Below, one piece after another: positions 1 to 64,000 of a stretch of 64,000 nt of DNA. The position numbers and the translations under genes are program-made. Origin of the DNA: Hymenobacter sp. BRD67 (GTDB taxonomy: Bacteria > Bacteroidota > Bacteroidia > Cytophagales > Hymenobacteraceae); NCBI RefSeq assembly GCF_013256425.1, contig NZ_CP053904.1:2418001-2482000 (forward strand), written 5' to 3'. The notes under the pieces are model-generated. The model worked only from the letters and a program-made list of their open reading frames with translations. It was not told the DNA's origin and ran no database searches. Positions within the stretch are counted from its first letter, which is position 1, and each line of letters starts with the position of its first letter.

Positions 1-120
<120 letters not shown>

Positions 121-180
121 CGCTACATAAGCAGGAGAGTTTGCATCTTTGAGTGCTACTTCACGGCACTTTCTCCTCAA

Positions 181-1596
181 ATGATGTTACGCTTATCGAT
201 TTTCGGCTACTTTTTTTTGCTGCTACTGGGCCGGGCTGTGCCGGCCTGTGCCCAGGTTGAGTACCTGAGCCTCGACCAGCAAACGCTTGACCTGCCCCAG
301 CGCACCTTTTATATTGAACAGGTTTTAGATGGGCGCACCGACCGCGCCGGTATTGGCCGGATACGCCCCCAGGCAGCGTTGGTATTGACCGGCTCATTGC
401 GCCCAGCCGACTTGTATCCCAACCTGGTTCAGGGATTGACCAGTTTTTTGCAGACGCAACTGCCGGCCCGTCCTACTGACCGCCCGGCCCTATTGCTAGT
501 GCGCGAGCTGCGAGTAGGCGAGCTGTTTACGAACGGCACAGCAGTAAGCGGCCCAACTGGATTGTTAACCGGCACGGGCGGGGGTATTATCCGGCAGGCC
601 AGAGCGGTCCTCGACTTGTACCTACACGCGGCCGATGGCTATCATTTTGTACAAACCGCTACCGACACCGTGCGCCCCACTGGTATGCTAGGCATAACGC
701 CCAGCCACGAGCGAAACCTCAAAAAAACGCTGGAGCGCTGCTTGCAACAGCTATCGACCCCTGATTGGAAAACCGCGCAAGCTCGGCCGGCGCAGTCGCT
801 GGAGGCCCTCACCAAGGTGGGGCACGTGGCGAGCCCAACGCTGCTTTACGCCATCCTGACCACGCCAGTCGTGCCGGGCTACTTTCCTACGTTTCTCAGC
901 TTTCGCAACAACCAGCCAGTGCCAGTACCCGGCTTGCAGGCAAAAGCAACTCCTCGGACTGCTGCCGGCTGGGAAAACCTGCCCGAGCTGACCCCAGTGG
1001 CCGCGGCCGGCCATGCCAGCGGAGTGGTACCCGCCGGTAGCTGGGGCTTCTCCGATGGTCAGCAGCTCTACATTTACCATCAGGGGCGCTATGCCATCCT
1101 GCAGCGGCAGGAAAACAGCTTTGGGTTTATGGGAATGCCAGACAACGCCAGTCAGGAGTTGAAGGCTGGCAACCTACTGGGTGCCGCGCTGGCCAACCGC
1201 CGGCCTCAACCTTATACCCTCGATATGGTAACCGGGCGCACCACCCAGTTTGCCGATGCCGGCCGGCCGGCATCGGCAAACTGGGTGGTGCGCATCTACG
1301 TGTACCGCAACCTGGGTGCCGGGCCTGCCCTGCCCGTTTTTTTAAATGACCAGGCAGTAGGTGAGCTAACCGAAAATCAGGTTCTGACCCTCACCTGGAC
1401 CGACCCCGTGCATGAGCCACACCTGCGCCTGGGTAGCGCAACGGCGCCGGAACTGACGTTTTTACCTAATTTTCGGCAGCCTGTTTACGTGCGGGGCGCT
1501 CGTAAGCTTGACCCCGCCAAACAACCGCTTGAGATAGTGCCGACCAGAGTTGGAGAATTTGATTTGAAGGCTATCCGACTCCGCACTCGTAAGTAA
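181..1596 (+). CDS. exported protein of unknown function, 471 aa
   Basis: The protein starts with a clear signal peptide (charged MMLRLS, a hydrophobic run rich in F and L, then PACAQ at about residue 25), so it is exported to the periplasm or outer membrane. I do not recognise a family. A glycine-rich stretch (GLLTGTGGGIIRQ) near residue 130 could be a turn or short membrane-contacting segment. The C-terminal 100 residues are rich in beta-type alternation. The gene carries a 58-bp perfect DNA palindrome near codon 360 (entered separately). It runs toward the ATL gene with only 15 bp between stop codons. The start at 181 is the first of two ATGs and gives the best signal peptide. Confidence 0.7.
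   Translation: MMLRLSIFGYFFLLLLGRAVPACAQVEYLSLDQQTLDLPQRTFYIEQVLDGRTDRAGIGRIRPQAALVLTGSLRPADLYPNLVQGLTSFLQTQLPARPTDRPALLLVRELRVGELFTNGTAVSGPTGLLTGTGGGIIRQARAVLDLYLHAADGYHFVQTATDTVRPTGMLGITPSHERNLKKTLERCLQQLSTPDWKTAQARPAQSLEALTKVGHVASPTLLYAILTTPVVPGYFPTFLSFRNNQPVPVPGLQAKATPRTAAGWENLPELTPVAAAGHASGVVPAGSWGFSDGQQLYIYHQGRYAILQRQENSFGFMGMPDNASQELKAGNLLGAALANRRPQPYTLDMVTGRTTQFADAGRPASANWVVRIYVYRNLGAGPALPVFLNDQAVGELTENQVLTLTWTDPVHEPHLRLGSATAPELTFLPNFRQPVYVRGARKLDPAKQPLEIVPTRVGEFDLKAIRLRTRK
1236..1293. repeat. 58-bp perfect palindrome inside a coding region
   Basis: The 29 bases from 1236 (gcgcaccacccag...) are followed with no spacer by their exact reverse complement, ending at 1293. The centre is a ggccggccggcc core at 1259-1270. 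It stays in frame within the exported protein, encoding TGRTTQFADAG and then RPASANWVVR. Long perfect palindromes without a loop are usually unstable, so this is either a real cruciform-forming site or an assembly or copying artefact. Confidence 0.9.
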
Positions 1597-1611
1597 CCCC
1601 GACCTCCGCGC

Positions 1612-2007
1612 CTACTCCAGTTCCGCGGCGGGGTTCCAGTACAGCTTTTTAAAATCGACTACCACGTCATCTACCACCCGTACGCCTTCGGCTTCGAGCC
1701 GCTCCTGCATGGCGGTAGGCGTAGGAAAGTGGTGGCGGCCGGTGAGTTGCCCCAGGCGGTTTACCACACGGTGGGCGGGCACCTGCTCGTCTTTTTGGAA
1801 CGTGGCCGCGTCGAGGTTAGCTGCCATGAGGGCATAGCCCACGGCCCGCGAGCCGTGTTTTGCCCCCAGGTAGTGAGCAATAGCCCCGTAGCTGGTAACA
1901 CGACCCGGCGGCACCAGCCGCACTACCTCGTGCACATCGGCAAAGTAGTTGCGCTCGGGAGCCGGGGTGGCGGGCGGGGTGGGCAAAGCGGCGGCTGGCT
2001 TCTTCAT
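1612..2007 (-). CDS. alkyltransferase-like protein (ATL), MGMT fold without the reactive cysteine
   Basis: The 131-residue protein is the DNA-binding half of the O6-methylguanine methyltransferase family: a helix-turn-helix segment with the PPGRVTSYGAIA motif at about residue 40, then the active-site loop. The usual PCHR is PAHR (PAHRVVNRLGQLTG), so it cannot accept an alkyl group. Known ATL proteins with Trp or Ala at this place bind O6-alkylguanine, flip it out, and hand the lesion to nucleotide excision repair. I chose the ATG at 2007 (MKKPAAALP) because residues upstream of it in the open frame have no family similarity. A proline- and alanine-rich N-terminal leader of about 20 residues precedes the domain. 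It ends 15 bp from the convergent upstream gene. Confidence 0.85.
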   Translation of the reverse strand: MKKPAAALPTPPATPAPERNYFADVHEVVRLVPPGRVTSYGAIAHYLGAKHGSRAVGYALMAANLDAATFQKDEQVPAHRVVNRLGQLTGRHHFPTPTAMQERLEAEGVRVVDDVVVDFKKLYWNPAAELE

Positions 2008-2102
2008 GCAGCGAAAATACGGGAGAGTGCCGCCGGTAGCGCAACCCTGACCATGGGGCCACGTCCTTGCCCGCGCACTGAACCCGAACTTGGTGCGTGC
2101 TG

Positions 2103-2139
2103 TTGACCGAGCTTCGGCCGGCGGCTGTGCGTAATTTTG
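2103..2139 (+). promoter_or_regulatory. candidate promoter of the RND efflux operon
   Basis: TAATTTTG at 2132-2139 is an exact match to the Bacteroidetes -7 consensus TAnnTTTG and lies 32 bp before the adaptor ATG at 2172. A TTG at 2103 could be the -33 element, but the 26-bp spacer is longer than usual. I see no regulator gene or clear operator beside it. Confidence 0.45.
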
Positions 2140-2171
2140 CACAAGCTGCTGCTATTCACCTTATTTCCCGT

Positions 2172-3248
2172 ATGCGCTTTTTCACTTCGGCCCAGCTCGT
2201 GCTGGCCGGCGGCGCGCTGGCCCTGCTGGCCGGCTGCCATTCCAAAACCGACGACTCGAAAGGCGGTAAAGATTCTAAAAAGAATAATGGCCCGGCCCTG
2301 GTCGATGTGCTGGTGGCCCATCCCTCGTCCGTAACCGATTCTATCGAGGCCAACGGCACGGTGGTCGCCAACGATTTTGTTGAGCTGCACCCCGAGGTAA
2401 ATGGCCGCCTTATTGCCCTCAATGTCAATGAGGGCCGCCACGTAAGCCAGGGTAGCATTATTGCCCGCATCAACGACGCCGACCTGCGGGCTCAGCTGCA
2501 AAAAACCAACGCGCTGCTGCAAGTGGCACGCCTCTCGCAAGACCGCCTCGAAAAGCTGCTGAAGGTGCAGGGGGTAAACCAGGCCGACTATGACCTGGCC
2601 GTAAGCCAGGTGCGCAGCAACGAGGCCGATGCGGCCTACACCCAGGCCATGCTGGCCAAAACGGTTATCCGGGCGCCCTTTGCCGGCGTGCTGGGCCTGC
2701 GCCAGGTAAGCCCCGGCGCCTACGTAACGCCCGCTACCATCATCGCCACCCTACAGGCCGATACCAAGCTTAAAGTCGACTTTACGCTGCCCGAAGCCAG
2801 CGGCAACATCGTGCAGCCGGGCTCCGTCGTGACGGTGCGCTTTGCCGGCAACCCGCCGCGCCGCTACAACGCCACCATTCAGGCGCAGGAAAGCCAGGTA
2901 AACCAGACTACCCGTAACCTCACGGTGCGTGCCCTGCTGCCCGCCGGCGCTCAGGTGAGCCCCGGCACCTTTGCCCGCGTGAGCGTGAGCACCGGCGCGG
3001 CGCGGCGCAGCGTGCTGCTGCCCACCAACGCCATCATGCCCGGTGATAAATCGGACCAGGTAGTGCTGGTCAAGCATGGCAAAGCGGTAATGCAGGATGT
3101 AAAAACCGGCGACCGCCAGAATGAGCAGATTGCCGTGGTCAGCGGCATCGCCGCCGGCGACTCAGTCGTGACAAATGGCGTGCTGTTCACCCAGCCCGGC
3201 AAGCCGGTGAAAGTGCGCAAGGCCAAGAATAATCAACAGGGTCAGTAA
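2172..3248 (+). CDS. RND efflux periplasmic adaptor (membrane fusion) lipoprotein
   Basis: This 358-residue protein links an inner-membrane RND pump to a TolC-type channel. It starts with a lipoprotein signal whose lipobox is LAGC (Cys at about 23), followed by a charged linker rich in K, D and S. Next come the first half of the biotinyl-lipoyl-like domain (VELHPEVNGRLIALNVNEGRHVSQG), an alpha-hairpin with short arms (RLEKLLKVQGVNQADYDLA), the second lipoyl half (TVIRAPFAGVLGLRQVSPGAYV), a beta-barrel and the membrane-proximal domain (ITNGV-type GDSVVTNGVLF). The order matches the MexE/AcrA family. I took the ATG at 2172 because it begins the signal peptide. It is the first gene of an adaptor-permease-channel operon; 159 bp separate it from the permease. 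Confidence 0.93.
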   Translation: MRFFTSAQLVLAGGALALLAGCHSKTDDSKGGKDSKKNNGPALVDVLVAHPSSVTDSIEANGTVVANDFVELHPEVNGRLIALNVNEGRHVSQGSIIARINDADLRAQLQKTNALLQVARLSQDRLEKLLKVQGVNQADYDLAVSQVRSNEADAAYTQAMLAKTVIRAPFAGVLGLRQVSPGAYVTPATIIATLQADTKLKVDFTLPEASGNIVQPGSVVTVRFAGNPPRRYNATIQAQESQVNQTTRNLTVRALLPAGAQVSPGTFARVSVSTGAARRSVLLPTNAIMPGDKSDQVVLVKHGKAVMQDVKTGDRQNEQIAVVSGIAAGDSVVTNGVLFTQPGKPVKVRKAKNNQQGQ

Positions 3249-3407
3249 TGAAATGCTAAAATAGCAGGCCTATCCAGCGGCCGCTTGCCGAAACATCCTC
3301 GCCCCTGTCGTTAGGCTACTAGCCAGCGACGCGAGTGAAATGCTTGGGTAAGTGTGTGCCCGCTAAGCCTGACGGTCAATTTTAGGTTATTGTATAATAA
3401 GAATAAT

Positions 3408-6400
3408 ATGAATATTTCAGAATTATCTCTAAAACGACCCGTGTTGGCGACGGTGTTCAACCTGCTGCTGATACTATTTGGCGGGGTGGGCTTCTCGTTT
3501 CTGGCGCTGCGCGACTATCCGGCCATTGACCCGCCGATTATCAGCGTGAGCACGGCCTACACCGGCGCCAACGCCGATGTGATTGAGAACCAGATAACGG
3601 AGCCGCTCGAAAAGCAGATTAACGGCATTCCGGGCATCCGCTCCATTACCAGCAGCTCGTCGTTGGGGTCGAGCAATATTACGGTCGAGTTTAACCTCGA
3701 CGTGGATTTGGAGGCCGCCGCCTCCGACGTGCGCGACAAGGTAGGCCAGGGCGTGCGCTCGCTGCCGCAGGATATCGACGCCCCGCCGGTGGTGGCCAAG
3801 TCGGACGCCAACTCCGACAACATCCTCATCCTGGCCGTGACGAGCCGCACCAAGAGCCTACTCGACCTCAGCGACTATGCCGAGAACAACCTGCAGCAGC
3901 GCTTCCAGACCATTAACGGCGTATCGGCCGTCAACATCTTCGGCCAAAAGCGCTTTGCCATGCGCCTCTGGCTCGACCCCAGTAAGATGGATGCGTACAA
4001 CGTCTCCTTCACCGACGTGCAGAACGCCCTCAACGCCGAAAATGTGGAGGTACCGGCCGGTAAAATCTACGGCGGCAAAACGGAGCTGACCATTCGCACG
4101 ATGGCACGCTTCACGACCGAACAGCAGTTTCGCGACCTGATTTTGCGGGAGGATAAAACGGGTATCGTGCGCCTCGGCGACGTGGCCCGGGTGGTGCTTG
4201 GGCCCGAGAGCTACGAGCAAAGCTGGAAGGTAAACGGGGCTTACGCCGTGGGCCTGGCCATTGTGCCCCAGCCGGGCTCCAACTACGTGCAGATTGCCGA
4301 AGAATTTTACAAGCGCCTGGCCGAGGTGCAGAAGGAAAATAAGGCGGACATCCAAATGCGGGTGCTCACCGACAACACCAAGATTGTTCGCAACTCGATT
4401 GATGAGGTAATCGAGACGCTGCTCATCTCCTTTGGGCTGGTCGTACTGGTTATCTTTTTCTTCTTTCGCAACTGGCTCATCGCCCTGCGCCCGCTTATCG
4501 ATATTCCCATCTCGCTGATTGCTACATTCTTCGTGATGTACCTGGCAGGATTTACTATTAATATATTAACGCTACTAGGTATTGTACTCGCCACCGGCCT
4601 GGTGGTGGACGACGGCATTGTGGTGACGGAGAATATCTTCCGTAAGCTAGAAGAAGGTATGGATATTCGCAAGGCGGCGCTGGAGGGCAGTAAGGAGATT
4701 TTCTTCGCCGTTATCTCAACTTCGCTCACACTGGCGGTGGTGTTTTTGCCGGTTATTTTTCTGCAAGGCTTTACCGGACGCTTGTTCCGCGAGTTTGGGG
4801 TGGTAGTGGCTGGCGCAGTGCTGATTTCAGCCTTCGTGTCGCTGACTATTACGCCGGTTCTGAACGTGGCGCTGCACCGTGAGGGGCGGGCCACGGCAAG
4901 TTTTACGACCGCACCGAGCCCTTCTTTACGGGCATGGAAAACGCCTACGGGCGGCTGGTCGGCAGCTTTCTGCGCGTGCGCAGCCTGGCGTGGGTAGTGG
5001 TAGCGGTATGCGCCGGCCTCATCTACTTTGTGGGTAAAAATATCCCAACCGAGTTGGCTCCGCTCGAAGACCGCAGCAGCCTGCGCCTAACCCTGACCGG
5101 CCCCGAGGGCACGAGCTTTGGGGCAATGCAGAAAATCAGCGACCAAGTAGCACAGTTTGCTACCGACTCGGTACCGGAAAATGACTTTGTATTCAGTATC
5201 ACGCCGGGCTTCGGCGGTGGGGCGGCGTCAACAATGGGCAGGTGCGCATTGGCCTTGTGCCCCCGGATGAGCGCAAGCGCTCGCAGGAAGCAATCGGCAA
5301 ATACCTGACTAAGAATACCAAGCGCTTCAATGATGCGCGCATTTTTGTGGTGCAGGAGCAGACTATTGCCGTGGGTTCGGGGTCGAAAAGCAGCTTGCCA
5401 GTACAGTTCGTGCTGCAAAACGTGGACCTAGACCGCATCCGCGGGCGCTGCCTAAATTTTTGGCCGCGGCCCGCCAGGACCCTACTTTCCAAAACGTTGA
5501 TGCCAACCTCAAATTCAACAAGCCGGAGGTACAGTTAACATTCGACCGCCTGAAAATCAGGGACCTTGGCCTGACTACTCAGAACGTAGTAGCGGCCGTA
5601 CAGGGCGCATTTGGTGGCCGCCGCATGGCTTACTTCCTTATCAACGGGCGGCAGTACCAGGTAATCGGGCAGGTGGAGCAGGGCAATCGCAGCGCCCCTA
5701 CCGACATCAGCCGGCTCTACGTTACCAATAGCCGGGGCGAAAGCATTCCGCTCTCGGCCGTCGTGCATCAGATTGAGGACTCTAATCCCAGCACGCTCTA
5801 CCACTTCAACCGCCTGAAATCGGCCACCGTGTCGGCGCAGCTGGCCGAGGGCAAAACAGTGGGCGACGGCGTGCGGGCCATGCAGGCCATTGCCGACAAA
5901 ACGCTCGACCCGACATTCCAAACGGCCCTCTCGGGCTCGTCGCGCGACTTTGCCGAAAGCTCCTCTAACACGGCTTTCGCCTTCGGGCTGGCCCTAATGC
6001 TGATTTACCTGCTGCTGGCGGCTCAGTTCGAGAGCTTCCGCGACCCACTTACCATTTTGCTCACGGTGCCGCTGGCTTTGGCCGGGGCGCTGCTCAGTCT
6101 GTGGCTTTTTGGCCAGACTATCAACATCTTCTCCCAAATCGGGATGATTATGCTGATTGGCCTGGTAACGAAGAACGGCATTCTCATTGTGGAGTTTGCC
6201 AACCACCAGCGCGACGCCGGCGTGCCCCTGCGCCAGGCCGTGCAGCTGGCCGCCCAGCAGCGCCTGCGCCCCATTCTGATGACTTCGCTGGCCACGGCGC
6301 TCGGTGCGTTGCCCATTGCTCTTAGCCTGGGCGCGGCCTCTACCAGCCGCCGGCCACTGGGTATTGTAATTGTGGGCGGCATCCTGTTCTCGCTCATTCT

Positions 6401-6506
6401 CACGCTGTTTGTTATCCCGGCCATCTACACGTTTATCGCCAAGGACCGCAAACCGCTGGAGCTGGGAGAAGAAGCAGTAGTGCAGGAGGAGCCCGTAACT
6501 GCCTGA
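3408..6506 (+). CDS. RND multidrug efflux permease, HAE1 family (three frameshifts)
   Basis: This is an AcrB/MexF-type proton-driven pump of the inner membrane, about 1033 residues once repaired, which is the normal family length. It starts MNISELSLKRPVLATV with TM1. The porter domain has the DVRDKVGQ motif, and TM4 carries the proton-relay aspartate pair in GLVVDDGIVV near residue 400. The C-terminal half has the matching TKNGILIVEFAN helix near residue 910. The frame changes at about 4885 (gaggggcggg), 5224 (ggtggggcgg) and 5450 (cgcgggcgc). Adding one G at each place restores continuous family sequence (…GHGKFYDRTEPFF, …GGVNNGQVRIG, …IRGALPKFLA). Since all three are single-base losses in G runs, I think they are sequencing errors, though a dead gene is possible. 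The ATG at 3408 is set by the conserved N-terminus. Confidence 0.9.
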
Positions 6507-6602
6507 ATGTAAAAGCGGGGCCGGCAACCACTTAGACTGCACCGGCTCTGCTCGCCCGACTTGTTTAATGACAAACGAAGTATTCCTTCGTTTTAACGTA
6601 TA

Positions 6603-7946
6603 ATGAAACTAACTTTCTGCCTGTTAGCCTGCCTGTTACCTGCTTCTTTGCTGGCTCAGACTGCGCCCCCTACCACGGCGCAGTCGCCGGCCGGGCCCGG
6701 CGCTGGCCCGGTGCTTACCCTGCACGACGCCCTGCAAACGGCCCTCAAAAACAGCCTCGATATTCAAATTAGTCAGAATAACGTGGATGTGCAGGGCCTG
6801 CGCAACAATGCTGGCTTTGCGGGCGCGCTGCCCGCGGTGGGTATTACTGCCAGCAACAACGCGGTGGTCAACAACACGCAGCAGGAATTCAATACCGGGA
6901 GCAGCGTCTCCCGCACCGGGGCGGTATTCAGCCAGTACAACGTGGGGCTGGCCGGGACCTTGCTGCTTTACAACGGCGGCCACGTAGTAGCCACCCGCAA
7001 GCGGCTGGATGAGCTGGCCCAAATAAGCCAGCTGCAGCTCAACTCGACCGTGCAGAATGTGCTGGCCGATGTGAGCCTGAAGTACTACGCCGTGGTGCAG
7101 CAGCAGCGCTACATCCGCACCCTCGAAGCTTCGGTGGAGGTATCGCGCCAGAAGCTGCGCCTTATCGAAACCCGCCAAAGTGTGGGCCTGGCCAACAACG
7201 CCGACCGCTTTCAGGCGCAGCTCGACCTGAATGCCCAGCTCGAAACCCAGCAGCAGCAGCAACTGGCCGCCCAGCAGGCTACTGCCGATTTGCTTCGCGC
7301 CCTGACCATGGATTTAAACACGCCGGTAGCCGTCGAAGACACTATTCCGGTAAACCGCTCGCTGAGCTGGGCCGAGCTGGAAGGCTCGCTCGCCAAGAAC
7401 CCCGACTTGCTGGCGGCCGAGCGCCAAATACGCGTCAACGAGTTAATTGAGCGCGAAACCAGGGCCGCTCGCTACCCATCTATTGGCATAAATACCGGCA
7501 CCAACTTCGCCCGTAGCCAAAACTCGGTGGGTACCACGCTCTTCAACCAAAGCTATGGTCCCTACGCCGGGCTGGGATTATCGGTGCCCCTCTACGCGGG
7601 CGGCGTAAACCGGCGGCAGGTTGATATTGCCAGAATTAACACGCGCACCACCGAACTGCAAAGCAATGCGCTGCAGCGCAACTACCGCCTCAACGCCCTC
7701 AAGGCCTGGGAAGCGTACCAAAAGCAGCTAAGCCTCGTTACTACCGCCGAGCAGAGCTACACCACCGCCCGCCAGCTCCTGAAGCTGGTGCAGCTGCGCC
7801 TCGATGCCGGCCTCTCTACCCTGGTCGATGTAAAGCTGGCCCAGCAGAGCTTCGAAGATGCCGGCTACCGGCTCGTAAACTACCGCTACGCCGCCAAGTC
7901 GGCGGAGATAACGTTGCGCCAGCTGGCAGCTTTGCTGGCACCCTAA
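6603..7946 (+). CDS. TolC-family outer membrane efflux channel
   Basis: The 447-residue protein has a signal peptide (MKLTFCLLACLLPASLLAQ), a short Pro/Ala-rich spacer, and two OEP repeats of long amphipathic helices. The first starts at LTLHDALQTALKNSLDIQ (about residue 40) and the second at SWAELEGSLAKNPDLLAAERQ (about 255). Typical signatures are GGHVVATRKRLDELAQ and VPLYAGGVNRRQVDIARI, where each beta-strand passes into a helical barrel stave. It provides the outer-membrane duct for the RND pump just upstream (96 bp away) and closes the three-gene operon. A strong hairpin follows the stop codon. Confidence 0.93.
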   Translation: MKLTFCLLACLLPASLLAQTAPPTTAQSPAGPGAGPVLTLHDALQTALKNSLDIQISQNNVDVQGLRNNAGFAGALPAVGITASNNAVVNNTQQEFNTGSSVSRTGAVFSQYNVGLAGTLLLYNGGHVVATRKRLDELAQISQLQLNSTVQNVLADVSLKYYAVVQQQRYIRTLEASVEVSRQKLRLIETRQSVGLANNADRFQAQLDLNAQLETQQQQQLAAQQATADLLRALTMDLNTPVAVEDTIPVNRSLSWAELEGSLAKNPDLLAAERQIRVNELIERETRAARYPSIGINTGTNFARSQNSVGTTLFNQSYGPYAGLGLSVPLYAGGVNRRQVDIARINTRTTELQSNALQRNYRLNALKAWEAYQKQLSLVTTAEQSYTTARQLLKLVQLRLDAGLSTLVDVKLAQQSFEDAGYRLVNYRYAAKSAEITLRQLAALLAP

Positions 7947-7958
7947 GGCAGACATCAA

Positions 7959-8015
7959 GCCGCCAGCAGCAAGGGCCGGCCGAGCTATGCTCAGTCGGCC
8001 CTTGCTGCTGGCGGC
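7959..8015. terminator. bidirectional terminator between tolC-like and type IX cargo genes
   Basis: A perfect 20-bp stem (7959-7978 with 7996-8015, gccgccagcagcaagggccg and its complement) encloses a 17-base loop. It lies between converging genes whose stop codons are 13 and 11 bp away, so it can serve both strands. Confidence 0.8.
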
Positions 8016-8025
8016 ATTACAAGCG

Positions 8026-8910
8026 TCAGTCCTTCACAAAGCGCTTGGTTTCGGTGCCGGCTTTGGTCGTGATTTTGTAATAATAAGTTCCGTGGGGCAG
8101 GTCACTCAAATCGAGCTGCTGGGTGTAGGAGCCCTGCTCCTGCTGCACCGGCGCCAATAAAGTACGTAGCTCAGCACCCTTGCCATCCAGTAGCTCAACG
8201 CTGACGGAGCCGGCCTTTTTCACGTCGTACTGCAGCTGCGTGGTGGCTGCGGCGGGGTTCGGGTAAAGGCTGGTGCCCGTAAGACTAGCGTCAGCCGGCG
8301 CAGTGGGGTCGAGCAGCAGAAAGGCCGCCGGGCGGAACAGCTTCCGCAGGCCACTGCGCCGGGCGGCCAGGCCCGCCCACTTTGCCAGCTTTTCCTGCTG
8401 CTCGGGCGTAGTATTCTTTGCCACAATCGCTTTTATGTCGGTGGCCCACTGCGCTTTTTGCGGCGCTATTTCCTGAGTCAGCTTCTGAATGTTGGCGTCG
8501 TACTTCAGCGCCAGCTGGGCCACACTCAGCATAATGCCTTTCGCCTGCAAGCGCAGGGCGTGCACCTGTTGCTGCTGGTCGGCAGTGAGGGTGGGGCGGG
8601 TTCCGGCTGGCGCTTCGGCTGGCATAATGCGCTGGCGCAATGCCTGGCCCTGGGCACGCAGGGCCTTCAGCTGGGCGCGGTAAGTCACTACTTGCGCCTG
8701 GTCGGCCGGGGCAAGCTGGGCTTCCAGCTTCTGGCGCTGCTGGCGCAGCACGGGCAGGACGGTCGCCGTGAGGTAAGCTTTTATTTCCTGGCGAAGGGGC
8801 TGGTTGGGGCCGGCCTGATGGCCAGCACCCGGTTGGGCAATAGTCACTACGCTAGTAGCCAGCAGAAGCAGCACTACCAGGGGCAAGCGGGTGAGAAAAG
8901 GGTATTTCAT
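8026..8910 (-). CDS. secreted helical protein with type IX sorting domain
   Basis: The 294-residue protein has a signal peptide (MKYPFLTRLPLVVLLLLATS, cleavage after about residue 26). Its central 170 residues are rich in Q, A, L and K and look like antiparallel helices or a coiled coil (QQRQKLEAQLAPADQAQV, then TPEQQEKLAKWAGL). The last 75 residues form a Por_Secre_tail domain (SLYPNPAAATTQLQYDV ... LPHGTYYYKI ... KRFVKD), the signal that sends proteins through the type IX system to the cell surface. The helical middle recalls Spy/LTXXQ-type chaperones, but I cannot confirm that. I took the ATG at 8910, since the six residues upstream of it only extend the signal peptide. Confidence 0.85.
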   Translation of the reverse strand: MKYPFLTRLPLVVLLLLATSVVTIAQPGAGHQAGPNQPLRQEIKAYLTATVLPVLRQQRQKLEAQLAPADQAQVVTYRAQLKALRAQGQALRQRIMPAEAPAGTRPTLTADQQQQVHALRLQAKGIMLSVAQLALKYDANIQKLTQEIAPQKAQWATDIKAIVAKNTTPEQQEKLAKWAGLAARRSGLRKLFRPAAFLLLDPTAPADASLTGTSLYPNPAAATTQLQYDVKKAGSVSVELLDGKGAELRTLLAPVQQEQGSYTQQLDLSDLPHGTYYYKITTKAGTETKRFVKD

Positions 8911-9026
8911 GTTTTTTAACGGCAGCATGGGGTCATAGCTCAGTCGGCTTTTATATAGACTTGCTGTAAGCCAGGCGGTTTAATTCGGCTGCTGAAAAAT
9001 ACGTTAGTCCGCGCTTTTCCGCTAAC

Positions 9027-9063
9027 GCAAGAATGGCCCGGTAGCAGCCCAGGCCATTCTTGC
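9027..9063. terminator. terminator downstream of SDR gene
   Basis: A perfect 12-bp stem, gcaagaatggcc at 9027-9038 with ggccattcttgc at 9052-9063, has a 13-base loop. It is followed on the minus strand by a second small stem (cgttag/ctaacg, 9002-9027). It lies 33 bp beyond the stop of the minus-strand SDR gene. Confidence 0.7.
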
Positions 9064-9095
9064 AATTATATTATTAATTTATTATATAGTAAAAA

Positions 9096-10133
9096 TTATT
9101 CATTATTGCGCACCGCCTCTTCGCGGTTGAGCGCCGTGAGGAACGAGCGGGTAAGCGGCGTTTCGCTTTCGGCGCCGGGGCGGCGCTCGTAGCCGGCCGG
9201 GCTTTCGCCGGTGGCGGGCAAGGCGCGGTTGAGCCAGGCCAGGGCGTCGGTGGTAGTGCCGGGCATAAGGCCGTGCAAAGCAGCCAGCAACTTGGCCGGC
9301 AAGGTCAGAATGAGCTCGCCATCGCCGCGGCGGCAGGCGTTCCAGATGCTGCGGGCGGCCTCTTCGGCACTCATGGTGAAGCCCGGCAGGGCATCGGCGA
9401 TGCTAAACCAGGCGTATTCTTTTTCGTGCTGGCCCTTTAGCTCGGCGTGGCCGGCGCTGCCGGTGCGCAGCAGGCCAGGACACACGGTCGTAACGAAAAT
9501 ACCGTATTGGTTGAGCTCGGCCCGGAAGCCTTCGGACAGGCCTACCAGCGCAAACTTGCTGGCGCTGTAGGCCGTGAGGTGCGGAATGGCCACCTTGCCA
9601 CCCAGCGACGAGATATTGACAATGCGGCCCTCGCCGCGCAGCCGCATGCCCGGCAGCACGGCCTGCATGGCGTAGAGCGGCGCCCAGAAGTGTGTGTTCA
9701 TAGAATCCTCGAAGTCGCGGACGTCCATGTTTTCGAGCGGCCCACCCAGAATAATCCCGGCGTTGTTGATGAGCACATCAATCGGCCCCAGGCGGTTTTC
9801 GACCTCCGCTACCAGCGTGCGCACCTCGGTAGCGTCGGTCAGGTTGCGGGCCAGGGCCAGCACGCTAGTTTCGGGCGCGCCGTAGCGCAGCAAATCCTGG
9901 CGGGCGCGGGCCAGCTCCTGCTCGTCGCGGGCGCAGATAGCCACGCGGGCGCCTTCGGCCACGGCCCGGCGGGCCAGCACCAGGCCCAGCCCCCGCGAGC
10001 CGCCGGTAATAAGCACGGTACGCCCCGCCAGCTCATACGAGCCGCGCCGGTTGCGCCAAACAGTAGTGGCCAGGGCAGCAACGCCGAATCCGGCGGCCCA
10101 GAGCCAGGAAGTAGTACGAGAAGTTGGCTTCAT
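9096..10133 (-). CDS. membrane-anchored short-chain dehydrogenase/reductase
   Basis: The 345-residue protein has an N-terminal membrane anchor or uncleaved signal (WLWAAGFGVAALATTVW), then a classical SDR domain. It has the Rossmann glycine motif TGGSRGLG near residue 43, NNAG near 125, and the catalytic Ser in NISSLGG with YSASK near 170. A C-terminal extension of about 70 residues (LPAKLLAALHGLMPG to the end) is longer than in soluble SDRs. The substrate cannot be read from sequence; the family reduces ketones or oxidises alcohols with NAD(P)H. It is transcribed alone, with terminators on both sides. Confidence 0.9.
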   Translation of the reverse strand: MKPTSRTTSWLWAAGFGVAALATTVWRNRRGSYELAGRTVLITGGSRGLGLVLARRAVAEGARVAICARDEQELARARQDLLRYGAPETSVLALARNLTDATEVRTLVAEVENRLGPIDVLINNAGIILGGPLENMDVRDFEDSMNTHFWAPLYAMQAVLPGMRLRGEGRIVNISSLGGKVAIPHLTAYSASKFALVGLSEGFRAELNQYGIFVTTVCPGLLRTGSAGHAELKGQHEKEYAWFSIADALPGFTMSAEEAARSIWNACRRGDGELILTLPAKLLAALHGLMPGTTTDALAWLNRALPATGESPAGYERRPGAESETPLTRSFLTALNREEAVRNNE

Positions 10134-10194
10134 GCTACCCTGTATGGGTTTGGGCGGCGAAAGGTTGCATCGGCTACTTTACCTTATAAACAGA

Positions 10195-10237
10195 AGCGCG
10201 GGCCTGACAAGGTCAATAACCTTATCAAGCCCGCGCT
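10195..10237. terminator. terminator downstream of dienelactone hydrolase gene
   Basis: The outer stem agcgcgggc/gcccgcgct (10195-10203 with 10229-10237) continues into an inner imperfect stem around tgacaaggt/accttatca. It lies 17 bp past the stop of the minus-strand hydrolase gene. Confidence 0.7.
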
Positions 10238-10253
10238 ATTCATTCACTGGCAG

Positions 10254-10962
10254 TTATTTACCCATTTTTTCCTTAAAGAAAGCCAGCGTCAGGGCCCAGG
10301 CTTCGGCAGCGGCGTCCTTGTTATAGCTGGGGCGCGCATCGCAGTTAAAGCCGTGGTCGGCATAAGAGATAACTGTGTTGATGTAGGGCTTGCCGGCCGC
10401 CGCCACGGCGTCGGTCACCTGCTTTATCTGGTCCTGGCTGATGTGCTGGTCGAGGCCGCCCCAGAAAAACAGATGCGGCGCGTGCAAGTCTTTGGCATGG
10501 TCGGCCAGCAGGTGGGTTCCGCCACCATAGTACGACACTGCTGCTGCCAGCGGCAGCACGGCATTGGCCAAAAACGCTACCCGCCCGCCCAGGCAAAAGC
10601 CAATGGCGGCAATTTTATTTTTTTGCACGTTGGGCTGAGCTTGCAGCCAGTCGTAGGCTGCCTGCATATCCTGGGTCAGGCCTTCGTTGGTAATAGCCTG
10701 ATAGTGCGGCATGGCACTGGCAAAGTTGTCGTACGGAATCTCCAGCCCCGGCGCCGCCGTGCGGTGAAACAATTCGGGGCCACTACCACGTAGCCCGCCT
10801 GGGCCAGGCGGTCGGCCACGCTGCGAATATGTTGATTTACACCAAACGCCTCCTGGCAGAGGATAATACCGGGGCGGTAGTGGCGCCCTGGGGCTGAGCT
10901 ACGTAGGCGTGCACCTCGGTGCCATCGGCTACGGGCAGCACCAGCGAGTTGGGGGTACTCAT
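10254..10962 (-). CDS. dienelactone hydrolase family protein (two frameshifts)
   Basis: Repaired, this is a 236-residue alpha/beta-hydrolase of the dienelactone hydrolase family. It starts MSTPNSLVLPVADG; the nucleophile elbow is the cysteine in AIGFCLGG, with an aspartate in the GGLDQHI region and the catalytic histidine in YADHGFN. Members hydrolyse cyclic or xenobiotic esters in the cytoplasm. The frame breaks near 10777 (a ccccg run on the minus strand; adding C gives VVVAPELFHRTA) and near 10872 (ccccggt; one more base gives TTAPGIILCQEAFG). Both are single-base losses in G/C runs. It is divergent from the luciferase-like gene, 106 bp away. The start at 10962 is the only one that gives the conserved N-terminal strand. 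Confidence 0.85.
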
Positions 10963-11068
10963 AAAGAAGAGGAAAAGGAGTGGTAAAGTCGGAGCCGGAA
11001 CAAGGCGGTAAGGGTGGTTGTTTTACGAGCGTACAGCTTGTTTTACTATTTATTCTATTACTGTTACT

Positions 11069-12123
11069 ATGCCTGCCTCTCCCTCTTTGCGCCTGAGCGT
11101 GCTCGACCAGTCGCCCGTGCGCCCCGGCGCTACCTCCCGGCAGGCTTTGCTCGAAACTACCGAGCTGGCGCGCCTCGCCGACCGCCTCGGCTACACCCGG
11201 TTTTGGGTGAGCGAGCACCACAACACTACCTCCCTGGCCGGCCCCGCCCCGAAGTGCTGCTGGCGCACCTGGGAGCGCACACCAGGCATATCCGGCTGGG
11301 CTCGGGCGGCGTCATGCTGCCCCATTATTCGGCCCTGAAAGTAGCCGAAAGCTTTAAGCTGCTCGAAGCGCTGCACCCCGGCCGCATCGACCTGGGCCTG
11401 GGTCGGGCCCCGGGTGCCGACCGCCTCACGGCCTACGCGCTCAACCCGAATAATCAGTTCAACGAGCAGGACTTTATTGAGCAATTGCTTGACCTACAGG
11501 CTTACCTGCGCGACGATGCTACGCCCGAAACCATTCACGAGCGGGTGCAGGCTATTCCTAAAATTGCTACTCAGCCCCACCTGTGGCTGCTCAGCTCAAG
11601 CGGGCAAAGCGGGCAGTTTGCCGCCCAGCTTGGTATGGGGTTTTCGTTTGCGCAATTTATTGGGCCCCACGGTGGGCCGGCGGCCGTGCAGCGCTACCGG
11701 GCGCAGTTTCGGCCTTCGCCCGAGCTGGCGCACCCCCAAGCCAATGTAGCGCTGTTTGTGCTCTGCGCCGATACCGAAGAGAAAGCCAATGCGCTGGTTA
11801 AAGCATTATTTATCCAGCTATTACGCTTCGATCAGGGCCGGCGGGGCCCCTACCCCACCGCCAGCGAAACAGCCGCCTACGCTTTCAGTCCTGAAGAGCA
11901 GGCGCGCCTGCGCTACCACCAGGGCCGCGTAGTGAGCGGCACGCCCGGGCAGGTGCGCGAGCAGCTGACCCAACTAGCCACTGCGTACAACATCGATGAG
12001 GTGACGGCAGTAAGCATCACCGCCGATTTTAACGACCGCCTACGTTCTTACGAGCTGCTGGCCCAGGCCTTCGAGTTGGTGCCGACAACCCAAAAAGTAG
12101 CTGAAGAAGCCTTGACTTTATGA
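11069..12123 (+). CDS. LLM-class flavin-dependent oxidoreductase, MsnO8-like (one frameshift)
   Basis: The repaired 351-residue protein belongs to the bacterial luciferase-like monooxygenases: [12 protein letters not shown] at the N-terminus, FWVSEHHN near residue 50, then [20 protein letters not shown] and [14 protein letters not shown]. These are the hallmarks of the MsnO8 group. Such proteins use reduced FMN, but the substrate is unknown. The frame breaks near 11250 in gccccgccccgaag, and one extra C gives [21 protein letters not shown]. Translation starts at the ATG at 11069 ([10 protein letters not shown]). A strong terminator follows. Confidence 0.88.
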
Positions 12124-12156
12124 GTGGATACTATCCTATTCAGTATTGTTCTAAAT

Positions 12157-12184
12157 AAAAAGTCTCCCATTAGGGAGACTTTTT
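12157..12184 (+). terminator. intrinsic terminator after LLM oxidoreductase gene
   Basis: A 12-bp stem, aaaaagtctccc and gggagacttttt, closes a 4-base loop (atta). It is followed by a T tract on the plus strand, a classical rho-independent terminator 33 bp after the stop. Confidence 0.85.
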
Positions 12185-12270
12185 TAGTATCAACCATCTC
12201 ATAGACAGTTTTTTATTTCAACTACCAGCTTAAAGAGCCGGTAGCTGGATACAAGCTAATCAGTAAATTA

Positions 12271-12326
12271 TTTGGAATCATTCTAAATTCAGGCAGACCT
12301 TTGCGCTGCGTTGAATGATTCTAAAT
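12271..12326 (+). promoter_or_regulatory. promoter with two operator-like inverted repeats before TonB receptor
   Basis: TTTGGAATCATTCTAAA at 12271-12287 is a 17-bp inverted repeat with one mismatch around a central C. A second copy of the GAATnATTCTAAAT core lies at 12313-12326, just before the ATG at 12333. Between them, GACCTTTG at 12296-12303 resembles the -7 box TAnnTTTG with one change. It has a TTG at 12272, inside the first repeat, at a 21-bp spacing. The repeats would cover the -33 element and the transcription start. Given the siderophore-type receptor, a Fur-like iron repressor is the natural candidate (inference). Confidence 0.55.
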
Positions 12327-12332
12327 AAGCTT

Positions 12333-14819
12333 ATGTCTCAGCTTTTCTTTCCGATTTCGCTCCTGGCTTTGGCCTTGCCGCTGGGCTGCCTAGGGCAGGC
12401 CTCTACTACTCCCGGCCCGGCGCACCACGCGTCGCACCAGCACCGGCGGCTGGGCACCCTTGCAGGGAGGGTAGCGCTGGCCGACGGGCAGAGCGCTGAC
12501 CATGTGTCGGTGCTGGTGCGTGGCACGGGCTACGGGGCGGCACCTGATGCGAGCGGTAATTTTCGACTGACCGCGCCGGCGGGCTGGCAGGTAGTCACGT
12601 TTACGGGCCTGGGCTACGCGGCGCAGGAAATCACGGTGCAGGTAGCGCCTCATCAAGTTCTTACCTTACCAAGCGTGACCTTGGTACGCGGCACGCGGCA
12701 GCTCGACGAAGTAGTGGTGACGGGCAGCAGCGCAGCCACTCGCCCCACTACGGCCAGCAAATCCGGTATCGCACCCCTCGACCTGCCCCAGAGCGTGGGC
12801 GTGGTGTCAAATACCGTGCTTACCGACCAGCAGGTAAACCGCCTCGGCGATGCGTTGCGCAACGTGAGCGGCGTAGCTCTCACGCAGCAGCGCCAGGGCA
12901 TTGCCGAAACCTTCTCGGCGCGGGGCTTCAGCATCGGCATTAGCGGCGCGGGCGGCAGCATATTCAAAAATGGAGTTATTTCCAACACCCAGGGCTTTCC
13001 CGATGCCAGCACGCTTGAGTCGATTGAAGTGCTGAAAGGCAGCTCGGCCCTGCTCTACGGCAACGTGTCGGGCGGCCTTATAATCAATATGATAACCAAA
13101 AAGCCTCGCTTCGACTGGGGTGGCTCGGTAGAGATGCGGGCGGGCAGCTACCGTTTCTACAAGCCGATTGTGGACATTTACGGGCCCATCAGCAAGAATC
13201 TGGCGTTCCGGGTAGTGGGCACTTACGAAAATGCCAAAAGCTACCGCGACGTAGTGACGTCGAAGCGCGCGTACGTCAATCCTTCGCTACTATATAAGCT
13301 AGGCGAAAAAACGGACCTTTTGCTGCAGGGCGACTACCTGCAATCGAACGTGACCCCCGACGCCGGCGTGGGCGTAGTCAACAACGGAATTACGGCTGAG
13401 ATTCCGGCTAATACGCCGCGCTCACGCTTTATCAACGCGGTATGGGCGTATAATATTACCACGCAATACTCGGGCTCTCTGGTTGTCAATCATCGCTTTA
13501 ACGAATTGTGGAAGCTGAATGCCATTGCTGGCTGGCAGGACACGCGCGTGCAGGGCTTCGGGGTGGGTGTGCCGTCGGCTATTGCGACCAACGGCGACTT
13601 CAGCCGGACGCTCAGCGCCGTGAAAACGAGCGAGCGCGACTTCACCGGGCAGCTAAACCTGACGGGCAGGTTTGACACCGGCTTTCTGGGGCACCAGGTG
13701 CTGGCCGGCAGCGACGTGGTACAGATTCAGACCCAGAGCAATACGTTTCGCTACACCGATGCGGCGGGCAATGTGGGCCCGGCCTATGATATAATCAATA
13801 TCCTGGACCGTAGTAAATACGCGGAACGCACTGATATTCCGACCTTTACTGATACTGCCCGCACGCGCACGCCGTCGTACCGGGCCGGCGTTTATGCCCA
13901 GGACCTGATTACGCTCTCGCCTAAATTCAAAGTGCTGGCTGGGCTGCGGTGGTCGTATCAAAAAGCCCAGCCAGTTAGCGTTTTCAACCAGCTTACCCAG
14001 CGCGAGCGGGCCACCAGCGTTGAGAAGGTTGATAAAGCCTTTTCGCCCAAGGCCGCCCTGCTTTACCAGCCGCTGGCCACGCTGTCATTTTACGGCAGCT
14101 ACACCAACAATTTTACCATCAATACCGGCTACGACATAAACAAACAAGCGCTGGCCCCGTCTATCGTGGACCAATACGAGGCGGGCGCCAAGCAGGAGTT
14201 GTTTAGCGGCCGGGTTTTTACCAGCCTGAGCGTGTATCGCTACCGCAATAGCAATCTGGCCCAGTTTATCGCCTTTTTGCCCAATGGCCAAGCCAATACC
14301 GACACGAATGTGAAGGAGCTGACCGGCCAGACAACCAGCGATGGCCTGGATGTGGACGTCAACGCCAGCCTTTCCCCAAGCCTCTACTTCAACGTGGGCT
14401 ACGGCTACAACTACAATCGCTACACCAATACCTCCGGCCTGAAGGGGTCGCAGATTGAAGGCGAGCGCCTCACCAACAACCCCGCAAATACGGCTAACGC
14501 GTCTGTATTTTACACGTTTAGCCAGTCGGCCCTGCGCGGCATCAAAGTAGGTGCTTCGGCTTTTTATACCGGCCAGCGGTACGGGGGCAACAACAATACC
14601 GTGGGGCAGGACCCCGTAGGCAAAGAATACAGCCGGCTTATTTCACTAACCGGCTTCACTACCATCGACTTATCGGCCGGCTACACGTATCAGTGCTTCT
14701 CCCTGCTGGCCAAGCTCTCCAACATCACCAACGAGCTGAACTACCTGGTGCACGACCGATATAGCATAAATCCTATACCTCCGCGCCAGTTCCTGACCAC
14801 CCTAGGGTACACGTTTTAA
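12333..14819 (+). CDS. TonB-dependent siderophore-type receptor
   Basis: This 828-residue outer-membrane receptor has a signal peptide (MSQLFFPISLLALALPLG) and a histidine-containing spacer (HHASHQHRR). A carboxypeptidase-like beta-sandwich follows at about residues 40-115 (LAGRVALADGQSADHVSVLV). The plug begins at LDEVVVTG (about 126) and has SVGVVSNTVLTDQQ, ARGFSI and IEVLKGSSALLYGNVSGGLIN, and the 22-strand barrel ends in LTTLGYTF. The plug wording matches FecA/FhuE-type siderophore receptors rather than SusC, and no SusD partner lies beside it. It probably takes up a ferric siderophore, and the two upstream inverted repeats agree with iron control. I took the ATG at 12333, because the ATG at 12315 lies inside the second operator. 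Confidence 0.9.
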   Translation: MSQLFFPISLLALALPLGCLGQASTTPGPAHHASHQHRRLGTLAGRVALADGQSADHVSVLVRGTGYGAAPDASGNFRLTAPAGWQVVTFTGLGYAAQEITVQVAPHQVLTLPSVTLVRGTRQLDEVVVTGSSAATRPTTASKSGIAPLDLPQSVGVVSNTVLTDQQVNRLGDALRNVSGVALTQQRQGIAETFSARGFSIGISGAGGSIFKNGVISNTQGFPDASTLESIEVLKGSSALLYGNVSGGLIINMITKKPRFDWGGSVEMRAGSYRFYKPIVDIYGPISKNLAFRVVGTYENAKSYRDVVTSKRAYVNPSLLYKLGEKTDLLLQGDYLQSNVTPDAGVGVVNNGITAEIPANTPRSRFINAVWAYNITTQYSGSLVVNHRFNELWKLNAIAGWQDTRVQGFGVGVPSAIATNGDFSRTLSAVKTSERDFTGQLNLTGRFDTGFLGHQVLAGSDVVQIQTQSNTFRYTDAAGNVGPAYDIINILDRSKYAERTDIPTFTDTARTRTPSYRAGVYAQDLITLSPKFKVLAGLRWSYQKAQPVSVFNQLTQRERATSVEKVDKAFSPKAALLYQPLATLSFYGSYTNNFTINTGYDINKQALAPSIVDQYEAGAKQELFSGRVFTSLSVYRYRNSNLAQFIAFLPNGQANTDTNVKELTGQTTSDGLDVDVNASLSPSLYFNVGYGYNYNRYTNTSGLKGSQIEGERLTNNPANTANASVFYTFSQSALRGIKVGASAFYTGQRYGGNNNTVGQDPVGKEYSRLISLTGFTTIDLSAGYTYQCFSLLAKLSNITNELNYLVHDRYSINPIPPRQFLTTLGYTF

Positions 14820-14866
14820 AGCAGGGCGCTTCGGCCCCGGCTTCCTAAATACCTTCATAAAGTGCT

Positions 14867-15649
14867 TTAGGCGCTATGCAGCACCTCGTAGCCTAGCTTG
14901 AGAATAAACGCGCTTACCACGCCCAAAAACAGCACCCGCACGAAGCCCGTGCCACGCCGCAGTGCCAGCCGCGCTCCCAGCGTGGAACCCAAGACGTTGC
15001 AGGCCGCCATCGGCAAGGCGTAGTAGTAGAGCACCTGCCCGGTCGAGATAAAATAAGCCAGCCCGGTAATGTTGGTGGCAATATTCACCACCTTGGCCGA
15101 GGCCGAAGCCGCCAGAAAGTCATAGCCAAACAGCCCCACGAACGCAAACAGCAGCAAGCTGCCCGTGCCCGGCCCAAAGAAGCCGTCGTAAAACCCGATG
15201 CTGGCACCCAACGACACGCCCGTCCACAGCTCGCGGCTGCCGCGCAGGCGCGGGGCGTGCAGGCTGCCGAAATCCTTGCGCCAGAACGTATAAGCAGCCA
15301 TCAGCACCAGCAGCGCCAGCACCAGCGGCTTCACCAGCTCTTTGTTGAGGCCGCTCACGGCCCGCGCGCCCAGCAGCGCAAAGCAGCCTGCCACCACCGC
15401 TGCTACCGCCACCGTGCGCCAGTTAATAGCTACCCCACTGAGCCCGCGCAAATACCGAAATGCCGACGCCGACGTGCCGGCCAGACTAGCAACTTTGCCG
15501 GTGCCCAGCACCGTGGGCACCGGCACTTTGGGTAATAAAAGCAGTAGCGCCGGCAGTTGAATAAGGCCGCCGCCGCCCACCATGCCGTCGATGAGGCCGG
15601 CCAGCAGCGAAGCCAGGCATAGGAGGGGGAGGACTAAGCTGTTACCCAC
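14867..15649 (-). CDS. TSUP (TauE/SafE, YfcA-like) permease
   Basis: The 260-residue inner-membrane protein is made of eight or so hydrophobic helices in two repeats: GLIDGMVGGGGLIQLPALLLLLP at the first repeat and GFYDGFFGPGTGSLLLFAFVGL at the second. Both carry the family's glycine-rich G-x-x-D-G-x-x-G-x-G signature. TSUP proteins move sulfonates, sulfite or other small organic anions, but the substrate here is unknown. It starts with GTG at 15649, directly after the stop of the small membrane protein upstream, so the two are probably translated together. Confidence 0.9.
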   Translation of the reverse strand: MGNSLVLPLLCLASLLAGLIDGMVGGGGLIQLPALLLLLPKVPVPTVLGTGKVASLAGTSASAFRYLRGLSGVAINWRTVAVAAVVAGCFALLGARAVSGLNKELVKPLVLALLVLMAAYTFWRKDFGSLHAPRLRGSRELWTGVSLGASIGFYDGFFGPGTGSLLLFAFVGLFGYDFLAASASAKVVNIATNITGLAYFISTGQVLYYYALPMAACNVLGSTLGARLALRRGTGFVRVLFLGVVSAFILKLGYEVLHSA

Positions 15650-16047
15650 TCAAGCTCCTTGATTTAGCATAGCCCATACAAAAAAAGCACTTATCACCAG
15701 CCAGATAAGCAAAGGCTTCACCCAACTCTTGCGAGGAAAGTCGGCTTCGTCAGGCAGGTATTTCTTGAAGTAATACCTGTCGAGTACGTAACTCCAGCCT
15801 AAGTTTAAGCCGAGAGCTAACCCCCGGTTTTTGTTGAAATCAGGTTCACTAACAGTACCGTTAAAGCTGTATAGCCAATACTGGCCCACAATGCCTGCCG
15901 GGCGGCAGCTGGCTGGCCGGCATCTCTTAGTGAATGAAATGCCAGAATACCACCAGCCAGCCCACTAAACAGGACTGAGAAAACCCGTACCACCCGAGGC
16001 GAATAAATGGCAGGCTTTGCTTGGTCAAGGGTATATACTGGCTCCAT
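15650..16047 (-). CDS. small membrane protein of unknown function (one frameshift)
   Basis: Repaired, this is a 132-residue protein with a cytoplasmic-type N-terminus (MEPVYTLDQAKPAIYSPRVV). It has two hydrophobic helices (VFSVLFSGLAGGILAF and QALWASIGYTALTVLLVNLI), an amphipathic middle and a last helix (PLLIWLVISAFFVWAML). The frame breaks near 15832 in a run of five G (minus strand, accgggggttag), where a sixth G gives STKTGGLALGLNLGWSYVL. I do not recognise a family. It abuts the TSUP permease gene, so it may be an accessory subunit or just a co-transcribed neighbour. Confidence 0.65.
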
Positions 16048-16069
16048 TGTAGTTAAGAAAAAGGTAGAG

Positions 16070-16077
16070 CAAAGCTA
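16070..16077 (-). promoter_or_regulatory. candidate -7 box for membrane protein/TSUP operon
   Basis: On the minus strand TAGCTTTG matches TAnnTTTG exactly, 22 bp before the ATG at 16047. A TTTG lies 15 bp further upstream (16093-16096), shorter than the usual spacing. Confidence 0.4.
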
Positions 16078-16245
16078 CTTGTCCGGCTACCTCAAACCTA
16101 GCGAAAGTCAGTTCGTTTTTCTTTCTTTATAGAAGTATAGCGCAAAAATGCCCTTCACTCTAATCCACCTTGTTCCTCCCTGTCACCACCTGGAATGTAA
16201 GCCCGAGGCAAACATAGGATAGGATAGCTCTAAGCGGAATCCTCA

Positions 16246-18933
16246 CTAAAAAGGCGGCTCCTCGCCAAAGCTATTGCTTTTGGGGAACGGCACCGGCGAG
16301 GGCGGCGCGTCGTTCATGCGCGAGCCCAGGCGAATGGTATTCGGCGCGAAGCCGCCACCCGGCGCGGGGCCACCGGCCGGCTCCGAGTCGAAATTACTGG
16401 TTGGGAAGGAGTTGGACGAAAAAGCCGGCGCGCCGCCGAAACCGCCCGCATCGCCACCGCCGTCGAAGCCGTCGAGGTCGGCAAACTTGGTGAAGCGGCC
16501 GATAAACTTGAGCTGCACCGTTTCGAGCGAGCCGTTGCGGTGCTTGGCAATGATAACCTCGCCCATACCCTGGGTAGGGTTGCCCATCTCGTCTTCGGTA
16601 ATCTTATAGTATTCAGGCCGGTACAGGAAGATAACCATGTCGGCATCCTGCTCGATAGAGCCCGATTCGCGCAGGTCGCTGAGCTGGGGCTTCTTGTCGC
16701 CGCCGCGCGTTTCAACCGAGCGCGAGAGCTGCGACAGGGCAATAACAGGAATATTCAGCTCTTTTGCTATTCCCTTGAGCGCCCGCGAGATACTGGCAAT
16801 CTCCTGCTCGCGGTTGCCGCCCGGCCGGCCGGCTTCGCCGCCGCTCATCAGCTGGAGGTAGTCAATGATAATGAGCTGAATATCGTGCTGCGACTTGAGG
16901 CGGCGGCACTTGGCGCGCAGCTCGCGGATGCTGAGCGCGGGCGTATCGTCGATAAAAATCGGGGCCGACGAGAGCGACGAAATCTTGTGGTTGAGCTGTG
17001 CCCACTCATAGTCGGCCAGGTTGCCTTTCTTAATTTTTTCCGAATCCAGCTCCGCCTCGGCCGAAATCAGACGATTGACCAGCTGCAGCGACGACATTTC
17101 AAGCGAGAAAATGGCGACCGGCTTCTTGAAATCGACCGCCGCGTTGCGCATGGCCGATACCACAAACGCTGTATTGTGCGTCACGGTGCAGTCGGCCAGC
17201 AAAAACAGGTGATTACCGTCAATCTCGAAGCCGTAGTAATCGTCCTCTTTATCAAACTCGACCGAGATTCCGGTCATGCGCCAATCGACGCCGGAAGCCC
17301 AGGGATTCGCTTTTTTGCGCGCCACGCGCACCGGAATCTTATCTACATCGCCGTAGAAGCGCACACGCCATACCTCGCTCTCGTAGCCGATTTTGCTGAT
17401 GACGGCACGCTTTTTCGTCAGCGACGCGCGGAAGCCCAGCGAATCGCACAGGAATTTAATCTGGCAAGCTAATTCCTTGTTTTTCTGGGTAATCTCGTAG
17501 CCATTGCTCACCACGTTGAGGTGGCCGTCGGAGTCGATAAGGCCCGCCAGCAGGCGCAGACGGTATTCGGTCGAGTTGACCAGGTAAGCCTGCGGAATGT
17601 GCTTGTTATTGAGCACGCCCAGCTGGCACAGCTCGTTCTGCACCGAGTACTCAGCCAGGCTCCCACCCTGCCGGCCGCGCGTAATGCCGTAGCTGTTGCA
17701 GCGGTCGGCCACTACGCCGGTGGTTACCTGCATGCCCAGCTCATCGGCGTACTGGTGGAGGTAGTCAATGATTTCGGCATCCTGGCCGGTGATGCGGCAA
17801 TTGCCGGCAGCCCCGTCACCCAGCCACACACCCAGAAAATAAGGGTCGAGCGGCACCGTCTGTTCGGCAAACTCCACGGCCACTTTGTAGCCTTTGTAGC
17901 TCGACTGAAACTTGGGGCCTTTTTTCAACCATTCACGAACCTCTATATTCAGCACGTCGCCGTGGCGGTGCGGCCCTTCGTTACGGCTGCGCTTGAGCGA
18001 GAGAATGTGGCTCTCATTTACGCGGTAGTCGTCGCCTTTATTCTGGCGCACCCAGTACATATTTTCGCGGCCACGGGCCAGGCTCAGCACCCGGCGCGGC
18101 GTCGAGTCGTCGCCCATCAGCAGGTCGCCTTCGCGCACGTCTTCCACGCGGCGTAGCGTACCATCATACATCACCACCTTGGTACCCAGCGCCAAGCATT
18201 TGCCCATGCCGGGGCGCGCCGCAATAATTACCAGGTCAGACGGTTGCCAGCCGCTCGTAACGCGGTCGAGCGCCGAGAAGCCAGTGGGTACACCCGTTAA
18301 GCCGTCTTTCTGGTGCTTCTTTTCTTCGAGCTCTTTAATGGCCTTCACCATCAAATCCTGCATCGAGTCAACGCCCTTGCGCATATTGTCTTCCGACACC
18401 TGGAAGATGTTCTTCTCCGTCGCGTCGAGCAGCTCAAATACGTCGGTGGTTTCCTCGTAGGCGTCGCGCAGAATGTCGGTGGCGGTGCGAATCAGCTCGC
18501 GCTTGATGGCCGCTTCCAGAATCACGCGGGCGTGGGCCTCAATGTTAGCGGCCGAGTTGATGTGCATGGTGAGGCCGGCCACGTAGCCGACCCCGCCGGC
18601 GGCTTCCAGCTCGCCCATCTCGCGCAGCTCCTGCACCACGGTGAGCTGGTCGATGGGCTCCGACTTATCAAATAAGTTGCTGATAGCCTTATAAATGCGT
18701 TGATGGCCGTCTTTGTAAAAGCTGTGCGCTTTCAGGATATCGACTACCGTAGTAAGGGCATCTTTCTCCAGCATGAGGGCTCCGAGCACGGCCGCCTCCA
18801 TTTCGAGGCGCTGGGGCGGCAGCTTGCCGGTGGGCGACATGGGCACGGGCTGCCGGCCTCCGCGTACGCCCTGAAAGGCGGCCGCGGCGCGGGCGGCAGA
18901 TTGCTTGAGGCGGTCGTCCATACGGTCGTTCAT
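16246..18933 (-). CDS. dnaB: replicative DNA helicase DnaB with intein
   Basis: The 895-residue precursor is a 553-residue DnaB interrupted by a 342-residue intein. The extein has the N-terminal primase-binding domain (LPPQRLEMEAAVLGALMLE near residue 38). The RecA-like ATPase follows, with Walker A split as ARPGMGK/TAFV by the intein after Lys245, the Walker B strand IQLIIIDYLQLM, and the DnaB motif LSQLSRSVE. The C-terminal tail of about 75 residues is rich in G, P and F (GGFGGAPAF ... EEPPF), common in Bacteroidetes DnaB but without known fold. DnaB unwinds the replication fork as a hexamer; without protein splicing its ATP site would be broken. The frame is intact throughout. It is divergent from mpl. 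Confidence 0.96.
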   Translation of the reverse strand: MNDRMDDRLKQSAARAAAAFQGVRGGRQPVPMSPTGKLPPQRLEMEAAVLGALMLEKDALTTVVDILKAHSFYKDGHQRIYKAISNLFDKSEPIDQLTVVQELREMGELEAAGGVGYVAGLTMHINSAANIEAHARVILEAAIKRELIRTATDILRDAYEETTDVFELLDATEKNIFQVSEDNMRKGVDSMQDLMVKAIKELEEKKHQKDGLTGVPTGFSALDRVTSGWQPSDLVIIAARPGMGKCLALGTKVVMYDGTLRRVEDVREGDLLMGDDSTPRRVLSLARGRENMYWVRQNKGDDYRVNESHILSLKRSRNEGPHRHGDVLNIEVREWLKKGPKFQSSYKGYKVAVEFAEQTVPLDPYFLGVWLGDGAAGNCRITGQDAEIIDYLHQYADELGMQVTTGVVADRCNSYGITRGRQGGSLAEYSVQNELCQLGVLNNKHIPQAYLVNSTEYRLRLLAGLIDSDGHLNVVSNGYEITQKNKELACQIKFLCDSLGFRASLTKKRAVISKIGYESEVWRVRFYGDVDKIPVRVARKKANPWASGVDWRMTGISVEFDKEDDYYGFEIDGNHLFLLADCTVTHNTAFVVSAMRNAAVDFKKPVAIFSLEMSSLQLVNRLISAEAELDSEKIKKGNLADYEWAQLNHKISSLSSAPIFIDDTPALSIRELRAKCRRLKSQHDIQLIIIDYLQLMSGGEAGRPGGNREQEIASISRALKGIAKELNIPVIALSQLSRSVETRGGDKKPQLSDLRESGSIEQDADMVIFLYRPEYYKITEDEMGNPTQGMGEVIIAKHRNGSLETVQLKFIGRFTKFADLDGFDGGGDAGGFGGAPAFSSNSFPTSNFDSEPAGGPAPGGGFAPNTIRLGSRMNDAPPSPVPFPKSNSFGEEPPF
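17173..18198 (-). other. DnaB intein with LAGLIDADG homing endonuclease
   Basis: The intein spans precursor residues 246-587. It begins with Cys1 (CLALGTKVVMYDG, block A), has VNESHILSL as block B, and ends with LLADCTVTHN, giving the penultimate His and final Asn. The next extein residue is Thr, which acts as the +1 nucleophile. Two LAGLIDADG helices are present: LGVWLGDG at intein residues 122-129 and LLAGLIDSDG at 216-225, each ending in the catalytic Asp. Both splicing and endonuclease parts therefore look complete. It sits exactly in the P-loop between Lys and Thr, a known favoured site in DnaB. Confidence 0.95.
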
Positions 18934-19231
18934 GTAGGGCAGGCTGGGGCAAAAGGCAGATAACAGCGCGAGGGTCAGCTTTAGGAAAGCTGACCGGGTA
19001 ATTGGGTACCCGAACTAACAAAGCTAACCTAAAAGTACCCGAAAAAAACGCATGGGATACGCAATTGTTTTTAAGCACCGCCCCGCCCCGACCGCAGGCG
19101 CGGCCGTACTTTCGCTCCCCCCAACGGGCTGGCAGCGCGCCGCTTACCCGCGGCTTTAGCAGCGTTTAAGCTGCTTTACAGGGAGTCTGGCCTCTATTAT
19201 TTTTTGCAGTAAGTAATTAAGAACAAGTCAC
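18934..19231. promoter_or_regulatory. divergent dnaB/mpl intergenic region with dnaB promoter
   Basis: On the minus strand TAGCTTTG at 19019-19026 fits the -7 consensus and would start dnaB mRNA near 19013, giving a leader of about 80 bases. The leader holds a perfect 9-bp hairpin (gtcagcttt agg aaagctgac, 18974-18994). I see no clear promoter for mpl on the plus strand. Confidence 0.45.
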
Positions 19232-20596
19232 TTGGAAAATATTCACCTCATTGCCGTCGGCGGCAGTATTATGCACAACCTGGCGCTGGCTTTGCACCAG
19301 CGCGGCGCGCACATCACGGGTTCCGACGACGAGATTTTTGAGCCGGCCCGCACCCGGCTGGCCCAGGCCGGCCTGCTGCCCGCAGCCGACGGCTGGCACC
19401 CCGAAAAGATTCACGCGGGCCTGTCGGCCGTGATTGTGGGCATGCACGCCCGGCCCGACAACCCCGAGCTGGCCCGGGCCCAGGAGCTGGGCATCAAAAT
19501 ATACTCATTTCCTGAATATATCTACGAGGCCAGCAAGGATAAGCAGCGGGTGGTAATTGGCGGCTCGCACGGCAAAACGAGCATTACGGCCTTGATTCTG
19601 CACGTTTTGCGCTTTCACGGACGCAAATTCGACTATGCGGTGGGCGCGCAGCTGGCGGGCTTCGACTTGATGGTGCAGCTGACCGACGACGCGCCGGTTA
19701 TCATCATCGAGGGCGATGAATACTTATCGTCGCCCATCGACCGGCGGCCCAAGTTTCACCTCTATCAGCACCACATCGGCGTTATTTCGGGCATTAGCTG
19801 GGACCACATCAACGTGTTTCCGACCGAGGAAATCTACCGCGAGCAGTTCGAGGTTTTTGCCCGCCAGACGCCCAAGGCCGGCGTGCTCATCTACGACCGC
19901 GACGACGAGCAAACTCAACTGGTAGCCGTGCCTGCCAGCCCCGATGTAACCTACGTGGGCTATGGCCCGCACGAGCACGTTATCCGCGACGGCCGCACGT
20001 TTTTGCTGACCAAAAAGGACGAGGAGGTACCTATTCAGGTGTTTGGCGAGCACAACCTGCGCAACATCTCGGCGGCCAAGGAAGTCTGTAAGCAGCTGGG
20101 TATCAAAGGCAAGGATTTTTATAAGGCCGTAGCCACCTTCAAGGGCGCGGCGCGGCGGCTCGAGCTGGTCAAGCAAAGTGCTACGTCGGTGGTATACAAG
20201 GACTTTGCCCACGCGCCCAGCAAGCTGCGCGCCACGGCGGCTGCCCTTAAGCAGCAGTTTCCGCAGCGGCGGCTGGTGGCCTGCCTGGAGCTGCATACCT
20301 TCAGCTCGCTCAATCCGGCCTTTTTGCCGCAGTACGCGCACTGCTTCGATGCGCCCGACGTGGCCGTGGTGTACTTTAACCCCCACGTGCTCGAGCACAA
20401 GCGCCTGCCGCCCCTGCCGCCCGAAGCCGTAGCGGCCGCCTTCGCCCGGCCCGATTTGCGCGTATTCACCAACAGCGCCGAGCTGGCAGCCTTCCTGCAG
20501 GCCCAGACCTGGGCCAATACCAACCTGCTGCTGATGACTTCCGGCACCTTCGACGGGCTGGACATTGCCGCCCTGGCGGCCGAAGTAGCCGGCTAG
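19232..20596 (+). CDS. mpl: UDP-N-acetylmuramate:L-alanyl-gamma-D-glutamyl-meso-diaminopimelate ligase
   Basis: This 454-residue cytoplasmic enzyme reattaches recycled murein tripeptide to UDP-N-acetylmuramate using ATP. It has the Mpl version of the Mur-ligase fold: IHLIAVGGSIMHNLALAL at the N-terminus (UDP-binding Rossmann domain) and the ATP P-loop in GGSHGKTSITALIL near residue 110. The central part carries EGDEYLSSPIDRRPKF and ISWDHINVFPT, and the C-terminal domain ends in LLLMTSGTFDGLDI. The missing MurC-type GIGGxGMS and the SIMHN motif separate it from MurC. It starts at a TTG codon (19232); no ATG or GTG fits the conserved N-terminus. A strong hairpin follows the stop. Confidence 0.93.
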   Translation: MENIHLIAVGGSIMHNLALALHQRGAHITGSDDEIFEPARTRLAQAGLLPAADGWHPEKIHAGLSAVIVGMHARPDNPELARAQELGIKIYSFPEYIYEASKDKQRVVIGGSHGKTSITALILHVLRFHGRKFDYAVGAQLAGFDLMVQLTDDAPVIIIEGDEYLSSPIDRRPKFHLYQHHIGVISGISWDHINVFPTEEIYREQFEVFARQTPKAGVLIYDRDDEQTQLVAVPASPDVTYVGYGPHEHVIRDGRTFLLTKKDEEVPIQVFGEHNLRNISAAKEVCKQLGIKGKDFYKAVATFKGAARRLELVKQSATSVVYKDFAHAPSKLRATAAALKQQFPQRRLVACLELHTFSSLNPAFLPQYAHCFDAPDVAVVYFNPHVLEHKRLPPLPPEAVAAAFARPDLRVFTNSAELAAFLQAQTWANTNLLLMTSGTFDGLDIAALAAEVAG

Positions 20597-20644
20597 CCCG
20601 CCGGGGTATAATATATTATTTATTGAATATTATACCCCGGCGGG
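20597..20644. terminator. terminator after mpl
   Basis: A perfect 17-bp stem (cccgccggggtataata at 20597-20613 with its complement at 20628-20644) starts right after the mpl stop codon. Its AT-rich upper part makes it equally good on either strand. Confidence 0.75.
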
Positions 20645-20673
20645 TATTAGCTACTCGACTTGCCCTATCGTGC

Positions 20674-21345
20674 ATGGCTCCTACCTCTCCTACCACCTCG
20701 CAGCTCGTAACGGCGGTGCTGATACTGCTGCCCATTTTTGGCGCGGCCATCATTGCCGGCCAGCGGTATCGCCAGTTGCCGGGCAACCTGCGCTGCCTGG
20801 CCTGGCTGGCCTGGTTTGAGCTACCGCTCGACCTGGGCGGAGAAATCATGGGGCTGCTGCAACGCAATAACTTGTTTATCATGCCACTGTACACGGTGGG
20901 TGAATTCTGGCTACTGGCCCTGATGTACCGGCGCACGCTGCAGTCGGCGGCTTTCAACAAAGTAGTACCGTGGCTGGTCGGCGGCTTTGCTGCTTATGCC
21001 TTGCTCGATAGCTTACTGGCGGCCGACCTCACCCGATTCAGACCCGGCCAGCAGGTTATCCAGGGCCTGCTGATACTGGCAATGGTCGGGCTTTATTTTC
21101 GCAAGCTGCTCCACGAGCTGCAAACCCGGAGCCTGACACGGGAGCCAATGTTCTGGGTATCAATCGGCTTGTTCCTCTATTTTGTAGGGTACCTGCAAAT
21201 AGCGCTTTTCAGCAACTATATGATGCAGCACTATTCGATGGCGTTTAACCGCAACATCTGGACGATTCACACCGGGCTGATTATTCTGTTGCACTGCTGC
21301 TATTGCCGGGCGCTGGTAATCAGGCCCCGGCCCGCGCAGGCCTAG
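20674..21345 (+). CDS. multi-pass membrane protein of unknown function
   Basis: The 223-residue protein has about six or seven hydrophobic helices: LVTAVLILLPIFGAAIIAG, LRCLAWLAWFELPLDLG, LFIMPLYTVGEFWLLALMY, VPWLVGGFAAYALLDSLLA, VIQGLLILAMVGLYF, FWVSIGLFLYFVGYLQIALF and WTIHTGLIILLHCCYCRALV. The layout and the LYTVGEFWLLALMYR segment resemble sensor-like membrane domains often seen alone in Bacteroidetes, but I do not recognise a named family. The start at the ATG 20674 leaves 29 bp from the mpl terminator. No partner gene is on the same strand nearby. Confidence 0.75.
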   Translation: MAPTSPTTSQLVTAVLILLPIFGAAIIAGQRYRQLPGNLRCLAWLAWFELPLDLGGEIMGLLQRNNLFIMPLYTVGEFWLLALMYRRTLQSAAFNKVVPWLVGGFAAYALLDSLLAADLTRFRPGQQVIQGLLILAMVGLYFRKLLHELQTRSLTREPMFWVSIGLFLYFVGYLQIALFSNYMMQHYSMAFNRNIWTIHTGLIILLHCCYCRALVIRPRPAQA

Positions 21346-21402
21346 CGCTATCTTGCTGTCAGGCTGTTGCTGTAGCAAGAAAGCCGGCTAAACGGCGGGC
21401 TT

Positions 21403-21495
21403 TTAGGGGCGGGGTGGCTGGCCGCTGTCATTAGCCAGCAGGATAGCCAGGGCGGCCAGGCTCAGGCGCAGGGCCCATTTGGCGGCGCGGCTCAT
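21403..21495 (-). CDS. possible 30-residue membrane peptide overlapping the lipoprotein stop
   Basis: ATG overlaps the TGA of the upstream lipoprotein gene (aaATGA), the arrangement of translational coupling. The peptide MSRAAKWALRLSLAALAILLANDSG then ends PPRP. It has two arginines, a lysine and one hydrophobic stretch, like a small membrane peptide. It may also be chance; only the overlap and the hydrophobic run support it. Confidence 0.25.
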   Translation of the reverse strand: MSRAAKWALRLSLAALAILLANDSGQPPRP

Positions 21496-22111
21496 TTAGC
21501 AGCGCCGGGCTTGATGGCCGGGTCGGGCCGGGTGGTCGCAAAAACCTCGTTTTCGGGCAGCACTTTGAGGGTGCAGCTGCTGCCCCCGGAATTGTCGTCG
21601 CAGGTGGTGCCGATAATGTGACCGTCCTCGAAATCGAAGTAGCAGCTTGGGCAGCCTATCCCGAGATAACGTAGCGGCTGGCGCTGGGCGTGAGGTAAAA
21701 GGTACTGTCGTCGGTGCCGTGCAGAGGCAGGGCCACCGCCCGGTAGCTACCGTTGTTGTGCCCCATACCAATAAGGTAGTAGACGGGCCGCGCGGCATCG
21801 CTGCCGGGCGCCTTACGCACCATAATGCGGTCGATAACCGTGCCATCGTGAAACTGCCGGATAAGGGCGGCCGCCATCACCGACTGCGCCAGCTTATACT
21901 TTACCCCGCCTTTACTATCGAGCCGCATAATCTGGTGGCTGCTGGCTGCGCCCGACAGCGAAGCCCCCGCTGCATCGCTCACGCGCTGCGCTTCACGGGC
22001 CGGGTTGCTGGCTTCGCGGGTGCGGGAGGTCTCGCACGAGCAAAGCAGCAGCAGACTACTGAGCACACCCAGTAAAAGCAGGCCAAATAAGCGGGGTAAC
22101 GTACGGGTCAT
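21492..22111 (-). CDS. lipoprotein of unknown function (one frameshift)
   Basis: Repaired, this is a 206-residue protein with a lipoprotein signal (LGVLSSLLLLCSCE; lipid-bearing Cys near residue 26). The middle has RLDSKGGVKYKLAQSVMAAALIRQFHDG and YYLIGMGHNNGSYRAVALPL. The frame breaks near 21660 (minus strand, tctcgggatag); one more G restores ISGIGCPSCYFDFEDGHIIGTTCDDNSGG and a Pro-rich end. The repaired tail adds a CPSC pair and a further CDD...C, so disulfides are likely. I do not recognise a family. It lies 20 bp beyond the M48 gene's terminator, so it may have its own promoter. Confidence 0.65.
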
Positions 22112-22130
22112 ATACGGGCAGGAGGTGGGT

Positions 22131-22193
22131 AAGTAAGCGGTCAGAGAAAGTTAACTCTTTATGAAAGAGTTAACTTTCTCTGACCGCTTACTT
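22131..22193. terminator. 30-bp perfect stem overlapping the M48 stop codon
   Basis: Bases 22131-22160 (aagtaagcggtcagag...) are the exact reverse complement of 22164-22193, with a 3-base loop. The right arm covers the first two bases of the M48 stop codon (22192-22194). It acts as a terminator between two minus-strand genes. Its length and perfection are greater than needed. Confidence 0.8.
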
Positions 22194-22986
22194 AGCGTGG
22201 CTTGTAATATTTCATGGCCTCGGGCAACAGGCTCTTCAGGTCGGCAATGCGGGTGGCATCGCTGGGGTGGTCGGAGAGAAACGCGGGCGTACTGTTTTGG
22301 CTTTGAGCGGCCATCCGCTCCCAGAACGGAATTGCGCCTTCCGGGTTGTAGCCGGCCATCGCCATAAAAATCAGGCCCAGGTGGTCGGCCTCGCTTTCCT
22401 GACGCCGGCTGAACTTGAGCAGCATACCCTGCGTGCCCACACCCACCGCCTGCTGAAACAGGCTGTTAGTTACGGTGGGGTTTTGCGAGAGCGCCGTAGA
22501 AAGCGCCGTGCCCCCGAGCTGGGCGACCAGCTGGTCGCTCATGCGCTCGGCCCCGTGCTTGGCTACCGCGTGTGATATTTCGTGGCCCAGCACCACGGCC
22601 AGGCCATTCTCGTCCCTGGTTAGGGGCAATATGCCGGAGTACACGGCTACTTTACCGCCGGGCATGCACCAGGCATTCACCGTTTTAGGGTCATCAATCA
22701 AGTTAAACTCCCACTGGTAGCCTTCGAGCTGGCTCGACTGGCCCTGCTGCTTAAAATACTGCTCCACGGCGGCGGCTACCCGCTGGCCCACGCGGCGCAC
22801 CATAGCAGTTTGCTCAGCATTGGTTGAGAGCTTGGCCGTGCCCAGAGTTTGCTTGTATTGCGTAATGGCCAGCGTATTCATCTCGCTGTCCGACACCAGG
22901 CTAAGCTGGCGCCGGCCCGTAATCGGCACGGTCGTGCAGCCGGCGGCAAGCAGCAGGCTGCTGGCTAGTATAATGTTCTTTAACAT
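22192..22986 (-). CDS. M48-family metallopeptidase lipoprotein
   Basis: The 264-residue protein has a lipoprotein signal (MLKNIILASSLLLAAGC, Cys17) and the family opening VPITGRRQLSLVSDSE. The zinc motif HEISH is in VLGHEISHAVAKHGAERM near residue 140, with the third ligand in SRRQESEADHLGL near 200. This is the LoiP/YcaL/BepA-like group, which degrades misfolded outer-membrane proteins in the periplasm. No TPR repeats follow, so it is the short form. I chose the ATG at 22986, because the longer open frame lacks a signal peptide. Confidence 0.92.
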   Translation of the reverse strand: MLKNIILASSLLLAAGCTTVPITGRRQLSLVSDSEMNTLAITQYKQTLGTAKLSTNAEQTAMVRRVGQRVAAAVEQYFKQQGQSSQLEGYQWEFNLIDDPKTVNAWCMPGGKVAVYSGILPLTRDENGLAVVLGHEISHAVAKHGAERMSDQLVAQLGGTALSTALSQNPTVTNSLFQQAVGVGTQGMLLKFSRRQESEADHLGLIFMAMAGYNPEGAIPFWERMAAQSQNSTPAFLSDHPSDATRIADLKSLLPEAMKYYKPR

Positions 22987-23219
22987 GAAAAAAGTGGAGG
23001 TGAGAGAAGAGTAAGGCGGCCTGCCAGATGGGGATTTTTTAAGCCAGCCAGCGTTGCCTATACGCAACCGGACGGGGAAAATGTTTACTTTGTAGCAGAA
23101 AGGATGCCGAAAAACGAATGCAAAGCCCAGGAATGTACTGTCCTGTGTTTTCTCCGTATCGCTTCTGGCTACCCGGTAGCTCTTTCTTTTCTGCTCTCCT
23201 CTTCCCTCCTTGCTTCCCC

Positions 23220-23834
23220 ATGAAAATTATCTGTATCGGCCGCAACTACGCCGACCATATTGCTGAGCTGCAAAACGAAACGCCCGCTGCGCCGGTCATC
23301 TTCCTCAAGCCCGAAACTGCGCTGGTGCAGCGGGGCCAGCCATTTTTTGTGCCGGCTTTCTCGCACGACGTCCACCACGAGCTGGAGCTGGTACTACGCA
23401 TCAGCAAAAACGGCCGGCATATCGAGGAGAAGTTTGCCCACACGTATTTCGATGCCATTGGCCTGGGAATTGACTTCACCGCCCGCGACCTGCAAAGCGA
23501 ATTGAAGAAAAAAGGCCTGCCTTGGGAGCTGGCCAAGGCTTTCGACGGCTCGGCCCCCATCTCGCCGGTATTTAAGCCGGTGGCTGACTTCCCCGACTTT
23601 GCCAATATCAACTTTCGGCTCGAAGTAAACGGCGAAGTGCGCCAGCAGGGCAACTCGGGGCTCATGCTGCACCCGTTTGCCAAAATCCTCAGCTTTGTAT
23701 CGCAATATATTACCCTCAAGCAGGGCGACCTCATTTTTACGGGCACGCCCGCCGGGGTAGGCCCGGTGAAAGCGGGCGACGAGCTGATAGGCTACCTGGA
23801 AGACGAAAAAATACTGGACGTACCCGTGCGCTAA
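23220..23834 (+). CDS. fumarylacetoacetate hydrolase family protein
   Basis: The 204-residue protein (MKIICIGRNYADHIAEL) is the compact FAH fold. It has the metal-binding acids in HHELELVLRI near residue 60 and GLGIDFTARDLQSELKKKGLPWELAKAFDGSAP, and the closing GDLIFTGTPAGVGPV. This set marks the acylpyruvase/oxaloacetate decarboxylase branch (FAHD1-like), acting on 2-oxo-diacids with Mg2+. The exact substrate is not readable. The ATG at 23220 matches the conserved N-terminus. The divergent M48 gene is 233 bp away. Confidence 0.9.
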   Translation: MKIICIGRNYADHIAELQNETPAAPVIFLKPETALVQRGQPFFVPAFSHDVHHELELVLRISKNGRHIEEKFAHTYFDAIGLGIDFTARDLQSELKKKGLPWELAKAFDGSAPISPVFKPVADFPDFANINFRLEVNGEVRQQGNSGLMLHPFAKILSFVSQYITLKQGDLIFTGTPAGVGPVKAGDELIGYLEDEKILDVPVR

Positions 23835-23974
23835 GCGCTGGCTGCTTATTGTCGCGACGCATTCCTGCGTACCGCCGCTGTATAAACCGCCCGTTTAGCC
23901 TCGTGCAACGAGGAGACGTACAGCTGCGTCGCGGCACCCGTTGCCAGTATTTTTGGTTATCAAGACAAATTATT

Positions 23975-26028
23975 TTGCTTACTATCAGATTATTAGGTCG
24001 AATCTCTTTGCCAGTCGCGGTCGGCTTACTAGCCGTAGCTACCATCGGCCACGGCCAGGATGATGGCCAGGACGACACCACTACCCATACCCGCCGCGTA
24101 AGCGGCCCCATCAGGCCGGCCGCGGCGGCCGGTAAAGTAGAGGTACCGCCCGGTTACTTCCTGTTTCCGATTGCGCCGGGGCAGCCGGGCTTGCTGGCGG
24201 CCAGCATGGGCGAGCTGCGGCCCAATCACTTCCACGGCGGCCTCGATATCAAAACGGGCGGGGTGGTCAACCGACCGGTGTATGCGGCGGCCGATGGCTA
24301 CATCTCGCGGCTCAAGCAGTCGTCGTTTGGCTACGGCAACGTGCTGTATATCACGCATCCCAATGGCTTGACGACAGTATACGGCCACCTCAACAAGTTT
24401 GAGGGCGCGGCCGGCGTCGAGCTGCTGCACCGCCAGTACGAGAAGCAGACCTACGAATTGGAGCTGTTTTTTCCGAAAGACAAATATCCGGTGAAGCGTG
24501 GCGAGGAAGTGGCGCTATCGGGCAATACGGGGGGCTCGGCCGGCCCGCACGTGCACTGGGAAGTGCGCGACGCCCAGGACCGCCAGCTCAACCCTCTGCA
24601 ATGGGGCGGCTTTGCCGAAATCCAGGACCATACCGGGCCTACGCTACAGGCGCTGGCCGTGGAGCCCCTGGCCATTACGGCGCGGGTGCGTGGGCGCTTC
24701 GAGCGCGCGCTGCTGGTGCCCAGGGTGCAGCCTGTTTCGGGCGCGGCCACTGCGTGGCCCGACACCATCCGCTGCTTTGGGCAAATCGGCCTGCTTCTAC
24801 AGGGCTTCGACCGGTTTGATAACGCCTGGAATAAGAATGGCATTCAGCGCGTGACGATGCGGGTAAACGGCCAGCCGCACTACCAGCATGTTATCGACGC
24901 GGTACCATTTCCGAACGGTACGCGGCAGGTCAACAACTTTGTGGACTTCGCTTACGCCCGCACCAACGGCCGCACCCTGCAAAAGCTGTGGGTGGAGGAA
25001 GGCAACGACCTGCCCTTCTACACCCCGCCGGGTCTGGGCCAGGGCAAGCTCAATGTGGAGGATGGTAAGGTCTATAGCATTGATTTGGAGCTGGCCGACT
25101 CGTACAACAACAAGGCTACCGCTCACCTGGTACTGCGCGGCGAAAAGCCCACCGACTATGCCCGTCTGCCCGGCGCGGCGGCTTCGGCCGGCCGGGCCAA
25201 GCTCAGCTACGACATCGCCCGCAATCTGCTGCGGGCCACCGTACTCCACGCCCCAACCGACTCGGCCGGGCAGCCGCAGTATTTGCTGCTGCGCCGGGGC
25301 GGCCGGCAGCTGGCCCTGCGCCCCAGCTATACCGTGAGCGCCACCACTACCTACCTCTACGACCTGCGCGCCGGCCTGCCCGACTCGCTGCTGCTGGGCG
25401 ATATTCACCAGGCCTTCGACCGCCAAGCCATTATTGCGGGCGGCCAGGAAACCAACTACGCGACGCCTTTCCTGAATGTAGTTTTCGGCTCCCAAACGCT
25501 GTTTTCGACCTTTTACCTCAGCACGCTGCACCGGGCCGATGCCGGCCCGCCGCACCCGAAAGCTGGACGGTCGGCACGCCGCTCGTACCGCTTTACCTGC
25601 CCCTGCGCCTCACGCTGAAGCCGGTGGCCCCACCCACCGACCATATGCACACGGCCGTATATAGTGTATCGGCCAATGGTGGCCGGGCCTACGTGGGCGG
25701 CACCTGGAACGAAGACGGCACCCAGATTTCGGCAAATATCAAGCAGTTTGGGCAATTCCGGCTCTATACCGATACCAAGCCGCCCACGGCCCAGCTGCTG
25801 GGCCGCGCGGGCGGGCAGCTCACCTTTCGCGTAGGCGATGAGTTGTCGGGCCTGGCGTCGTATAAGCTGCTTATCGGCGGACGCTTCCGGCTGTTGCGCT
25901 ACGAGTACAAGAACGCGACGCTTTTCACCGTGGCCGGCGATTCGCTGGGGCCACACCTGCGCGGCCCCGCCGAGCTGCACCTTGCCGACCAGGCTGGTAA
26001 TGAGAAGGTTATTTCCTTGAACTTGTAA
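23975..26028 (+). CDS. M23-family peptidase, LytM domain (one frameshift)
   Basis: Repaired from a TTG at 23975 this is a 684-residue envelope protein. A signal-like segment (LLGRISLPVAVGLLAVATIGHG) is followed by a LytM domain near residues 50-200. It has the zinc ligands in NHFHGGLDI (His and Asp) and GPHVHWEVRD (HxH), plus the family phrases YAAADGYIS and YGHLNKFEG. Such domains cut or bind peptidoglycan cross-links. The long C-terminal half is beta-rich and unassigned. The frame breaks near 25558 (cacccgaaag); one extra C or G gives HPESWTVGTPLVPLYLPLRLTLKPVAPP. The start is uncertain: no ATG lies at the signal peptide, so TTG is a guess. It precedes bcp by 71 bp. Confidence 0.82.
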
Positions 26029-26099
26029 TTCTTGTCTCCTTCGCTGAAAAATGCCCTGACAGGTGGCTCTTACCCTTTCAAAAACTAATCCTTCACAAC

Positions 26100-26549
26100 A
26101 TGCTCCTTGAACCCGGCACCCTGGCTCCCGATTTTACGGCCCCCGACCAGCACGGCAACCCCTTCACGCTGAGCAGCCTGCGCGGCCGGCGGGTGGCCCT
26201 CTACTTCTACCCCAAAGACGATACGCCCGGCTGCACGGCCCAGGCCTGCAACCTGCGCGACAACGAAAGCCAGCTGGCGGCCCAGGGCATCAGCGTAGTG
26301 GGCGTGAGCACCGACGACACCGCATCGCACGCCAGGTTTGCGGCCAAATACGACCTTAACTTTCCGCTCATTGCCGACCCCGATAAGACCATCGTGAATG
26401 CCTACGGGGTGTGGCAGGAAAAGAAAAACTACGGTAAAATCTACTGGGGCACCGTGCGCACCACATTTTTGCTTGATGCCAACGGCCTGATTGAGAAGGT
26501 TATCAAACGGCCTGATACCAAGGAGCACGCCGCCCAGGTGCTGAAGTAG
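26100..26549 (+). CDS. bcp: thioredoxin-dependent peroxiredoxin (Bcp/PrxQ)
   Basis: The 149-residue cytoplasmic protein reduces peroxides. DFTAPDQHGN opens the thioredoxin fold. The peroxidatic cysteine is in PKDDTPGCTAQACNLRD, with the resolving cysteine five residues later, the PrxQ arrangement. VVGVSTDDTASHARFAAKY and FPLIADPDK follow, and the family Arg lies in WGTVRTTFLL. The frame is intact with a normal length. Confidence 0.95.
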   Translation: MLLEPGTLAPDFTAPDQHGNPFTLSSLRGRRVALYFYPKDDTPGCTAQACNLRDNESQLAAQGISVVGVSTDDTASHARFAAKYDLNFPLIADPDKTIVNAYGVWQEKKNYGKIYWGTVRTTFLLDANGLIEKVIKRPDTKEHAAQVLK

Positions 26550-26576
26550 CCCATGCTGCCAAGCACTCCTGAGCTG

Positions 26577-27546
26577 CTATAGCTCGTTCACCAGCAGTAT
26601 TTTGCCAATGTGCTCGCTGCTGGCCATGAGCTGTTGGGCCAGGGCGGCTTCGGCTAACGGAAAAGTCTGGTAGATAACCGGCCGAAGCTGGCCGCTGGCG
26701 GCCAGCGGCCATACGTGCTTTTCTACCTCGGCCGCCAGGGCGGCTTTAAACTCTGCGGAGCGTGGGCGCAGCATACTGCCGCTCATTCTCAACCGCTTGG
26801 TCATAACGTCGAGCAGGTTAAGCTCAACTTTAGCGCCCTGCATGGCATTGATGTATTGCAGGCGGCCATCGGGCTCGAGCAGGCGCAGGTTTTTGGCAGT
26901 GTAGTCGCCACCCACCATGTCGAGGATAACGTTGATTTTTTCGGCTTTAAACGCCTGCTCGAAGTCCTGGGCGCGGTAGTTTACGCACATAGCCGCGCCA
27001 AACTCTTCGCAGGCGCGGCACTTGGCGTCTGAGCCGGCGGTGGCCAGCGCCCGGCTGCCCAGCGCGTGCGCCACTTGAATGAGCGTGAGCCCGATACCGC
27101 TGCTGCCACCATGTACCAGCACCGTTTCGCCGGGTTGCAAAGCGGCCGCCTGAAAGACGTTGGCCCAGACCGTAAACGTGGTTTCGGGCAGGCTAGCGGC
27201 TTCGACCATCGACCAACCAAGCGGCACCGGCAGACAGTGCCGGGCGTCTACGGCCGCGTATTCGGCGTAAGCTCCTTCGCTCACAAGCGCGCACACGGCA
27301 TCGCCGGTTTGCCAGCGGGGGCGTTAGCGCCTACCTCGACTATCTCGCCAGCTATTTCCAGGCCGGGCACTACGCCAGCCACGGGCGAGCCGCCGTATTT
27401 GCCCTCTCGCAAGGCAATGTCGGAGCGATTGAGGCCGGCCGCCTTCACCCTGATGAGTACTTCGTGGGCGGCCGGCACCGGGCGCGGGCGCTCCTGTAAG
27501 GCGAGAACTTCGGGCCGCCGGGGCGGGTGATGACGATGGCTTTCAT
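26577..27546 (-). CDS. NAD(P)H-quinone oxidoreductase, MDR family (two frameshifts)
   Basis: Repaired, this is a 323-residue zinc-free medium-chain reductase like PIG3/QorA. The N-terminal GroES-like part begins MKAIVITRPGGPEVL and has AAGLNRSDIALREGKYGG and PGLEIAGEI. The NADPH-binding part has VHGGSSGIGLTLIQVAHALG and DMVGGDYTAKNLRLL. The frame breaks near 27313 (a run of five C; a sixth gives NAPRWQTGDAVCALVSEG) and near 27517 (ggcggcccgaag; one more C gives GGPEVLALQE). The conserved N-terminus fixes the start at 27546. It is divergent from the SDR gene at 27722. Confidence 0.88.
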
Positions 27547-27721
27547 GCCGATAAAGACGAGCCAAAGCAGCCGGGCGTTGTGTCATACCGGCAAAGCAAT
27601 GATTTATTATATATTAAATTTACTATATAAAAGATACCCCTGCGCTGCCTCGGCACCCAACTTCCAGGCGCTTAGTCCGGTTATGGCCTGACTATTTTCC
27701 TCACATTCATTCTTTCATTCC

Positions 27722-28438
27722 ATGGAAAAACTAACCGGAAAAGTCGCCCTTGTCACGGGCGCGGGCAAGGGAATCGGCAAAGCGATTGCGGTGGCGCTGG
27801 CCCACGAGGGCGTGCATGTGGGCCTGCTGGCCCGCTCGCTCGACCAACTGCAGGCCGTAGCCGCTGAGCTACAGGTACTGGGCGTAAAAACCAGCGTAGC
27901 CACCGCCGATGTAGCCGACGAAGCCGCCGTAAATGCCGCCGTAGCTCACCTTACGGGTGAGCTGGGGCCGGCGGATATCCTGATAAATAACGCCGGCATC
28001 GGCACATTTGCCAAGTTCATGGATATGGCACCGGCCGACTGGGAGCAGATTATCCGCGTCAACTTGTTAGGGGTATATTACGTGACCCGCGCTGTGCTGC
28101 CGGCCATGCTGGTGCGGCGGAGCGGCGACATTATCAATATTTCTTCAACTTCGGGGCTGCGGGCAGCAGCTGGCAGCAGCGCCTACAGCGCCTCCAAGTT
28201 TGCCGTGATGGGTTTGAGCGAAGCCCTGATGCAGGAAGTGCGCAAAAGTAATATTCGCGTCAGCGCCCTGGCGCCGAGCACCGTAGCTACGGAGCTGGCT
28301 ATCAATAACAACCTCACCGACGGCAACCCCGAGAAGGTGATGCAGCCCGAAGATATTGCCGAATTTGTCGTTTCGCAGCTGAAGCTGAACCGCCGCATCT
28401 TCGTGAAGGAAGCGGGACTGTGGTCCACCAATCCGTAG
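27722..28438 (+). CDS. short-chain dehydrogenase, 3-oxoacyl-ACP reductase-like
   Basis: The 238-residue classical SDR has [11 protein letters not shown] (cofactor loop, residues 14-24), [17 protein letters not shown], the catalytic Ser in [10 protein letters not shown], and [10 protein letters not shown] with the Tyr and Lys. Length and motif spacing match FabG-like reductases. However, it stands apart from fatty-acid genes, so an unspecified ketone reductase is equally possible. It starts at the ATG 27722 and shares a bidirectional terminator with marC. Confidence 0.9.
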
Positions 28439-28444
28439 CAAAAA

Positions 28445-28487
28445 GCCGCTTCTGCTGACGGGTAGCTTGCTCGTCAGCAGAAGCGGC
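28445..28487. terminator. bidirectional terminator between SDR and MarC genes
   Basis: A perfect 16-bp stem (gccgcttctgctgacg at 28445-28460 with its complement at 28472-28487) and an 11-base loop sit between convergent stop codons. Confidence 0.85.
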
Positions 28488-28502
28488 AACGCTAACAACA
28501 AC

Positions 28503-29116
28503 CTACTCGACGTGAAAAAGCACCTTCACGGCCGTTACGAAGAAGTTGACGCCGATAGCCAGCGTTAGAAAACCCATGATGCGGGCCAGCGCCGCCATGC
28601 CCGGCCGCCCCATGAGGCGGGTGAGGCGAAGCGACGATACCAGAATCAGAAACGATGCCGCTGCTACCAGCGCAAAGCCCAGCACTGTAAACGCCTTGTC
28701 GGCATAGGTGGGCCGGATGAGGCCGATGCAAAGCGCCATCGAGCCCGGCCCGAGAGCATGGGCATGGCCAGCGGCGTAAAGCTGATGTCGTCCTTTTGCT
28801 TGCTTTCCTCCAGGGCATCGGGGCCCACGCGGTCGCGGTTTGCCCCTGGCGTCAGCAGGTCGAAAGCCGAGCGCATGAGCAGAATGCCGCCCGCAATGCG
28901 CAGGTGCTGAATGTTGATTCCAAAGAAGTTAAGAATATACTGCCCCCCGAAAAAGGCCACCGATAAAATTGCCATCATGTACACGCACGAGCGCAGGGCC
29001 GTGGCCGTACGCTCCGAGTTGGTATCATCGCTGGTCAGGGTCAGAAACATGGGCATGGCGCCAAACGGGTTGACAACCGAGAACAGGGTGGTGACAGTGG
29101 CGAGCAATATTTCCAT
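28503..29116 (-). CDS. MarC-family integral membrane protein (one frameshift)
   Basis: Repaired, this is a 204-residue inner-membrane protein with six helices of the MarC/YchE family: LLATVTTLFSVVNPFGAMPMFLTL at the N-terminus, FFGIN...LRIAGGILLMRSAFDLL in the middle, FTPLAMPMLSGPGSM at the second half-repeat, and LARIMGFLTLAIGVNFFVTAV at the end. MarC proteins have no proven transport function. The frame breaks near 28751 (minus strand, gggccggg; one more C gives SGPGSMALCIGLIRP). A perfect -7 box, TACCTTTG on the minus strand at 29121-29128, ends only 4 bp before the ATG, so the mRNA may be leaderless. Confidence 0.87.
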
Positions 29117-29250
29117 ACCCCAAAGGTATTGGGAACACAACAGCTAAGCAGTAAGCAGGGCAAACGCACCTAATCGTCCTTGTTGCCCAACTTTAGCGGG
29201 TTGTTACCATCTTTACCTGCTCATCGGCCCACGGCCTATTTTCTGCTTGC

Positions 29251-30338
29251 GTGCCCATTCTTTATTTACTGCTGCACGGCCTGGGGCTGGTGCTGGGTGG
29301 CGCGGGCCTGCTGGCTACGCTGCTGCCGCTTCTTCGCCAAACGGCGTGGTGGATTCGGATATGCGATTTTCCCAGGCTACAAATAATAGCCGGACTGCTG
29401 CTGAGCCTGCTGCTGCTGGCTTTTACCGGCAGCTCCGCCTGGTCATCTTATATACTGGCGGCTGTAGGAGCCGCCGTGCTTTACCAGCTTACCCGCGTGT
29501 GGCCCTACACGCCCTGGCACCGCAAGCAGGTTAAAGACAGTCAGCGCCGTCCATCCGACAATGCCAATCATCTCAGCCTGCTGGTAACCAACGTGCTGAT
29601 GTACAACCGCGATGCCTCCCGCTGCCTCGGCGTCATTCGGGAGTACCAGCCCGATGTCGTGCTGGCCGTTGAGACTGATGCGTGGTGGCTGAGTCAGTTG
29701 GAAAGCATTACCAGCGAGTATGCGCACACCTGCCACGCGCCGCTGGCAAACACCTATGGCATGCTCGTATTTTCGCGCTTACCACTGCTACATAAAGAGA
29801 TACAATTCATTCTGGACCCCGGTATTCCTTCATTTCACGGCCGGGTGCAACTGCCCAGCGGCATTGAGGCCAACCTGCACTTTGTGCATCCCAAACCACC
29901 TGCCCGCAGGAGTCCAAGACCAGTACCCGCCGCGACGCCGAGCTATTGCTGGTGGGCCGGGCCATTCAGGCGCACGACGGGCCGACCATCGTGGCCGGCG
30001 ACCTCAACGACGTGGCGTGGTCGCATACTTCCGAGCTATTCCGGCGGTTGGCCCGATTGCTCGACCCGCGCGTGGGCCGGGGCCTGCTCCCCACTTTTCA
30101 CGCCGATTACAAGCTCTTGCGCTGGCCGCTCGACCACGTTTTTCACTCGGCGCACTTTCGCTTGCAGCGCATTCAGCGGCTGCCGCACATCGGCTCCGAC
30201 CACTTTCCCATCTTTATCCGCCTCAGCTACGAGCCCCAGGGCTGGCAGGAGCAGGAAGCCGAGCTGGAAATGCCCGACGCCGCCGACCGGCTCGAATCGC
30301 GCGAGAAAATTCAGGAAGCCGCTACGGAGGAAGCTTAA
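29251..30338 (+). CDS. membrane endonuclease/exonuclease/phosphatase family protein (one frameshift)
   Basis: Repaired, this 362-residue protein has three N-terminal helices (ILYLLLHGLGLVLGGAGLLATLL, LQIIAGLLLSLLLLAFTG, YILAAVGAAVLYQLTRV), then an EEP domain outside or inside the membrane. Its catalytic phrases are LVTNVLMYNRDASRCLGVI, DVVLAVETDAWW (metal Glu), VAGDLNDVAWS (Asp/Asn) and IGSDHFPIF (final Asp-His). The frame breaks near 29903 (cctgcccgcagg); one more C gives PPAPQESKTSTRRDAELLLVGR. The start is GTG at 29251. The substrate (nucleic acid, phospholipid or other phosphodiester) cannot be told. Confidence 0.87.
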
Positions 30339-30447
30339 AATTGCAGAACACAACTGTGCGCTGCGCATATTTTGGCGCGCCGCATCAGCTTCGCCCTGTA
30401 TTATCGGGCCACCAGCCGGCTGTACGCAGCCTGTTCAGACATAAAGC

Positions 30448-30491
30448 GGCCCGCCTACCTGCCCTTAGTTATTGGGACAGGCAGGCGGGCC
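30448..30491. terminator. terminator between EEP and LEA-like genes
   Basis: An imperfect stem of about 16 bp pairs ggcccgcctacctgccc with gggacaggcaggcgggcc around a 9-base loop. It lies between the converging genes. Confidence 0.65.
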
Positions 30492-30532
30492 AGATACGCC
30501 ACGCACAATAAAACAACTATATAATATAAATT

Positions 30533-31224
30533 CTATAACGTTTGCGGAGCCGGCCGGCTGGGCTTCACCCGCGAGTCGGCAGCGGCGCTGGCCGCAGCCG
30601 GGCGAGGCTTCACGGGAGCAGCCATTTTGCCCTTGCTGCTGGCAATCGGCAGCGGCAGGCGCTTAATCAAGGTGCTGAGACGCCCCCGGCCGTTACGCAA
30701 AATGGGATGCAGGCGCAGGGTTATGCGCTGGCGATGCAAATCGCCAAACCCAAGGGCAAAGTTGCGAAGTGCGGGCAAAGCGTCGTTGCCGAGCAGTTTA
30801 TAGGTGTTCATCTCAAAGTCAAACGGCACGCGCACCGAGTCGCGCGGGGCAGCTCCAGCATCAGGGGCATCCGGCCCGAGCCCAGCTCCCGGCCATCTAC
30901 GAGCACGGTATAGTCGAGGCCGGTAATAGCGGTTTCTTCCAGGTTAGGATTATACGCGTTCAGCTTAAGCCGCATTTTCAGGGGCAGAGTCTTGTTTACA
31001 TAGCCCTCAATAAGCTGGTTGCGGCGCGGCAGGTCCACGTCGGCAGGCGTGTGCAGGTTCAGCACATCGAGCGTACCCAGGCTGGCCTGCTCAATACCGC
31101 GCAGCTTAATCTGCGGCTCTACGCTGGGTGCTCCTTCCTGGCGGGTTTCGCGCAGGGTGCAGCTGGTAGCGAGCAGCAGACCGAAGGCAGGCAGCAGAAG
31201 CAAAAAGCGGCGGAGAAATAACAT
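30533..31224 (-). CDS. LEA type 2-like lipoprotein (one frameshift)
   Basis: Repaired, this is a 230-residue lipoprotein (MLFLRRFLLLLPAFGLLLATSC). It has a beta-sandwich of the WHy/LEA-2 type: PQIKLRGIEQASLGTLDVLN, then LPLKMRLKLNAYNPNLEETAITGLDYTVLVDG, with the NPN motif typical of that fold. The C-terminal tail is basic and rich in A, P and K (KGKMAAPVKPRPAAASAAADSR). The frame breaks near 30843 (ctgccccgcgcg); one extra C gives LPPRDSVRVPFDFEMNTYKLLG. The role is unknown; LEA-2 domains may stabilise proteins or membranes. The second ATG (31224) gives the better lipoprotein signal. Confidence 0.72.
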
Positions 31225-31903
31225 AGTAGTAGAAATGCTCATGGCCTGACCTACGTAGTGACTTGGCTAATCGGTTGGCAAAACAATGAAATAAAAACCA
31301 TGCCGAAGGCAATTTTCGCCAGACTACTAGTTTGACCGGTTGCACCCACCTACTTAGCCGCCAAAAATTTCGGCAACTGGCAGATTTTCCCTCTCTACGG
31401 CTATCCTAAAGCTATGGCCATGCGTTACCGCCCGGCGTTTGCTTAGTGCAACCTGAAGAGATTACTCAAATTAGAAGTTGACTCAAATAATCTTGTTTTG
31501 ATAATTATGATGCAAGTTACGCCACAATAGAAAACCAGACAAGCTACTAACCCTGAATTATGCAAAGTCAAAGCTTACGCTACTTTATTAACTTCTTGTT
31601 TTACAGTTTTTTATATTTTTTACTGCATCATGCATAATTAGATAAGTTATACGAATTCTTGCTTTGAAAATAGTAAAGATTTTTCACTCGCTGCAAGTAC
31701 ACCTCGTACTGACGTAGTACTCCCGCTCGGCCTCGGCGCAAAAATAAAATATTGAAAAAGTCCTACTCGCTCCCAAGCAGCATCCTGGTGCGTTTCGGGG
31801 CTGTAGCTAGCACGCAGCTACTTCCAGCGCCTGCCTATGCGGAGGCTAGCACCTTGTGTCCTCCGGCAGCCCAGCAGGCGGGCAGGGCGTGTAGCCAAAC
31901 GAC
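31225..31903. other. AT-rich gene-free stretch
   Basis: About 680 bp between the LEA-like gene and the dnaK terminator holds no gene I can support. The part from about 31440 to 31680 is much richer in A and T than its surroundings and has runs such as ttttttatattttttact. A short frame at 31752-31955 runs through the dnaK terminators and has no coding signature. No transposase or repeat boundary is visible. Confidence 0.5.
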
Positions 31904-31935
31904 AAAAGGCCGGCAGCTTGCGCTGCCGGCCTTTT
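31904..31935 (-). terminator. dnaK terminator
   Basis: A perfect 13-bp stem, aaaaggccggcag with ctgccggcctttt, has a 6-base loop. It gives a T tract on either strand and lies 44 bp past the dnaK stop. A second weaker stem (agcaccgattga/tcagtcggtgct, about 31939-31967) is even closer. Confidence 0.85.
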
Positions 31936-31978
31936 CGAAGCACCGATTGACTTAACTCAGTCGGTGCTCCTCTGCCAG

Positions 31979-33916
31979 TTATTTGCCTTCTACTTCCTCG
32001 TAATCTACGTCGGTTACGTGGTCGCCAGCGGGTTGGCCCTGGCCGCTCTGACCCTGGCCGTCGGCACCGGGGAAACCCTGGGCGCCCGGCTGGCCGCCCT
32101 GCGCTCCGGCGGCAGCATACATCTCCTGCGAAGCTGCTTCCCAGGCCTTGTTCAACGCGGCTACGCCAGCATCAATTGCGCCGAGGTCTTTGCTTTCGTG
32201 AGCTTTCTTGAGGTCGGCGAGGGCACCTTCTACGGCAGTTTTGTTGCCACCGCTCAGCTTATCGCCAAACTCCTTCAGCTGCTTCTCGGTCTGGAAAATG
32301 AGCGAGTCGGCATCGTTTACTTTCTTGATGCGCTCGGCTTCAGCTTTATCGGCGTCGGCATTAGCGGCAGCTTCGGTACGCATGCGCTCGATATCTGCGT
32401 CGGTGAGGCCCGAGCTGGCTTCGATGCGGATTTTCTGCTCTTTGCCGGTGCCTTTGTCCTTGGCCGTTACGTTCAGGATGCCGTTGGCATCGATGTCGAA
32501 CGTTACTTCAATCTGCGGCACGCCGCGGGGTGCGGGCGGAATGCTGTCGAGGTGAAACTTACCAATAGTGCGGTTCTGGCTGGCCAGCGGGCGCTCGCCT
32601 TGCAGCACATGAATTTCGACCGAAGGCTGCGAATCGGAAGCCGTCGAGAAGGTTTCCGATTTCTTGGTCGGAATGGTGGTGTTGCTCTCGATGAGCTTGG
32701 TCATCACGCCGCCCATCGTCTCAATGCCCAGCGACAGCGGGGTTACGTCGAGCAGCAGCACGTCTTTCACCTCGCCGGTGAGCACGCCGCCCTGGATGGC
32801 GGCGCCGATGGCTACTACCTCGTCAGGGTTCACGCCCTTTGAAGGCTTCTTGCCGAAGAACTTCTCTACTTCTTCCTGAATGCGGGGAATACGAGTAGAG
32901 CCGCCGACCAGGATAACCTCATCAACCTGCGAAGCCGAGAGGCCGGCATCTTGCAGCGCCTTTTTGCAAGGCTCCATCGAGCGGCGCACGAGGTCGTCGC
33001 TCAGTTGCTCAAATTTGGCGCGGCTCAGCTTCACTACCAGGTGCTTGGGGCCGCTGGCCGTGGCCGTAATATAGGGCAGGTTGATTTCAGTTTCGTTGGA
33101 CGACGACAGCTCAATCTTGGCTTTTTCGGCCGCTTCCTTGAGGCGCTGGAGGGCCATGGGGTCGTTGCGCAGGTCGAGACCTTCGTTTTCGCTCTTGAAC
33201 TGGTCGGCGAGAAAGTTGATAATAACCTGGTCGAAGTCGTCGCCGCCGAGGTGGGTATCGCCGTTGGTGCTCAGCACTTCAAACACGCCGTCGCCCAACT
33301 CCAGAATGGAGATATCGAACGTGCCGCCGCCGAGGTCATACACGGCTATTTTCTGGTCTTTGTGCTTTTTATCGAGGCCGTAGGCCAGCGCGGCAGCCGT
33401 CGGCTCGTTGATGATACGCTTTACGTCGAGGCCCGCGATGGCGCCCGCCTCTTTAGTAGCCTGGCGCTGGGCATCGTTGAAGTAAGCCGGCACCGTAATA
33501 ACGGCTTCGGTTACGGGCTGGCCCAGGTAGTCTTCGGCCGTCTGCTTCATCTTTTGCAGAATCATGGCCGAGATTTCCTGGGGCGTATAGTTGCGGTCGC
33601 CGATTTTTACGGCTACCGTATTATTAGAGCCGGGCGTCAGGTCATACGCCACGTACTTGCTCTCGGATGATACTTCCGAGAAGTTGCGGCCCATAAAGCG
33701 CTTGATGCTGGCAATCGTATTTTTGGGGTTGGTAACGGCCTGGCGCTTGGCCGGGTCGCCTACTTTGCGCTCACCCTTGCCATTGTCCAGAAAGGCGACA
33801 ATCGACGGCGTGGTGCGGCGCCCTTCGGAGTTGGGGATTACAACCGGCTCGTTGCCTTCCATTACGGCGACGCACGAGTTGGTGGTGCCTAAGTCAATAC
33901 CGATGATTTTGCCCAT
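31979..33916 (-). CDS. dnaK: molecular chaperone DnaK (Hsp70)
   Basis: The full-length 645-residue Hsp70 has the ATPase phosphate loop [16 protein letters not shown] at residues 6-21, the [21 protein letters not shown] strand near 138, and the second phosphate loop in [14 protein letters not shown] near 195. The linker ([21 protein letters not shown]) is near 385, and the lid ends in a Gln/Gly-rich tail and [10 protein letters not shown]. It refolds and protects proteins in the cytoplasm with DnaJ and GrpE, neither of which is adjacent. I see no heat-shock operator (CIRCE) upstream. Confidence 0.98.
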
Positions 33917-34270
33917 GATAGTGCGGGTGCTGAAGTTTAAAAGTGACAGGTGTCTGGGTTGGGAGTAACGGCTACGGAGCCGCTGGAGGCCTTGTTACAA
34001 GCCGCGTACCAAGCGCTGTTTTCTGCCACTTTGGCCGGGCCGCGCCGCTCGCTGACGCAGCGGCTGCCAGCGCGGCGCACAAACACCTACCCCCGCCCGG
34101 CCACCCTGCCGAAGTTGCCGGCGCTGCGGCGAAAGCAGCTGGGCGTCTACTTTAAGCAGTTGAGCCAAAAAATTAGTTTTCTTTTTGCAATCCGGGTACC
34201 TTGGCAAAACCGTTTATGACGTTATACGTTGAACGCCCAACATTTCAATCTCCACCTCTTTTCAGCTTAC
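33917..34270. other. intergenic region upstream of dnaK and CHRD gene
   Basis: This 354-bp divergent space should hold the dnaK promoter. I find no exact TAnnTTTG on the minus strand and no CIRCE-like inverted repeat. Open frames across it (for example 33950-34219) have no ribosome site or family likeness and I reject them as genes. Confidence 0.4.
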
Positions 34271-34748
34271 ATGAAAAATCTTTTCCTTACCGCTCTGGCT
34301 GGCCTGGCTTTAACTACAGCCTGCAAAAAAAGTGATAACAGCACTACTCCCGCGCCCATGCAGGTAACGGGTACGCTGAGTGCCGCCAATGAGACGCCCG
34401 CCACCTCGGCTACATCGGCAACGGGCAGCTTTACCGGAACCTACGACCCTAATACCAAGGTACTGTCTTACACAATCACCTTCTCGGGCTAACGGGTAAT
34501 CCCACTTCCGCGCACCTGCACTATGGCGACGCGAAGCATAAAGGCAACGTATGGCTGCCTTTTGCAAACTTACCTGCAGCTACCAGCGGTACCATCACGG
34601 GTACTACCACGCTCACGACTATTACTTCTAGCACCGCTCCGCTGATTACTTCGCAGCCCGACTCGCTGACAATGGGCCACGTGTATGCTAACATTCATAC
34701 GGCAGCTAACCCGGCGGTGAGATTCGTGCCAATCTGGTAGCCAAATAA
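34271..34748 (+). CDS. CHRD-domain lipoprotein (two frameshifts)
   Basis: Repaired, this is a 159-residue lipoprotein (MKNLFLTALAGLALTTAC, Cys18) with one CHRD domain: TGTLSAANETPATSATSATGSFTGTYDP, then YTITFSGLTGNPTSAHLHYG and a closing AANPGGEIRANLVAK. The N-E-x-P and the HLH phrase are the usual signature. Frames break near 34490 (tcgggctaac) and 34712 (acccggcgg); one more C and one more G restore the reading. The function of single CHRD domains outside chordin is unknown. A terminator follows. Confidence 0.82.
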
Positions 34749-34775
34749 TATTATTACTGACTCTCCGCTACTATG

Positions 34776-34802
34776 AGCCGGCCGCTGAAACAGCGGCCGG
34801 CT
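34776..34802 (+). terminator. terminator after CHRD gene
   Basis: A perfect 12-bp stem (agccggccgctg/cagcggccggct) with a 3-base loop (aaa) is followed by ttt. Confidence 0.8.
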
Positions 34803-34887
34803 TTCGTGTTTATAGCGGCCCGGAAGGCAACTTTGCCGGGTGGCCTGCATCTTTGGCCTTCCATAGTCTGCTACCTTCTCTTCTTCC

Positions 34888-37378
34888 ATGAAACCCACCC
34901 TTTTTGCCGCACTGCTGCCAAGCTGTTTGCTGCTGGCCGTTGCGGCTCAGGCCCAGGCCCCTTCTACCCCCTAGCCGCGCCAAACGCTCCTTACCAGCCT
35001 TCGTCGACCAAAACCAATGACCTGGTGCACACCAGGCTGGCCGTGCGCTTCGACTATGCCAAGCGCTACCTCTACGGGCAGGAGTGGGTGACGCTCAAGC
35101 CCCACGCCTATGCTACCGATACCCTGCGCCTCGATGCCCAGGGCATGGATATCAAAACGGTGGCGATGATGAGCGGTAGCGCCCAGCAGCCGCTCAAATA
35201 TGACTACTCCGACAAAAACAACCTGCGTATCAACCTGGGCCGGGTGTTTAAGCCGGGCGAGGAATACATAGTTTATATTGAATATACTGCCAAGCCCGAC
35301 GAGCTGTCGGTGAAGGGCTCAGCGGCCATCACCGATGCCAAGGGCCTGTACTTTATCAACCCTGACAGCACGGTAAAGGGTAAGCCTGTGCAAATCTGGA
35401 CCCAGGGCGAGACGCAAAGCTCCTCGGCCTGGTTTCCGACCATCGACCGGCCCAACCAGAAAACGACCGAGGAAATCGCCATGACGGTGCCGGCCAAATA
35501 CACCACGCTCAGCAATGGCCGGCTGGTAAGCCAGGTGGCCGCCGGCCCGGCCTGCGCACCGACACCTGGAAGATGGACCTGCCCCACTCGCCCTACCTGT
35601 TTATGATGGCGGTGGGCGACTTTAAAATCTACAAGGACACCTGGCGCAATAAGGAGGTTAACTATTACCTGGAGCCCAAGTACGCGCCCTACGCCAAGCA
35701 GATTTTCGGCAACACGCCCGACATGCTGGAGTTTTTCAGCCAGCGCCTGGGTGTAGAGTTTCCGTGGAATAAATACGCGCAGATTGTGGCGCGCGACTAC
35801 GTGAGCGGCGCCATGGAAAACACTACTGCCACGCTCCACGGCGAGCAGGTGCAGATGGACGCCCGCGAATTGCTCGACCGCGAGTACCAGAGCGAATCAG
35901 TAATTGCGCACGAGCTGTTTCACCAGTGGTTTGGCGACTACGTCACGGCCGAGTCGTGGTCGAACATCACGGTAAACGAGTCGATGGCCGACTTCTCAGA
36001 GGCCTTATACGCCCAGCACAAATACGGGCAGGAGGCGTCGGATGCCCACAACTACCGCTACCTGAAATCGTACCTGGCCAGCCAGCGTGATGCGGGTAAA
36101 AACCTGGTGCGCTTTCATTATAATGAGCGTGAGGATGTATTCGACCTCGTGAGCTACCAGAAAGGCGGGGCCATTGTGCAGATGCTGCGCACTTACCTGG
36201 GCGACGACGTATTCTTTGCCGGCCTGCACAAGTACCTTACCGACAATAAATTCGGCAATGGCGAGGCGCACCAGATGCGCCTGGCTATGGAAGCGGTATC
36301 GGGTCAGGACCTGAACTGGTTTTACAACCAATGGTACTTCGGCAGCGGCCAGCCGGTAGTGACGATTGACTACGGCTGGGACGCGGGCACCAAGACCCAG
36401 ACTGTCACAATTAAGCAAACCCAGCCCGACAAGGTATTTCAGCTGCCGCTGGCAATTGATTACTACGTAAATGGCAAAGCGCAGCGCCAGCGCGTGATGA
36501 TGACCCAGGCCACCCAGACGTTCAGTATGCCGCTGGCGGCCCAGCCCCAGCTGGTGAACGTGGACGCCGAGAAGTTTACGCTCTGGCAGAAAACCGACAA
36601 CAAGCCGCTCAGCGAGTACGTGTACCAATATAGCCACGCGCCGCTATTTGTAGACCGCCGCGAGGCTCTTGATGCCGCGCTGGAAAAACAAACGACCGAT
36701 GCGGCAGCCCGCGCCCTGGTGCTGGCCGCCCTCAAAGACAAGTTTTACCAGCTGCGCATTACCGCTATTCAGGGCCTGAAGCTGGATAATAGGGAAGTGG
36801 CTAAGGCTGCCGCACCTATCCTCCGCCAGCTGGCCGCCACCGAAACCGAAAACCATGTACGGGCCACCGCCCTAATAGCCCTGAGCCAGCTGAAAGACAA
36901 GAAGGATGAGAAAATCCTGACTGCTGCCCTCGGTAGCCAGTCGTATCTGGTGCAGGGAGCCGGCCTCGAAGCCCTGGGCGAAATTAATCCCACGGCCGCG
37001 CTGGCTCGGGCCAAAGCGTTTGAGAATGACGCCCACCTGGGCCAGGCCGTGACGACCGTCTACGCCCAGCAGGGCGGGCCGGAGCAGTGGAATTATATCC
37101 GCACAACGTACGATGCTGCCTCGGGACGTAACAAGTACGGTCTCATCGGGGCGCTGACCCAAATGCTGGGCCGCCTCAACGACCCCACGGCCTTTGCCGA
37201 GGATGTGGACCGACTACAAAAACTAGCTGTGTCGCCGCAATTCAAAGCGCGGGGCTACGATAAAATGATGATAAATGTGTTGCAGAAAGGTGCCGAAGCC
37301 CAGGCCGGCAAGCCCAACGCCGCGCAAAATCAGGCTACCGTGGCCGCCGCCGTGCAGGCCATTCAGCAAAGCAAGTAA
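34888..37378 (+). CDS. M1-family aminopeptidase with C-terminal HEAT-like repeats (two frameshifts)
   Basis: Repaired, this is an 830-residue exported zinc aminopeptidase. The signal peptide MKPTLFAALLPSCLLLAVAAQAQ is followed by the N-terminal saddle domain. The exopeptidase motif GAMEN is near residue 310, and the zinc site is HELFHQWFGDYVTAESW (HExxH plus Glu 18 residues on, in TVNESMAD). The last 280 residues form alpha-helical repeats (ALVLAALKDKFYQLRITAIQGL) as in leukotriene-A4-hydrolase-like relatives. The frame breaks near 34972 (a run of five C; a sixth gives PSTPLAAPNAPY) and near 35548 (ggcccggcc; one more G gives AAGPGLRTDTWKMDLP). The ATG at 34888 gives the signal peptide. Confidence 0.9.
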
Positions 37379-37408
37379 ATTATTTACAATAAGCTAGTTA
37401 CCAGGCAC

Positions 37409-37447
37409 ACGACCCCGTTAGAAACTACAGGTTTCTAACGGGGTCGT
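37409..37447 (+). terminator. terminator after M1 aminopeptidase gene
   Basis: A perfect 17-bp stem (acgaccccgttagaaac with its complement) and a 5-base loop lie 31 bp after the stop. Confidence 0.85.
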
Positions 37448-37513
37448 ATTGGTTTTCTCCAAAAGCCGGCCTTTTACGTTGAACTATCCTATTGGGTTTC
37501 GCGTCGGGTAGTC

Positions 37514-38371
37514 ATGCGCAAGACCACTCCGCTGGTGTTGGCTGCCCTGCTTGCAGGCCGCCTCACTCCCGCCCTGGCCCAGAATACGCCGGATGAAAAC
37601 AATGAAAATGCTGACACGCCCTTCGCGCAGCATATCCGCCCCGACCGCCCCGGCCAGACTATCACGGCTGGTGTGCTACGGCCGGGCCAGTTTCAGCTCG
37701 AAACGGGTATCCAACGCTTTTCGCCGCGAACAGGCGTCGGCGTGAGCAGCAACGTAAATACGCTGCGCATCGGCTTCTTCAATAGTATGGAACTGCGCAT
37801 CACGCAGCCCTACGTGTTTGGAAATTCGACAGCTACGCCGGGCTTCGTGGGCGACAAGCCGGTACTCCGGCCCGACTCGGCCGGGTGGGCACCCATAACG
37901 GTAGGCACCAAGCTGATGCTGACGCCCGACCGGGCCAGCCGCTTCCAGGTAGCGCTGCTGGCTGAAGTAGCCATACCTAACACCGGCCAGAATGGCCTGC
38001 GCCGCACTACCTGGGCCCCCGCCGGCCGCCTGCTGGTGAGCCAGCAGCTGGGCCGCCGCGCCGCGCTCGAAGGCAACCTTGGCTTTGTCCAGTCGGGCCT
38101 CACGCTGGCCGACGTTTTCAATGGCGAGATAGCCGGCCAGTATATCGGCTCACTGGCACTCACCGCGCCCATCAGCAATAAAGCCGGCTACTTTGTCGAA
38201 GCCTATGGCCGGGGGCGCGATAACCTGACTACCGGAGCCAATGCCGGCCTGTATTACCGGCCCTGGACTGGCCTGCGCTTCGACGCCACCCTGGGTCGTA
38301 TCATGGGTGGGGTAGCTGCCGGGGCTACCACTGTAGGCGTGGGCATGAGCTTCCGGGTTGGGGGCAATTAA
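37514..38371 (+). CDS. outer-membrane beta-barrel protein, phenol-MetA-like transporter family
   Basis: The 285-residue protein has a signal peptide (MRKTTPLVLAALLAGRLTPALAQ) and then an acidic linker. The start of the MetA-degradation/transporter-like barrel is IRPDRPGQTITAGVLRPGQFQLETG, where a D-R-P-G-x-T motif precedes the first strand. The rest is alternating strands ending in VGVGMSFRVGGN with no terminal Phe. The family is assigned to outer-membrane transport only by likeness. It stands alone between two terminators. Confidence 0.78.
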   Translation: MRKTTPLVLAALLAGRLTPALAQNTPDENNENADTPFAQHIRPDRPGQTITAGVLRPGQFQLETGIQRFSPRTGVGVSSNVNTLRIGFFNSMELRITQPYVFGNSTATPGFVGDKPVLRPDSAGWAPITVGTKLMLTPDRASRFQVALLAEVAIPNTGQNGLRRTTWAPAGRLLVSQQLGRRAALEGNLGFVQSGLTLADVFNGEIAGQYIGSLALTAPISNKAGYFVEAYGRGRDNLTTGANAGLYYRPWTGLRFDATLGRIMGGVAAGATTVGVGMSFRVGGN

Positions 38372-38450
38372 GCCAAAATAACCGGCGCAGTGCTTTACGC
38401 CGCTGCTTCGGCCGCCAAGCTCAAGAATAGCTGCTATCTGCAACACACCA

Positions 38451-38487
38451 GGGCAGCGAATCAGGCTAAGCAGCTGATTCGCTGCCC
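38451..38487 (+). terminator. terminator after outer-membrane protein gene
   Basis: A 14-bp stem (gggcagcgaatcag/ctgattcgctgccc) with a 9-base loop is followed by five T. Confidence 0.85.
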
Positions 38488-38632
38488 TTTTTGCGCGAGA
38501 ATAAGCTACCGTAACTGTAGTGGCCAGTACCCACAAATCCCGGTCAGCTGCCGGAAAACATCACCCTTTATTACTTTGGAGCCATTCTCACCGTATAAGC
38601 TCGAGCTTGCTTATTATAGCTGGCTTTATTTT

Positions 38633-39109
38633 ATGCGTCGCTTCGCCTTTCTTCTGCCTTGCCTGATACTGGTTGGCACTGCCTGCCAGCGCGTTACTGA
38701 CCGCGCCAACACTACGCCGATGGTCAGTGCTATTACTACTCCGGATGCGCCCCTGCGCGAAACCCGCTGGACGGTTTTCGCAATGGGTGGCCAGCCGCTC
38801 GCGCCTGCTGCCTCGCCGGACCAGGTGCCTTATTTACTTATCAGCAATGCGGGCACGGCTGAGGGCATGAGCGGCTGCAACCGCTTCCGGGGCGGGTTGA
38901 AGCCCGCCGAAACCGATGGCCAGCTGCAATTTGCCAACCTGGGCAGCACCCGGATGGCCTGCCCGCTTATGGATACCGAGCATAAGTTCACGCAGGCCCT
39001 CGACGCTACGCGCTACTACCACATCAGCGGCGACACGCTGCGGCTCTATACCAGTGCCGAGCGCACGGGCACGCCGCTTGTGCAGCTGGTAGCGGCCAAA
39101 ATGCCTTAG
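38633..39109 (+). CDS. META-domain lipoprotein (HslJ-like)
   Basis: The 158-residue lipoprotein (MRRFAFLLPCLILVGTAC, Cys18) has one META domain: LRETRWTVFAMGG, then GMSGCNRFRGGLK (the conserved N-x-x-x-G strand), LGSTRMACP and EHKFTQALDATRYYHISGDTLRLY. HslJ-type proteins are heat- and novobiocin-related, but their mode of action is unknown. The ATG at 38633 begins the lipoprotein signal. Confidence 0.88.
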   Translation: MRRFAFLLPCLILVGTACQRVTDRANTTPMVSAITTPDAPLRETRWTVFAMGGQPLAPAASPDQVPYLLISNAGTAEGMSGCNRFRGGLKPAETDGQLQFANLGSTRMACPLMDTEHKFTQALDATRYYHISGDTLRLYTSAERTGTPLVQLVAAKMP

Positions 39110-39246
39110 TAGTTGCCCAAATTAGTTCATTAGCTTATCTGCAGCGGAGTCAGCGTCAATGCCTTTTCCTAGGCTGACTTCACTGTCGCGCCTGACTTCC
39201 GCAAAATTGCTTGCTATTAAAACTACAAGGAGCAGGGAGCTATGGG

Positions 39247-40554
39247 TTACTTTTCAGGAGCTACCCGGGTCGGGGTCTGCTGGCCGGTTACCATGCCGTG
39301 GGCACTTAGCGCAATGGCCGAGATGACGGCCGTCATGTTCTTCACGTCCAGGCTGCTTACTTCATCATCGACGCTGTGGTAGAGCTTATCGGTCGGAATC
39401 TGGTCGGTGCTGATGGTGTGGGACGGCACCCCCACGCGGGCCAGCATGGCGTTGTCGGAGCGGTAAAACAGGTTTTGCTCGGGGTACGGGTCGGGCTCAA
39501 ACTTAAATCTGGTGCCTTGCAGGTTGGCTTGCAGCAGCTGGCCGAAATTTGATTTGTCGTAGCCCGTGATGAAAGCGGTATTCGGGCCAAACTTGGCGAC
39601 TTTGCCAATCATCTCAATATTAAACATCGCTATTATTTCCTCGGGCTTGAGCTGCTTTGAGAAATACTGCGAGCCAAACTCGCCGATTTCCTCGGCCGTG
39701 AACGCCGCGAATACCAGCGAGCGCGCGTTGTCGTGGCGCTTGCTGAAATACTGGGCCAGCGCCACTACGGCGGTGGTACCGCTGGCGTCGTCGTCGGCTC
39801 CGTTGGCAATCGAATCGCCATTCACGGCGGGCTTGATGATGCCCAGGTGGTCGTAGTGGCCCGAGAAGATAACTTTTTCGGTGCTGCGGGCCGCTTCGCG
39901 GCCCGGCAGGTAGCCTACCACATTGCGCAGCGCCAGCGGCTTGGTGGTGGTTCTGGCAGTCACCTGGTACGCGGCCGGACTGACGGACGCGGTGGCCAGC
40001 GCCACCACGCACGAATATGGGCTGGCGGCCTGCTCGGCCCGCACACGGGGCCTGGTCATTTGCGCTGCCAGCGAGGTAAATAGCTCTTTCTGGGCCGGGT
40101 CGAGCAGTACCAGCAGATTTTTACCGGGCCGGAAAATATCGCGGTAGTGTGGCTGGATTTTTTCGGTTGGCCCCAGCACCAGCACTTCTACGCCGTCTTT
40201 TTCGCTCCAGTTCAACGCGGGCTGAGTCGTGATGGCAAACGCCTGTCCGACCGGCAGCGGCTGGCCGTTGAGCGTTACGGCCAGGCTGGCCACGGCCGTT
40301 TCGTAGGCCGAAAACTCCTGCATAAAGCTCATTTGCCCCGGCAGCGGCTGCAAGCCGAAACGGGTAAACTCGGCAGCTAGAAAGTCGGCCGCCCGCTGGT
40401 TGCCGGGCTGGCCGCTGGCGCGGCCCTGCATATCGTCGGCTGCCAGGGTGTTGAGCACGCGCCTCACGGTTTTAGCCGATACACCGTGTTGAGTTTGAGC
40501 GGTGGCTGACACCAGGCACCCGGCAAGGCAACTCATCAGCAAAATTATACGCAT
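39247..40554 (-). CDS. M28-family zinc aminopeptidase
   Basis: The 435-residue exported protein has a signal peptide with a cysteine (MRIILLMSCLAGCLVSATAQ). An N-terminal PA-like region is followed by an M28 catalytic domain. The ligands and catalytic residues are visible in order: FSGHYDHLG (His), NGADDDASGT (bridging Asp), FTAEEIGEFGS (base Glu plus ligand Glu), FNIEMIGK and LYHSVDDE (final His). It probably removes residues from peptides outside the inner membrane. The ATG at 40554 starts the signal. The unknown gene upstream is 73 bp away on the same strand. Confidence 0.9.
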   Translation of the reverse strand: MRIILLMSCLAGCLVSATAQTQHGVSAKTVRRVLNTLAADDMQGRASGQPGNQRAADFLAAEFTRFGLQPLPGQMSFMQEFSAYETAVASLAVTLNGQPLPVGQAFAITTQPALNWSEKDGVEVLVLGPTEKIQPHYRDIFRPGKNLLVLLDPAQKELFTSLAAQMTRPRVRAEQAASPYSCVVALATASVSPAAYQVTARTTTKPLALRNVVGYLPGREAARSTEKVIFSGHYDHLGIIKPAVNGDSIANGADDDASGTTAVVALAQYFSKRHDNARSLVFAAFTAEEIGEFGSQYFSKQLKPEEIIAMFNIEMIGKVAKFGPNTAFITGYDKSNFGQLLQANLQGTRFKFEPDPYPEQNLFYRSDNAMLARVGVPSHTISTDQIPTDKLYHSVDDEVSSLDVKNMTAVISAIALSAHGMVTGQQTPTRVAPEK

Positions 40555-40627
40555 AGCTTGACAATCATTTTTCAAGTAGTTTTTCAACACCAAGTACCAT
40601 TAACCAACTCCTTAATAATGGTGCTGG

Positions 40628-41362
40628 TCAATGACTAGGAGCACTCAATAGCGGCTCGAGTTCGGTCACGGCATGAATTAAATCAGCTTCCGAACTAAGT
40701 CTACCTTTCCGGGCCTTGAGGGCAGCCAGCGCGGCCGGATAAGCTGTTAGTACCTGCTCTAAGCTAGCCTGTTTCAGGCGTAGCGGCGAAAACTTATCGT
40801 TACTCACCCAACGCAGGTAATAGTTGGATTGCTCTACCAACGTATTTACGGTCGTGGTGGCGGCATACGTGCTGCCGGGAGCTTGCTGCGCGACCAGTGA
40901 TTTGTGCCAAAACTTAACCAGCTGGGCATTCGGGCCTTCTACTAGCACTTCAGCACATGTACCAGGACTATCAGGCGGTGCCGACAAATAATTAACAAAG
41001 TGCCGAGTTGGTGCCGGATTCAATACTCTAAACTCCTGCACCTTTCCCATTGGTACAGCCACCGAATCGCCTTGAGGGAGTCGTGCCCGTAGTTCTTGCC
41101 GGTACTCATCGTACTTGAGCGGCACGGCAATGGGGCGTTGATTGCCCCGGAGCAGCACCTCACCCAGCCGCCAGTCGGAAAATAACAGGGGCGAGCCCAG
41201 CGCTACTTCGTCGCGGTTAGCCAAACCAGTCATTTTATTGCTCCCGCCCAATAGGCTAGACAGGCTTTGGGTCGTTTCCGGAAGGCGCTCGGTAGCTGGG
41301 GCACCTTGTGCAAAAATGCTTAGTGGCAGTAGCACCAGTAACGGTAGAAATATTATTTTCAT
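40628..41362 (-). CDS. exported protein of unknown function
   Basis: The 244-residue protein has a signal peptide (MKIIFLPLLVLLPLSIFAQ). It then has a mixed alpha/beta body: VALGSPLLFSDWRLGEVLLRG, VPLKYDEYRQELRARLPQGDSVAVPMGKVQEF, and a helical end (LEQVLTAYPAALAALKARKGRL). The region VPLKYDEYRQELRARL with a later WVSNDKFSPL is a pattern I have seen only in unnamed Bacteroidetes exported proteins, and I do not assign a function. Upstream of it the strand runs from pyc, 56 bp away. Confidence 0.72.
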   Translation of the reverse strand: MKIIFLPLLVLLPLSIFAQGAPATERLPETTQSLSSLLGGSNKMTGLANRDEVALGSPLLFSDWRLGEVLLRGNQRPIAVPLKYDEYRQELRARLPQGDSVAVPMGKVQEFRVLNPAPTRHFVNYLSAPPDSPGTCAEVLVEGPNAQLVKFWHKSLVAQQAPGSTYAATTTVNTLVEQSNYYLRWVSNDKFSPLRLKQASLEQVLTAYPAALAALKARKGRLSSEADLIHAVTELEPLLSAPSH

Positions 41363-41418
41363 ATATAAAATTTATACTTTAATATTAAAGCATACTTTTG
41401 AGAATTTCTTACCGACCA

Positions 41419-44400
41419 CTACTCCATCGTTAGCACTAAGTCGTCGGCCTGTACGCGGGTGCCCGCGCCGAGCGAAACCGTACTCACGGTGAGGTCAGCG
41501 GGGGCGGTGATGGTGGTTTCCATCTTCATGGCCTCAATCACGAACAGCGGCGTGTTTTTGGCTACCTGCTGGCCGGGCTGCACCAGCACCTTGCTCAACA
41601 TGCCTTGCAGGGGCGCGGCAATCTGCCGGGGGTTGGCGCGGTCGGCCTTGGCGTTGTGCACAGTTTTAACCTCTACGTGCTGGTCGCGCACTTCCAGGTT
41701 GCGGGTCTGGCCATTGAGAGCGAAGAACACGGTGCGCATGCCTTCGGCGTTGACCGGGCCGATGGATTGCAGGCGAATGATAATCGACTTGCCCCGCGCA
41801 ATCTCAATAATGGTTTCCTCGCCTTCTTTCAGCCCGAAAAAGAATACCGGCGTCTGGATGCGGCTCACGTCGCCGTATTGCTGCCGGAACTCCCAGTATT
41901 CAGCAAATACTTTGGGGTAGAGCAGGCTCGATAACAGGTCAGTGAACTGCGCATTGGGGTGCGTTTTCTCAAACTCGGCCCACTCCTTGTCGAAGTCGAT
42001 GGGCGCCAGGTGCTCGTTGGGGCGGTCGGTGAATGGCTGTTCGTCCTTGAGCACGGCTTTTTGCACGTCGGCGGGCCAGCCGCCCAGCGGCTGGCCGATG
42101 TCGCCGCGCAGTAGCTCGCGCACCGACTCCGGGAAGCTCAGGCTCGGGCCGCGGCTGATGACGTCTTCGGGCGTGAGCTTGTTGGAAACCATGAACAAGG
42201 CCAGGTCGCCCACCACTTTCGACGAGGGCGTAACCTTCGGAATGTCGCCCAGCAGCTGGTTGGCGTCGGCAAAGCGCTGCTTCACTTCCTCGAATTTGTC
42301 GAGCAAGCCCAGCGCGGCCGCCTGGGGCCGCAGGTTGGAGTACTGCCCGCCCGGAATCTCGTGCTCGTACACCTCGGCGGTGCTGGCCAGCAGGCCGCTC
42401 TCGAAGGGGTAATACTGCTCGCGCAGGGCTTCCCAATAATCGCTGAACTCGTTGAGACTGTGCTGGTCGAACTCGCGGTGGCGCGGCGAGTGGCGCAGCA
42501 TCTCGACCGCCGAGTTGAAGTTGGGCTGCGAGGTGAGGCCCGAGAGGCCGCCCAGCGCCACGTCAATCACGTTGACGCCCGCCTCCACGGCCTTGAGGTA
42601 GGTGGCGGCTTGCAGGCCGCTGGTGTCGTGGGTGTGCAGGTGAATGGGCAGCTTCACAGTTGCGCGCAGCGCCGGAATCAGCTCCTGGGCCGCGTAAGGC
42701 TTGAGCAGGCCCGCCATGTCCTTGATGCACAGGATGTGCGCGCCGGCATCTTCGAGCTGCTTGGCCAGGGTCAGGTAATACTGAAGGTTGTACTTGGGCC
42801 GGCTGGGGTCCAGAATATCACCGGTGTAGCAGATACTGCCTTCGGCCAGGCCGGTGGTTTGCTTACGCACGAAACCGATGCAGGCTTCCATGCCCTTCAT
42901 CCAGTTCAGCGAGTCGAAAATGCGGAAGATTTCGACGCCTTTCGCGCCGGCCTCGGCCACAAAGCGCTCGGTCAGGTTGTCCGGATAGGCCTTGTAGCCC
43001 ACCCCGTTGGCCCCCCGAATCAGCATCTGGAGCAGGATATTCGGCACGGCCTCGCGCAGGCGGGTCAGGCGGGCCCAGGGGTCTTCGTGCAGAAAGCGCA
43101 GCGCCACGTCGAATGTTGCGCCGCCCCACACCTCCAGCGAGAACGTCTGCGGGTGCCGGCGGGCGTAGCGGTCGGCCACCTTCAGCATATCGATGGTGCG
43201 CATGCGCGTGGCCAGCAGGCTCTGGTGCGCGTCGCGCAGGGTCGTATCGGTGTAGTGGATGAGCGGCTCCTGGCGCAGCCACTCGCCGAATTTCTCGGGC
43301 CCCAGCTCCTGCAATTTCTGACGGGTGCCAGGCGCGGGCGCCTGGTGCAGGTCGGCCTGGGGCAGCGGCACCTTGCGCACCTGGCGGCGCTCATCCACGC
43401 GGCCGGCCACGTCGGGGTTGCCATTTACCACTACCTCGCCGATGTAGTGCAGCAGGCGCGTAGCGCGGTCGAGGCGGGTCTTGAATTGCAGCAGCTCGGG
43501 GTGGTCCTTGATAAAATCGACGGTCGCGTGCCCAGCCTGAAACTCGGGGTTACGCACGATATTCTGCAAAAACTGCATATTTGTCTTCACCCCGCGCACC
43601 CGAAACTCATCGAGTGTACGCAGCATCTTTTGGGCCGCGCCGGCCAGGGTGGGCGCGTGGGCCGACACCTTTACCAGCAGCGAGTCGAAAAACGGCGAGA
43701 TGATAGCTCCCTGATAAACAGACCCCTGGTCGAGCCGGATGCCGAAGCCGCCCGCCGAGCGGTAGGCCAGGATGGTGCCGTAGTCGGGCTTGAAGTCGTT
43801 GGTAGCATCCTCGGTCGTGATGCGGCACTGCACCGCCACGCCCACGCGCGGCACTGCCACATCGGGTCCCAGGCCAATTTCGGGCGCTTGGAGCGGGTAG
43901 CCCGAGGCGATGTAAAGCTGAGTTTTCACGATGTCCACGCCCGTTATCATCTCGGTCACGGTGTGCTCGACCTGAATGCGGGGGTTGACTTCGATAAAAT
44001 AGATGCGGTCCAGCTCGGGGTTCACCAGAAACTCCACGGTGCCCACGTTGTCGTAGCCCACGGCCTTGCCGATTTTCAGCGCATATTCGTAGAGCCGACT
44101 GCGCAGCGACTCGGTTAAATCGACGGCCGGCGCCACCTCCACTACCTTCTGGAAGCGCCGCTGCACCGAGCAGTCGCGCTCGTAGAGGTGCGTGAGGTGC
44201 CCGTGCTGGTCGCCCACCAGCTGCACTTCAATGTGCTTGGGCCGCTCCACGAATTTCTCCAGGAAAACCGTATCGTCGCCAAAGGCATTCTGGGCCTCGT
44301 TGCGGGCCTCGAAAAAGCCCTTGCGCATCTGCTCATCGTCGCGAATGACGCGCATGCCGCGCCCGCCGCCGCCGCTGGCCGCCTTCAGCATCACCGGGTA

Positions 44401-44862
44401 GCCGATGCGGTGCGCCTCGGCCAGCGCCACGTCCGCGTCAACCAGGTCAGCCTCGCTGCTTTCGATGAGCGGCACCTCGCACTTGAGGGCAACCTCCTTG
44501 GCGGCTACCTTGTCGCCGAGCGCCTCCATCACCTCGGGGCGCGGGCCCACGAACGTAATGCCTTCCTCGCGGCAACGCCGGGCCAGGTCGGCGTTCTCAC
44601 TCAGAAAGCCGTAGCCGGGGTGAATGGCGTTGACGCCGTTCTCCTTAGCCAGGGTGATAATGCCTTCAATGTCCAGGTACGGGCGCAGCGGCTCGTCGTC
44701 GCGACCAATCTGGTAGGCTTCGTCGGCCTTGTAGCGGTGCAGCGAGTTGCGGTCCTCGTACGTATAGAGGGCCACGGTGGCAATGCCCAGCTCAGAGGCA
44801 GCGCGGAACACGCGGATGGCTATTTCGCCGCGGTTGGCAACGAGCAGCTTCGTGATTTTCAT
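41419..44862 (-). CDS. pyc: pyruvate carboxylase
   Basis: The 1147-residue single-chain enzyme carboxylates pyruvate to oxaloacetate. The biotin-carboxylase domain at residues 1-455 has IANRGEIAIRVFRA, the glycine loop KAASGGGGRGMRV and IEVNPRIQVEHTVTE. The carboxyltransferase domain at about 530-810 has DTTLRDAHQSLLATR, the lysine region LLQMLIRGANGVGY and HLHTHDTSG. The PYC_OADA tetramerisation domain follows. The C-terminal biotinyl domain ends with the biotin lysine in EAMKMETT at about residue 1117. All parts are intact. It is the last gene of the leftward arginine operon (72 bp after argH). Oxaloacetate feeds aspartate, which ArgG uses. Confidence 0.97.
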   Translation of the reverse strand: MKITKLLVANRGEIAIRVFRAASELGIATVALYTYEDRNSLHRYKADEAYQIGRDDEPLRPYLDIEGIITLAKENGVNAIHPGYGFLSENADLARRCREEGITFVGPRPEVMEALGDKVAAKEVALKCEVPLIESSEADLVDADVALAEAHRIGYPVMLKAASGGGGRGMRVIRDDEQMRKGFFEARNEAQNAFGDDTVFLEKFVERPKHIEVQLVGDQHGHLTHLYERDCSVQRRFQKVVEVAPAVDLTESLRSRLYEYALKIGKAVGYDNVGTVEFLVNPELDRIYFIEVNPRIQVEHTVTEMITGVDIVKTQLYIASGYPLQAPEIGLGPDVAVPRVGVAVQCRITTEDATNDFKPDYGTILAYRSAGGFGIRLDQGSVYQGAIISPFFDSLLVKVSAHAPTLAGAAQKMLRTLDEFRVRGVKTNMQFLQNIVRNPEFQAGHATVDFIKDHPELLQFKTRLDRATRLLHYIGEVVVNGNPDVAGRVDERRQVRKVPLPQADLHQAPAPGTRQKLQELGPEKFGEWLRQEPLIHYTDTTLRDAHQSLLATRMRTIDMLKVADRYARRHPQTFSLEVWGGATFDVALRFLHEDPWARLTRLREAVPNILLQMLIRGANGVGYKAYPDNLTERFVAEAGAKGVEIFRIFDSLNWMKGMEACIGFVRKQTTGLAEGSICYTGDILDPSRPKYNLQYYLTLAKQLEDAGAHILCIKDMAGLLKPYAAQELIPALRATVKLPIHLHTHDTSGLQAATYLKAVEAGVNVIDVALGGLSGLTSQPNFNSAVEMLRHSPRHREFDQHSLNEFSDYWEALREQYYPFESGLLASTAEVYEHEIPGGQYSNLRPQAAALGLLDKFEEVKQRFADANQLLGDIPKVTPSSKVVGDLALFMVSNKLTPEDVISRGPSLSFPESVRELLRGDIGQPLGGWPADVQKAVLKDEQPFTDRPNEHLAPIDFDKEWAEFEKTHPNAQFTDLLSSLLYPKVFAEYWEFRQQYGDVSRIQTPVFFFGLKEGEETIIEIARGKSIIIRLQSIGPVNAEGMRTVFFALNGQTRNLEVRDQHVEVKTVHNAKADRANPRQIAAPLQGMLSKVLVQPGQQVAKNTPLFVIEAMKMETTITAPADLTVSTVSLGAGTRVQADDLVLTME

Positions 44863-44934
44863 ACGGGTTTTGTAGAGATGGCAGCAGTGTAGCGGCTAAG
44901 CTACGCTCCGGGTTACAGCCATCCTACCTGGCCC

Positions 44935-46251
44935 CTACTCCGCTGCCGCGCCGCTGGCCCAGGGCAGCCGCGCGCGCGCTTGTTGCAGCCGCGCTCCCAG
45001 CTCTGGTAAGCCGGGCTGGTGCACGCTGCCTAAATGACTGGTTGCAAATTCCTTATGTGGCACATAGGTGCCCGCATCCACCGCCTGCCCCACCTGCTTG
45101 TAGGCATCCCGAAACGGCACGCCGCGCTGAATAAGCTGGTTAATGTTCTCAACCGAAAAGATGGCGTCGTACTTCGGCTGATTTATTACGCCCGGCACCA
45201 CCTCCAGCACCGGCACGGCAAATAATAAAATATCCAGAATATCGGCAAACTGCGTCATGGGCCGGAACAGGATTTCCTTTACTAGCTGGAAATCGCGGTG
45301 GTAGCCGCTGGGCAGGTTATTAATGGTGAGAATGATATCGTTCGGCAGCGCTTGCAGGCGGTTGCAGTGCGCCCGCACCAGCTCAAACACGTCGGGGTTT
45401 TTCTTGTGCGGCATAATGCTGGAGCCCGTCGTGAATTCCTTGGGCAGCTTCACGAAGCCCAAATCCTGGCTGTTATACAGCACCAGGTCGTAGGCCAGCT
45501 TGCTGAGCGTACCGGCCACGCCCGCGATGGCGAAAGCAAGCGTTTTTTCGGTTTTGCCGCGCAGCATCTGCGCGCCCACCGCGCTGATGGCCAGGTTGCT
45601 AAATCCCATTTCGCGCGTCGTCTGCTCGCGGTCGATGCCGAAGCTGCTGCCGAAGCCCGCGCCCGAGCCCAGCGGGTTGTGGTCGGCCACGGTATGCGCG
45701 GCCTCCAACAAGCTCATATCGAGCAGCAAATGCTCGGCATAAGCGCCAAACCAGAGCCCGAAGCTGCTGGGCATGGCCGCCTGAAAATGCGTGTAGCCGG
45801 GCAGCAGGTCGTGCTGGTATTTTTCGCCTTGCCGAATTAGTAAATCGACTAATTCCAGAATTTTTGCGCCGATTTTTTCGGTATAATCCTTAATAAATAA
45901 TTGAATGGCCGTCAGCACCTGGTCGTTGCGCGAGCGGGCCGTGTGAATTTTCTTGCCCGCATCGCCAAATTTATCGGTCAAATAATATTCAATTTTCGAA
46001 TGCACGTCCTCGAATTCTGGCTCGATAACGAACGTACCCGCTTCGACCTGCGCCCGCAGCTCGGCCAGCCCGGCAAGCAGCTGGGTTTCTTCCGCTTTGG
46101 AAATCAAGCCGATGCTGGCCAGCATTTTCGCCTGCGCCTGGGAGGCCAGCAGGTCGAAGGGCGCCAGGTACATGTCCAGTTCGCGGTCCTGCCCCACCGT
46201 GAAGCGCTCAATTTTGTCGTTTACCGAAAAGCCTTTTTCCCAGATTTTCAT
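44935..46251 (-). CDS. argH: argininosuccinate lyase
   Basis: The 438-residue enzyme splits argininosuccinate into arginine and fumarate, the final step. It has MKIWEKGFSVNDKIERFTVGQDRELD at the N-terminus, HTARSRNDQVLTAIQ near residue 105, GYTHFQAAMPSSFG, and the superfamily signature GSSIMPHKKNPD near 278 with the catalytic serine. The short C-terminus (RARLPWASGAAAE) is variable. It is transcribed with argB and argE; a 116-bp space with a 12-bp inverted repeat (cgcaaggttaaa/tttaaccttgcg) separates it from argE. Confidence 0.96.
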   Translation of the reverse strand: MKIWEKGFSVNDKIERFTVGQDRELDMYLAPFDLLASQAQAKMLASIGLISKAEETQLLAGLAELRAQVEAGTFVIEPEFEDVHSKIEYYLTDKFGDAGKKIHTARSRNDQVLTAIQLFIKDYTEKIGAKILELVDLLIRQGEKYQHDLLPGYTHFQAAMPSSFGLWFGAYAEHLLLDMSLLEAAHTVADHNPLGSGAGFGSSFGIDREQTTREMGFSNLAISAVGAQMLRGKTEKTLAFAIAGVAGTLSKLAYDLVLYNSQDLGFVKLPKEFTTGSSIMPHKKNPDVFELVRAHCNRLQALPNDIILTINNLPSGYHRDFQLVKEILFRPMTQFADILDILLFAVPVLEVVPGVINQPKYDAIFSVENINQLIQRGVPFRDAYKQVGQAVDAGTYVPHKEFATSHLGSVHQPGLPELGARLQQARARLPWASGAAAE

Positions 46252-46367
46252 AGCGCGAAGTCTCGCAAGGTTAAATGAGGTTACGCAGGGTTTGGAACAC
46301 AGTCAAACAAGGGTTAAAATCAGGCTTGGCGCAGCGCGACCTATTTTAACCTTGCGAAACCTTGCGC

Positions 46368-47435
46368 TTAAAATGTGAAGTCAGTCAGCAATTTAATATA
46401 CTCCGCAATCCCATCGCGAATTTCGCTGAGTAAAATATACTCGTCCGGCGCGTGTGAGCGGGCGCTATCGCCCGGTCCCATTTTCAGGGTATCGAATCGC
46501 ATCATTGCCTGGTCGGAAAGCGTGGGCGAGCCATACGTGGTTTTGCCCATCGCCACGGCTTTGCGCACAATCGGGTGCGTCAGCAGGATTCCCGACGACT
46601 GCAAGTGGGTAGAGCGCGGCGTGATTTCAGCCCGCACGTGGGCCCGCACGGTATCCAGAATTTCTTCGTTCGAATAATATTCAATAGTTCTAATGTCTAC
46701 CACGTAGCGGCATTCGTCGGGCACTACATTGTGCTGCGTACCGGCCGAAATTTGGGTCACGGTCATTTTCACCGGCCCCAGTAGTTCCGACACTTTTGGG
46801 AACTGGTAATTGCACAGCCAGTTAATATCATCCAGCGCCTTATACAGCGCGTTTTCGCCCTCGTTGCGGGCGGCGTGGCCGGTGCGGCCCCGCGCCACGC
46901 CATCGAGCACGAGCAGGCCCTTTTCGGCCACGGCGGCGTTCATGCCGGTAGGCTCGCCCACGATGCCGAAGTCAATTTTTCCTAATTCCGGCAAAATACT
47001 TTTAATGCCGTTGGCGCCCGAAATTTCCTCTTCGGCCGTAATGGCGCAGATTAAATTAAACGCCGTGGGCCGGTTGTAGAAATAGCGAAAGGTAGCCAGC
47101 AGGCTGACGACCGACGCCCCGGCATCATTGCTGCCAAGGCCAATTAATTTATCGCCTTCCCGCGTCGCGCCGAAGGGCGGGTACGTCCAGCCCGCGCCCG
47201 GCTTCACCGTGTCGTGGTGCGAGTTGAGTAAAATAGTGGGTTTCTGCGGGTCGAAATTCGGCTGCGCGGCCCACACGTTATTGCCCCGTCGCTGCGTTGG
47301 AATATCGTATCGGGTCAGGAATTCCTCCAGAATAGCGGCCGTACCCGATTCCTCGCGCGAAAACGACTGCGTTTTAATTAATTGAATTAACAGCGCAATC
47401 GCGTCGTCGCCAAGCTGCTCAATTACTTCAGACAC
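46368..47435 (-). CDS. argE: M20-family N-acylornithine/N-acylcitrulline deacylase
   Basis: The 355-residue metallo-hydrolase has the M20 signatures in order: the metal His-Asp in LLNSHHDTVKPGAGW near residue 75, GLGSNDAGASVV, the catalytic and ligand Glu pair in ITAEEEISG, and the dimerisation domain around GRTGHAARNEGENALYKA. The final histidine is in ARSHAPDEYI. In an arg cluster with an N-acylornithine carbamoyltransferase it should remove the acyl group from N-acylcitrulline (inference from context); the family alone does not separate this from ornithine or lysine substrates. Its start overlaps argB by 13 bp. Confidence 0.88.
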   Translation of the reverse strand: MSEVIEQLGDDAIALLIQLIKTQSFSREESGTAAILEEFLTRYDIPTQRRGNNVWAAQPNFDPQKPTILLNSHHDTVKPGAGWTYPPFGATREGDKLIGLGSNDAGASVVSLLATFRYFYNRPTAFNLICAITAEEEISGANGIKSILPELGKIDFGIVGEPTGMNAAVAEKGLLVLDGVARGRTGHAARNEGENALYKALDDINWLCNYQFPKVSELLGPVKMTVTQISAGTQHNVVPDECRYVVDIRTIEYYSNEEILDTVRAHVRAEITPRSTHLQSSGILLTHPIVRKAVAMGKTTYGSPTLSDQAMMRFDTLKMGPGDSARSHAPDEYILLSEIRDGIAEYIKLLTDFTF

Positions 47436-48208
47436 AGCACCGTATGTAGTGAATTTCCAATATTAAGCGCGTGACCGACAATTACTCGGCTTACCCCCTG
47501 GTGCAGCGCCGCGAAGGAATTTTCCAGTTTCGGCAGCATCCCGTCGGCAATAATGCCCTGCTTTTTCAGCTCGTCGTATTTCACCAAATTAATTTCCAAA
47601 ATTACTGATTGGTCATCGTTTACGTCATGTAGTACGCCGTTTTTCTCGAAGCAATAGTGCAGCGTTACCGAATAAAATTCGGCCAGCGCTACGGCTACAG
47701 CCGAAGCAATGGTATCGGCGTTAGTATTTAATAGTTGCCCCTGGCCGTCGTGAATAATCGGACACAGTACCGGCGTAATACCAGCAGCAATTACTTGCTG
47801 CAACAGCCCGGCATTGACGCTGGCCGGCGTCAAGTCGCCTACAAAGCCGTAGTCGATATCCTTAACTGGCCGCTTAACACCTTGAATAATATTGCCGTCG
47901 GCGCCGCTCAAACCCAGCGCGTTCACGCCCAGGTGCTGCAATTCGGCTACCACCTGCTTGTTGGTTTTGCCGGCATAAAACATGACCACGATATCGAGCG
48001 TGGCGGCATCCGTGACGCGGCGGCCGTTGATGAGCTGCGGCGTGAGGCCCAGCTCGCGTAGCATGGTGCTGGCTCCTTTGCCGCCACCGTGCACCAGAAT
48101 TTTAGGGCCGCCACCCTGGGCCAGCAAGCCCAGGAATTTAGCCAGGGCGTCGGCATCATCAATAATACCTCCGCCAATTTTATAAATAGTTATCTCTGTT
48201 TTGTTCAT
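47423..48208 (-). CDS. argB: N-acetyl(succinyl)glutamate kinase
   Basis: The 261-residue kinase phosphorylates N-acylglutamate, the second step. It carries IYKIGGGIID at the N-terminus, the acyl-glutamate-binding ILVHGGGKGASTMLRELG, VTDAATLDIVVMFYAGKTNK, LSGADGNI and NTNADTIASAVAVALAE. The C-terminal arginine-sensing helix of inhibited kinases is absent, so arginine feedback is unlikely to act here (inference). It is the first gene of the leftward operon, 13-bp overlapping with argE. A minus-strand -7 box (48268-48275) lies about 60 bp upstream of its start. Confidence 0.93.
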   Translation of the reverse strand: MNKTEITIYKIGGGIIDDADALAKFLGLLAQGGGPKILVHGGGKGASTMLRELGLTPQLINGRRVTDAATLDIVVMFYAGKTNKQVVAELQHLGVNALGLSGADGNIIQGVKRPVKDIDYGFVGDLTPASVNAGLLQQVIAAGITPVLCPIIHDGQGQLLNTNADTIASAVAVALAEFYSVTLHYCFEKNGVLHDVNDDQSVILEINLVKYDELKKQGIIADGMLPKLENSFAALHQGVSRVIVGHALNIGNSLHTVLCLK

Positions 48209-48260
48209 AATTACTTAATCGCCGCCCCGGCCCCGCCAACAAAAAAAACTACCCAGCCTA

Positions 48261-48291
48261 TTGCGGACAAAAGTAGGAACTTTTACCTTTG
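48261..48291 (+). promoter_or_regulatory. rightward arginine-operon promoter
   Basis: TTG at 48261 and TACCTTTG at 48284-48291 are separated by 20 bp, matching both Bacteroidetes elements exactly. Transcription would start near 48298, about 315 bp upstream of the GNAT gene. Confidence 0.7.
48268..48275 (-). promoter_or_regulatory. leftward arginine-operon -7 box
   Basis: On the minus strand TACTTTTG is an exact TAnnTTTG and lies inside the spacer of the rightward promoter, so both cannot be occupied at once. It would start transcription near 48262 and give argB a leader of about 54 bases. I see no TTG at the -33 place. Confidence 0.5.
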
Positions 48292-48301
48292 CGGCTCCAT
48301 T

Positions 48302-48454
48302 ATGGCCCCTGGTTTGCTGGCTCACTCGCTAGCCCACGGCTGCTTTCCTGCAATGACTTCCTTGGCTCGCACCAATTCTCTGCTTTCTAACGCGGCCCAC
48401 CCGGGCTCGGGAAGCGTGCGTACGCTAGTTTGCGCGTTGCTGCGACGACCCTAG
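48302..48454 (+). CDS. possible 50-residue leader peptide of the arg operon
   Basis: A frame opens about 4 bases after the predicted transcription start and runs 50 codons (MAPGLLAHSLAHG...). It ends in consecutive arginine codons (ctg cga cga ccc tag). Two hairpins follow: ccggc/gccgg at about 48455-48474, and gctggct/agccagc. This has the layout of a peptide that could stall on scarce arginine and alter termination, but no clear terminator U-tract is visible before the GNAT gene. It may be chance. Confidence 0.25.
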   Translation: MAPGLLAHSLAHGCFPAMTSLARTNSLLSNAAHPGSGSVRTLVCALLRRP

Positions 48455-48614
48455 CCGGCTTCAACTGCCGGGTGCTGGCTGCGAGCCAGCTTTGCTGAGC
48501 CACCGATAACGAGCTCGGCCACTTACCGATAGATTTCGGGTTTTCTGCCGCACAACTCGCGAGGGCGAGGGCCGGTAAACTACGTTTCTTTCCTAAGTCT
48601 TTCCTTCTAAATAA

Positions 48615-49202
48615 ATGACAATACGGGTTGCGACGGCAGCAGACACGCAGTATGCGGAGTTGCTGTGTCAATGGTACATCGAATCGGCCAAGCTGCGGGG
48701 CACGGGCATCGCGAAGCGCGACCCGGAGTACGTGAAAGCTAAAATGGTGCAGGGCAACGCCGTTATCGCGTTTGTCGAGGACGAGCTAGCCGGCTTCTGC
48801 TACATCGAAACCTTCGAGAGCGGCAAGTTCGTGGCCAACTCGGGCCTCGTAGTGAACACCGAGCTGCGCAAGCACGGCCTGGGCCGCGCCATCAAGCGCG
48901 AGGTATTCCGGCTATCGCGCAGCAAATATCCGGATGCCAAGATATTCGGCATCACGACCAGCCTGGCCGTGATGAAAATCAACAGCGACCTGGGCTATAA
49001 GCCGGTGACGTTCTCGGAGCTGACGACCAGCGAGGATTTCTGGAAAGGCTGCAAGAGCTGCAAAAACTTCGGTATCCTGACCGAGAACGAGCGCAAAATG
49101 TGCCTCTGCACGGGCATGGTCTTCGACGATGTCACGGCCCCGCTGCCCGCTTCGGAAACCGAGACGGAAACCCCTTCTTCGACTTCTACTCTTTCTGAAT
49201 AA
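48615..49202 (+). CDS. GNAT acetyltransferase, candidate N-acylglutamate synthase of the arg cluster
   Basis: The 195-residue protein opens MTIRVATAADTQYAELLCQWY, has the GNAT acetyl-CoA loop RKHGLGRAIKREVF near residue 85, and a cysteine-rich end (CKSCKNFG ... CLCTG), followed by a Thr/Ser/Glu tail that looks disordered. Its place as the first gene of the arginine operon, 1-bp overlapping (taATG) with argG, makes it the likely enzyme of the first step (acyl-CoA plus glutamate). It is not a classical ArgA or ArgJ. The cysteine cluster could hold a metal or disulfide. Length and motif fit related proteins beside argG in other Bacteroidetes (knowledge from memory). Confidence 0.75.
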   Translation: MTIRVATAADTQYAELLCQWYIESAKLRGTGIAKRDPEYVKAKMVQGNAVIAFVEDELAGFCYIETFESGKFVANSGLVVNTELRKHGLGRAIKREVFRLSRSKYPDAKIFGITTSLAVMKINSDLGYKPVTFSELTTSEDFWKGCKSCKNFGILTENERKMCLCTGMVFDDVTAPLPASETETETPSSTSTLSE

Positions 49203-50386
49203 TGAAAAAAAAGGCAATTGTAGCGTACAGCGGCGGCCTCGATACGTCGTACTGCGTGGTGAACCTCTCGCGGGAGCACGACCTGGAAATCCATACCGTT
49301 ATCGTGAACTCGGGCGGCTTTTCGGCCGAAGAATTGGCATCCATTGAGAAGCGTGCCTACGAGCTGGGCTCGGTGAAGCATGAGGTGATTGATATTACCG
49401 AGCGCTACTACCACGACTGCCTGCGCTACCTGTTGTTTGGCAACGTGCTGAAGAACGACACGTACCCGCTGAGCGTAAGCGCCGAGCGCATGTTTCAGGC
49501 GCTGGCCATTGCCGAATATGCCAAGCGCGAAAACGCTGAATATATCGTGCACGGCAGCACCGGCGCCGGCAACGACCAGGTGCGCTTCGACGTGGCCTTC
49601 GCGGTGATTGCGCCGGACGTGGAAATTATTACGCCCATCCGCGACCAGAAGCTTTCGCGCCAGCAGGAAATCCAGTACCTACAGGACCAGGGCTTCGAGA
49701 TGAGCTGGGAAAAGGCCAAATACTCCATCAACCGGGGCATCTGGGGCACCAGCGTGGGCGGCGTCGAAACGCTGACCTCGCGCCAGGCCCTGCCCGAGAG
49801 CGCCTACCCTACCCAGCTTTCCCAGACCAAGCCCAGCCAGCTGGAAATCACTTTCGAAAAAGGCGAGCCGGTGGCGCTGAACGGCCAGCGCATGGATGCC
49901 GTGTCGCTCATTCAGCAGGTAAACGACATCGCCGGCGCCTACGCCATCGGCCGCGATACACACGTGGGCGATACTATCCTGGGTATCAAGGGCCGCGTGG
50001 GCTTCGAGGCGCCGGCGGCGCTGCTACTCATCAAGGCGCACCACCTGCTGGAAAAGCACACGCTCTCGCGCTGGCAGCAATTGCACAAGGAGCCAGTGGC
50101 GACCTGGTACGGCACGCTGCTGCACGAGGCGCAGTATCTCGACCCGGTGATGCGGGACTTTGAGGCCTTCTTATTATCGTCGCAGGAGCGGGTAACGGGC
50201 ACGGTATTCGTGGAGCTGCGACCTTACCACTTTGAGCTGCTGGGCATTGAGTCGAAGTATGATATGATGCAGTCGAAGGTAGCGACTTATGGCGAGGAGA
50301 ACAATGCCTGGGATTCGCGCGACGCGCGCGGGTTCATTAAGATTTTCGGGAATCAGCTGAAGATTCACGCTTCGCTGCAGGACTAG
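49202..50386 (+). CDS. argG: argininosuccinate synthase
   Basis: The 394-residue enzyme joins citrulline and aspartate with ATP to make argininosuccinate. The ATP-binding AYSGGLDTSYCVV is at residues 7-19, HGSTGAGNDQVRFD near 120, and a Bacteroidetes-type EMSWEKAKYSINRGIWGTSVGGVE region at about 165. The reading frame is intact. It starts one base inside the GNAT stop, so translation is coupled. A repeat element of 140 bp separates it from argC. Confidence 0.97.
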   Translation: MKKKAIVAYSGGLDTSYCVVNLSREHDLEIHTVIVNSGGFSAEELASIEKRAYELGSVKHEVIDITERYYHDCLRYLLFGNVLKNDTYPLSVSAERMFQALAIAEYAKRENAEYIVHGSTGAGNDQVRFDVAFAVIAPDVEIITPIRDQKLSRQQEIQYLQDQGFEMSWEKAKYSINRGIWGTSVGGVETLTSRQALPESAYPTQLSQTKPSQLEITFEKGEPVALNGQRMDAVSLIQQVNDIAGAYAIGRDTHVGDTILGIKGRVGFEAPAALLLIKAHHLLEKHTLSRWQQLHKEPVATWYGTLLHEAQYLDPVMRDFEAFLLSSQERVTGTVFVELRPYHFELLGIESKYDMMQSKVATYGEENNAWDSRDARGFIKIFGNQLKIHASLQD

Positions 50387-50392
50387 CCTGAC

Positions 50393-50532
50393 GTGGCGCC
50401 TCACCCCTAGCCCCTCTCCGAAAAGGAGAGGGGGACTAGTTTTAGTCTTAGTTTTTAGCTTTAGTTTTTGCGTTTGCGCTACCTCGGCTCCCCCTCTCCT
50501 TTTCGGAGATGGGGCCGGGGGTGAGGCGCCAC
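50393..50532. repeat. 140-bp inverted-repeat element between argG and argC
   Basis: The left arm gtggcgcctcaccccta...ctctccgaaaaggagaggggg (50393-50443) and the right arm (about 50486-50532) are inverted copies with a few differences. Each arm carries its own inner hairpin (ctctcc/ggagag). The AT-rich centre repeats tttagt. A shortened relative lies at 59888-59945. Its right end is 9 bp before argC, so it may shape the argC leader. Confidence 0.8.
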
Positions 50533-50541
50533 AGCAGCTCA

Positions 50542-51528
50542 ATGAATAAATCTATCACTGCCGGCATCGTGGGCGGCGCGGGCTACACAGCCGGCGAGCT
50601 GCTGCGCCTGCTACTGCACCACCCGCACGCCGAAATCGGCGCGGTCGTCAGCTCGACGCAGGCCGGGCAGCCGCTGCACTCGGTGCACGACGACCTGCTG
50701 GGTGATACCGACCTCACCTTCGCCAGCGAGCTGCGCGGCGATGAAGACGTGGTTTTCCTATGCCTCGGCCACGGCCACTCGCGCAAGTGGCTGCTCGAAG
50801 CCAACCTACCCGCTAGCACCAAAGTCATTGACCTGAGCAATGATTTTCGCCTGGCGGCCGACAGTGACGTAGCCGGCCGGCACTTTGTGTACGGCCTGCC
50901 GGAACTGAACCGGGAGCAAATCCGCACGGCCGACAGCATTGCCAATCCGGGCTGCTTCGCCTCGGCCATTCAGTTGGCGCTGCTGCCGCTGGCGGCGGCC
51001 GGGCAACTGCACGATGCGGTGCATATTTCGGCCATTACGGGCAGCACCGGCGCGGGCCGGGGCCTCGTCGAAACGACGGGCTACACCTGGCGCACCGGCA
51101 ACATTTCGACCTATAAAACATTCACGCACCAGCACTTGGGCGAAATTGGCGAAACGCTGGTGGACTTGCAGCCGAGCTTTGACAAGCCGGTGCGATTTAT
51201 CCCCTACCGGGGCAATTTCACGCGGGGCATATTCGCGTCGGTTTATACTACCTGCGAACTTTTAATACCAGAGGTACAAGAGTTGTACGCCGACTACTAC
51301 CGCGATGCGCCATTCACGATAGTATCAGAGAAGGAAATTCACCTCAAGCAAGTGGTGAACACCAACAAATGCCTGTTGCACGTGACCAAGCACGACGACC
51401 AGGTGCTCATTACCTCCGCGCTGGACAATCTGCTGAAAGGCGCGTCGGGGCAGGCTATTCAGAACATGAATCTGCTGTTTGGCCTGAAGGAAACGGCGGG
51501 GTTGAAAAGTAAGGCTTCGTTTTTTTAA
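50542..51528 (+). CDS. argC: N-acetyl-gamma-glutamyl-phosphate reductase
   Basis: The 328-residue NADPH enzyme reduces N-acylglutamyl phosphate. It has the Rossmann start ITAGIVGGAGYTAGELLRLL, VFLCLGHGHSRKW, DLSNDFRL, the catalytic cysteine in SIANPGCFASAIQL near residue 140, SGSTGAGR-type ITGSTGAGRGL, and HQHLGEI. The ATG at 50542 lies just past the repeat element and gives the right N-terminus; the upstream frame would start inside the repeat. Confidence 0.96.
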   Translation: MNKSITAGIVGGAGYTAGELLRLLLHHPHAEIGAVVSSTQAGQPLHSVHDDLLGDTDLTFASELRGDEDVVFLCLGHGHSRKWLLEANLPASTKVIDLSNDFRLAADSDVAGRHFVYGLPELNREQIRTADSIANPGCFASAIQLALLPLAAAGQLHDAVHISAITGSTGAGRGLVETTGYTWRTGNISTYKTFTHQHLGEIGETLVDLQPSFDKPVRFIPYRGNFTRGIFASVYTTCELLIPEVQELYADYYRDAPFTIVSEKEIHLKQVVNTNKCLLHVTKHDDQVLITSALDNLLKGASGQAIQNMNLLFGLKETAGLKSKASFF

Positions 51529-51604
51529 CCTACCGTGTGAAGAAGTAGCAACCTTAGCATCATATTAATTGAGGTGGTTTTGCCTCAGTCGATAATACAA
51601 GACG

Positions 51605-52210
51605 ATGAAAACCTATGTCGCTGCTGCTTTACTGCTTCTCTGCTTTTTCACAAGGGCTTATTCACAGCCGAAGCAGTGTTATTCTTACGATTACTTAAAA
51701 GCCGAAAAAGCAATATGGACTTACCTGCTGCGAAAAGACAATTTCGAAATTTTTTCAGATGATTTGTCTGGTCGCGAGGTATTCAATGACAAGCAAGAGC
51801 TATATCGCAAAGGCACAGTTATTCCAATTCCCGTTCTACGCTTCGAACCCAGCAGCATAGCAAATGGCGAAAACTTGCAGCTCAACAGTCTTTTTACAAC
51901 TGACCATTCGCATTTCATTGCCTTTTTAATGAATCGAAAAGAGTTGGCAAATATTATCGTATCCTCTCCACAGTACCCTAACTCTAAGCGCATCGAGAGT
52001 ATGGGAGCAACTGACCCAGAGACAGCAACTATAGTCTACGACCTTTTTAAAAACAAGAAAATTTGCTTTTTCTATGATGCCCTGCGTTTCCGTTACGCAT
52101 ACTTTGAGAATAATAATTACATCTACTACGATATAGAAAAAAGGGCGATGATTACACTAAGTGCGAGCGACTACGTAGCCGATTATAAAAGATATTTTAA
52201 CCTCAAATAA
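51605..52210 (+). CDS. exported protein of unknown function, low-GC insert
   Basis: The 201-residue protein has a signal peptide (MKTYVAAALLLLCFFTRAYS) and a Tyr/Phe/Asn-rich body (ELYRKGTVIPIPVLRFEPSS, FYDALRFRYAYFENNNYIYYDIEKR). I recognise no domain. Its codon use is much richer in A and T (gat, aaa, aat, tat) than argC or argD on either side. It sits between two arginine genes with no relation to them, so it was probably inserted. Confidence 0.75.
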   Translation: MKTYVAAALLLLCFFTRAYSQPKQCYSYDYLKAEKAIWTYLLRKDNFEIFSDDLSGREVFNDKQELYRKGTVIPIPVLRFEPSSIANGENLQLNSLFTTDHSHFIAFLMNRKELANIIVSSPQYPNSKRIESMGATDPETATIVYDLFKNKKICFFYDALRFRYAYFENNNYIYYDIEKRAMITLSASDYVADYKRYFNLK

Positions 52211-52225
52211 TCTAGCTAACAAACC

Positions 52226-53388
52226 ATGAACCTCTTCGACGTTTATCCGCTCGTAAACATCACGCCGGTGCGGGCGCTCGGCGCGACGCTTTGGGACGAG
52301 AACGGCCAGCAGTATCTGGATTTTTACGGCGGCCACGCCGTGATTTCCATCGGCCATAGCCACCCGCACTACGTACAGCGCGTGCAGGAGCAGGTGGCCA
52401 AAATCGGCTTCTACTCCAACTCGGTGAAAATCCCAATTCAGCAGGAGCTGGCCGCGAAGCTGGGCAACTTGTCGGGCTACCCCGACTACACGCTGTTTTT
52501 GTGCAACTCGGGGCCGAGGCCAATGAGAATGCGCTGAAACTGGCGTCGTTTCACACCGGCAAAAACCACGTCATTGCGTTCAAAGGCGCGTTTCACGGCC
52601 GCACCTCGGGCGCGGTAGCCGCCACCGACAACCCCAAAATCGTGGCGCCCTTCAACGCGGGCCACGGCGTGAGCTTCGTACCCTACGACCTCGCGGCCGT
52701 GGCGCAGGTGATGCAGGCGCAGCCAGTGTGCGCCTGCATTATCGAGCCGATTCAGGGCGTGGGCGGCGTGGTGCTGCCGACCGACGAGTTTTTGCAGGGA
52801 CTGTCGGCGCTGTGCGCACAGCACGGCGTGGTGCTGATTGCCGACGAGGTGCAGAGCGGCTACGGCCGCAGCGGCGAGTTTTTTGCGCACCAGCATGCGG
52901 GCATTCAGCCGGGCATCATCACCACGGCTAAGGGCATGGGCAACGGCTTCCCCATTGGCGGCGTGCTGATTTCGCCGGAGTTTAAGGCGTCGTATGGCTT
53001 GCTGGGCACCACGTTTGGCGGCAACCATCTGGCTTGCGCGGCGGGCCTGGCGGTGCTCGAAGTATTAGAGCAGGAAAACCTGGTGGCGCACGCGGCCGAG
53101 CTGGGCGCATACATCATGCAGGAGCTGCGCACCCACAGCCAGGCCACGGTAGTGCGCGGGCGCGGGCTGATGATAGGCGTGAAGTACGACTTCCCCATCA
53201 AAGAAATCCGCGATAAGCTGCTATTCGAGCATCACATCTTCGTAGGCAACGCCAGCGACCCGAACGTGCTGCGCTTATTGCCGCCGCTGAACATCACCAA
53301 GGCCGAAGCTGACCTATTTTTGCAGGCGCTTTACGCACTGGAATCGGCTAAGGTGCCGGTTGATACCACAGTAGTAGAGCAGGATTAA
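52226..53388 (+). CDS. argD: N-acylornithine aminotransferase (one frameshift)
   Basis: Repaired, this is a 387-residue PLP enzyme of class III. It opens MNLFDVYPLVNITPVRALGATLWDENGQQYLDFYGGHAVISIGHSHP and has LFLCNSGAEANENALKLA (PLP phosphate site). The aspartate is in VVLIADEVQSGYGRSG, the PLP lysine in ITTAKGMGNGFPIGG near residue 235, and TTFGGNHLAC follows. It makes N-acylornithine from the semialdehyde with glutamate. The frame breaks near 52511 (aactcggggccgag; one more G restores NSGAEANEN). As an essential biosynthetic gene in an otherwise whole cluster, a sequence error is far likelier than loss. Confidence 0.92.
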
Positions 53389-53404
53389 GACCCATCTATC
53401 ATGC

Positions 53405-53475
53405 TGAGCTTGCGAAGCATCTTACTGCGCCAGAACAAGTTGTTCGAGCCTTAGGTAAGATATTTCGCAAGCTCA
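53405..53475. repeat. imperfect 21-bp-arm inverted repeat (REP/MITE-like)
   Basis: The arm tgagcttgcgaagcatctt (53405-) and gtaagatatttcgcaagctca (53455-53475) are reverse complements with two mismatches. The atgctgagcttgcgaagcatct wording recalls a dispersed intergenic element of Hymenobacter-type genomes, and a half copy occurs at 54669-54700. It lies 80 bp upstream of carA. Confidence 0.6.
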
Positions 53476-53554
53476 ACGTGTGCAAAAGCCTTTGTGAATT
53501 AATCAATTAGCGACCAACGGAGCACTCCTCCACTTTACACATAACTCAACAAGC

Positions 53555-54651
53555 GTGGAAAATACGAAGCCGGTAAAACTGGTATTAGCCGATGGCACTG
53601 AGCTGGAGGGCAAGTCGTTTGGGGCCTACACGGCGTCGGCAGGCGAGGTTGTGTTCAGCACGGCCATGACGGGCTACCCCGAAAACTTAACAGACCCCTC
53701 CTTCCGGGCCAGATTCTGGTGCTGACCTACCCGATGGTGGGCAACTACGGCGTGCCGATGGAGCAGATTGAGCAGGATATTTCGAGCGCCCTCGAATCGA
53801 GCCAGGTGCATATTTCGGGCCTCGTAGTATCCTATTATTCGGAAGAATACAACCACTGGAACGCCTCGCAAAGCCTGAGCGCGTGGCTGGCCGCCCACAA
53901 TATTCCCGGCATCTACGATGTGGATACCCGGATGCTCACCAAGAAGCTGCGCGAAGAAGGCGCTATGCTCGGCAAAATCGTGACACCCGACCACGACGTG
54001 CCGCTGCACGACCCCAACGAGGACAACCTCGTGGCCCAGGTGAGCGTGGATGGCGTGAAGCGCTACGGCAGCGGTAAGCACAAAATCGTGCTGGTCGATT
54101 GCGGCGTGAAAAACAACATCATCCGCTGCCTGCTGGAGCGCGACGTGGAGCTAACCCGCGTGCCCTGGGACTACGATTTTAACCAGCTAGACTACGATGG
54201 CCTGTTCCTGAGCAATGGCCCCGGCGACCCCACGATGTGCGAGAAAACCATAGCCCACCTGCGCACCGCGCTGGCCGGCGACAAGCCAATTTTCGGCATC
54301 TGCCTGGGCATTCAGCTCATGGGCCTGGCCTGCGGCGGCAGCACCTACAAGCTGAAATACGGCCACCGCAGCCACAACCAGCCCGTGCGCCAGCTCGGCA
54401 CCAACAAGTGCTACGTAACCTCGCAAAACCACGGTTTTGCGGTGGATATGAAGAACTTGCCCGCCGACTGGGAAGGCTTGTTTGAGAACCTGAACGACGG
54501 CACCTGCGAGGGTATCCGCCACAAAACCAAGCCGTTCTTCGCGGTGCAGTTTCACCCCGAAGCCGCCGGCGGGCCGGTAGATACGGAGTATCTGTTTGAC
54601 GACTTTTTGGCTTCGGTTGAGAAGTACAAGGAGGCTCAGCCAGCAGAATAG
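53555..54651 (+). CDS. carA: carbamoyl-phosphate synthase small subunit (one frameshift)
   Basis: Repaired, this is a 365-residue glutamine amidotransferase subunit. The N-terminal CPSase domain has [17 protein letters not shown] and [33 protein letters not shown]. The class I amidotransferase half has [11 protein letters not shown], the nucleophile cysteine in [14 protein letters not shown] near residue 250, and the His-Glu pair in [11 protein letters not shown]. It feeds ammonia to CarB. The frame breaks near 53707 (ccttccgggcca; one more G restores FRGQIL). It starts at GTG 53555. carA and carB are split by the Imm50-like gene. Confidence 0.93.
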
Positions 54652-54668
54652 ACAGAAGCAAAAATCAA

Positions 54669-54700
54669 CGTCATTCTGAGCGCAACGAAGTATCTCTAAC
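54669..54700 (+). repeat. partial copy of a dispersed REP-like element
   Basis: The words cgtcattctgag and cgaagtatctct resemble half of the element at 53405-53475 (tgctgagcttgcgaagcatct) without a second arm. It sits directly before the Imm50-like gene. Confidence 0.4.
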
Positions 54701-54718
54701 GCATTGTCGAAAAGCGTA

Positions 54719-55504
54719 ATGACAGCACATGAGAATCCTGCAATTAGCCGCATAATCGACTACGAGGTAGTTGAGCAGCATTTCGGTTATTGGCCAGATT
54801 TTCATGACGCAGAAATAACTAAGGTAACTTTTGAATCTCACCCTACTGGGCGTTACTCAGTTACCTTAGTTATTGCTGCTTTCGAAATGACGAATAAGCT
54901 TGATAAACAAGGCTATTACAAGTTAATCAAGCACTGCAACGTCGAGCTTCAATTCATCGGTATTCAAGAGCTAAAGTTCAACGGCTTCGACCACCAAAAT
55001 GTCATTTTTGATTTAGCGTTTAAAGAGAGCGATAGCTATATCAAATGCACCTTAGACTCGTCCAATGGATTAGAATCTTTTGTGGTAGTTGCTGAAGAGG
55101 TGTTTGTTTTGAGCTTAGTGCCAACCGAACCCATTCCTAGGGAGCCCCTTATTGACACTAGTTCAGTGGACATGTTGGATGCCAAAAACATATTCATCGC
55201 AAGCGAGCACTTGCTACGCAATTTCGATTGGTCTGATTGGATTTATGTCGGCTTGAATCATGAACAAGCTAGTGAATACAAAGCAGATATGGTAGCAGAA
55301 TACGCTAACAGTCTCTTTGATGAAACAGAGGTTTATCTTGTCATAGGTCGCCACGATTCACACTTAACGACATTGAGCGAAGCACTAGGACAAGTGAGCA
55401 CTCTTCTGAAAAGCATGGAAGTGCTTATATGCAACAAAGAATTTTCTAAGGCCATGCGCTTTAGAATGGTTGGTGTCATGTCTTATGGACAGAAACGCAA
55501 TTAA
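54719..55504 (+). CDS. Imm50-like immunity protein between carA and carB
   Basis: The 261-residue protein has an N-terminal domain of the Imm50 type: the helix EQHFGYWPDFHDAEITKV and then strands with SVTLVIAAFEMTNK and VELQFIGIQEL. FHDAE is the family's recurring phrase. The last 100 residues (WSDWIYVGLNHEQASEYKADMVAEYANSL...VYLVIGRHDSH) look like a second domain I cannot name. Its low GC contrasts with carA and carB. Imm50 proteins neutralise contact-dependent or polymorphic toxins, but no toxin gene lies nearby, so it would be an orphan. I chose the ATG at 54719. Confidence 0.6.
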   Translation: MTAHENPAISRIIDYEVVEQHFGYWPDFHDAEITKVTFESHPTGRYSVTLVIAAFEMTNKLDKQGYYKLIKHCNVELQFIGIQELKFNGFDHQNVIFDLAFKESDSYIKCTLDSSNGLESFVVVAEEVFVLSLVPTEPIPREPLIDTSSVDMLDAKNIFIASEHLLRNFDWSDWIYVGLNHEQASEYKADMVAEYANSLFDETEVYLVIGRHDSHLTTLSEALGQVSTLLKSMEVLICNKEFSKAMRFRMVGVMSYGQKRN

Positions 55505-55549
55505 TTTTCACATTCGCTTCCTTCTCACTTAGAAGGCTTTAAGCAACCA

Positions 55550-58500
55550 ATGAAAGACATCAAGAAAGTACTGGTTCTCGGCTCGGGCGCTCTGAAAATC
55601 GGCGAGGCGGGCGAATTTGATTATTCCGGTTCGCAGGCGCTGAAGGCGCTGAAGGAAGAAGGCATTACGACCATCCTGATTAATCCCAATATTGCCACCG
55701 TGCAGACGTCGGACAATATTGCCGACGATGTATACTTTCTGCCCGTCACGCCGTATTTCGTCGAGGAGGTAATTAAGAAGGAAAAACCCGACGGCATTCT
55801 GGTGGCGTTTGGGGGCAAACGGCGCTGAACTGCGCGGTGCAGCTCTACCGGAATAATATTTTCGAGAAGTACAACGTGCGCGTGCTCGGCACGCCGGTGC
55901 AGTCGATTATCGACACCGAGGATCGGGATATTTTCATTGACAAGCTCAATGAAATCGACGTCAAAACGGCCCGTAGTCGGGCCGTTACCACGATGGACGA
56001 CGCCATCGCGGCGGGCCTGGAAATCGGCTTTCCGCTGATTATTCGGGCGGCGTTTGCGCTGGGTGGCCTGGGCAGCGGCTTTGCCGATAACGAGGACGAG
56101 CTGCGGGCACTGGCCGAGCGGGCGTTTGCGACTTCGAGCCAGATTCTGGTGGAAGAATCGCTGAAGGGCTGGAAGGAAGTGGAGTACGAAGTGGTGCGCG
56201 ACTGCTATGATAACTGCATCACAGTCTGCAACATGGAGAACTTCGACCCCATCGGCATCCACACCGGGGAGAGCATCGTGGTGGCCCCGTCGCAGACGCT
56301 CAGCAACCGCGAGTACCACAAGCTGCGCCAGATTGGCATCAAGACTATTCGGCACCTGGGCATCGTGGGCGAGTGCAACATTCAGTACGCGCTCGACCCG
56401 GTTTCGGAAGATTACCGCGTGATTGAGGTGAACGCGCGTTTATCGCGCTCGTCGGCGCTGGCCTCAAAAGCCACGGGCTACCCGCTGGCTTTTGTGGCGG
56501 CTAAGCTGGCGCTGGGCTACGGGCTGTTTGAGGTGAAAAACAGCGTGACGCAGACGACTTCGGCGCTGTTTGAGCCGGCGCTCGACTACGTGGTGGTGAA
56601 GCTGCCGCGCTGGGACCTGGGCAAGTTTGACGGCGTGACCCGGCAGATTGGTTCCAGCATGAAGAGCGTGGGTGAAGTGATGGCCATCGGCCGCTCGTTT
56701 GAGGAAGCCATTCAGAAGGGCCTGCGGATGCTGGACACCGGCCGCCGCGGCTTCGTGGCCAACCGGCCCGAGGCGCCCGTGACCAATGCTCAGGTAGACA
56801 AGCTGCTGAGCGACCCGAATGAGGAGCGTATTTTCGCTATCAACCAGGCGTTTGAGCTAGGCTACACGGTGCAGCAAATCCATGATTTGACAAAAATCGA
56901 CCTGTGGTTTTTGCAGCGCCTGAGCACCATTTTTGAAATGGGCCAGCGCCTCCTACCCCTCGGCGATGGCACCGCGCCCGAGAAGGCGCTACTGGCCGAA
57001 GCCAAGAAGCTGGGCTTCTCGGACATGCAGCTGGCCGCCAAATTCTACGGCGAAAATAACTTGCGCACCAGTGAGCTGCGCGTACGCAAGCGCCGCAAGG
57101 AACTGGGTATTTTGCCGGTGGTGAAGCAGATTGACACCCTGGCGGCGGAGTTTCCGGCCAAGACCAACTACCTCTACCTCACCTACCACGGCACCGAAAA
57201 CGATTTGGCACCCGAAACTGAGAAGTCGGTAGCTGTGCTGGGCTCGGGCGTGTACCGCATCGGCAGCAGCGTGGAGTTTGACTGGTGCGGCGTGAACGCC
57301 ATCCAGACCGCCGCCGCCGAGGGCTACAAGACCATCGTTATCAACTACAACCCCGAAACCGTTTCGACCGACTACGACGTGAGCGACCGGTTGTATTTCG
57401 AGGAACTGTCGTTTGAGCGGGTGATGGATATCCTGGATTTTGAGCAGCCGGGCGGGGTCATTCTCTCCACGGGCGGCCAGATTCCGAACAACCTCGCCAT
57501 GCGCCTGCACCAGGAAAACGTGCCGGTGCTGGGCACCTCGCCCGAGCGCATCGACGAGGCCGAAAACCGCCACAAGTTCTCGTCGATTATGGACGAGCTG
57601 GGCATTTCGCAGCCGCGCTGGAGCGAGCTTTCGACGCTGGAAGGCGTGTTTGACTTCGTGGGTAAGGTCGGTTTCCCGGTGCTCATCCGGCCGAGCTACG
57701 TGCTGTCGGGCGCGGCCATGAACGTGGTTTCCAACAACTACGAGCTGGAAACTTTCCTGAAGCTTGCCAAGGAAGTGAGCACCGAATACCCGTAGTGGTG
57801 TCGGAGTTCATCGAGGAAGCCAAGGAAATCGAGCTGGACGCGGTAGCCGACCACGGCGAAATCGTGAGCTACGCCATCTCGGAGCACGTCGAGTTTGCAG
57901 GCGTGCACTCGGGCGACGCCACCATGTACTACCCGCCCAGAAGGTGTACGTGGAGACGGTGCGTCGCCTCAAGGCCATTGCCGAGAAAATCGCCAAGCGC
58001 TACGAAATCAGCGGGCCATTCAACATCCAGTTTCTGGGTAAAAACAACGACCTGAAGGTAATTGAGTGTAATATCCGCGCCTCGCGCAGCTTCCCTTTCG
58101 TGTCGAAAGTATCAGGCAATAACCTGATTACCAAGGCTACGAAAATACTACTTGGCGTGCCCGTAGACCGCGACGCCAGCGAGCTGGTCTACGATGCCAA
58201 CTTTGTGGGCGTCAAGGCTTCGCAGTTCTCCTTCACCCGCCTGGCCGGCGCCGACCCGGTGCTGACCGTGGATATGTCCTCGACCGGCGAGGTCGGCTGC
58301 CTGGGCGATACCGCCGACGAGGCCCTGCTCAAGTCGATGCTGTCGGTAGGCTACCGCATCCCGCAAAAGTCGGTGCTGATTTCGGGCGGTCCCATCAATT
58401 CGAAAGTGACGCTGCTACCCGTGGCGCAGTTGCTGGCCGAGCGCGGCTTCACGCTCTACGCCACGGAGGGCACGCATAAATTCTTCGCCGACATGGGGCT

Positions 58501-58774
58501 AGCCTCCACCCTCGTTCACTGGCCCGACAGCCAGCAGCAGCCCAACGTGCTCGACTACCTGCGGAACAAGGAAATCGAAATGGTCATCAACATCCCCAAA
58601 AACCTCACGAAAGGCGAGTTGGATAATGACTACAAGATTCGCCGCACGGCCGTCGATTTCAGCATTCCGCTGCTGACGAATGCACGGCTGGCGAGCGCGT
58701 TTATCACCGCGTTCTGCGAGCTGGAAATGAGCGACTTGAAGATTAAGAGCTGGAACGAGTATAAGGGTCAGTAG
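55550..58774 (+). CDS. carB: carbamoyl-phosphate synthase large subunit (three frameshifts)
   Basis: Repaired, this is 1075 residues, the full length of CarB. It has two ATP-grasp synthetase halves: [29 protein letters not shown] at residue 5 and [25 protein letters not shown] near 560. Each is followed by grasp motifs ([38 protein letters not shown]). The C-terminal MGS-like allosteric domain ([29 protein letters not shown]) follows. It makes carbamoyl phosphate for arginine and pyrimidines. Frames break near 55815 (run of five G), 57793 (tacccgtag) and 57938 (ccgcccagaag); one G or C each restores FGGQTALNC, YPVVVSEF and [12 protein letters not shown]. Its last 137 bp recur at 59658-59794, beyond higBA. 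Confidence 0.95.
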
Positions 58775-58775
58775 T
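58639..58775 (+). repeat. carB 3' end, copy 1 of a 137-bp direct repeat
   Basis: This segment, from codon Arg (cgccgcacggcc) to just past the stop codon, is the live carB end. It matches 59658-59794 with only four substitutions and no gaps, so the pair brackets the higBA module. Confidence 0.95.
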
Positions 58776-58801
58776 AGTAGACAATGAATTGACTACCGGC
58801 A

Positions 58802-58842
58802 AGCCCGGAATTCGCAAAATGCGAACTCCGGGCTTATCTTTG
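58802..58842 (+). promoter_or_regulatory. higBA promoter with overlapping inverted repeat
   Basis: TATCTTTG at 58835-58842 is an exact -7 box ending 11 bp before the higB ATG. Directly before it, agcccgga-a-ttcgc (58802-58815) and gcgaa-c-tccgggct (58821-58834) form a 14-base-armed inverted repeat with one mismatch around aaaat. It covers the -33 region. It could be the HigA operator, the carB terminator, or both. Confidence 0.6.
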
Positions 58843-58853
58843 GTGTATCCGCT

Positions 58854-59183
58854 ATGAAAGTTCACCTTATAAAACACCAGACAGTGGAAGATTACGCGGC
58901 TCACCACGCTCGCATTCGCTCCTTTGCCTTGTGGCTAACGGCAGTAAAATATGCAGAGTGGAACACGTCAGCAGACATCCAGCAAACCTTTGGCTCGGCC
59001 GACTTACTGGGCAACGGCAGCAGCCGCGTCGTGTTCGACATCGGCGGCAACCACCACCGGCTTATTGCCCGCTACGTATTTGGCAAGCAGCAAGTCCACC
59101 TGTTTGTATGCTGGGTAGGTACCCACGCCGAGTACGATAAGCTTTGCGCCAAAGGTGAGCAGTACACCGTCAATCTATACTAA
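58854..59183 (+). CDS. higB: HigB-family toxin (mRNA interferase)
   Basis: The 109-residue protein opens MKVHLIKHQTVEDYAAHHARIRSF and has the HigB phrases WNTSADIQQTFGSADLLGNGSSRVVFDIGGNHHRLIARY and FVCWVGTHAEYDKLCAK. The order (IGGNHHRLI then WVGTHAEYD) is that of the RelE-like HigB fold, with the terminal Tyr-Asp and His residues that cut mRNA on ribosomes. The toxin gene comes first, as usual for higBA, and is 8 bp before the antitoxin gene. Confidence 0.92.
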   Translation: MKVHLIKHQTVEDYAAHHARIRSFALWLTAVKYAEWNTSADIQQTFGSADLLGNGSSRVVFDIGGNHHRLIARYVFGKQQVHLFVCWVGTHAEYDKLCAKGEQYTVNLY

Positions 59184-59191
59184 GCTCCGCC

Positions 59192-59640
59192 ATGAAAATC
59201 CTGCCCTACACCCTTATCAAAACCGAGCAACAGTACCAACACTACTGCCGCGAACTGGAGGCCCTGCTCACCGAAGCCCCCACGGCCGCCGCGCAAGATG
59301 AGATAGACTTGCTCACGCTTCTCATCGAAACATGGGACGAAGCGCATTCCCACGTGCCGGCCGCCGACCCCATCGACCTGCTCCGTTCGCTCATGGCCGG
59401 GCAGCAATTGCAGGCTAAGGACCTGGCCAGCATCCTGGAAATCGGGCGGGGCACAGTTTCCGACCTGCTGAACCGCCGTCGGGTATGTCGAAAGCAGTTA
59501 TTCGGCGCTTAGCCAGTTACTTCCATGTATCGCAGGAAGCCTTCAATCGGCCCTACGAATTAGCGGTAACTGCCAAGCCGCTGCCTCGCAACGCAAAAGT
59601 TGTGCATCAGCGGCAGCAACCAGAAGCTATAGCTGCCTAG
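59192..59640 (+). CDS. higA: HigA-family antitoxin with XRE domain (one frameshift)
   Basis: Repaired, this is a 149-residue antitoxin. The N-terminal part (MKILPYTLIKTEQQYQHYCREL) binds toxin, and a C-terminal helix-turn-helix begins at LLRSLMAGQQLQAKDLASILEIGRGTVSDLLNRRRGMSKAVIRRLASYFHVSQEAF. The frame breaks near 59488 (cgccgtcgggtatg; one more G gives NRRRGMSKAVIRRLA). It neutralises HigB and represses the operon through the upstream inverted repeat (family knowledge). A carB end copy starts 17 bp after its stop. Confidence 0.9.
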
Positions 59641-59657
59641 CTACCTAGCTGTTAAAC

Positions 59658-59794
59658 TCGCCGCACGGCCGTCGATTTCAGCATCCCGCTGCTGACGAAT
59701 GCGCGGCTGGCAAGCGCGTTTATCACCGCGTTCTGCGAGCTGGAAATGAGCGACTTGAAGATTGAGAGCTGGAACGAGTATAAGGGTCAGTAGT
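59658..59794 (+). repeat. carB 3' end, copy 2 of a 137-bp direct repeat
   Basis: This copy holds the last 45 codons of carB and its stop codon, but no start or upstream sequence, so it is a non-coding remnant. Four substitutions separate it from copy 1; one changes Lys to Glu (KIKSW to KIESW). Confidence 0.95.
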
Positions 59795-59887
59795 TTTTAG
59801 CTACTTTATTTCTAACTGAGTGGAACTATTACCTATTCAGCAAGAAAGTATTTTTCGGATAGACTTTAATTACCTAAAGAATCGGCT

Positions 59888-59945
59888 GGCTCCCCCTCTC
59901 GGTTGAGGAGAGGGGGCCGGCCCCAAAGGGGTCTCGTGAGGCGCC
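59888..59945. repeat. shortened relative of the 50393 element
   Basis: ggctccccctctc ... gagagggggccgg ... gtgaggcgcc repeats the right-arm words of the element at 50393-50532, with inner hairpins tccccctctc/gagaggggg and ggcccc/ggggtc. It lies in the space between the carB copy and the Uma2 gene, which holds no gene. Confidence 0.65.
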
Positions 59946-60044
59946 CACCAGAACGATTAGGTAAGGAACTTGCCTGACGCAGCACTAGGCTAGCGGGTGG
60001 CAAGGTGCGGGGCTGGTTGGCTTCGCACTCTGTTTTTTAGCGGG

Positions 60045-60649
60045 TTACACTAGGCGGCGCAATGGCCGCAAATCCAGCGAGAAGCCGGGCAAGGCGGGCT
60101 CGGCGCTGAGCGACTGTTCGAAGCTGCTGATTTCTTCGGGCTCCTGGCCGGCGCGGTAGAGGGTGGCGGTTTCGGTGCTGGGGTCGAGTAGGAAGCCGAC
60201 TTGCACGCCGTTGGCCAGGTAGATTTCCATTTTGTGGCGCAGGGGGCTAGCCCATCGGAGGGCGAGCGGACTTCGACCACGAAGGTGGGGCACACGGGCG
60301 GAAAGCGCAGACGCTGAGCTTCGGGCAGAGCGTCGTAGGTGGCGCGGGGTACCCACGAGGCATCGGGCGAGCGCACCGAGCCATCGGGCATAGTGAAGCC
60401 GGCCGATGACTCAAAAGCGTAGCCGAGTTGGTGCTGGCGGTTCCAGAACCACAATTGGCCATATACTTCACCTGATTTGTGGCTGGATTCGGAACCGGCG
60501 GGGGGCATAAAGATGATTTCGTGGTCGGCGTTGCGCTCCAGGCGCAGGGTGGGGTTGTGCTGGCAGAGGTCGAAGAATTCTTCGTCCGTGAGCCGGGTTA
60601 GCTGCGGGCCGTGGATTGTTACCACATTATCGAGGTCGGCAAACGTCAT
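60045..60649 (-). CDS. Uma2-family nuclease-like protein (one frameshift)
   Basis: Repaired, this 201-residue protein (MTFADLDNVVTIHGPQLTRLTDEEFFDLC) has the PD-(D/E)XK-like Uma2 core: FMPPAGSESSHKSGEVYGQLWFW, MPDGSVRSPDASWVP (the conserved D), PTFVVEVRSPSD (the E-x-R/K pair) and EIYLANGVQVGFLLDPSTETA. The frame breaks near 60251 (a run of five C; a sixth gives GLAPLRHKMEIY). Uma2 genes occur widely without a proved role and may be remnants of nucleases tied to mobile DNA. It lies opposite in direction to the arginine genes, right behind higBA. Confidence 0.82.
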
Positions 60650-60775
60650 GGCTAAAGAATTGGCAAGCGGGTTAGCCAAATATACGGTCGGGGGCTTGGG
60701 TACGGCCTTATCTTCGCCGCTCCTTAAAAGTATGCGAGGGCCTTTGGCGGATAGTGCCGCTTTGGCGCTTTGCTT

Positions 60776-60795
60776 CGCGGACTATAAAGTCCGCG
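60776..60795 (+). promoter_or_regulatory. hairpin 9 bp before the argF' start codon
   Basis: cgcggact-ataa-agtccgcg is a perfect 8-bp stem with a 4-base loop ending 9 bases upstream of the ATG at 60805. It resembles the core of the repeat at 63098-63242 (tggactctgcgagtcc) and may hide the ribosome site or be an unrelated REP hairpin. Confidence 0.5.
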
Positions 60796-60804
60796 CTACT
60801 TCTC

Positions 60805-61749
60805 ATGAAAAACTTCCTCTCCTTCGCCGATGCGGGCGACTATAAAGCGCTGCTTAATCAAGCCCTCGAAATAAAGATAAATCCCTTTGGCTACCAGCAC
60901 GTTGGCAAGAACAAGACCGTAGGCTTGATATTCTTCAACCCCAGCCTGCGCACTCGCCTCAGCAGCCTGAAGGCCGCCTACAACCTGGGCGCGCAAGCCT
61001 GGGTGCTGAACGCCGGGGCCGACTCCTGGACGCTGGAGATGGCCGACGGCGCCGTAATGAACGGCTCGACGCAGGAGCATATCAAGGATGCTATTGCCGT
61101 GATGAGCCAGTATTGCGACGTGCTGGGCGTGCGCACTTTCCCGACGCTGAAGGATAAGGAAGCCGACTACAGCGAGGAGGTGATGAGCAGGATTCTGCAG
61201 TACGCCACGGTGCCGGTTATCAGTCTGGAAAGCGCCACGCTGCACCCCTTGCAGTCGTTTGCCGACTTAATTACCGTGGCCGAGACCAAGAAAAAAGAGC
61301 GGGTGAAAGTGGTGCTGACCTGGGCCCCACACGTGCGGGCCCTGCCCCAGTGCGTGCCCAACTCGTTCTGCGACTGGTTTTCGGAAATCGACTGGGTGGA
61401 TTTTGTGATTACTCACCCGCACGGCTACGAGCTGGACCCGAAGTTCACGAAGGGCGCCACAATCGAGTACGACCAGCGCAAGGCCCTGGCGGGCGCCGAC
61501 TACGTGCAGGCCAAAAACTGGAGCAGCTACCACGACTACGGGCAGGTGCTCAGCAACGACCCGAGTTGGATGCTCACGCCGGAGCACATGGGCCTGACCA
61601 CCGACGCGAAATTCCTGCACTGCCTACCCGTGCGCCGCAACGTGGAAGTTTCGGATGCCGTGCTCGACGCGCCGGGCTCGCTCATCATCCAGGAAGCGGG
61701 CAACCGGACATTCTCCATGCAGACGGTGCTGCACGAGCTGCTGAAGTAA
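60805..61749 (+). CDS. argF: N-acylornithine carbamoyltransferase (ArgF')
   Basis: The 314-residue enzyme moves carbamoyl from carbamoyl phosphate to an N-acylated ornithine. It has the carbamoyl-phosphate loop in FFNPSLRTRLSSLKAAY (S-x-R-T-R near residue 48), the Bacteroidetes-type VMSQYCDVLGVRTFPTL, HPLQSFADLITV, and HCLPVRRNVEVSD. These match the Xanthomonas/Bacteroides N-acyl branch, not classic ornithine carbamoyltransferase with FEKPSTRTR. Whether it takes acetyl or succinyl groups cannot be settled by eye. It needs ArgE-type deacylation afterwards. It is the only arg gene detached from the two main runs, behind the repeats and the Uma2 gene. Confidence 0.93.
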   Translation: MKNFLSFADAGDYKALLNQALEIKINPFGYQHVGKNKTVGLIFFNPSLRTRLSSLKAAYNLGAQAWVLNAGADSWTLEMADGAVMNGSTQEHIKDAIAVMSQYCDVLGVRTFPTLKDKEADYSEEVMSRILQYATVPVISLESATLHPLQSFADLITVAETKKKERVKVVLTWAPHVRALPQCVPNSFCDWFSEIDWVDFVITHPHGYELDPKFTKGATIEYDQRKALAGADYVQAKNWSSYHDYGQVLSNDPSWMLTPEHMGLTTDAKFLHCLPVRRNVEVSDAVLDAPGSLIIQEAGNRTFSMQTVLHELLK

Positions 61750-61844
61750 GGTTGCAGAGCGGCGTGGCACTCCGGCTTCATACATAAAATATATATTTAA
61801 AATACTATATTTAAAACAGATTAGCTCTCCGCTTTCCCTTCGTT

Positions 61845-62332
61845 TTGGACGCTACTATCACCATTCGCCCCATTGCGCCGGGCGACGACGCGGCGCTGGC
61901 CCGCATTATTCGGGATACGCTCACGGAATTTGGCGCCGCTAAGCCGGGCTCCGTATTTTATGACCCTTCTACCGACCACTTGCACGCGCTCTTTCAGCAC
62001 GCGCAGAGCGCCTATTTCGTGGCTGAGGCGGACGGCGTGGTGCTGGGCGGCGCAGGCATCTACCCTACCGACAACCTGCCCGCCGACACCACCGAGCTGG
62101 TTAAATTATACCTGCTGCCCCAGGCGCGCGGCCGGGGCTGGGCAGGCAGCTGCTGGAAAAATGCCTGGCCGAAGCCCGCGCCCGCGGCTACGGCCGGGTG
62201 TACCTGGAATCGTTCGAGGAGATGACCCAGGCCCTGCCGCTATACGAAAAGCTGGGCTTTCACTATCTGCCGCAGCCAATGGGCAACAGCGGCCACTTCA
62301 GCTGCCAGATTTGGATGATTCGGGAATTGTAG
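61845..62332 (+). CDS. GNAT-family acetyltransferase (one frameshift)
   Basis: Repaired, this is a 162-residue GNAT: ITIRPIAPGDDAALARIIRDTLTEFG, AYFVAEADGVVLGGAGIYP, the acetyl-CoA loop LPQARGRGLGRQLLEKCLAEARARGYGR, and LPLYEKLGFHYLP. The frame breaks near 62132 (cggccggggctggg; one more G restores GRGLGRQLL). It starts at TTG 61845; no ATG is near. The substrate is unknown. Confidence 0.83.
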
Positions 62333-62494
62333 CAACTACTCTATGAAGCAGTTTTAGGAAGTGGAGTTGGGCGGCATCGCTGGCGGGCTGCCGGCTTCAG
62401 CCCCGACTTTCTAAACAGCTTCTATAAATAGTCATGCCGCAGGCAGCGACGCATGGCTGCTTTCTTTGCGTTAAGTCTACCTCCTGCCAGCTCC

Positions 62495-63094
62495 ATGCCC
62501 TCCCTCCTGCCCTTCCTATTCGCGGTGGTGATGGGCATGGGCCACGCTTTCGAGCCCGACCACCTGCTGGCGGTCAGCACCCTCGTGGCGCGCCACGACC
62601 AGCTGCGGGGAGCCCTCAAAAACGGCTTGTTCTGGGGACTGGGGCACACCACCATGCTCGCCATTTTCGGCGGACTGCTGATTTTTGGGCGGGCTACGTT
62701 TTTGCAGTCGGGCTACTTCGAAGCCATGGTGGGCCTGATGCTGATTGGCCTGGGCATCAGCCGGCTGGTGGATAAAAACTCGTATCAGCCGGGGCCGGTG
62801 CTGCGGCAGCGGCCGGGCTTTGCCTACTCCGTGGGGCTGGTGCATGGGCTGGCCGGGAGCGGGGCGCTGGTGCTGCTGGCCCTGAACGCCATCCCTGGGC
62901 CGGCCGGGGCCATTGCCTATATCCTGCTGTTTGGGCTGGGCTCGGTGCTGGGAATGCTGGTGGCCGTCAGCCTGATGCGCATTCCGTTCACGCCCCGCAT
63001 GCGGCTGGGCCGGCGGCTGCGGGCGGGCGCGGTGGTGCTGTCGTCGGTGCTCAGTGTAGGGTACGGCGGCTGGATGGTCTGGACGCACGTGTGA
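62495..63094 (+). CDS. UreH/NiCoT-like nickel permease
   Basis: The 199-residue inner-membrane protein has six helices. The first carries HAFEPDHLLAVSTL, the acidic-histidine motif of the HoxN/UreH group that binds Ni2+. LGHTTMLAIFGGLLIFG and VHGLAGSGALVLLALNAIPG follow as the second metal-binding repeat. It lies 179 bp before a urease gene, so Ni2+ supply for urease is the natural role (inference). I chose the ATG at 62495, because the upstream frame adds an unlikely 14 residues. Confidence 0.82.
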   Translation: MPSLLPFLFAVVMGMGHAFEPDHLLAVSTLVARHDQLRGALKNGLFWGLGHTTMLAIFGGLLIFGRATFLQSGYFEAMVGLMLIGLGISRLVDKNSYQPGPVLRQRPGFAYSVGLVHGLAGSGALVLLALNAIPGPAGAIAYILLFGLGSVLGMLVAVSLMRIPFTPRMRLGRRLRAGAVVLSSVLSVGYGGWMVWTHV

Positions 63095-63097
63095 CGG

Positions 63098-63242
63098 CTG
63101 TAGCGTGGACTCTGCGAGTCCGCGCGTTGGCGGGCAAATCCACGTAGGCCTGCCCGCCCGTGCTGTAGCGTGGACTCTGCGAGTCCGCGCGTTGCGCCGT
63201 TCGCACATCACCTCACGCGCGGACTCGCAGAGTCCACGCTAC
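63098..63242. repeat. triple repeat with hairpin cores before ureAB
   Basis: A 32-bp unit (ctgtagcgtggactctgcga...) occurs at 63098-63129 and identically at 63163-63194, and 28 bp of it recurs inverted at 63215-63242. Each copy has a small palindrome, ggactctgcgagtcc. The inverted copy can pair with either direct copy to make a 28-bp stem in the urease leader. Confidence 0.85.
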
Positions 63243-63273
63243 ATCCTACATTCGCAACTAAACCTCTCTGCCT

Positions 63274-63999
63274 ATGCACCTCGCTCCCAAAGACCTTGAT
63301 AAGCTGGTACTGCACCAGGCCGGGGTAGTGGCCCAGAAGCGCTACGCCCGCGGCCTGCGCCTCAACTACCCCGAGGCCGCCGCCCTGCTCGCCACTCAGC
63401 TGCTGGAGTTTATCCGCGACGGCGAATCGGTGGCGACGCTCATGGACAAGGGCAAGCAGCTGCTCGGCTTCAACGATGTGCTGGAGGGCGTAGCCGACCT
63501 GCTGCCCGAGGTGCAGGTAGAAGGCACCTTCCCCGATGGCACCAAACTCGTGACCGTGCACCAGCCCATTTGCCGCGAGCACGGCGCGCCCGAGCTGGCG
63601 CTCTACGGCAGTGGCCTCCGCCGCACGGTTCCGGCCGCCGCGCAGGTACCCGCCGCCGTGCCGGGCGAGTATCTGCTGGCCGAGGGCGACATACTCCTGA
63701 ACGAAAACCGCCCCGTTATCGAGCTGGAGGTGCTGAACCGGGGCGACCGGCCGGTGCAGGTGGGCTCGCACTACCCCTTCTTCGAAACCAACGCGGGGCT
63801 GGACTTCGACCGGGCGGCGGCATTTGGCTTCCGGCTCAATATCCCGGCTGGCACGGCGGTGCGCTTCGAGCCGGGCGAGCGCAAGCGCGTGCAGCTGGTA
63901 GCGCTGGCCGGCGAGCGCCGCGTGTACGGCGGCAATGGCTGGATTGATGGCCCGCTCGATGAGGCCGGCAAGCAGCAGGCGCTAGGGAAGCTGGGGTAA
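63274..63999 (+). CDS. ureA: fused urease gamma-beta subunit
   Basis: The 241-residue protein is a fusion. Residues 1-100 are UreA ([38 protein letters not shown], then [25 protein letters not shown]). About 125-241 are UreB ([44 protein letters not shown], and [12 protein letters not shown]). It forms the scaffold of urease with the UreC subunit that should follow to the right of the window. UreH is upstream. The stop lies within the last bases shown. Confidence 0.92.
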
Positions 64000-64000
64000 T

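Follow-up and report, generated by a model that had tools for sequence, protein, structure and literature searches.

A two-domain Imm50 gene between carA and carB in Hymenobacter sp. BRD67: a likely orphan immunity gene in a variable operon gap

The locus and its reading frames

The window analysed here is a stretch of 64,000 nucleotides from Hymenobacter sp. BRD67 (contig NZ_CP053904.1, positions 2,418,001 to 2,482,000). It contains an arginine cluster, with argH, an ArgE/DapE-like deacylase gene and argB on the minus strand, and argG, argC, argD, carA, carB and the gene for N-acetylornithine carbamoyltransferase on the plus strand. The ORF caller was home-made and some of its ORFs are spurious, and part of the neighbour names were assigned by eye. 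Between carA (TIGR01368; the open part of its broken frame is 53719–54651, +) and carB (TIGR01369 and PRK05294; 55550–58774, +, frame broken in the assembly) there is an intact ORF on the plus strand, at 54719–55504, which encodes 261 residues and is annotated as a two-domain orphan immunity-type gene on the basis of the ORF call, Pfam and its relatives. Its GC content is 0.41; carA and the window as a whole both have 0.59. The mechanical ORF begins at a TTG at 54704, giving a frame of 266 residues; the start at ATG 54719 is the one that agrees with the intact two-domain relatives, which have 258–261 residues.

The sequence-only reading had described a low-GC, two-domain ORF with the phrase FHDAE at this position, and the ORF call, base composition and profile search bear out that description. 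FHDAE falls within a longer motif, F-G-x-x-P-x-F-H-D-A, which is also kept in alphaproteobacterial Imm50 proteins (30–32% identity, 13 rows).

The frames of argD, carA and carB are split in the assembly (window 52226–58774), and that of the Imm50 gene is unbroken. Given that sister genomes have long open frames here, the breaks look like small sequencing errors. The gene order itself is not an assembly artefact: carA, Imm50, C-terminal module and carB recur in the same order in four further loci (L033–L036) and in L159, a named Hymenobacter record. Other features of the window include a low-GC ORF of 201 residues between argC and argD (51605–52210, +), with no family above cut-off, a strong hairpin just before carB (55505–55552, z −3.24), within a stretch common to the sister genomes, and a DnaB helicase gene (16246–18933, −) split by an intein that carries a homing endonuclease domain of the LAGLIDADG type.

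The Imm50 domain

The Imm50 domain (PF15594) lies at 54764–55075 (+), corresponding to residues 21–124 of the frame that starts at 54704. The Pfam match scores 55.3 bits against a curated cut-off of 27.1 (E 8.9e-15), and no metabolic family was matched by the protein in Pfam or NCBIfam; the profile searches thus uphold the earlier assignment to Imm50 rather than to a metabolic family. The window's own genome has a second, weaker Imm50 match, interrupted by an internal stop (L002 1501–1716, 29.7 bits).

An AlphaFold model based on 42 aligned relatives gives a confident, mostly-β prediction for the N-terminal domain (residues 1–140, block mean pLDDT 75–97). Imm50 is listed as mostly β, with Tox-HHH and Ntox24 as partner toxins, in the part of Zhang et al. 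(2012, PMC3482391) that treats it, and the domain resembles that family both in this fold and in the extent of the profile match, which covers most of the domain. It differs from the typical member, as that part of the paper presents it, in that no toxin was found beside it, it is fused to a second module, and its gene stands within a metabolic operon.

Foldseek alone gave no match for the N-terminal domain at E 0.001 or better, the first being 5v77_A at E 0.008; the best 50 rows are mostly OB-fold proteins and do not include 8owu. On realignment two top rows emerged, both with Z 8.8 over 93 aligned residues, a value that is modest by the structure-comparison tool's own notes: 5v77_B, an uncharacterised Neisseria protein (rmsd 3.5), and 8owu_D (rmsd 2.8, 16% identity), with the next row at Z 4.5. 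According to its title, PDB entry 8owu is the polymorphic toxin PT7 with its cognate immunity protein PIM7. The likeness to this pair consists of the alignment of the N-domain model with PIM7; the differences are the low sequence identity, a sequence match that is not significant (as is the case for every PDB entry), and that no PT7-like toxin was seen here.

The C-terminal module

The remainder of the protein is a module of about 109 residues (55175–55501, +). It is found as a stand-alone protein of 109–121 residues in eight genomes of the genus, and in broken form in a ninth, and the intact stand-alone genes start at the methionine equivalent to window position 55175. Pfam gave no match for the module alone; divergent members add a single weak line, to DUF4783 (E 0.067), well under its cut-off, and NCBIfam likewise gives one weak line that falls far short. 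PADLOC matched neither the Imm50 gene nor the module. Searching the module by itself therefore agrees with the earlier view that the protein has a distinct C-terminal domain with no Pfam name. Judging from these relatives, the gene is a fusion of two modules that are elsewhere encoded separately.

The AlphaFold model from the 42 relatives is unreliable over this part. A second model, of the C-domain alone, was weak as well (mean pLDDT 52.8), and its structural rows, the best at Z 2.8, are not meaningful; for these reasons we claim no fold for it. Structure prediction, which had been proposed as a check, thus gave a confident, mostly-β model with a modest likeness to PIM7 for one half of the protein and an unreliable model for the other. 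Polyimmunity proteins are described in the relevant part of PMC3482391. By analogy with these, and from the stand-alone copies, which occupy similar sites to those of the Imm50 genes, it is suggested that the C-terminal module may be a second immunity domain.

Of 200 genomes sampled from the family, 22 have the module. In a class sample of 395 genomes it was found in G000 and, as a weak match inside a 723-residue frame, in one other genome, and all 14 named records that carry it are from Hymenobacter.

The carA–carB gap is variable across the genus

The gap between carA and carB is variable. In a first set of 92 clusters, 80 have at least 459 bp between the two genes, and the other 12 have 78–169 bp. 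A further 14 clusters comprise 11 with an insert and three without, so that overall 91 of 106 clusters contain an insert and the two genes are adjacent in 15. The expectation that carA and carB are nearly always adjacent therefore fails in this genus. Without 16 clusters, namely that of the window and those retrieved on account of a copy of Imm50 or of the C-module, an insert is present in 75 of 90. Clusters were counted when carA and carB lay in one fetched stretch, and several carA places are outside the count; of 99 stretches, one lacked carA and in six carB was unusable. Because the carB query was truncated, a fixed 290 bp was subtracted from each gap length.

As a control, trpB–trpA has no insert in any of the 30 loci measured (41 genomes searched). 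For hisC–hisB, 26 of 30 loci were measured: 12 gaps are under 200 bp, seven are 452–736 bp and seven are about 1.3 kb. A recurrent ORF of about 250 residues, with GC content 0.56–0.62, was noted in this gap (L180, L183, L186, L189, L192, L196). Within the arginine cluster, inserts of at least 400 bp occur in 29 of 87 loci between argC and argD, in 40 of 87 between argD and carA, and in none of 87 between argG and argC.

Sister species carry other genes at the same spot

Seven genomes (G010, G081, G058, G104, G027, G083 and G108) have a CarA 95–98% identical to that of the window, and none of them has an intact Imm50 gene of the window's type. The carA of G108 is on a contig fragment and is outside the gap comparison. 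In five of the others (G010, G081, G104, G027 and G083) DNA homology ends at 54630–54690 and restarts at 55501–55503, that is, at the stop codon of the Imm50 gene, leaving the segment 54691–55502 with no counterpart in these genomes. The flanks of the gap are 91–96% identical and the junctions are sharp and common, which would fit homologous recombination in the flanking genes; no exchange event was itself observed.

What fills the gap differs between sisters. In G010, G081, G104 and G027 there are other small ORFs together with a GIY-YIG-like ORF, bounded by inverted repeat copies, and in G083 an 82-residue ORF bounded by another palindrome. G058 has an Imm50 copy that is disrupted by stop codons and also by an insertion, whose two ORFs are probably the two IS630-transposase matches. 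In more distant species, with about 75% identity in CarA, this gap contains the two-domain gene of the window in a form that is 64–67% identical. Since the sister gaps differ and the distant species share the gene, it behaves like a long-lived allele at a site of changing content.

Distribution of the two modules and selection

Among 120 genomes of the genus, 48 match one or other module, the window's own included. There are 43 copies of the N-domain (one of them a weak match, in G079, E 0.008) and 16 of the C-domain. The modules are fused in six genomes including the window's own, and in a seventh as a broken copy. By position, the arg/car cluster holds 21 of the 43 N-domain and 14 of the 16 C-domain copies, a cluster that covers roughly 18 kb in genomes of some 5 Mb; the relatives are thus found beside car and arg genes, as the sequence-only reading had thought worth checking.

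Within this cluster the copies occupy carA–carB, argC–argD and carB–argF, and a further site about 3.1 kb past argB, the position of argH in the window. Elsewhere they are by hisC and hisB, in the paaJ–paaZ region, and between the dihydroorotase gene and purE–purK; the C-module alone stands before ureG. The copies mapped in arg/car clusters are co-directional with their neighbours, and at the other loci, where orientation was read by eye, one (L056) is opposite to them. In two stretches of 17–18 kb (L035 and L048) the carA–Imm50–carB unit is separate from the arg genes, and G007 has a second carA elsewhere, within its arg cluster.

A tree of 37 N-domains needs 13 changes for 10 site labels, where the minimum is nine. 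The largely site-wise grouping points to persistent site-specific lineages, with long residence and few jumps. Nei–Gojobori dN/dS is 0.06–0.24 in the 14 estimable of 16 chosen pairs, which come from several sites and include both modules. Synonymous sites are saturated in the two pairs that involve the gene of the window. The proteins of the relatives are therefore maintained by purifying selection. A phage or plasmid origin was considered and dropped, there being no phage matches, five weak plasmid matches to the N-domain and none to the C-domain.

Repeats at the edges of the inserts

The sister gaps provided a repeat motif, GTCATGCTGAGC, which was read from them before counting, and was then counted with up to two mismatches, along with a second palindrome. 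Of 45 Imm50 or C-module genes, 33 have the forward repeat 43–105 bp upstream, and none has it downstream in that orientation. An inverted copy lies downstream of 20 of the 45 and upstream of one, and 19 have repeats at both edges. The 45 exclude the broken L038 and L039, the C-domain of L066, the duplicate L124, and L237, L238, L240 and L241.

Of the 80 carA–carB inserts of the first set, 53 have the forward motif within 60 bp of the left end, 40 the inverted motif within 150 bp of the right end, and 31 both; the reverse arrangement occurs three times on the left and once on the right. The corresponding figures for 490 random 900-bp windows from the same loci are nine, 15 and one. The window has the left copy only (forward, 54669–54690, +), no inverted copy having been found downstream in it. 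A second, different palindrome, CCCCCGGCCCCCTCTCC, bounds other carA–carB inserts together with its inverse (L077, L038, L113, L122).

REP and REPIN elements, which are associated with RAYT transposases, are short interspersed repeats in inverted pairs. The repeats described here are likewise short, interspersed and paired in inverted orientation. They differ in that the pairs enclose genes and the single units do not form hairpins (z +1.46, +0.89 and +0.66 for three units), and for the latter reason they are not called REPs; a strict REP identity was rejected. A Y1_Tnp domain occurs in 41 of 61 genomes, counted per genome irrespective of surroundings.

Other occupants of the gap and the search for a toxin

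ORFs of at least 80 residues in the gaps number 396 and fall into 133 clusters, 83 of them with a single member; some are spurious antisense frames or the ends of flanking genes. From these clusters 83 low-GC ORFs were picked for Pfam, some antisense-looking ones being left out. Most matched no known family. Among the best 25 of 39 families there were three Imm50, two DUF7677, two SMI1_KNR4 (SUKH), and one each of Imm44, HigB and GIY-YIG; SUKH and Imm44 are, like Imm50, families of immunity proteins. One cluster comprises 19 GIY-YIG-type ORFs from carA–carB and carB–argF gaps, the type having been tested on one member. A GIY-YIG-type ORF of 96 residues stands beside the cargo in four sister gaps (L073–L076). 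It is absent from the insert of the window, whose gap holds the Imm50 ORF as its single ORF of at least 60 residues.

No polymorphic toxin was found among the window neighbours scanned or beside the Hymenobacter copies examined, and the genes directly next to the Imm50 gene are carA and carB. The earlier remark that there is no toxin in view holds to this extent, but not for toxins of every kind, as a HigB-type toxin gene follows carB. A search for the known partner toxin Tox-HNH-HHH found it in 0 of 120 genomes, but the positive controls gave no signal either. Of three plasmid relatives, two have no annotated toxin nearby. In the third, on a Paroceanicella plasmid (L260 4517–6113), the Imm50 gene has an Xre-type antitoxin gene on one side and a RES-domain gene on the other; the gene table is incomplete.

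In the window the 3' end of carB is directly duplicated over 137 bp, with 97% identity, and the two copies bracket the HigBA module (58854–59512; HigB by Pfam; the whole spans 58639–59794). This duplication is also present in G010 and G079, and was found in three of 89 loci with a carB-end match. Matches to higB/higA occur in three of 98 clusters (the window, G010 and G079), two of which have no Imm50 there. Between HigBA and the gene for the carbamoyltransferase there is a Uma2-family gene (60050–60679, −), which encodes a putative restriction endonuclease.

Interpretation

The Imm50 gene is not a one-off. It is one occupant of a gap that is variable throughout the genus, and the same modules are found in other metabolic operons. 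We propose that it is probably an orphan immunity gene, carried as the cargo of an exchangeable cassette in the operon gap between carA and carB. Protection against toxins is suggested by the profile match and the predicted fold. The Imm50 gene would be transcribed together with carAB; the N-domain would bind and block an incoming toxin, and the C-terminal module may block a second toxin or assist the N-domain. Cassettes might be exchanged by recombination in the conserved flanking genes. The gene would thus be kept ready by a cell that has no toxin of its own to go with it. Several results weigh against this reading: no polymorphic toxin was seen near the copies examined, the structural match to PIM7 is modest, most of the scanned gap ORFs belong to no immunity family, and the mainly site-wise grouping of the N-domains favours long residence over frequent jumps.

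The edge repeats, the 19 GIY-YIG-type ORFs and the many gap ORFs that match no known family could also be read as signs of hitchhiking, in which repeat-bounded cassettes spread selfishly or neutrally, perhaps aided by GIY-YIG, and their cargo confers no immunity. We think this rather unlikely in view of the purifying selection on both modules and of a profile and fold that are those of immunity proteins; moreover, the window's own insert has no GIY-YIG ORF. A different alternative, in which the protein serves as the antitoxin-like partner in an addiction or phage-defence unit and not as immunity against contact-delivered toxins, would fit the neighbours of the Paroceanicella gene and the HigBA module just past carB. 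It appears improbable, however, as there is no PADLOC match, and higB/higA is rare in these clusters, is mostly found where Imm50 is absent, and has an insertion signature of its own.

The concentration of both modules in the arg/car cluster might instead indicate that the protein regulates or assists arginine or carbamoyl-phosphate metabolism. This is very improbable: the same modules also stand near his, paa, pur and ure genes, the spot is taken by unrelated genes in sister species and is empty in 15 of 106 clusters, and there are no metabolic family matches. A functional link to arginine was dropped on this evidence.

Dedicated arrays and toxin islands are the main places where orphan immunity genes have been described. 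The minimal mobile element, reportedly defined by Saunders and Snyder in 2002, is a further point of comparison. In Neisseria, according to the part of PMC1538595 that describes these elements, related genomes have different whole genes at a place flanked by two conserved ones. The relatives of the window show this pattern too, with carA and carB as the conserved pair. The present case differs from those elements, as they are described there, in involving biosynthetic operons, comparison across species, inverted repeats and often a GIY-YIG ORF. The rAID systems of Bacteroidales (PMC12247911) are alike in having immunity genes with no toxin, in Bacteroidota. In the part of that paper concerned, rAID genes form arrays with a recombinase; here there are single genes in operon gaps, and the carA–carB gap of the window holds a single ORF. 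The N-domain, then, is a known one, Imm50 by profile; its arrangement works like that of minimal mobile elements, and its orphan character is like that of rAID genes.

The proposal of an orphan immunity gene as cassette cargo can be extended, tentatively and with more doubt than confidence, to a family-wide system. Across Hymenobacteraceae, repeat-bounded single-gene cassettes might settle in a small number of favoured gaps within biosynthetic operons, mostly in the direction of the operon, and rely on its transcription, immunity genes being one class of cargo. They might be moved or driven by GIY-YIG in cis or by a Y1 transposase in trans, in which case metabolic operons would serve as an exchangeable expression bank for defence genes.

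Keyword searches of one literature library returned no report of immunity genes between carA and carB or of such inserts in Hymenobacter. The findings carry a warning for annotation: in these bacteria, a place within an operon does not by itself point to a metabolic role. They also make several questions testable: how a defence gene is expressed inside a metabolic operon, how genes are exchanged in a gap with no recombinase, and which toxin Imm50 meets. Across this genus, immunity-type genes are one cargo class in the gaps of the arginine, histidine, phenylacetate, purine and urease clusters, at sites that differ in content between closely related species.
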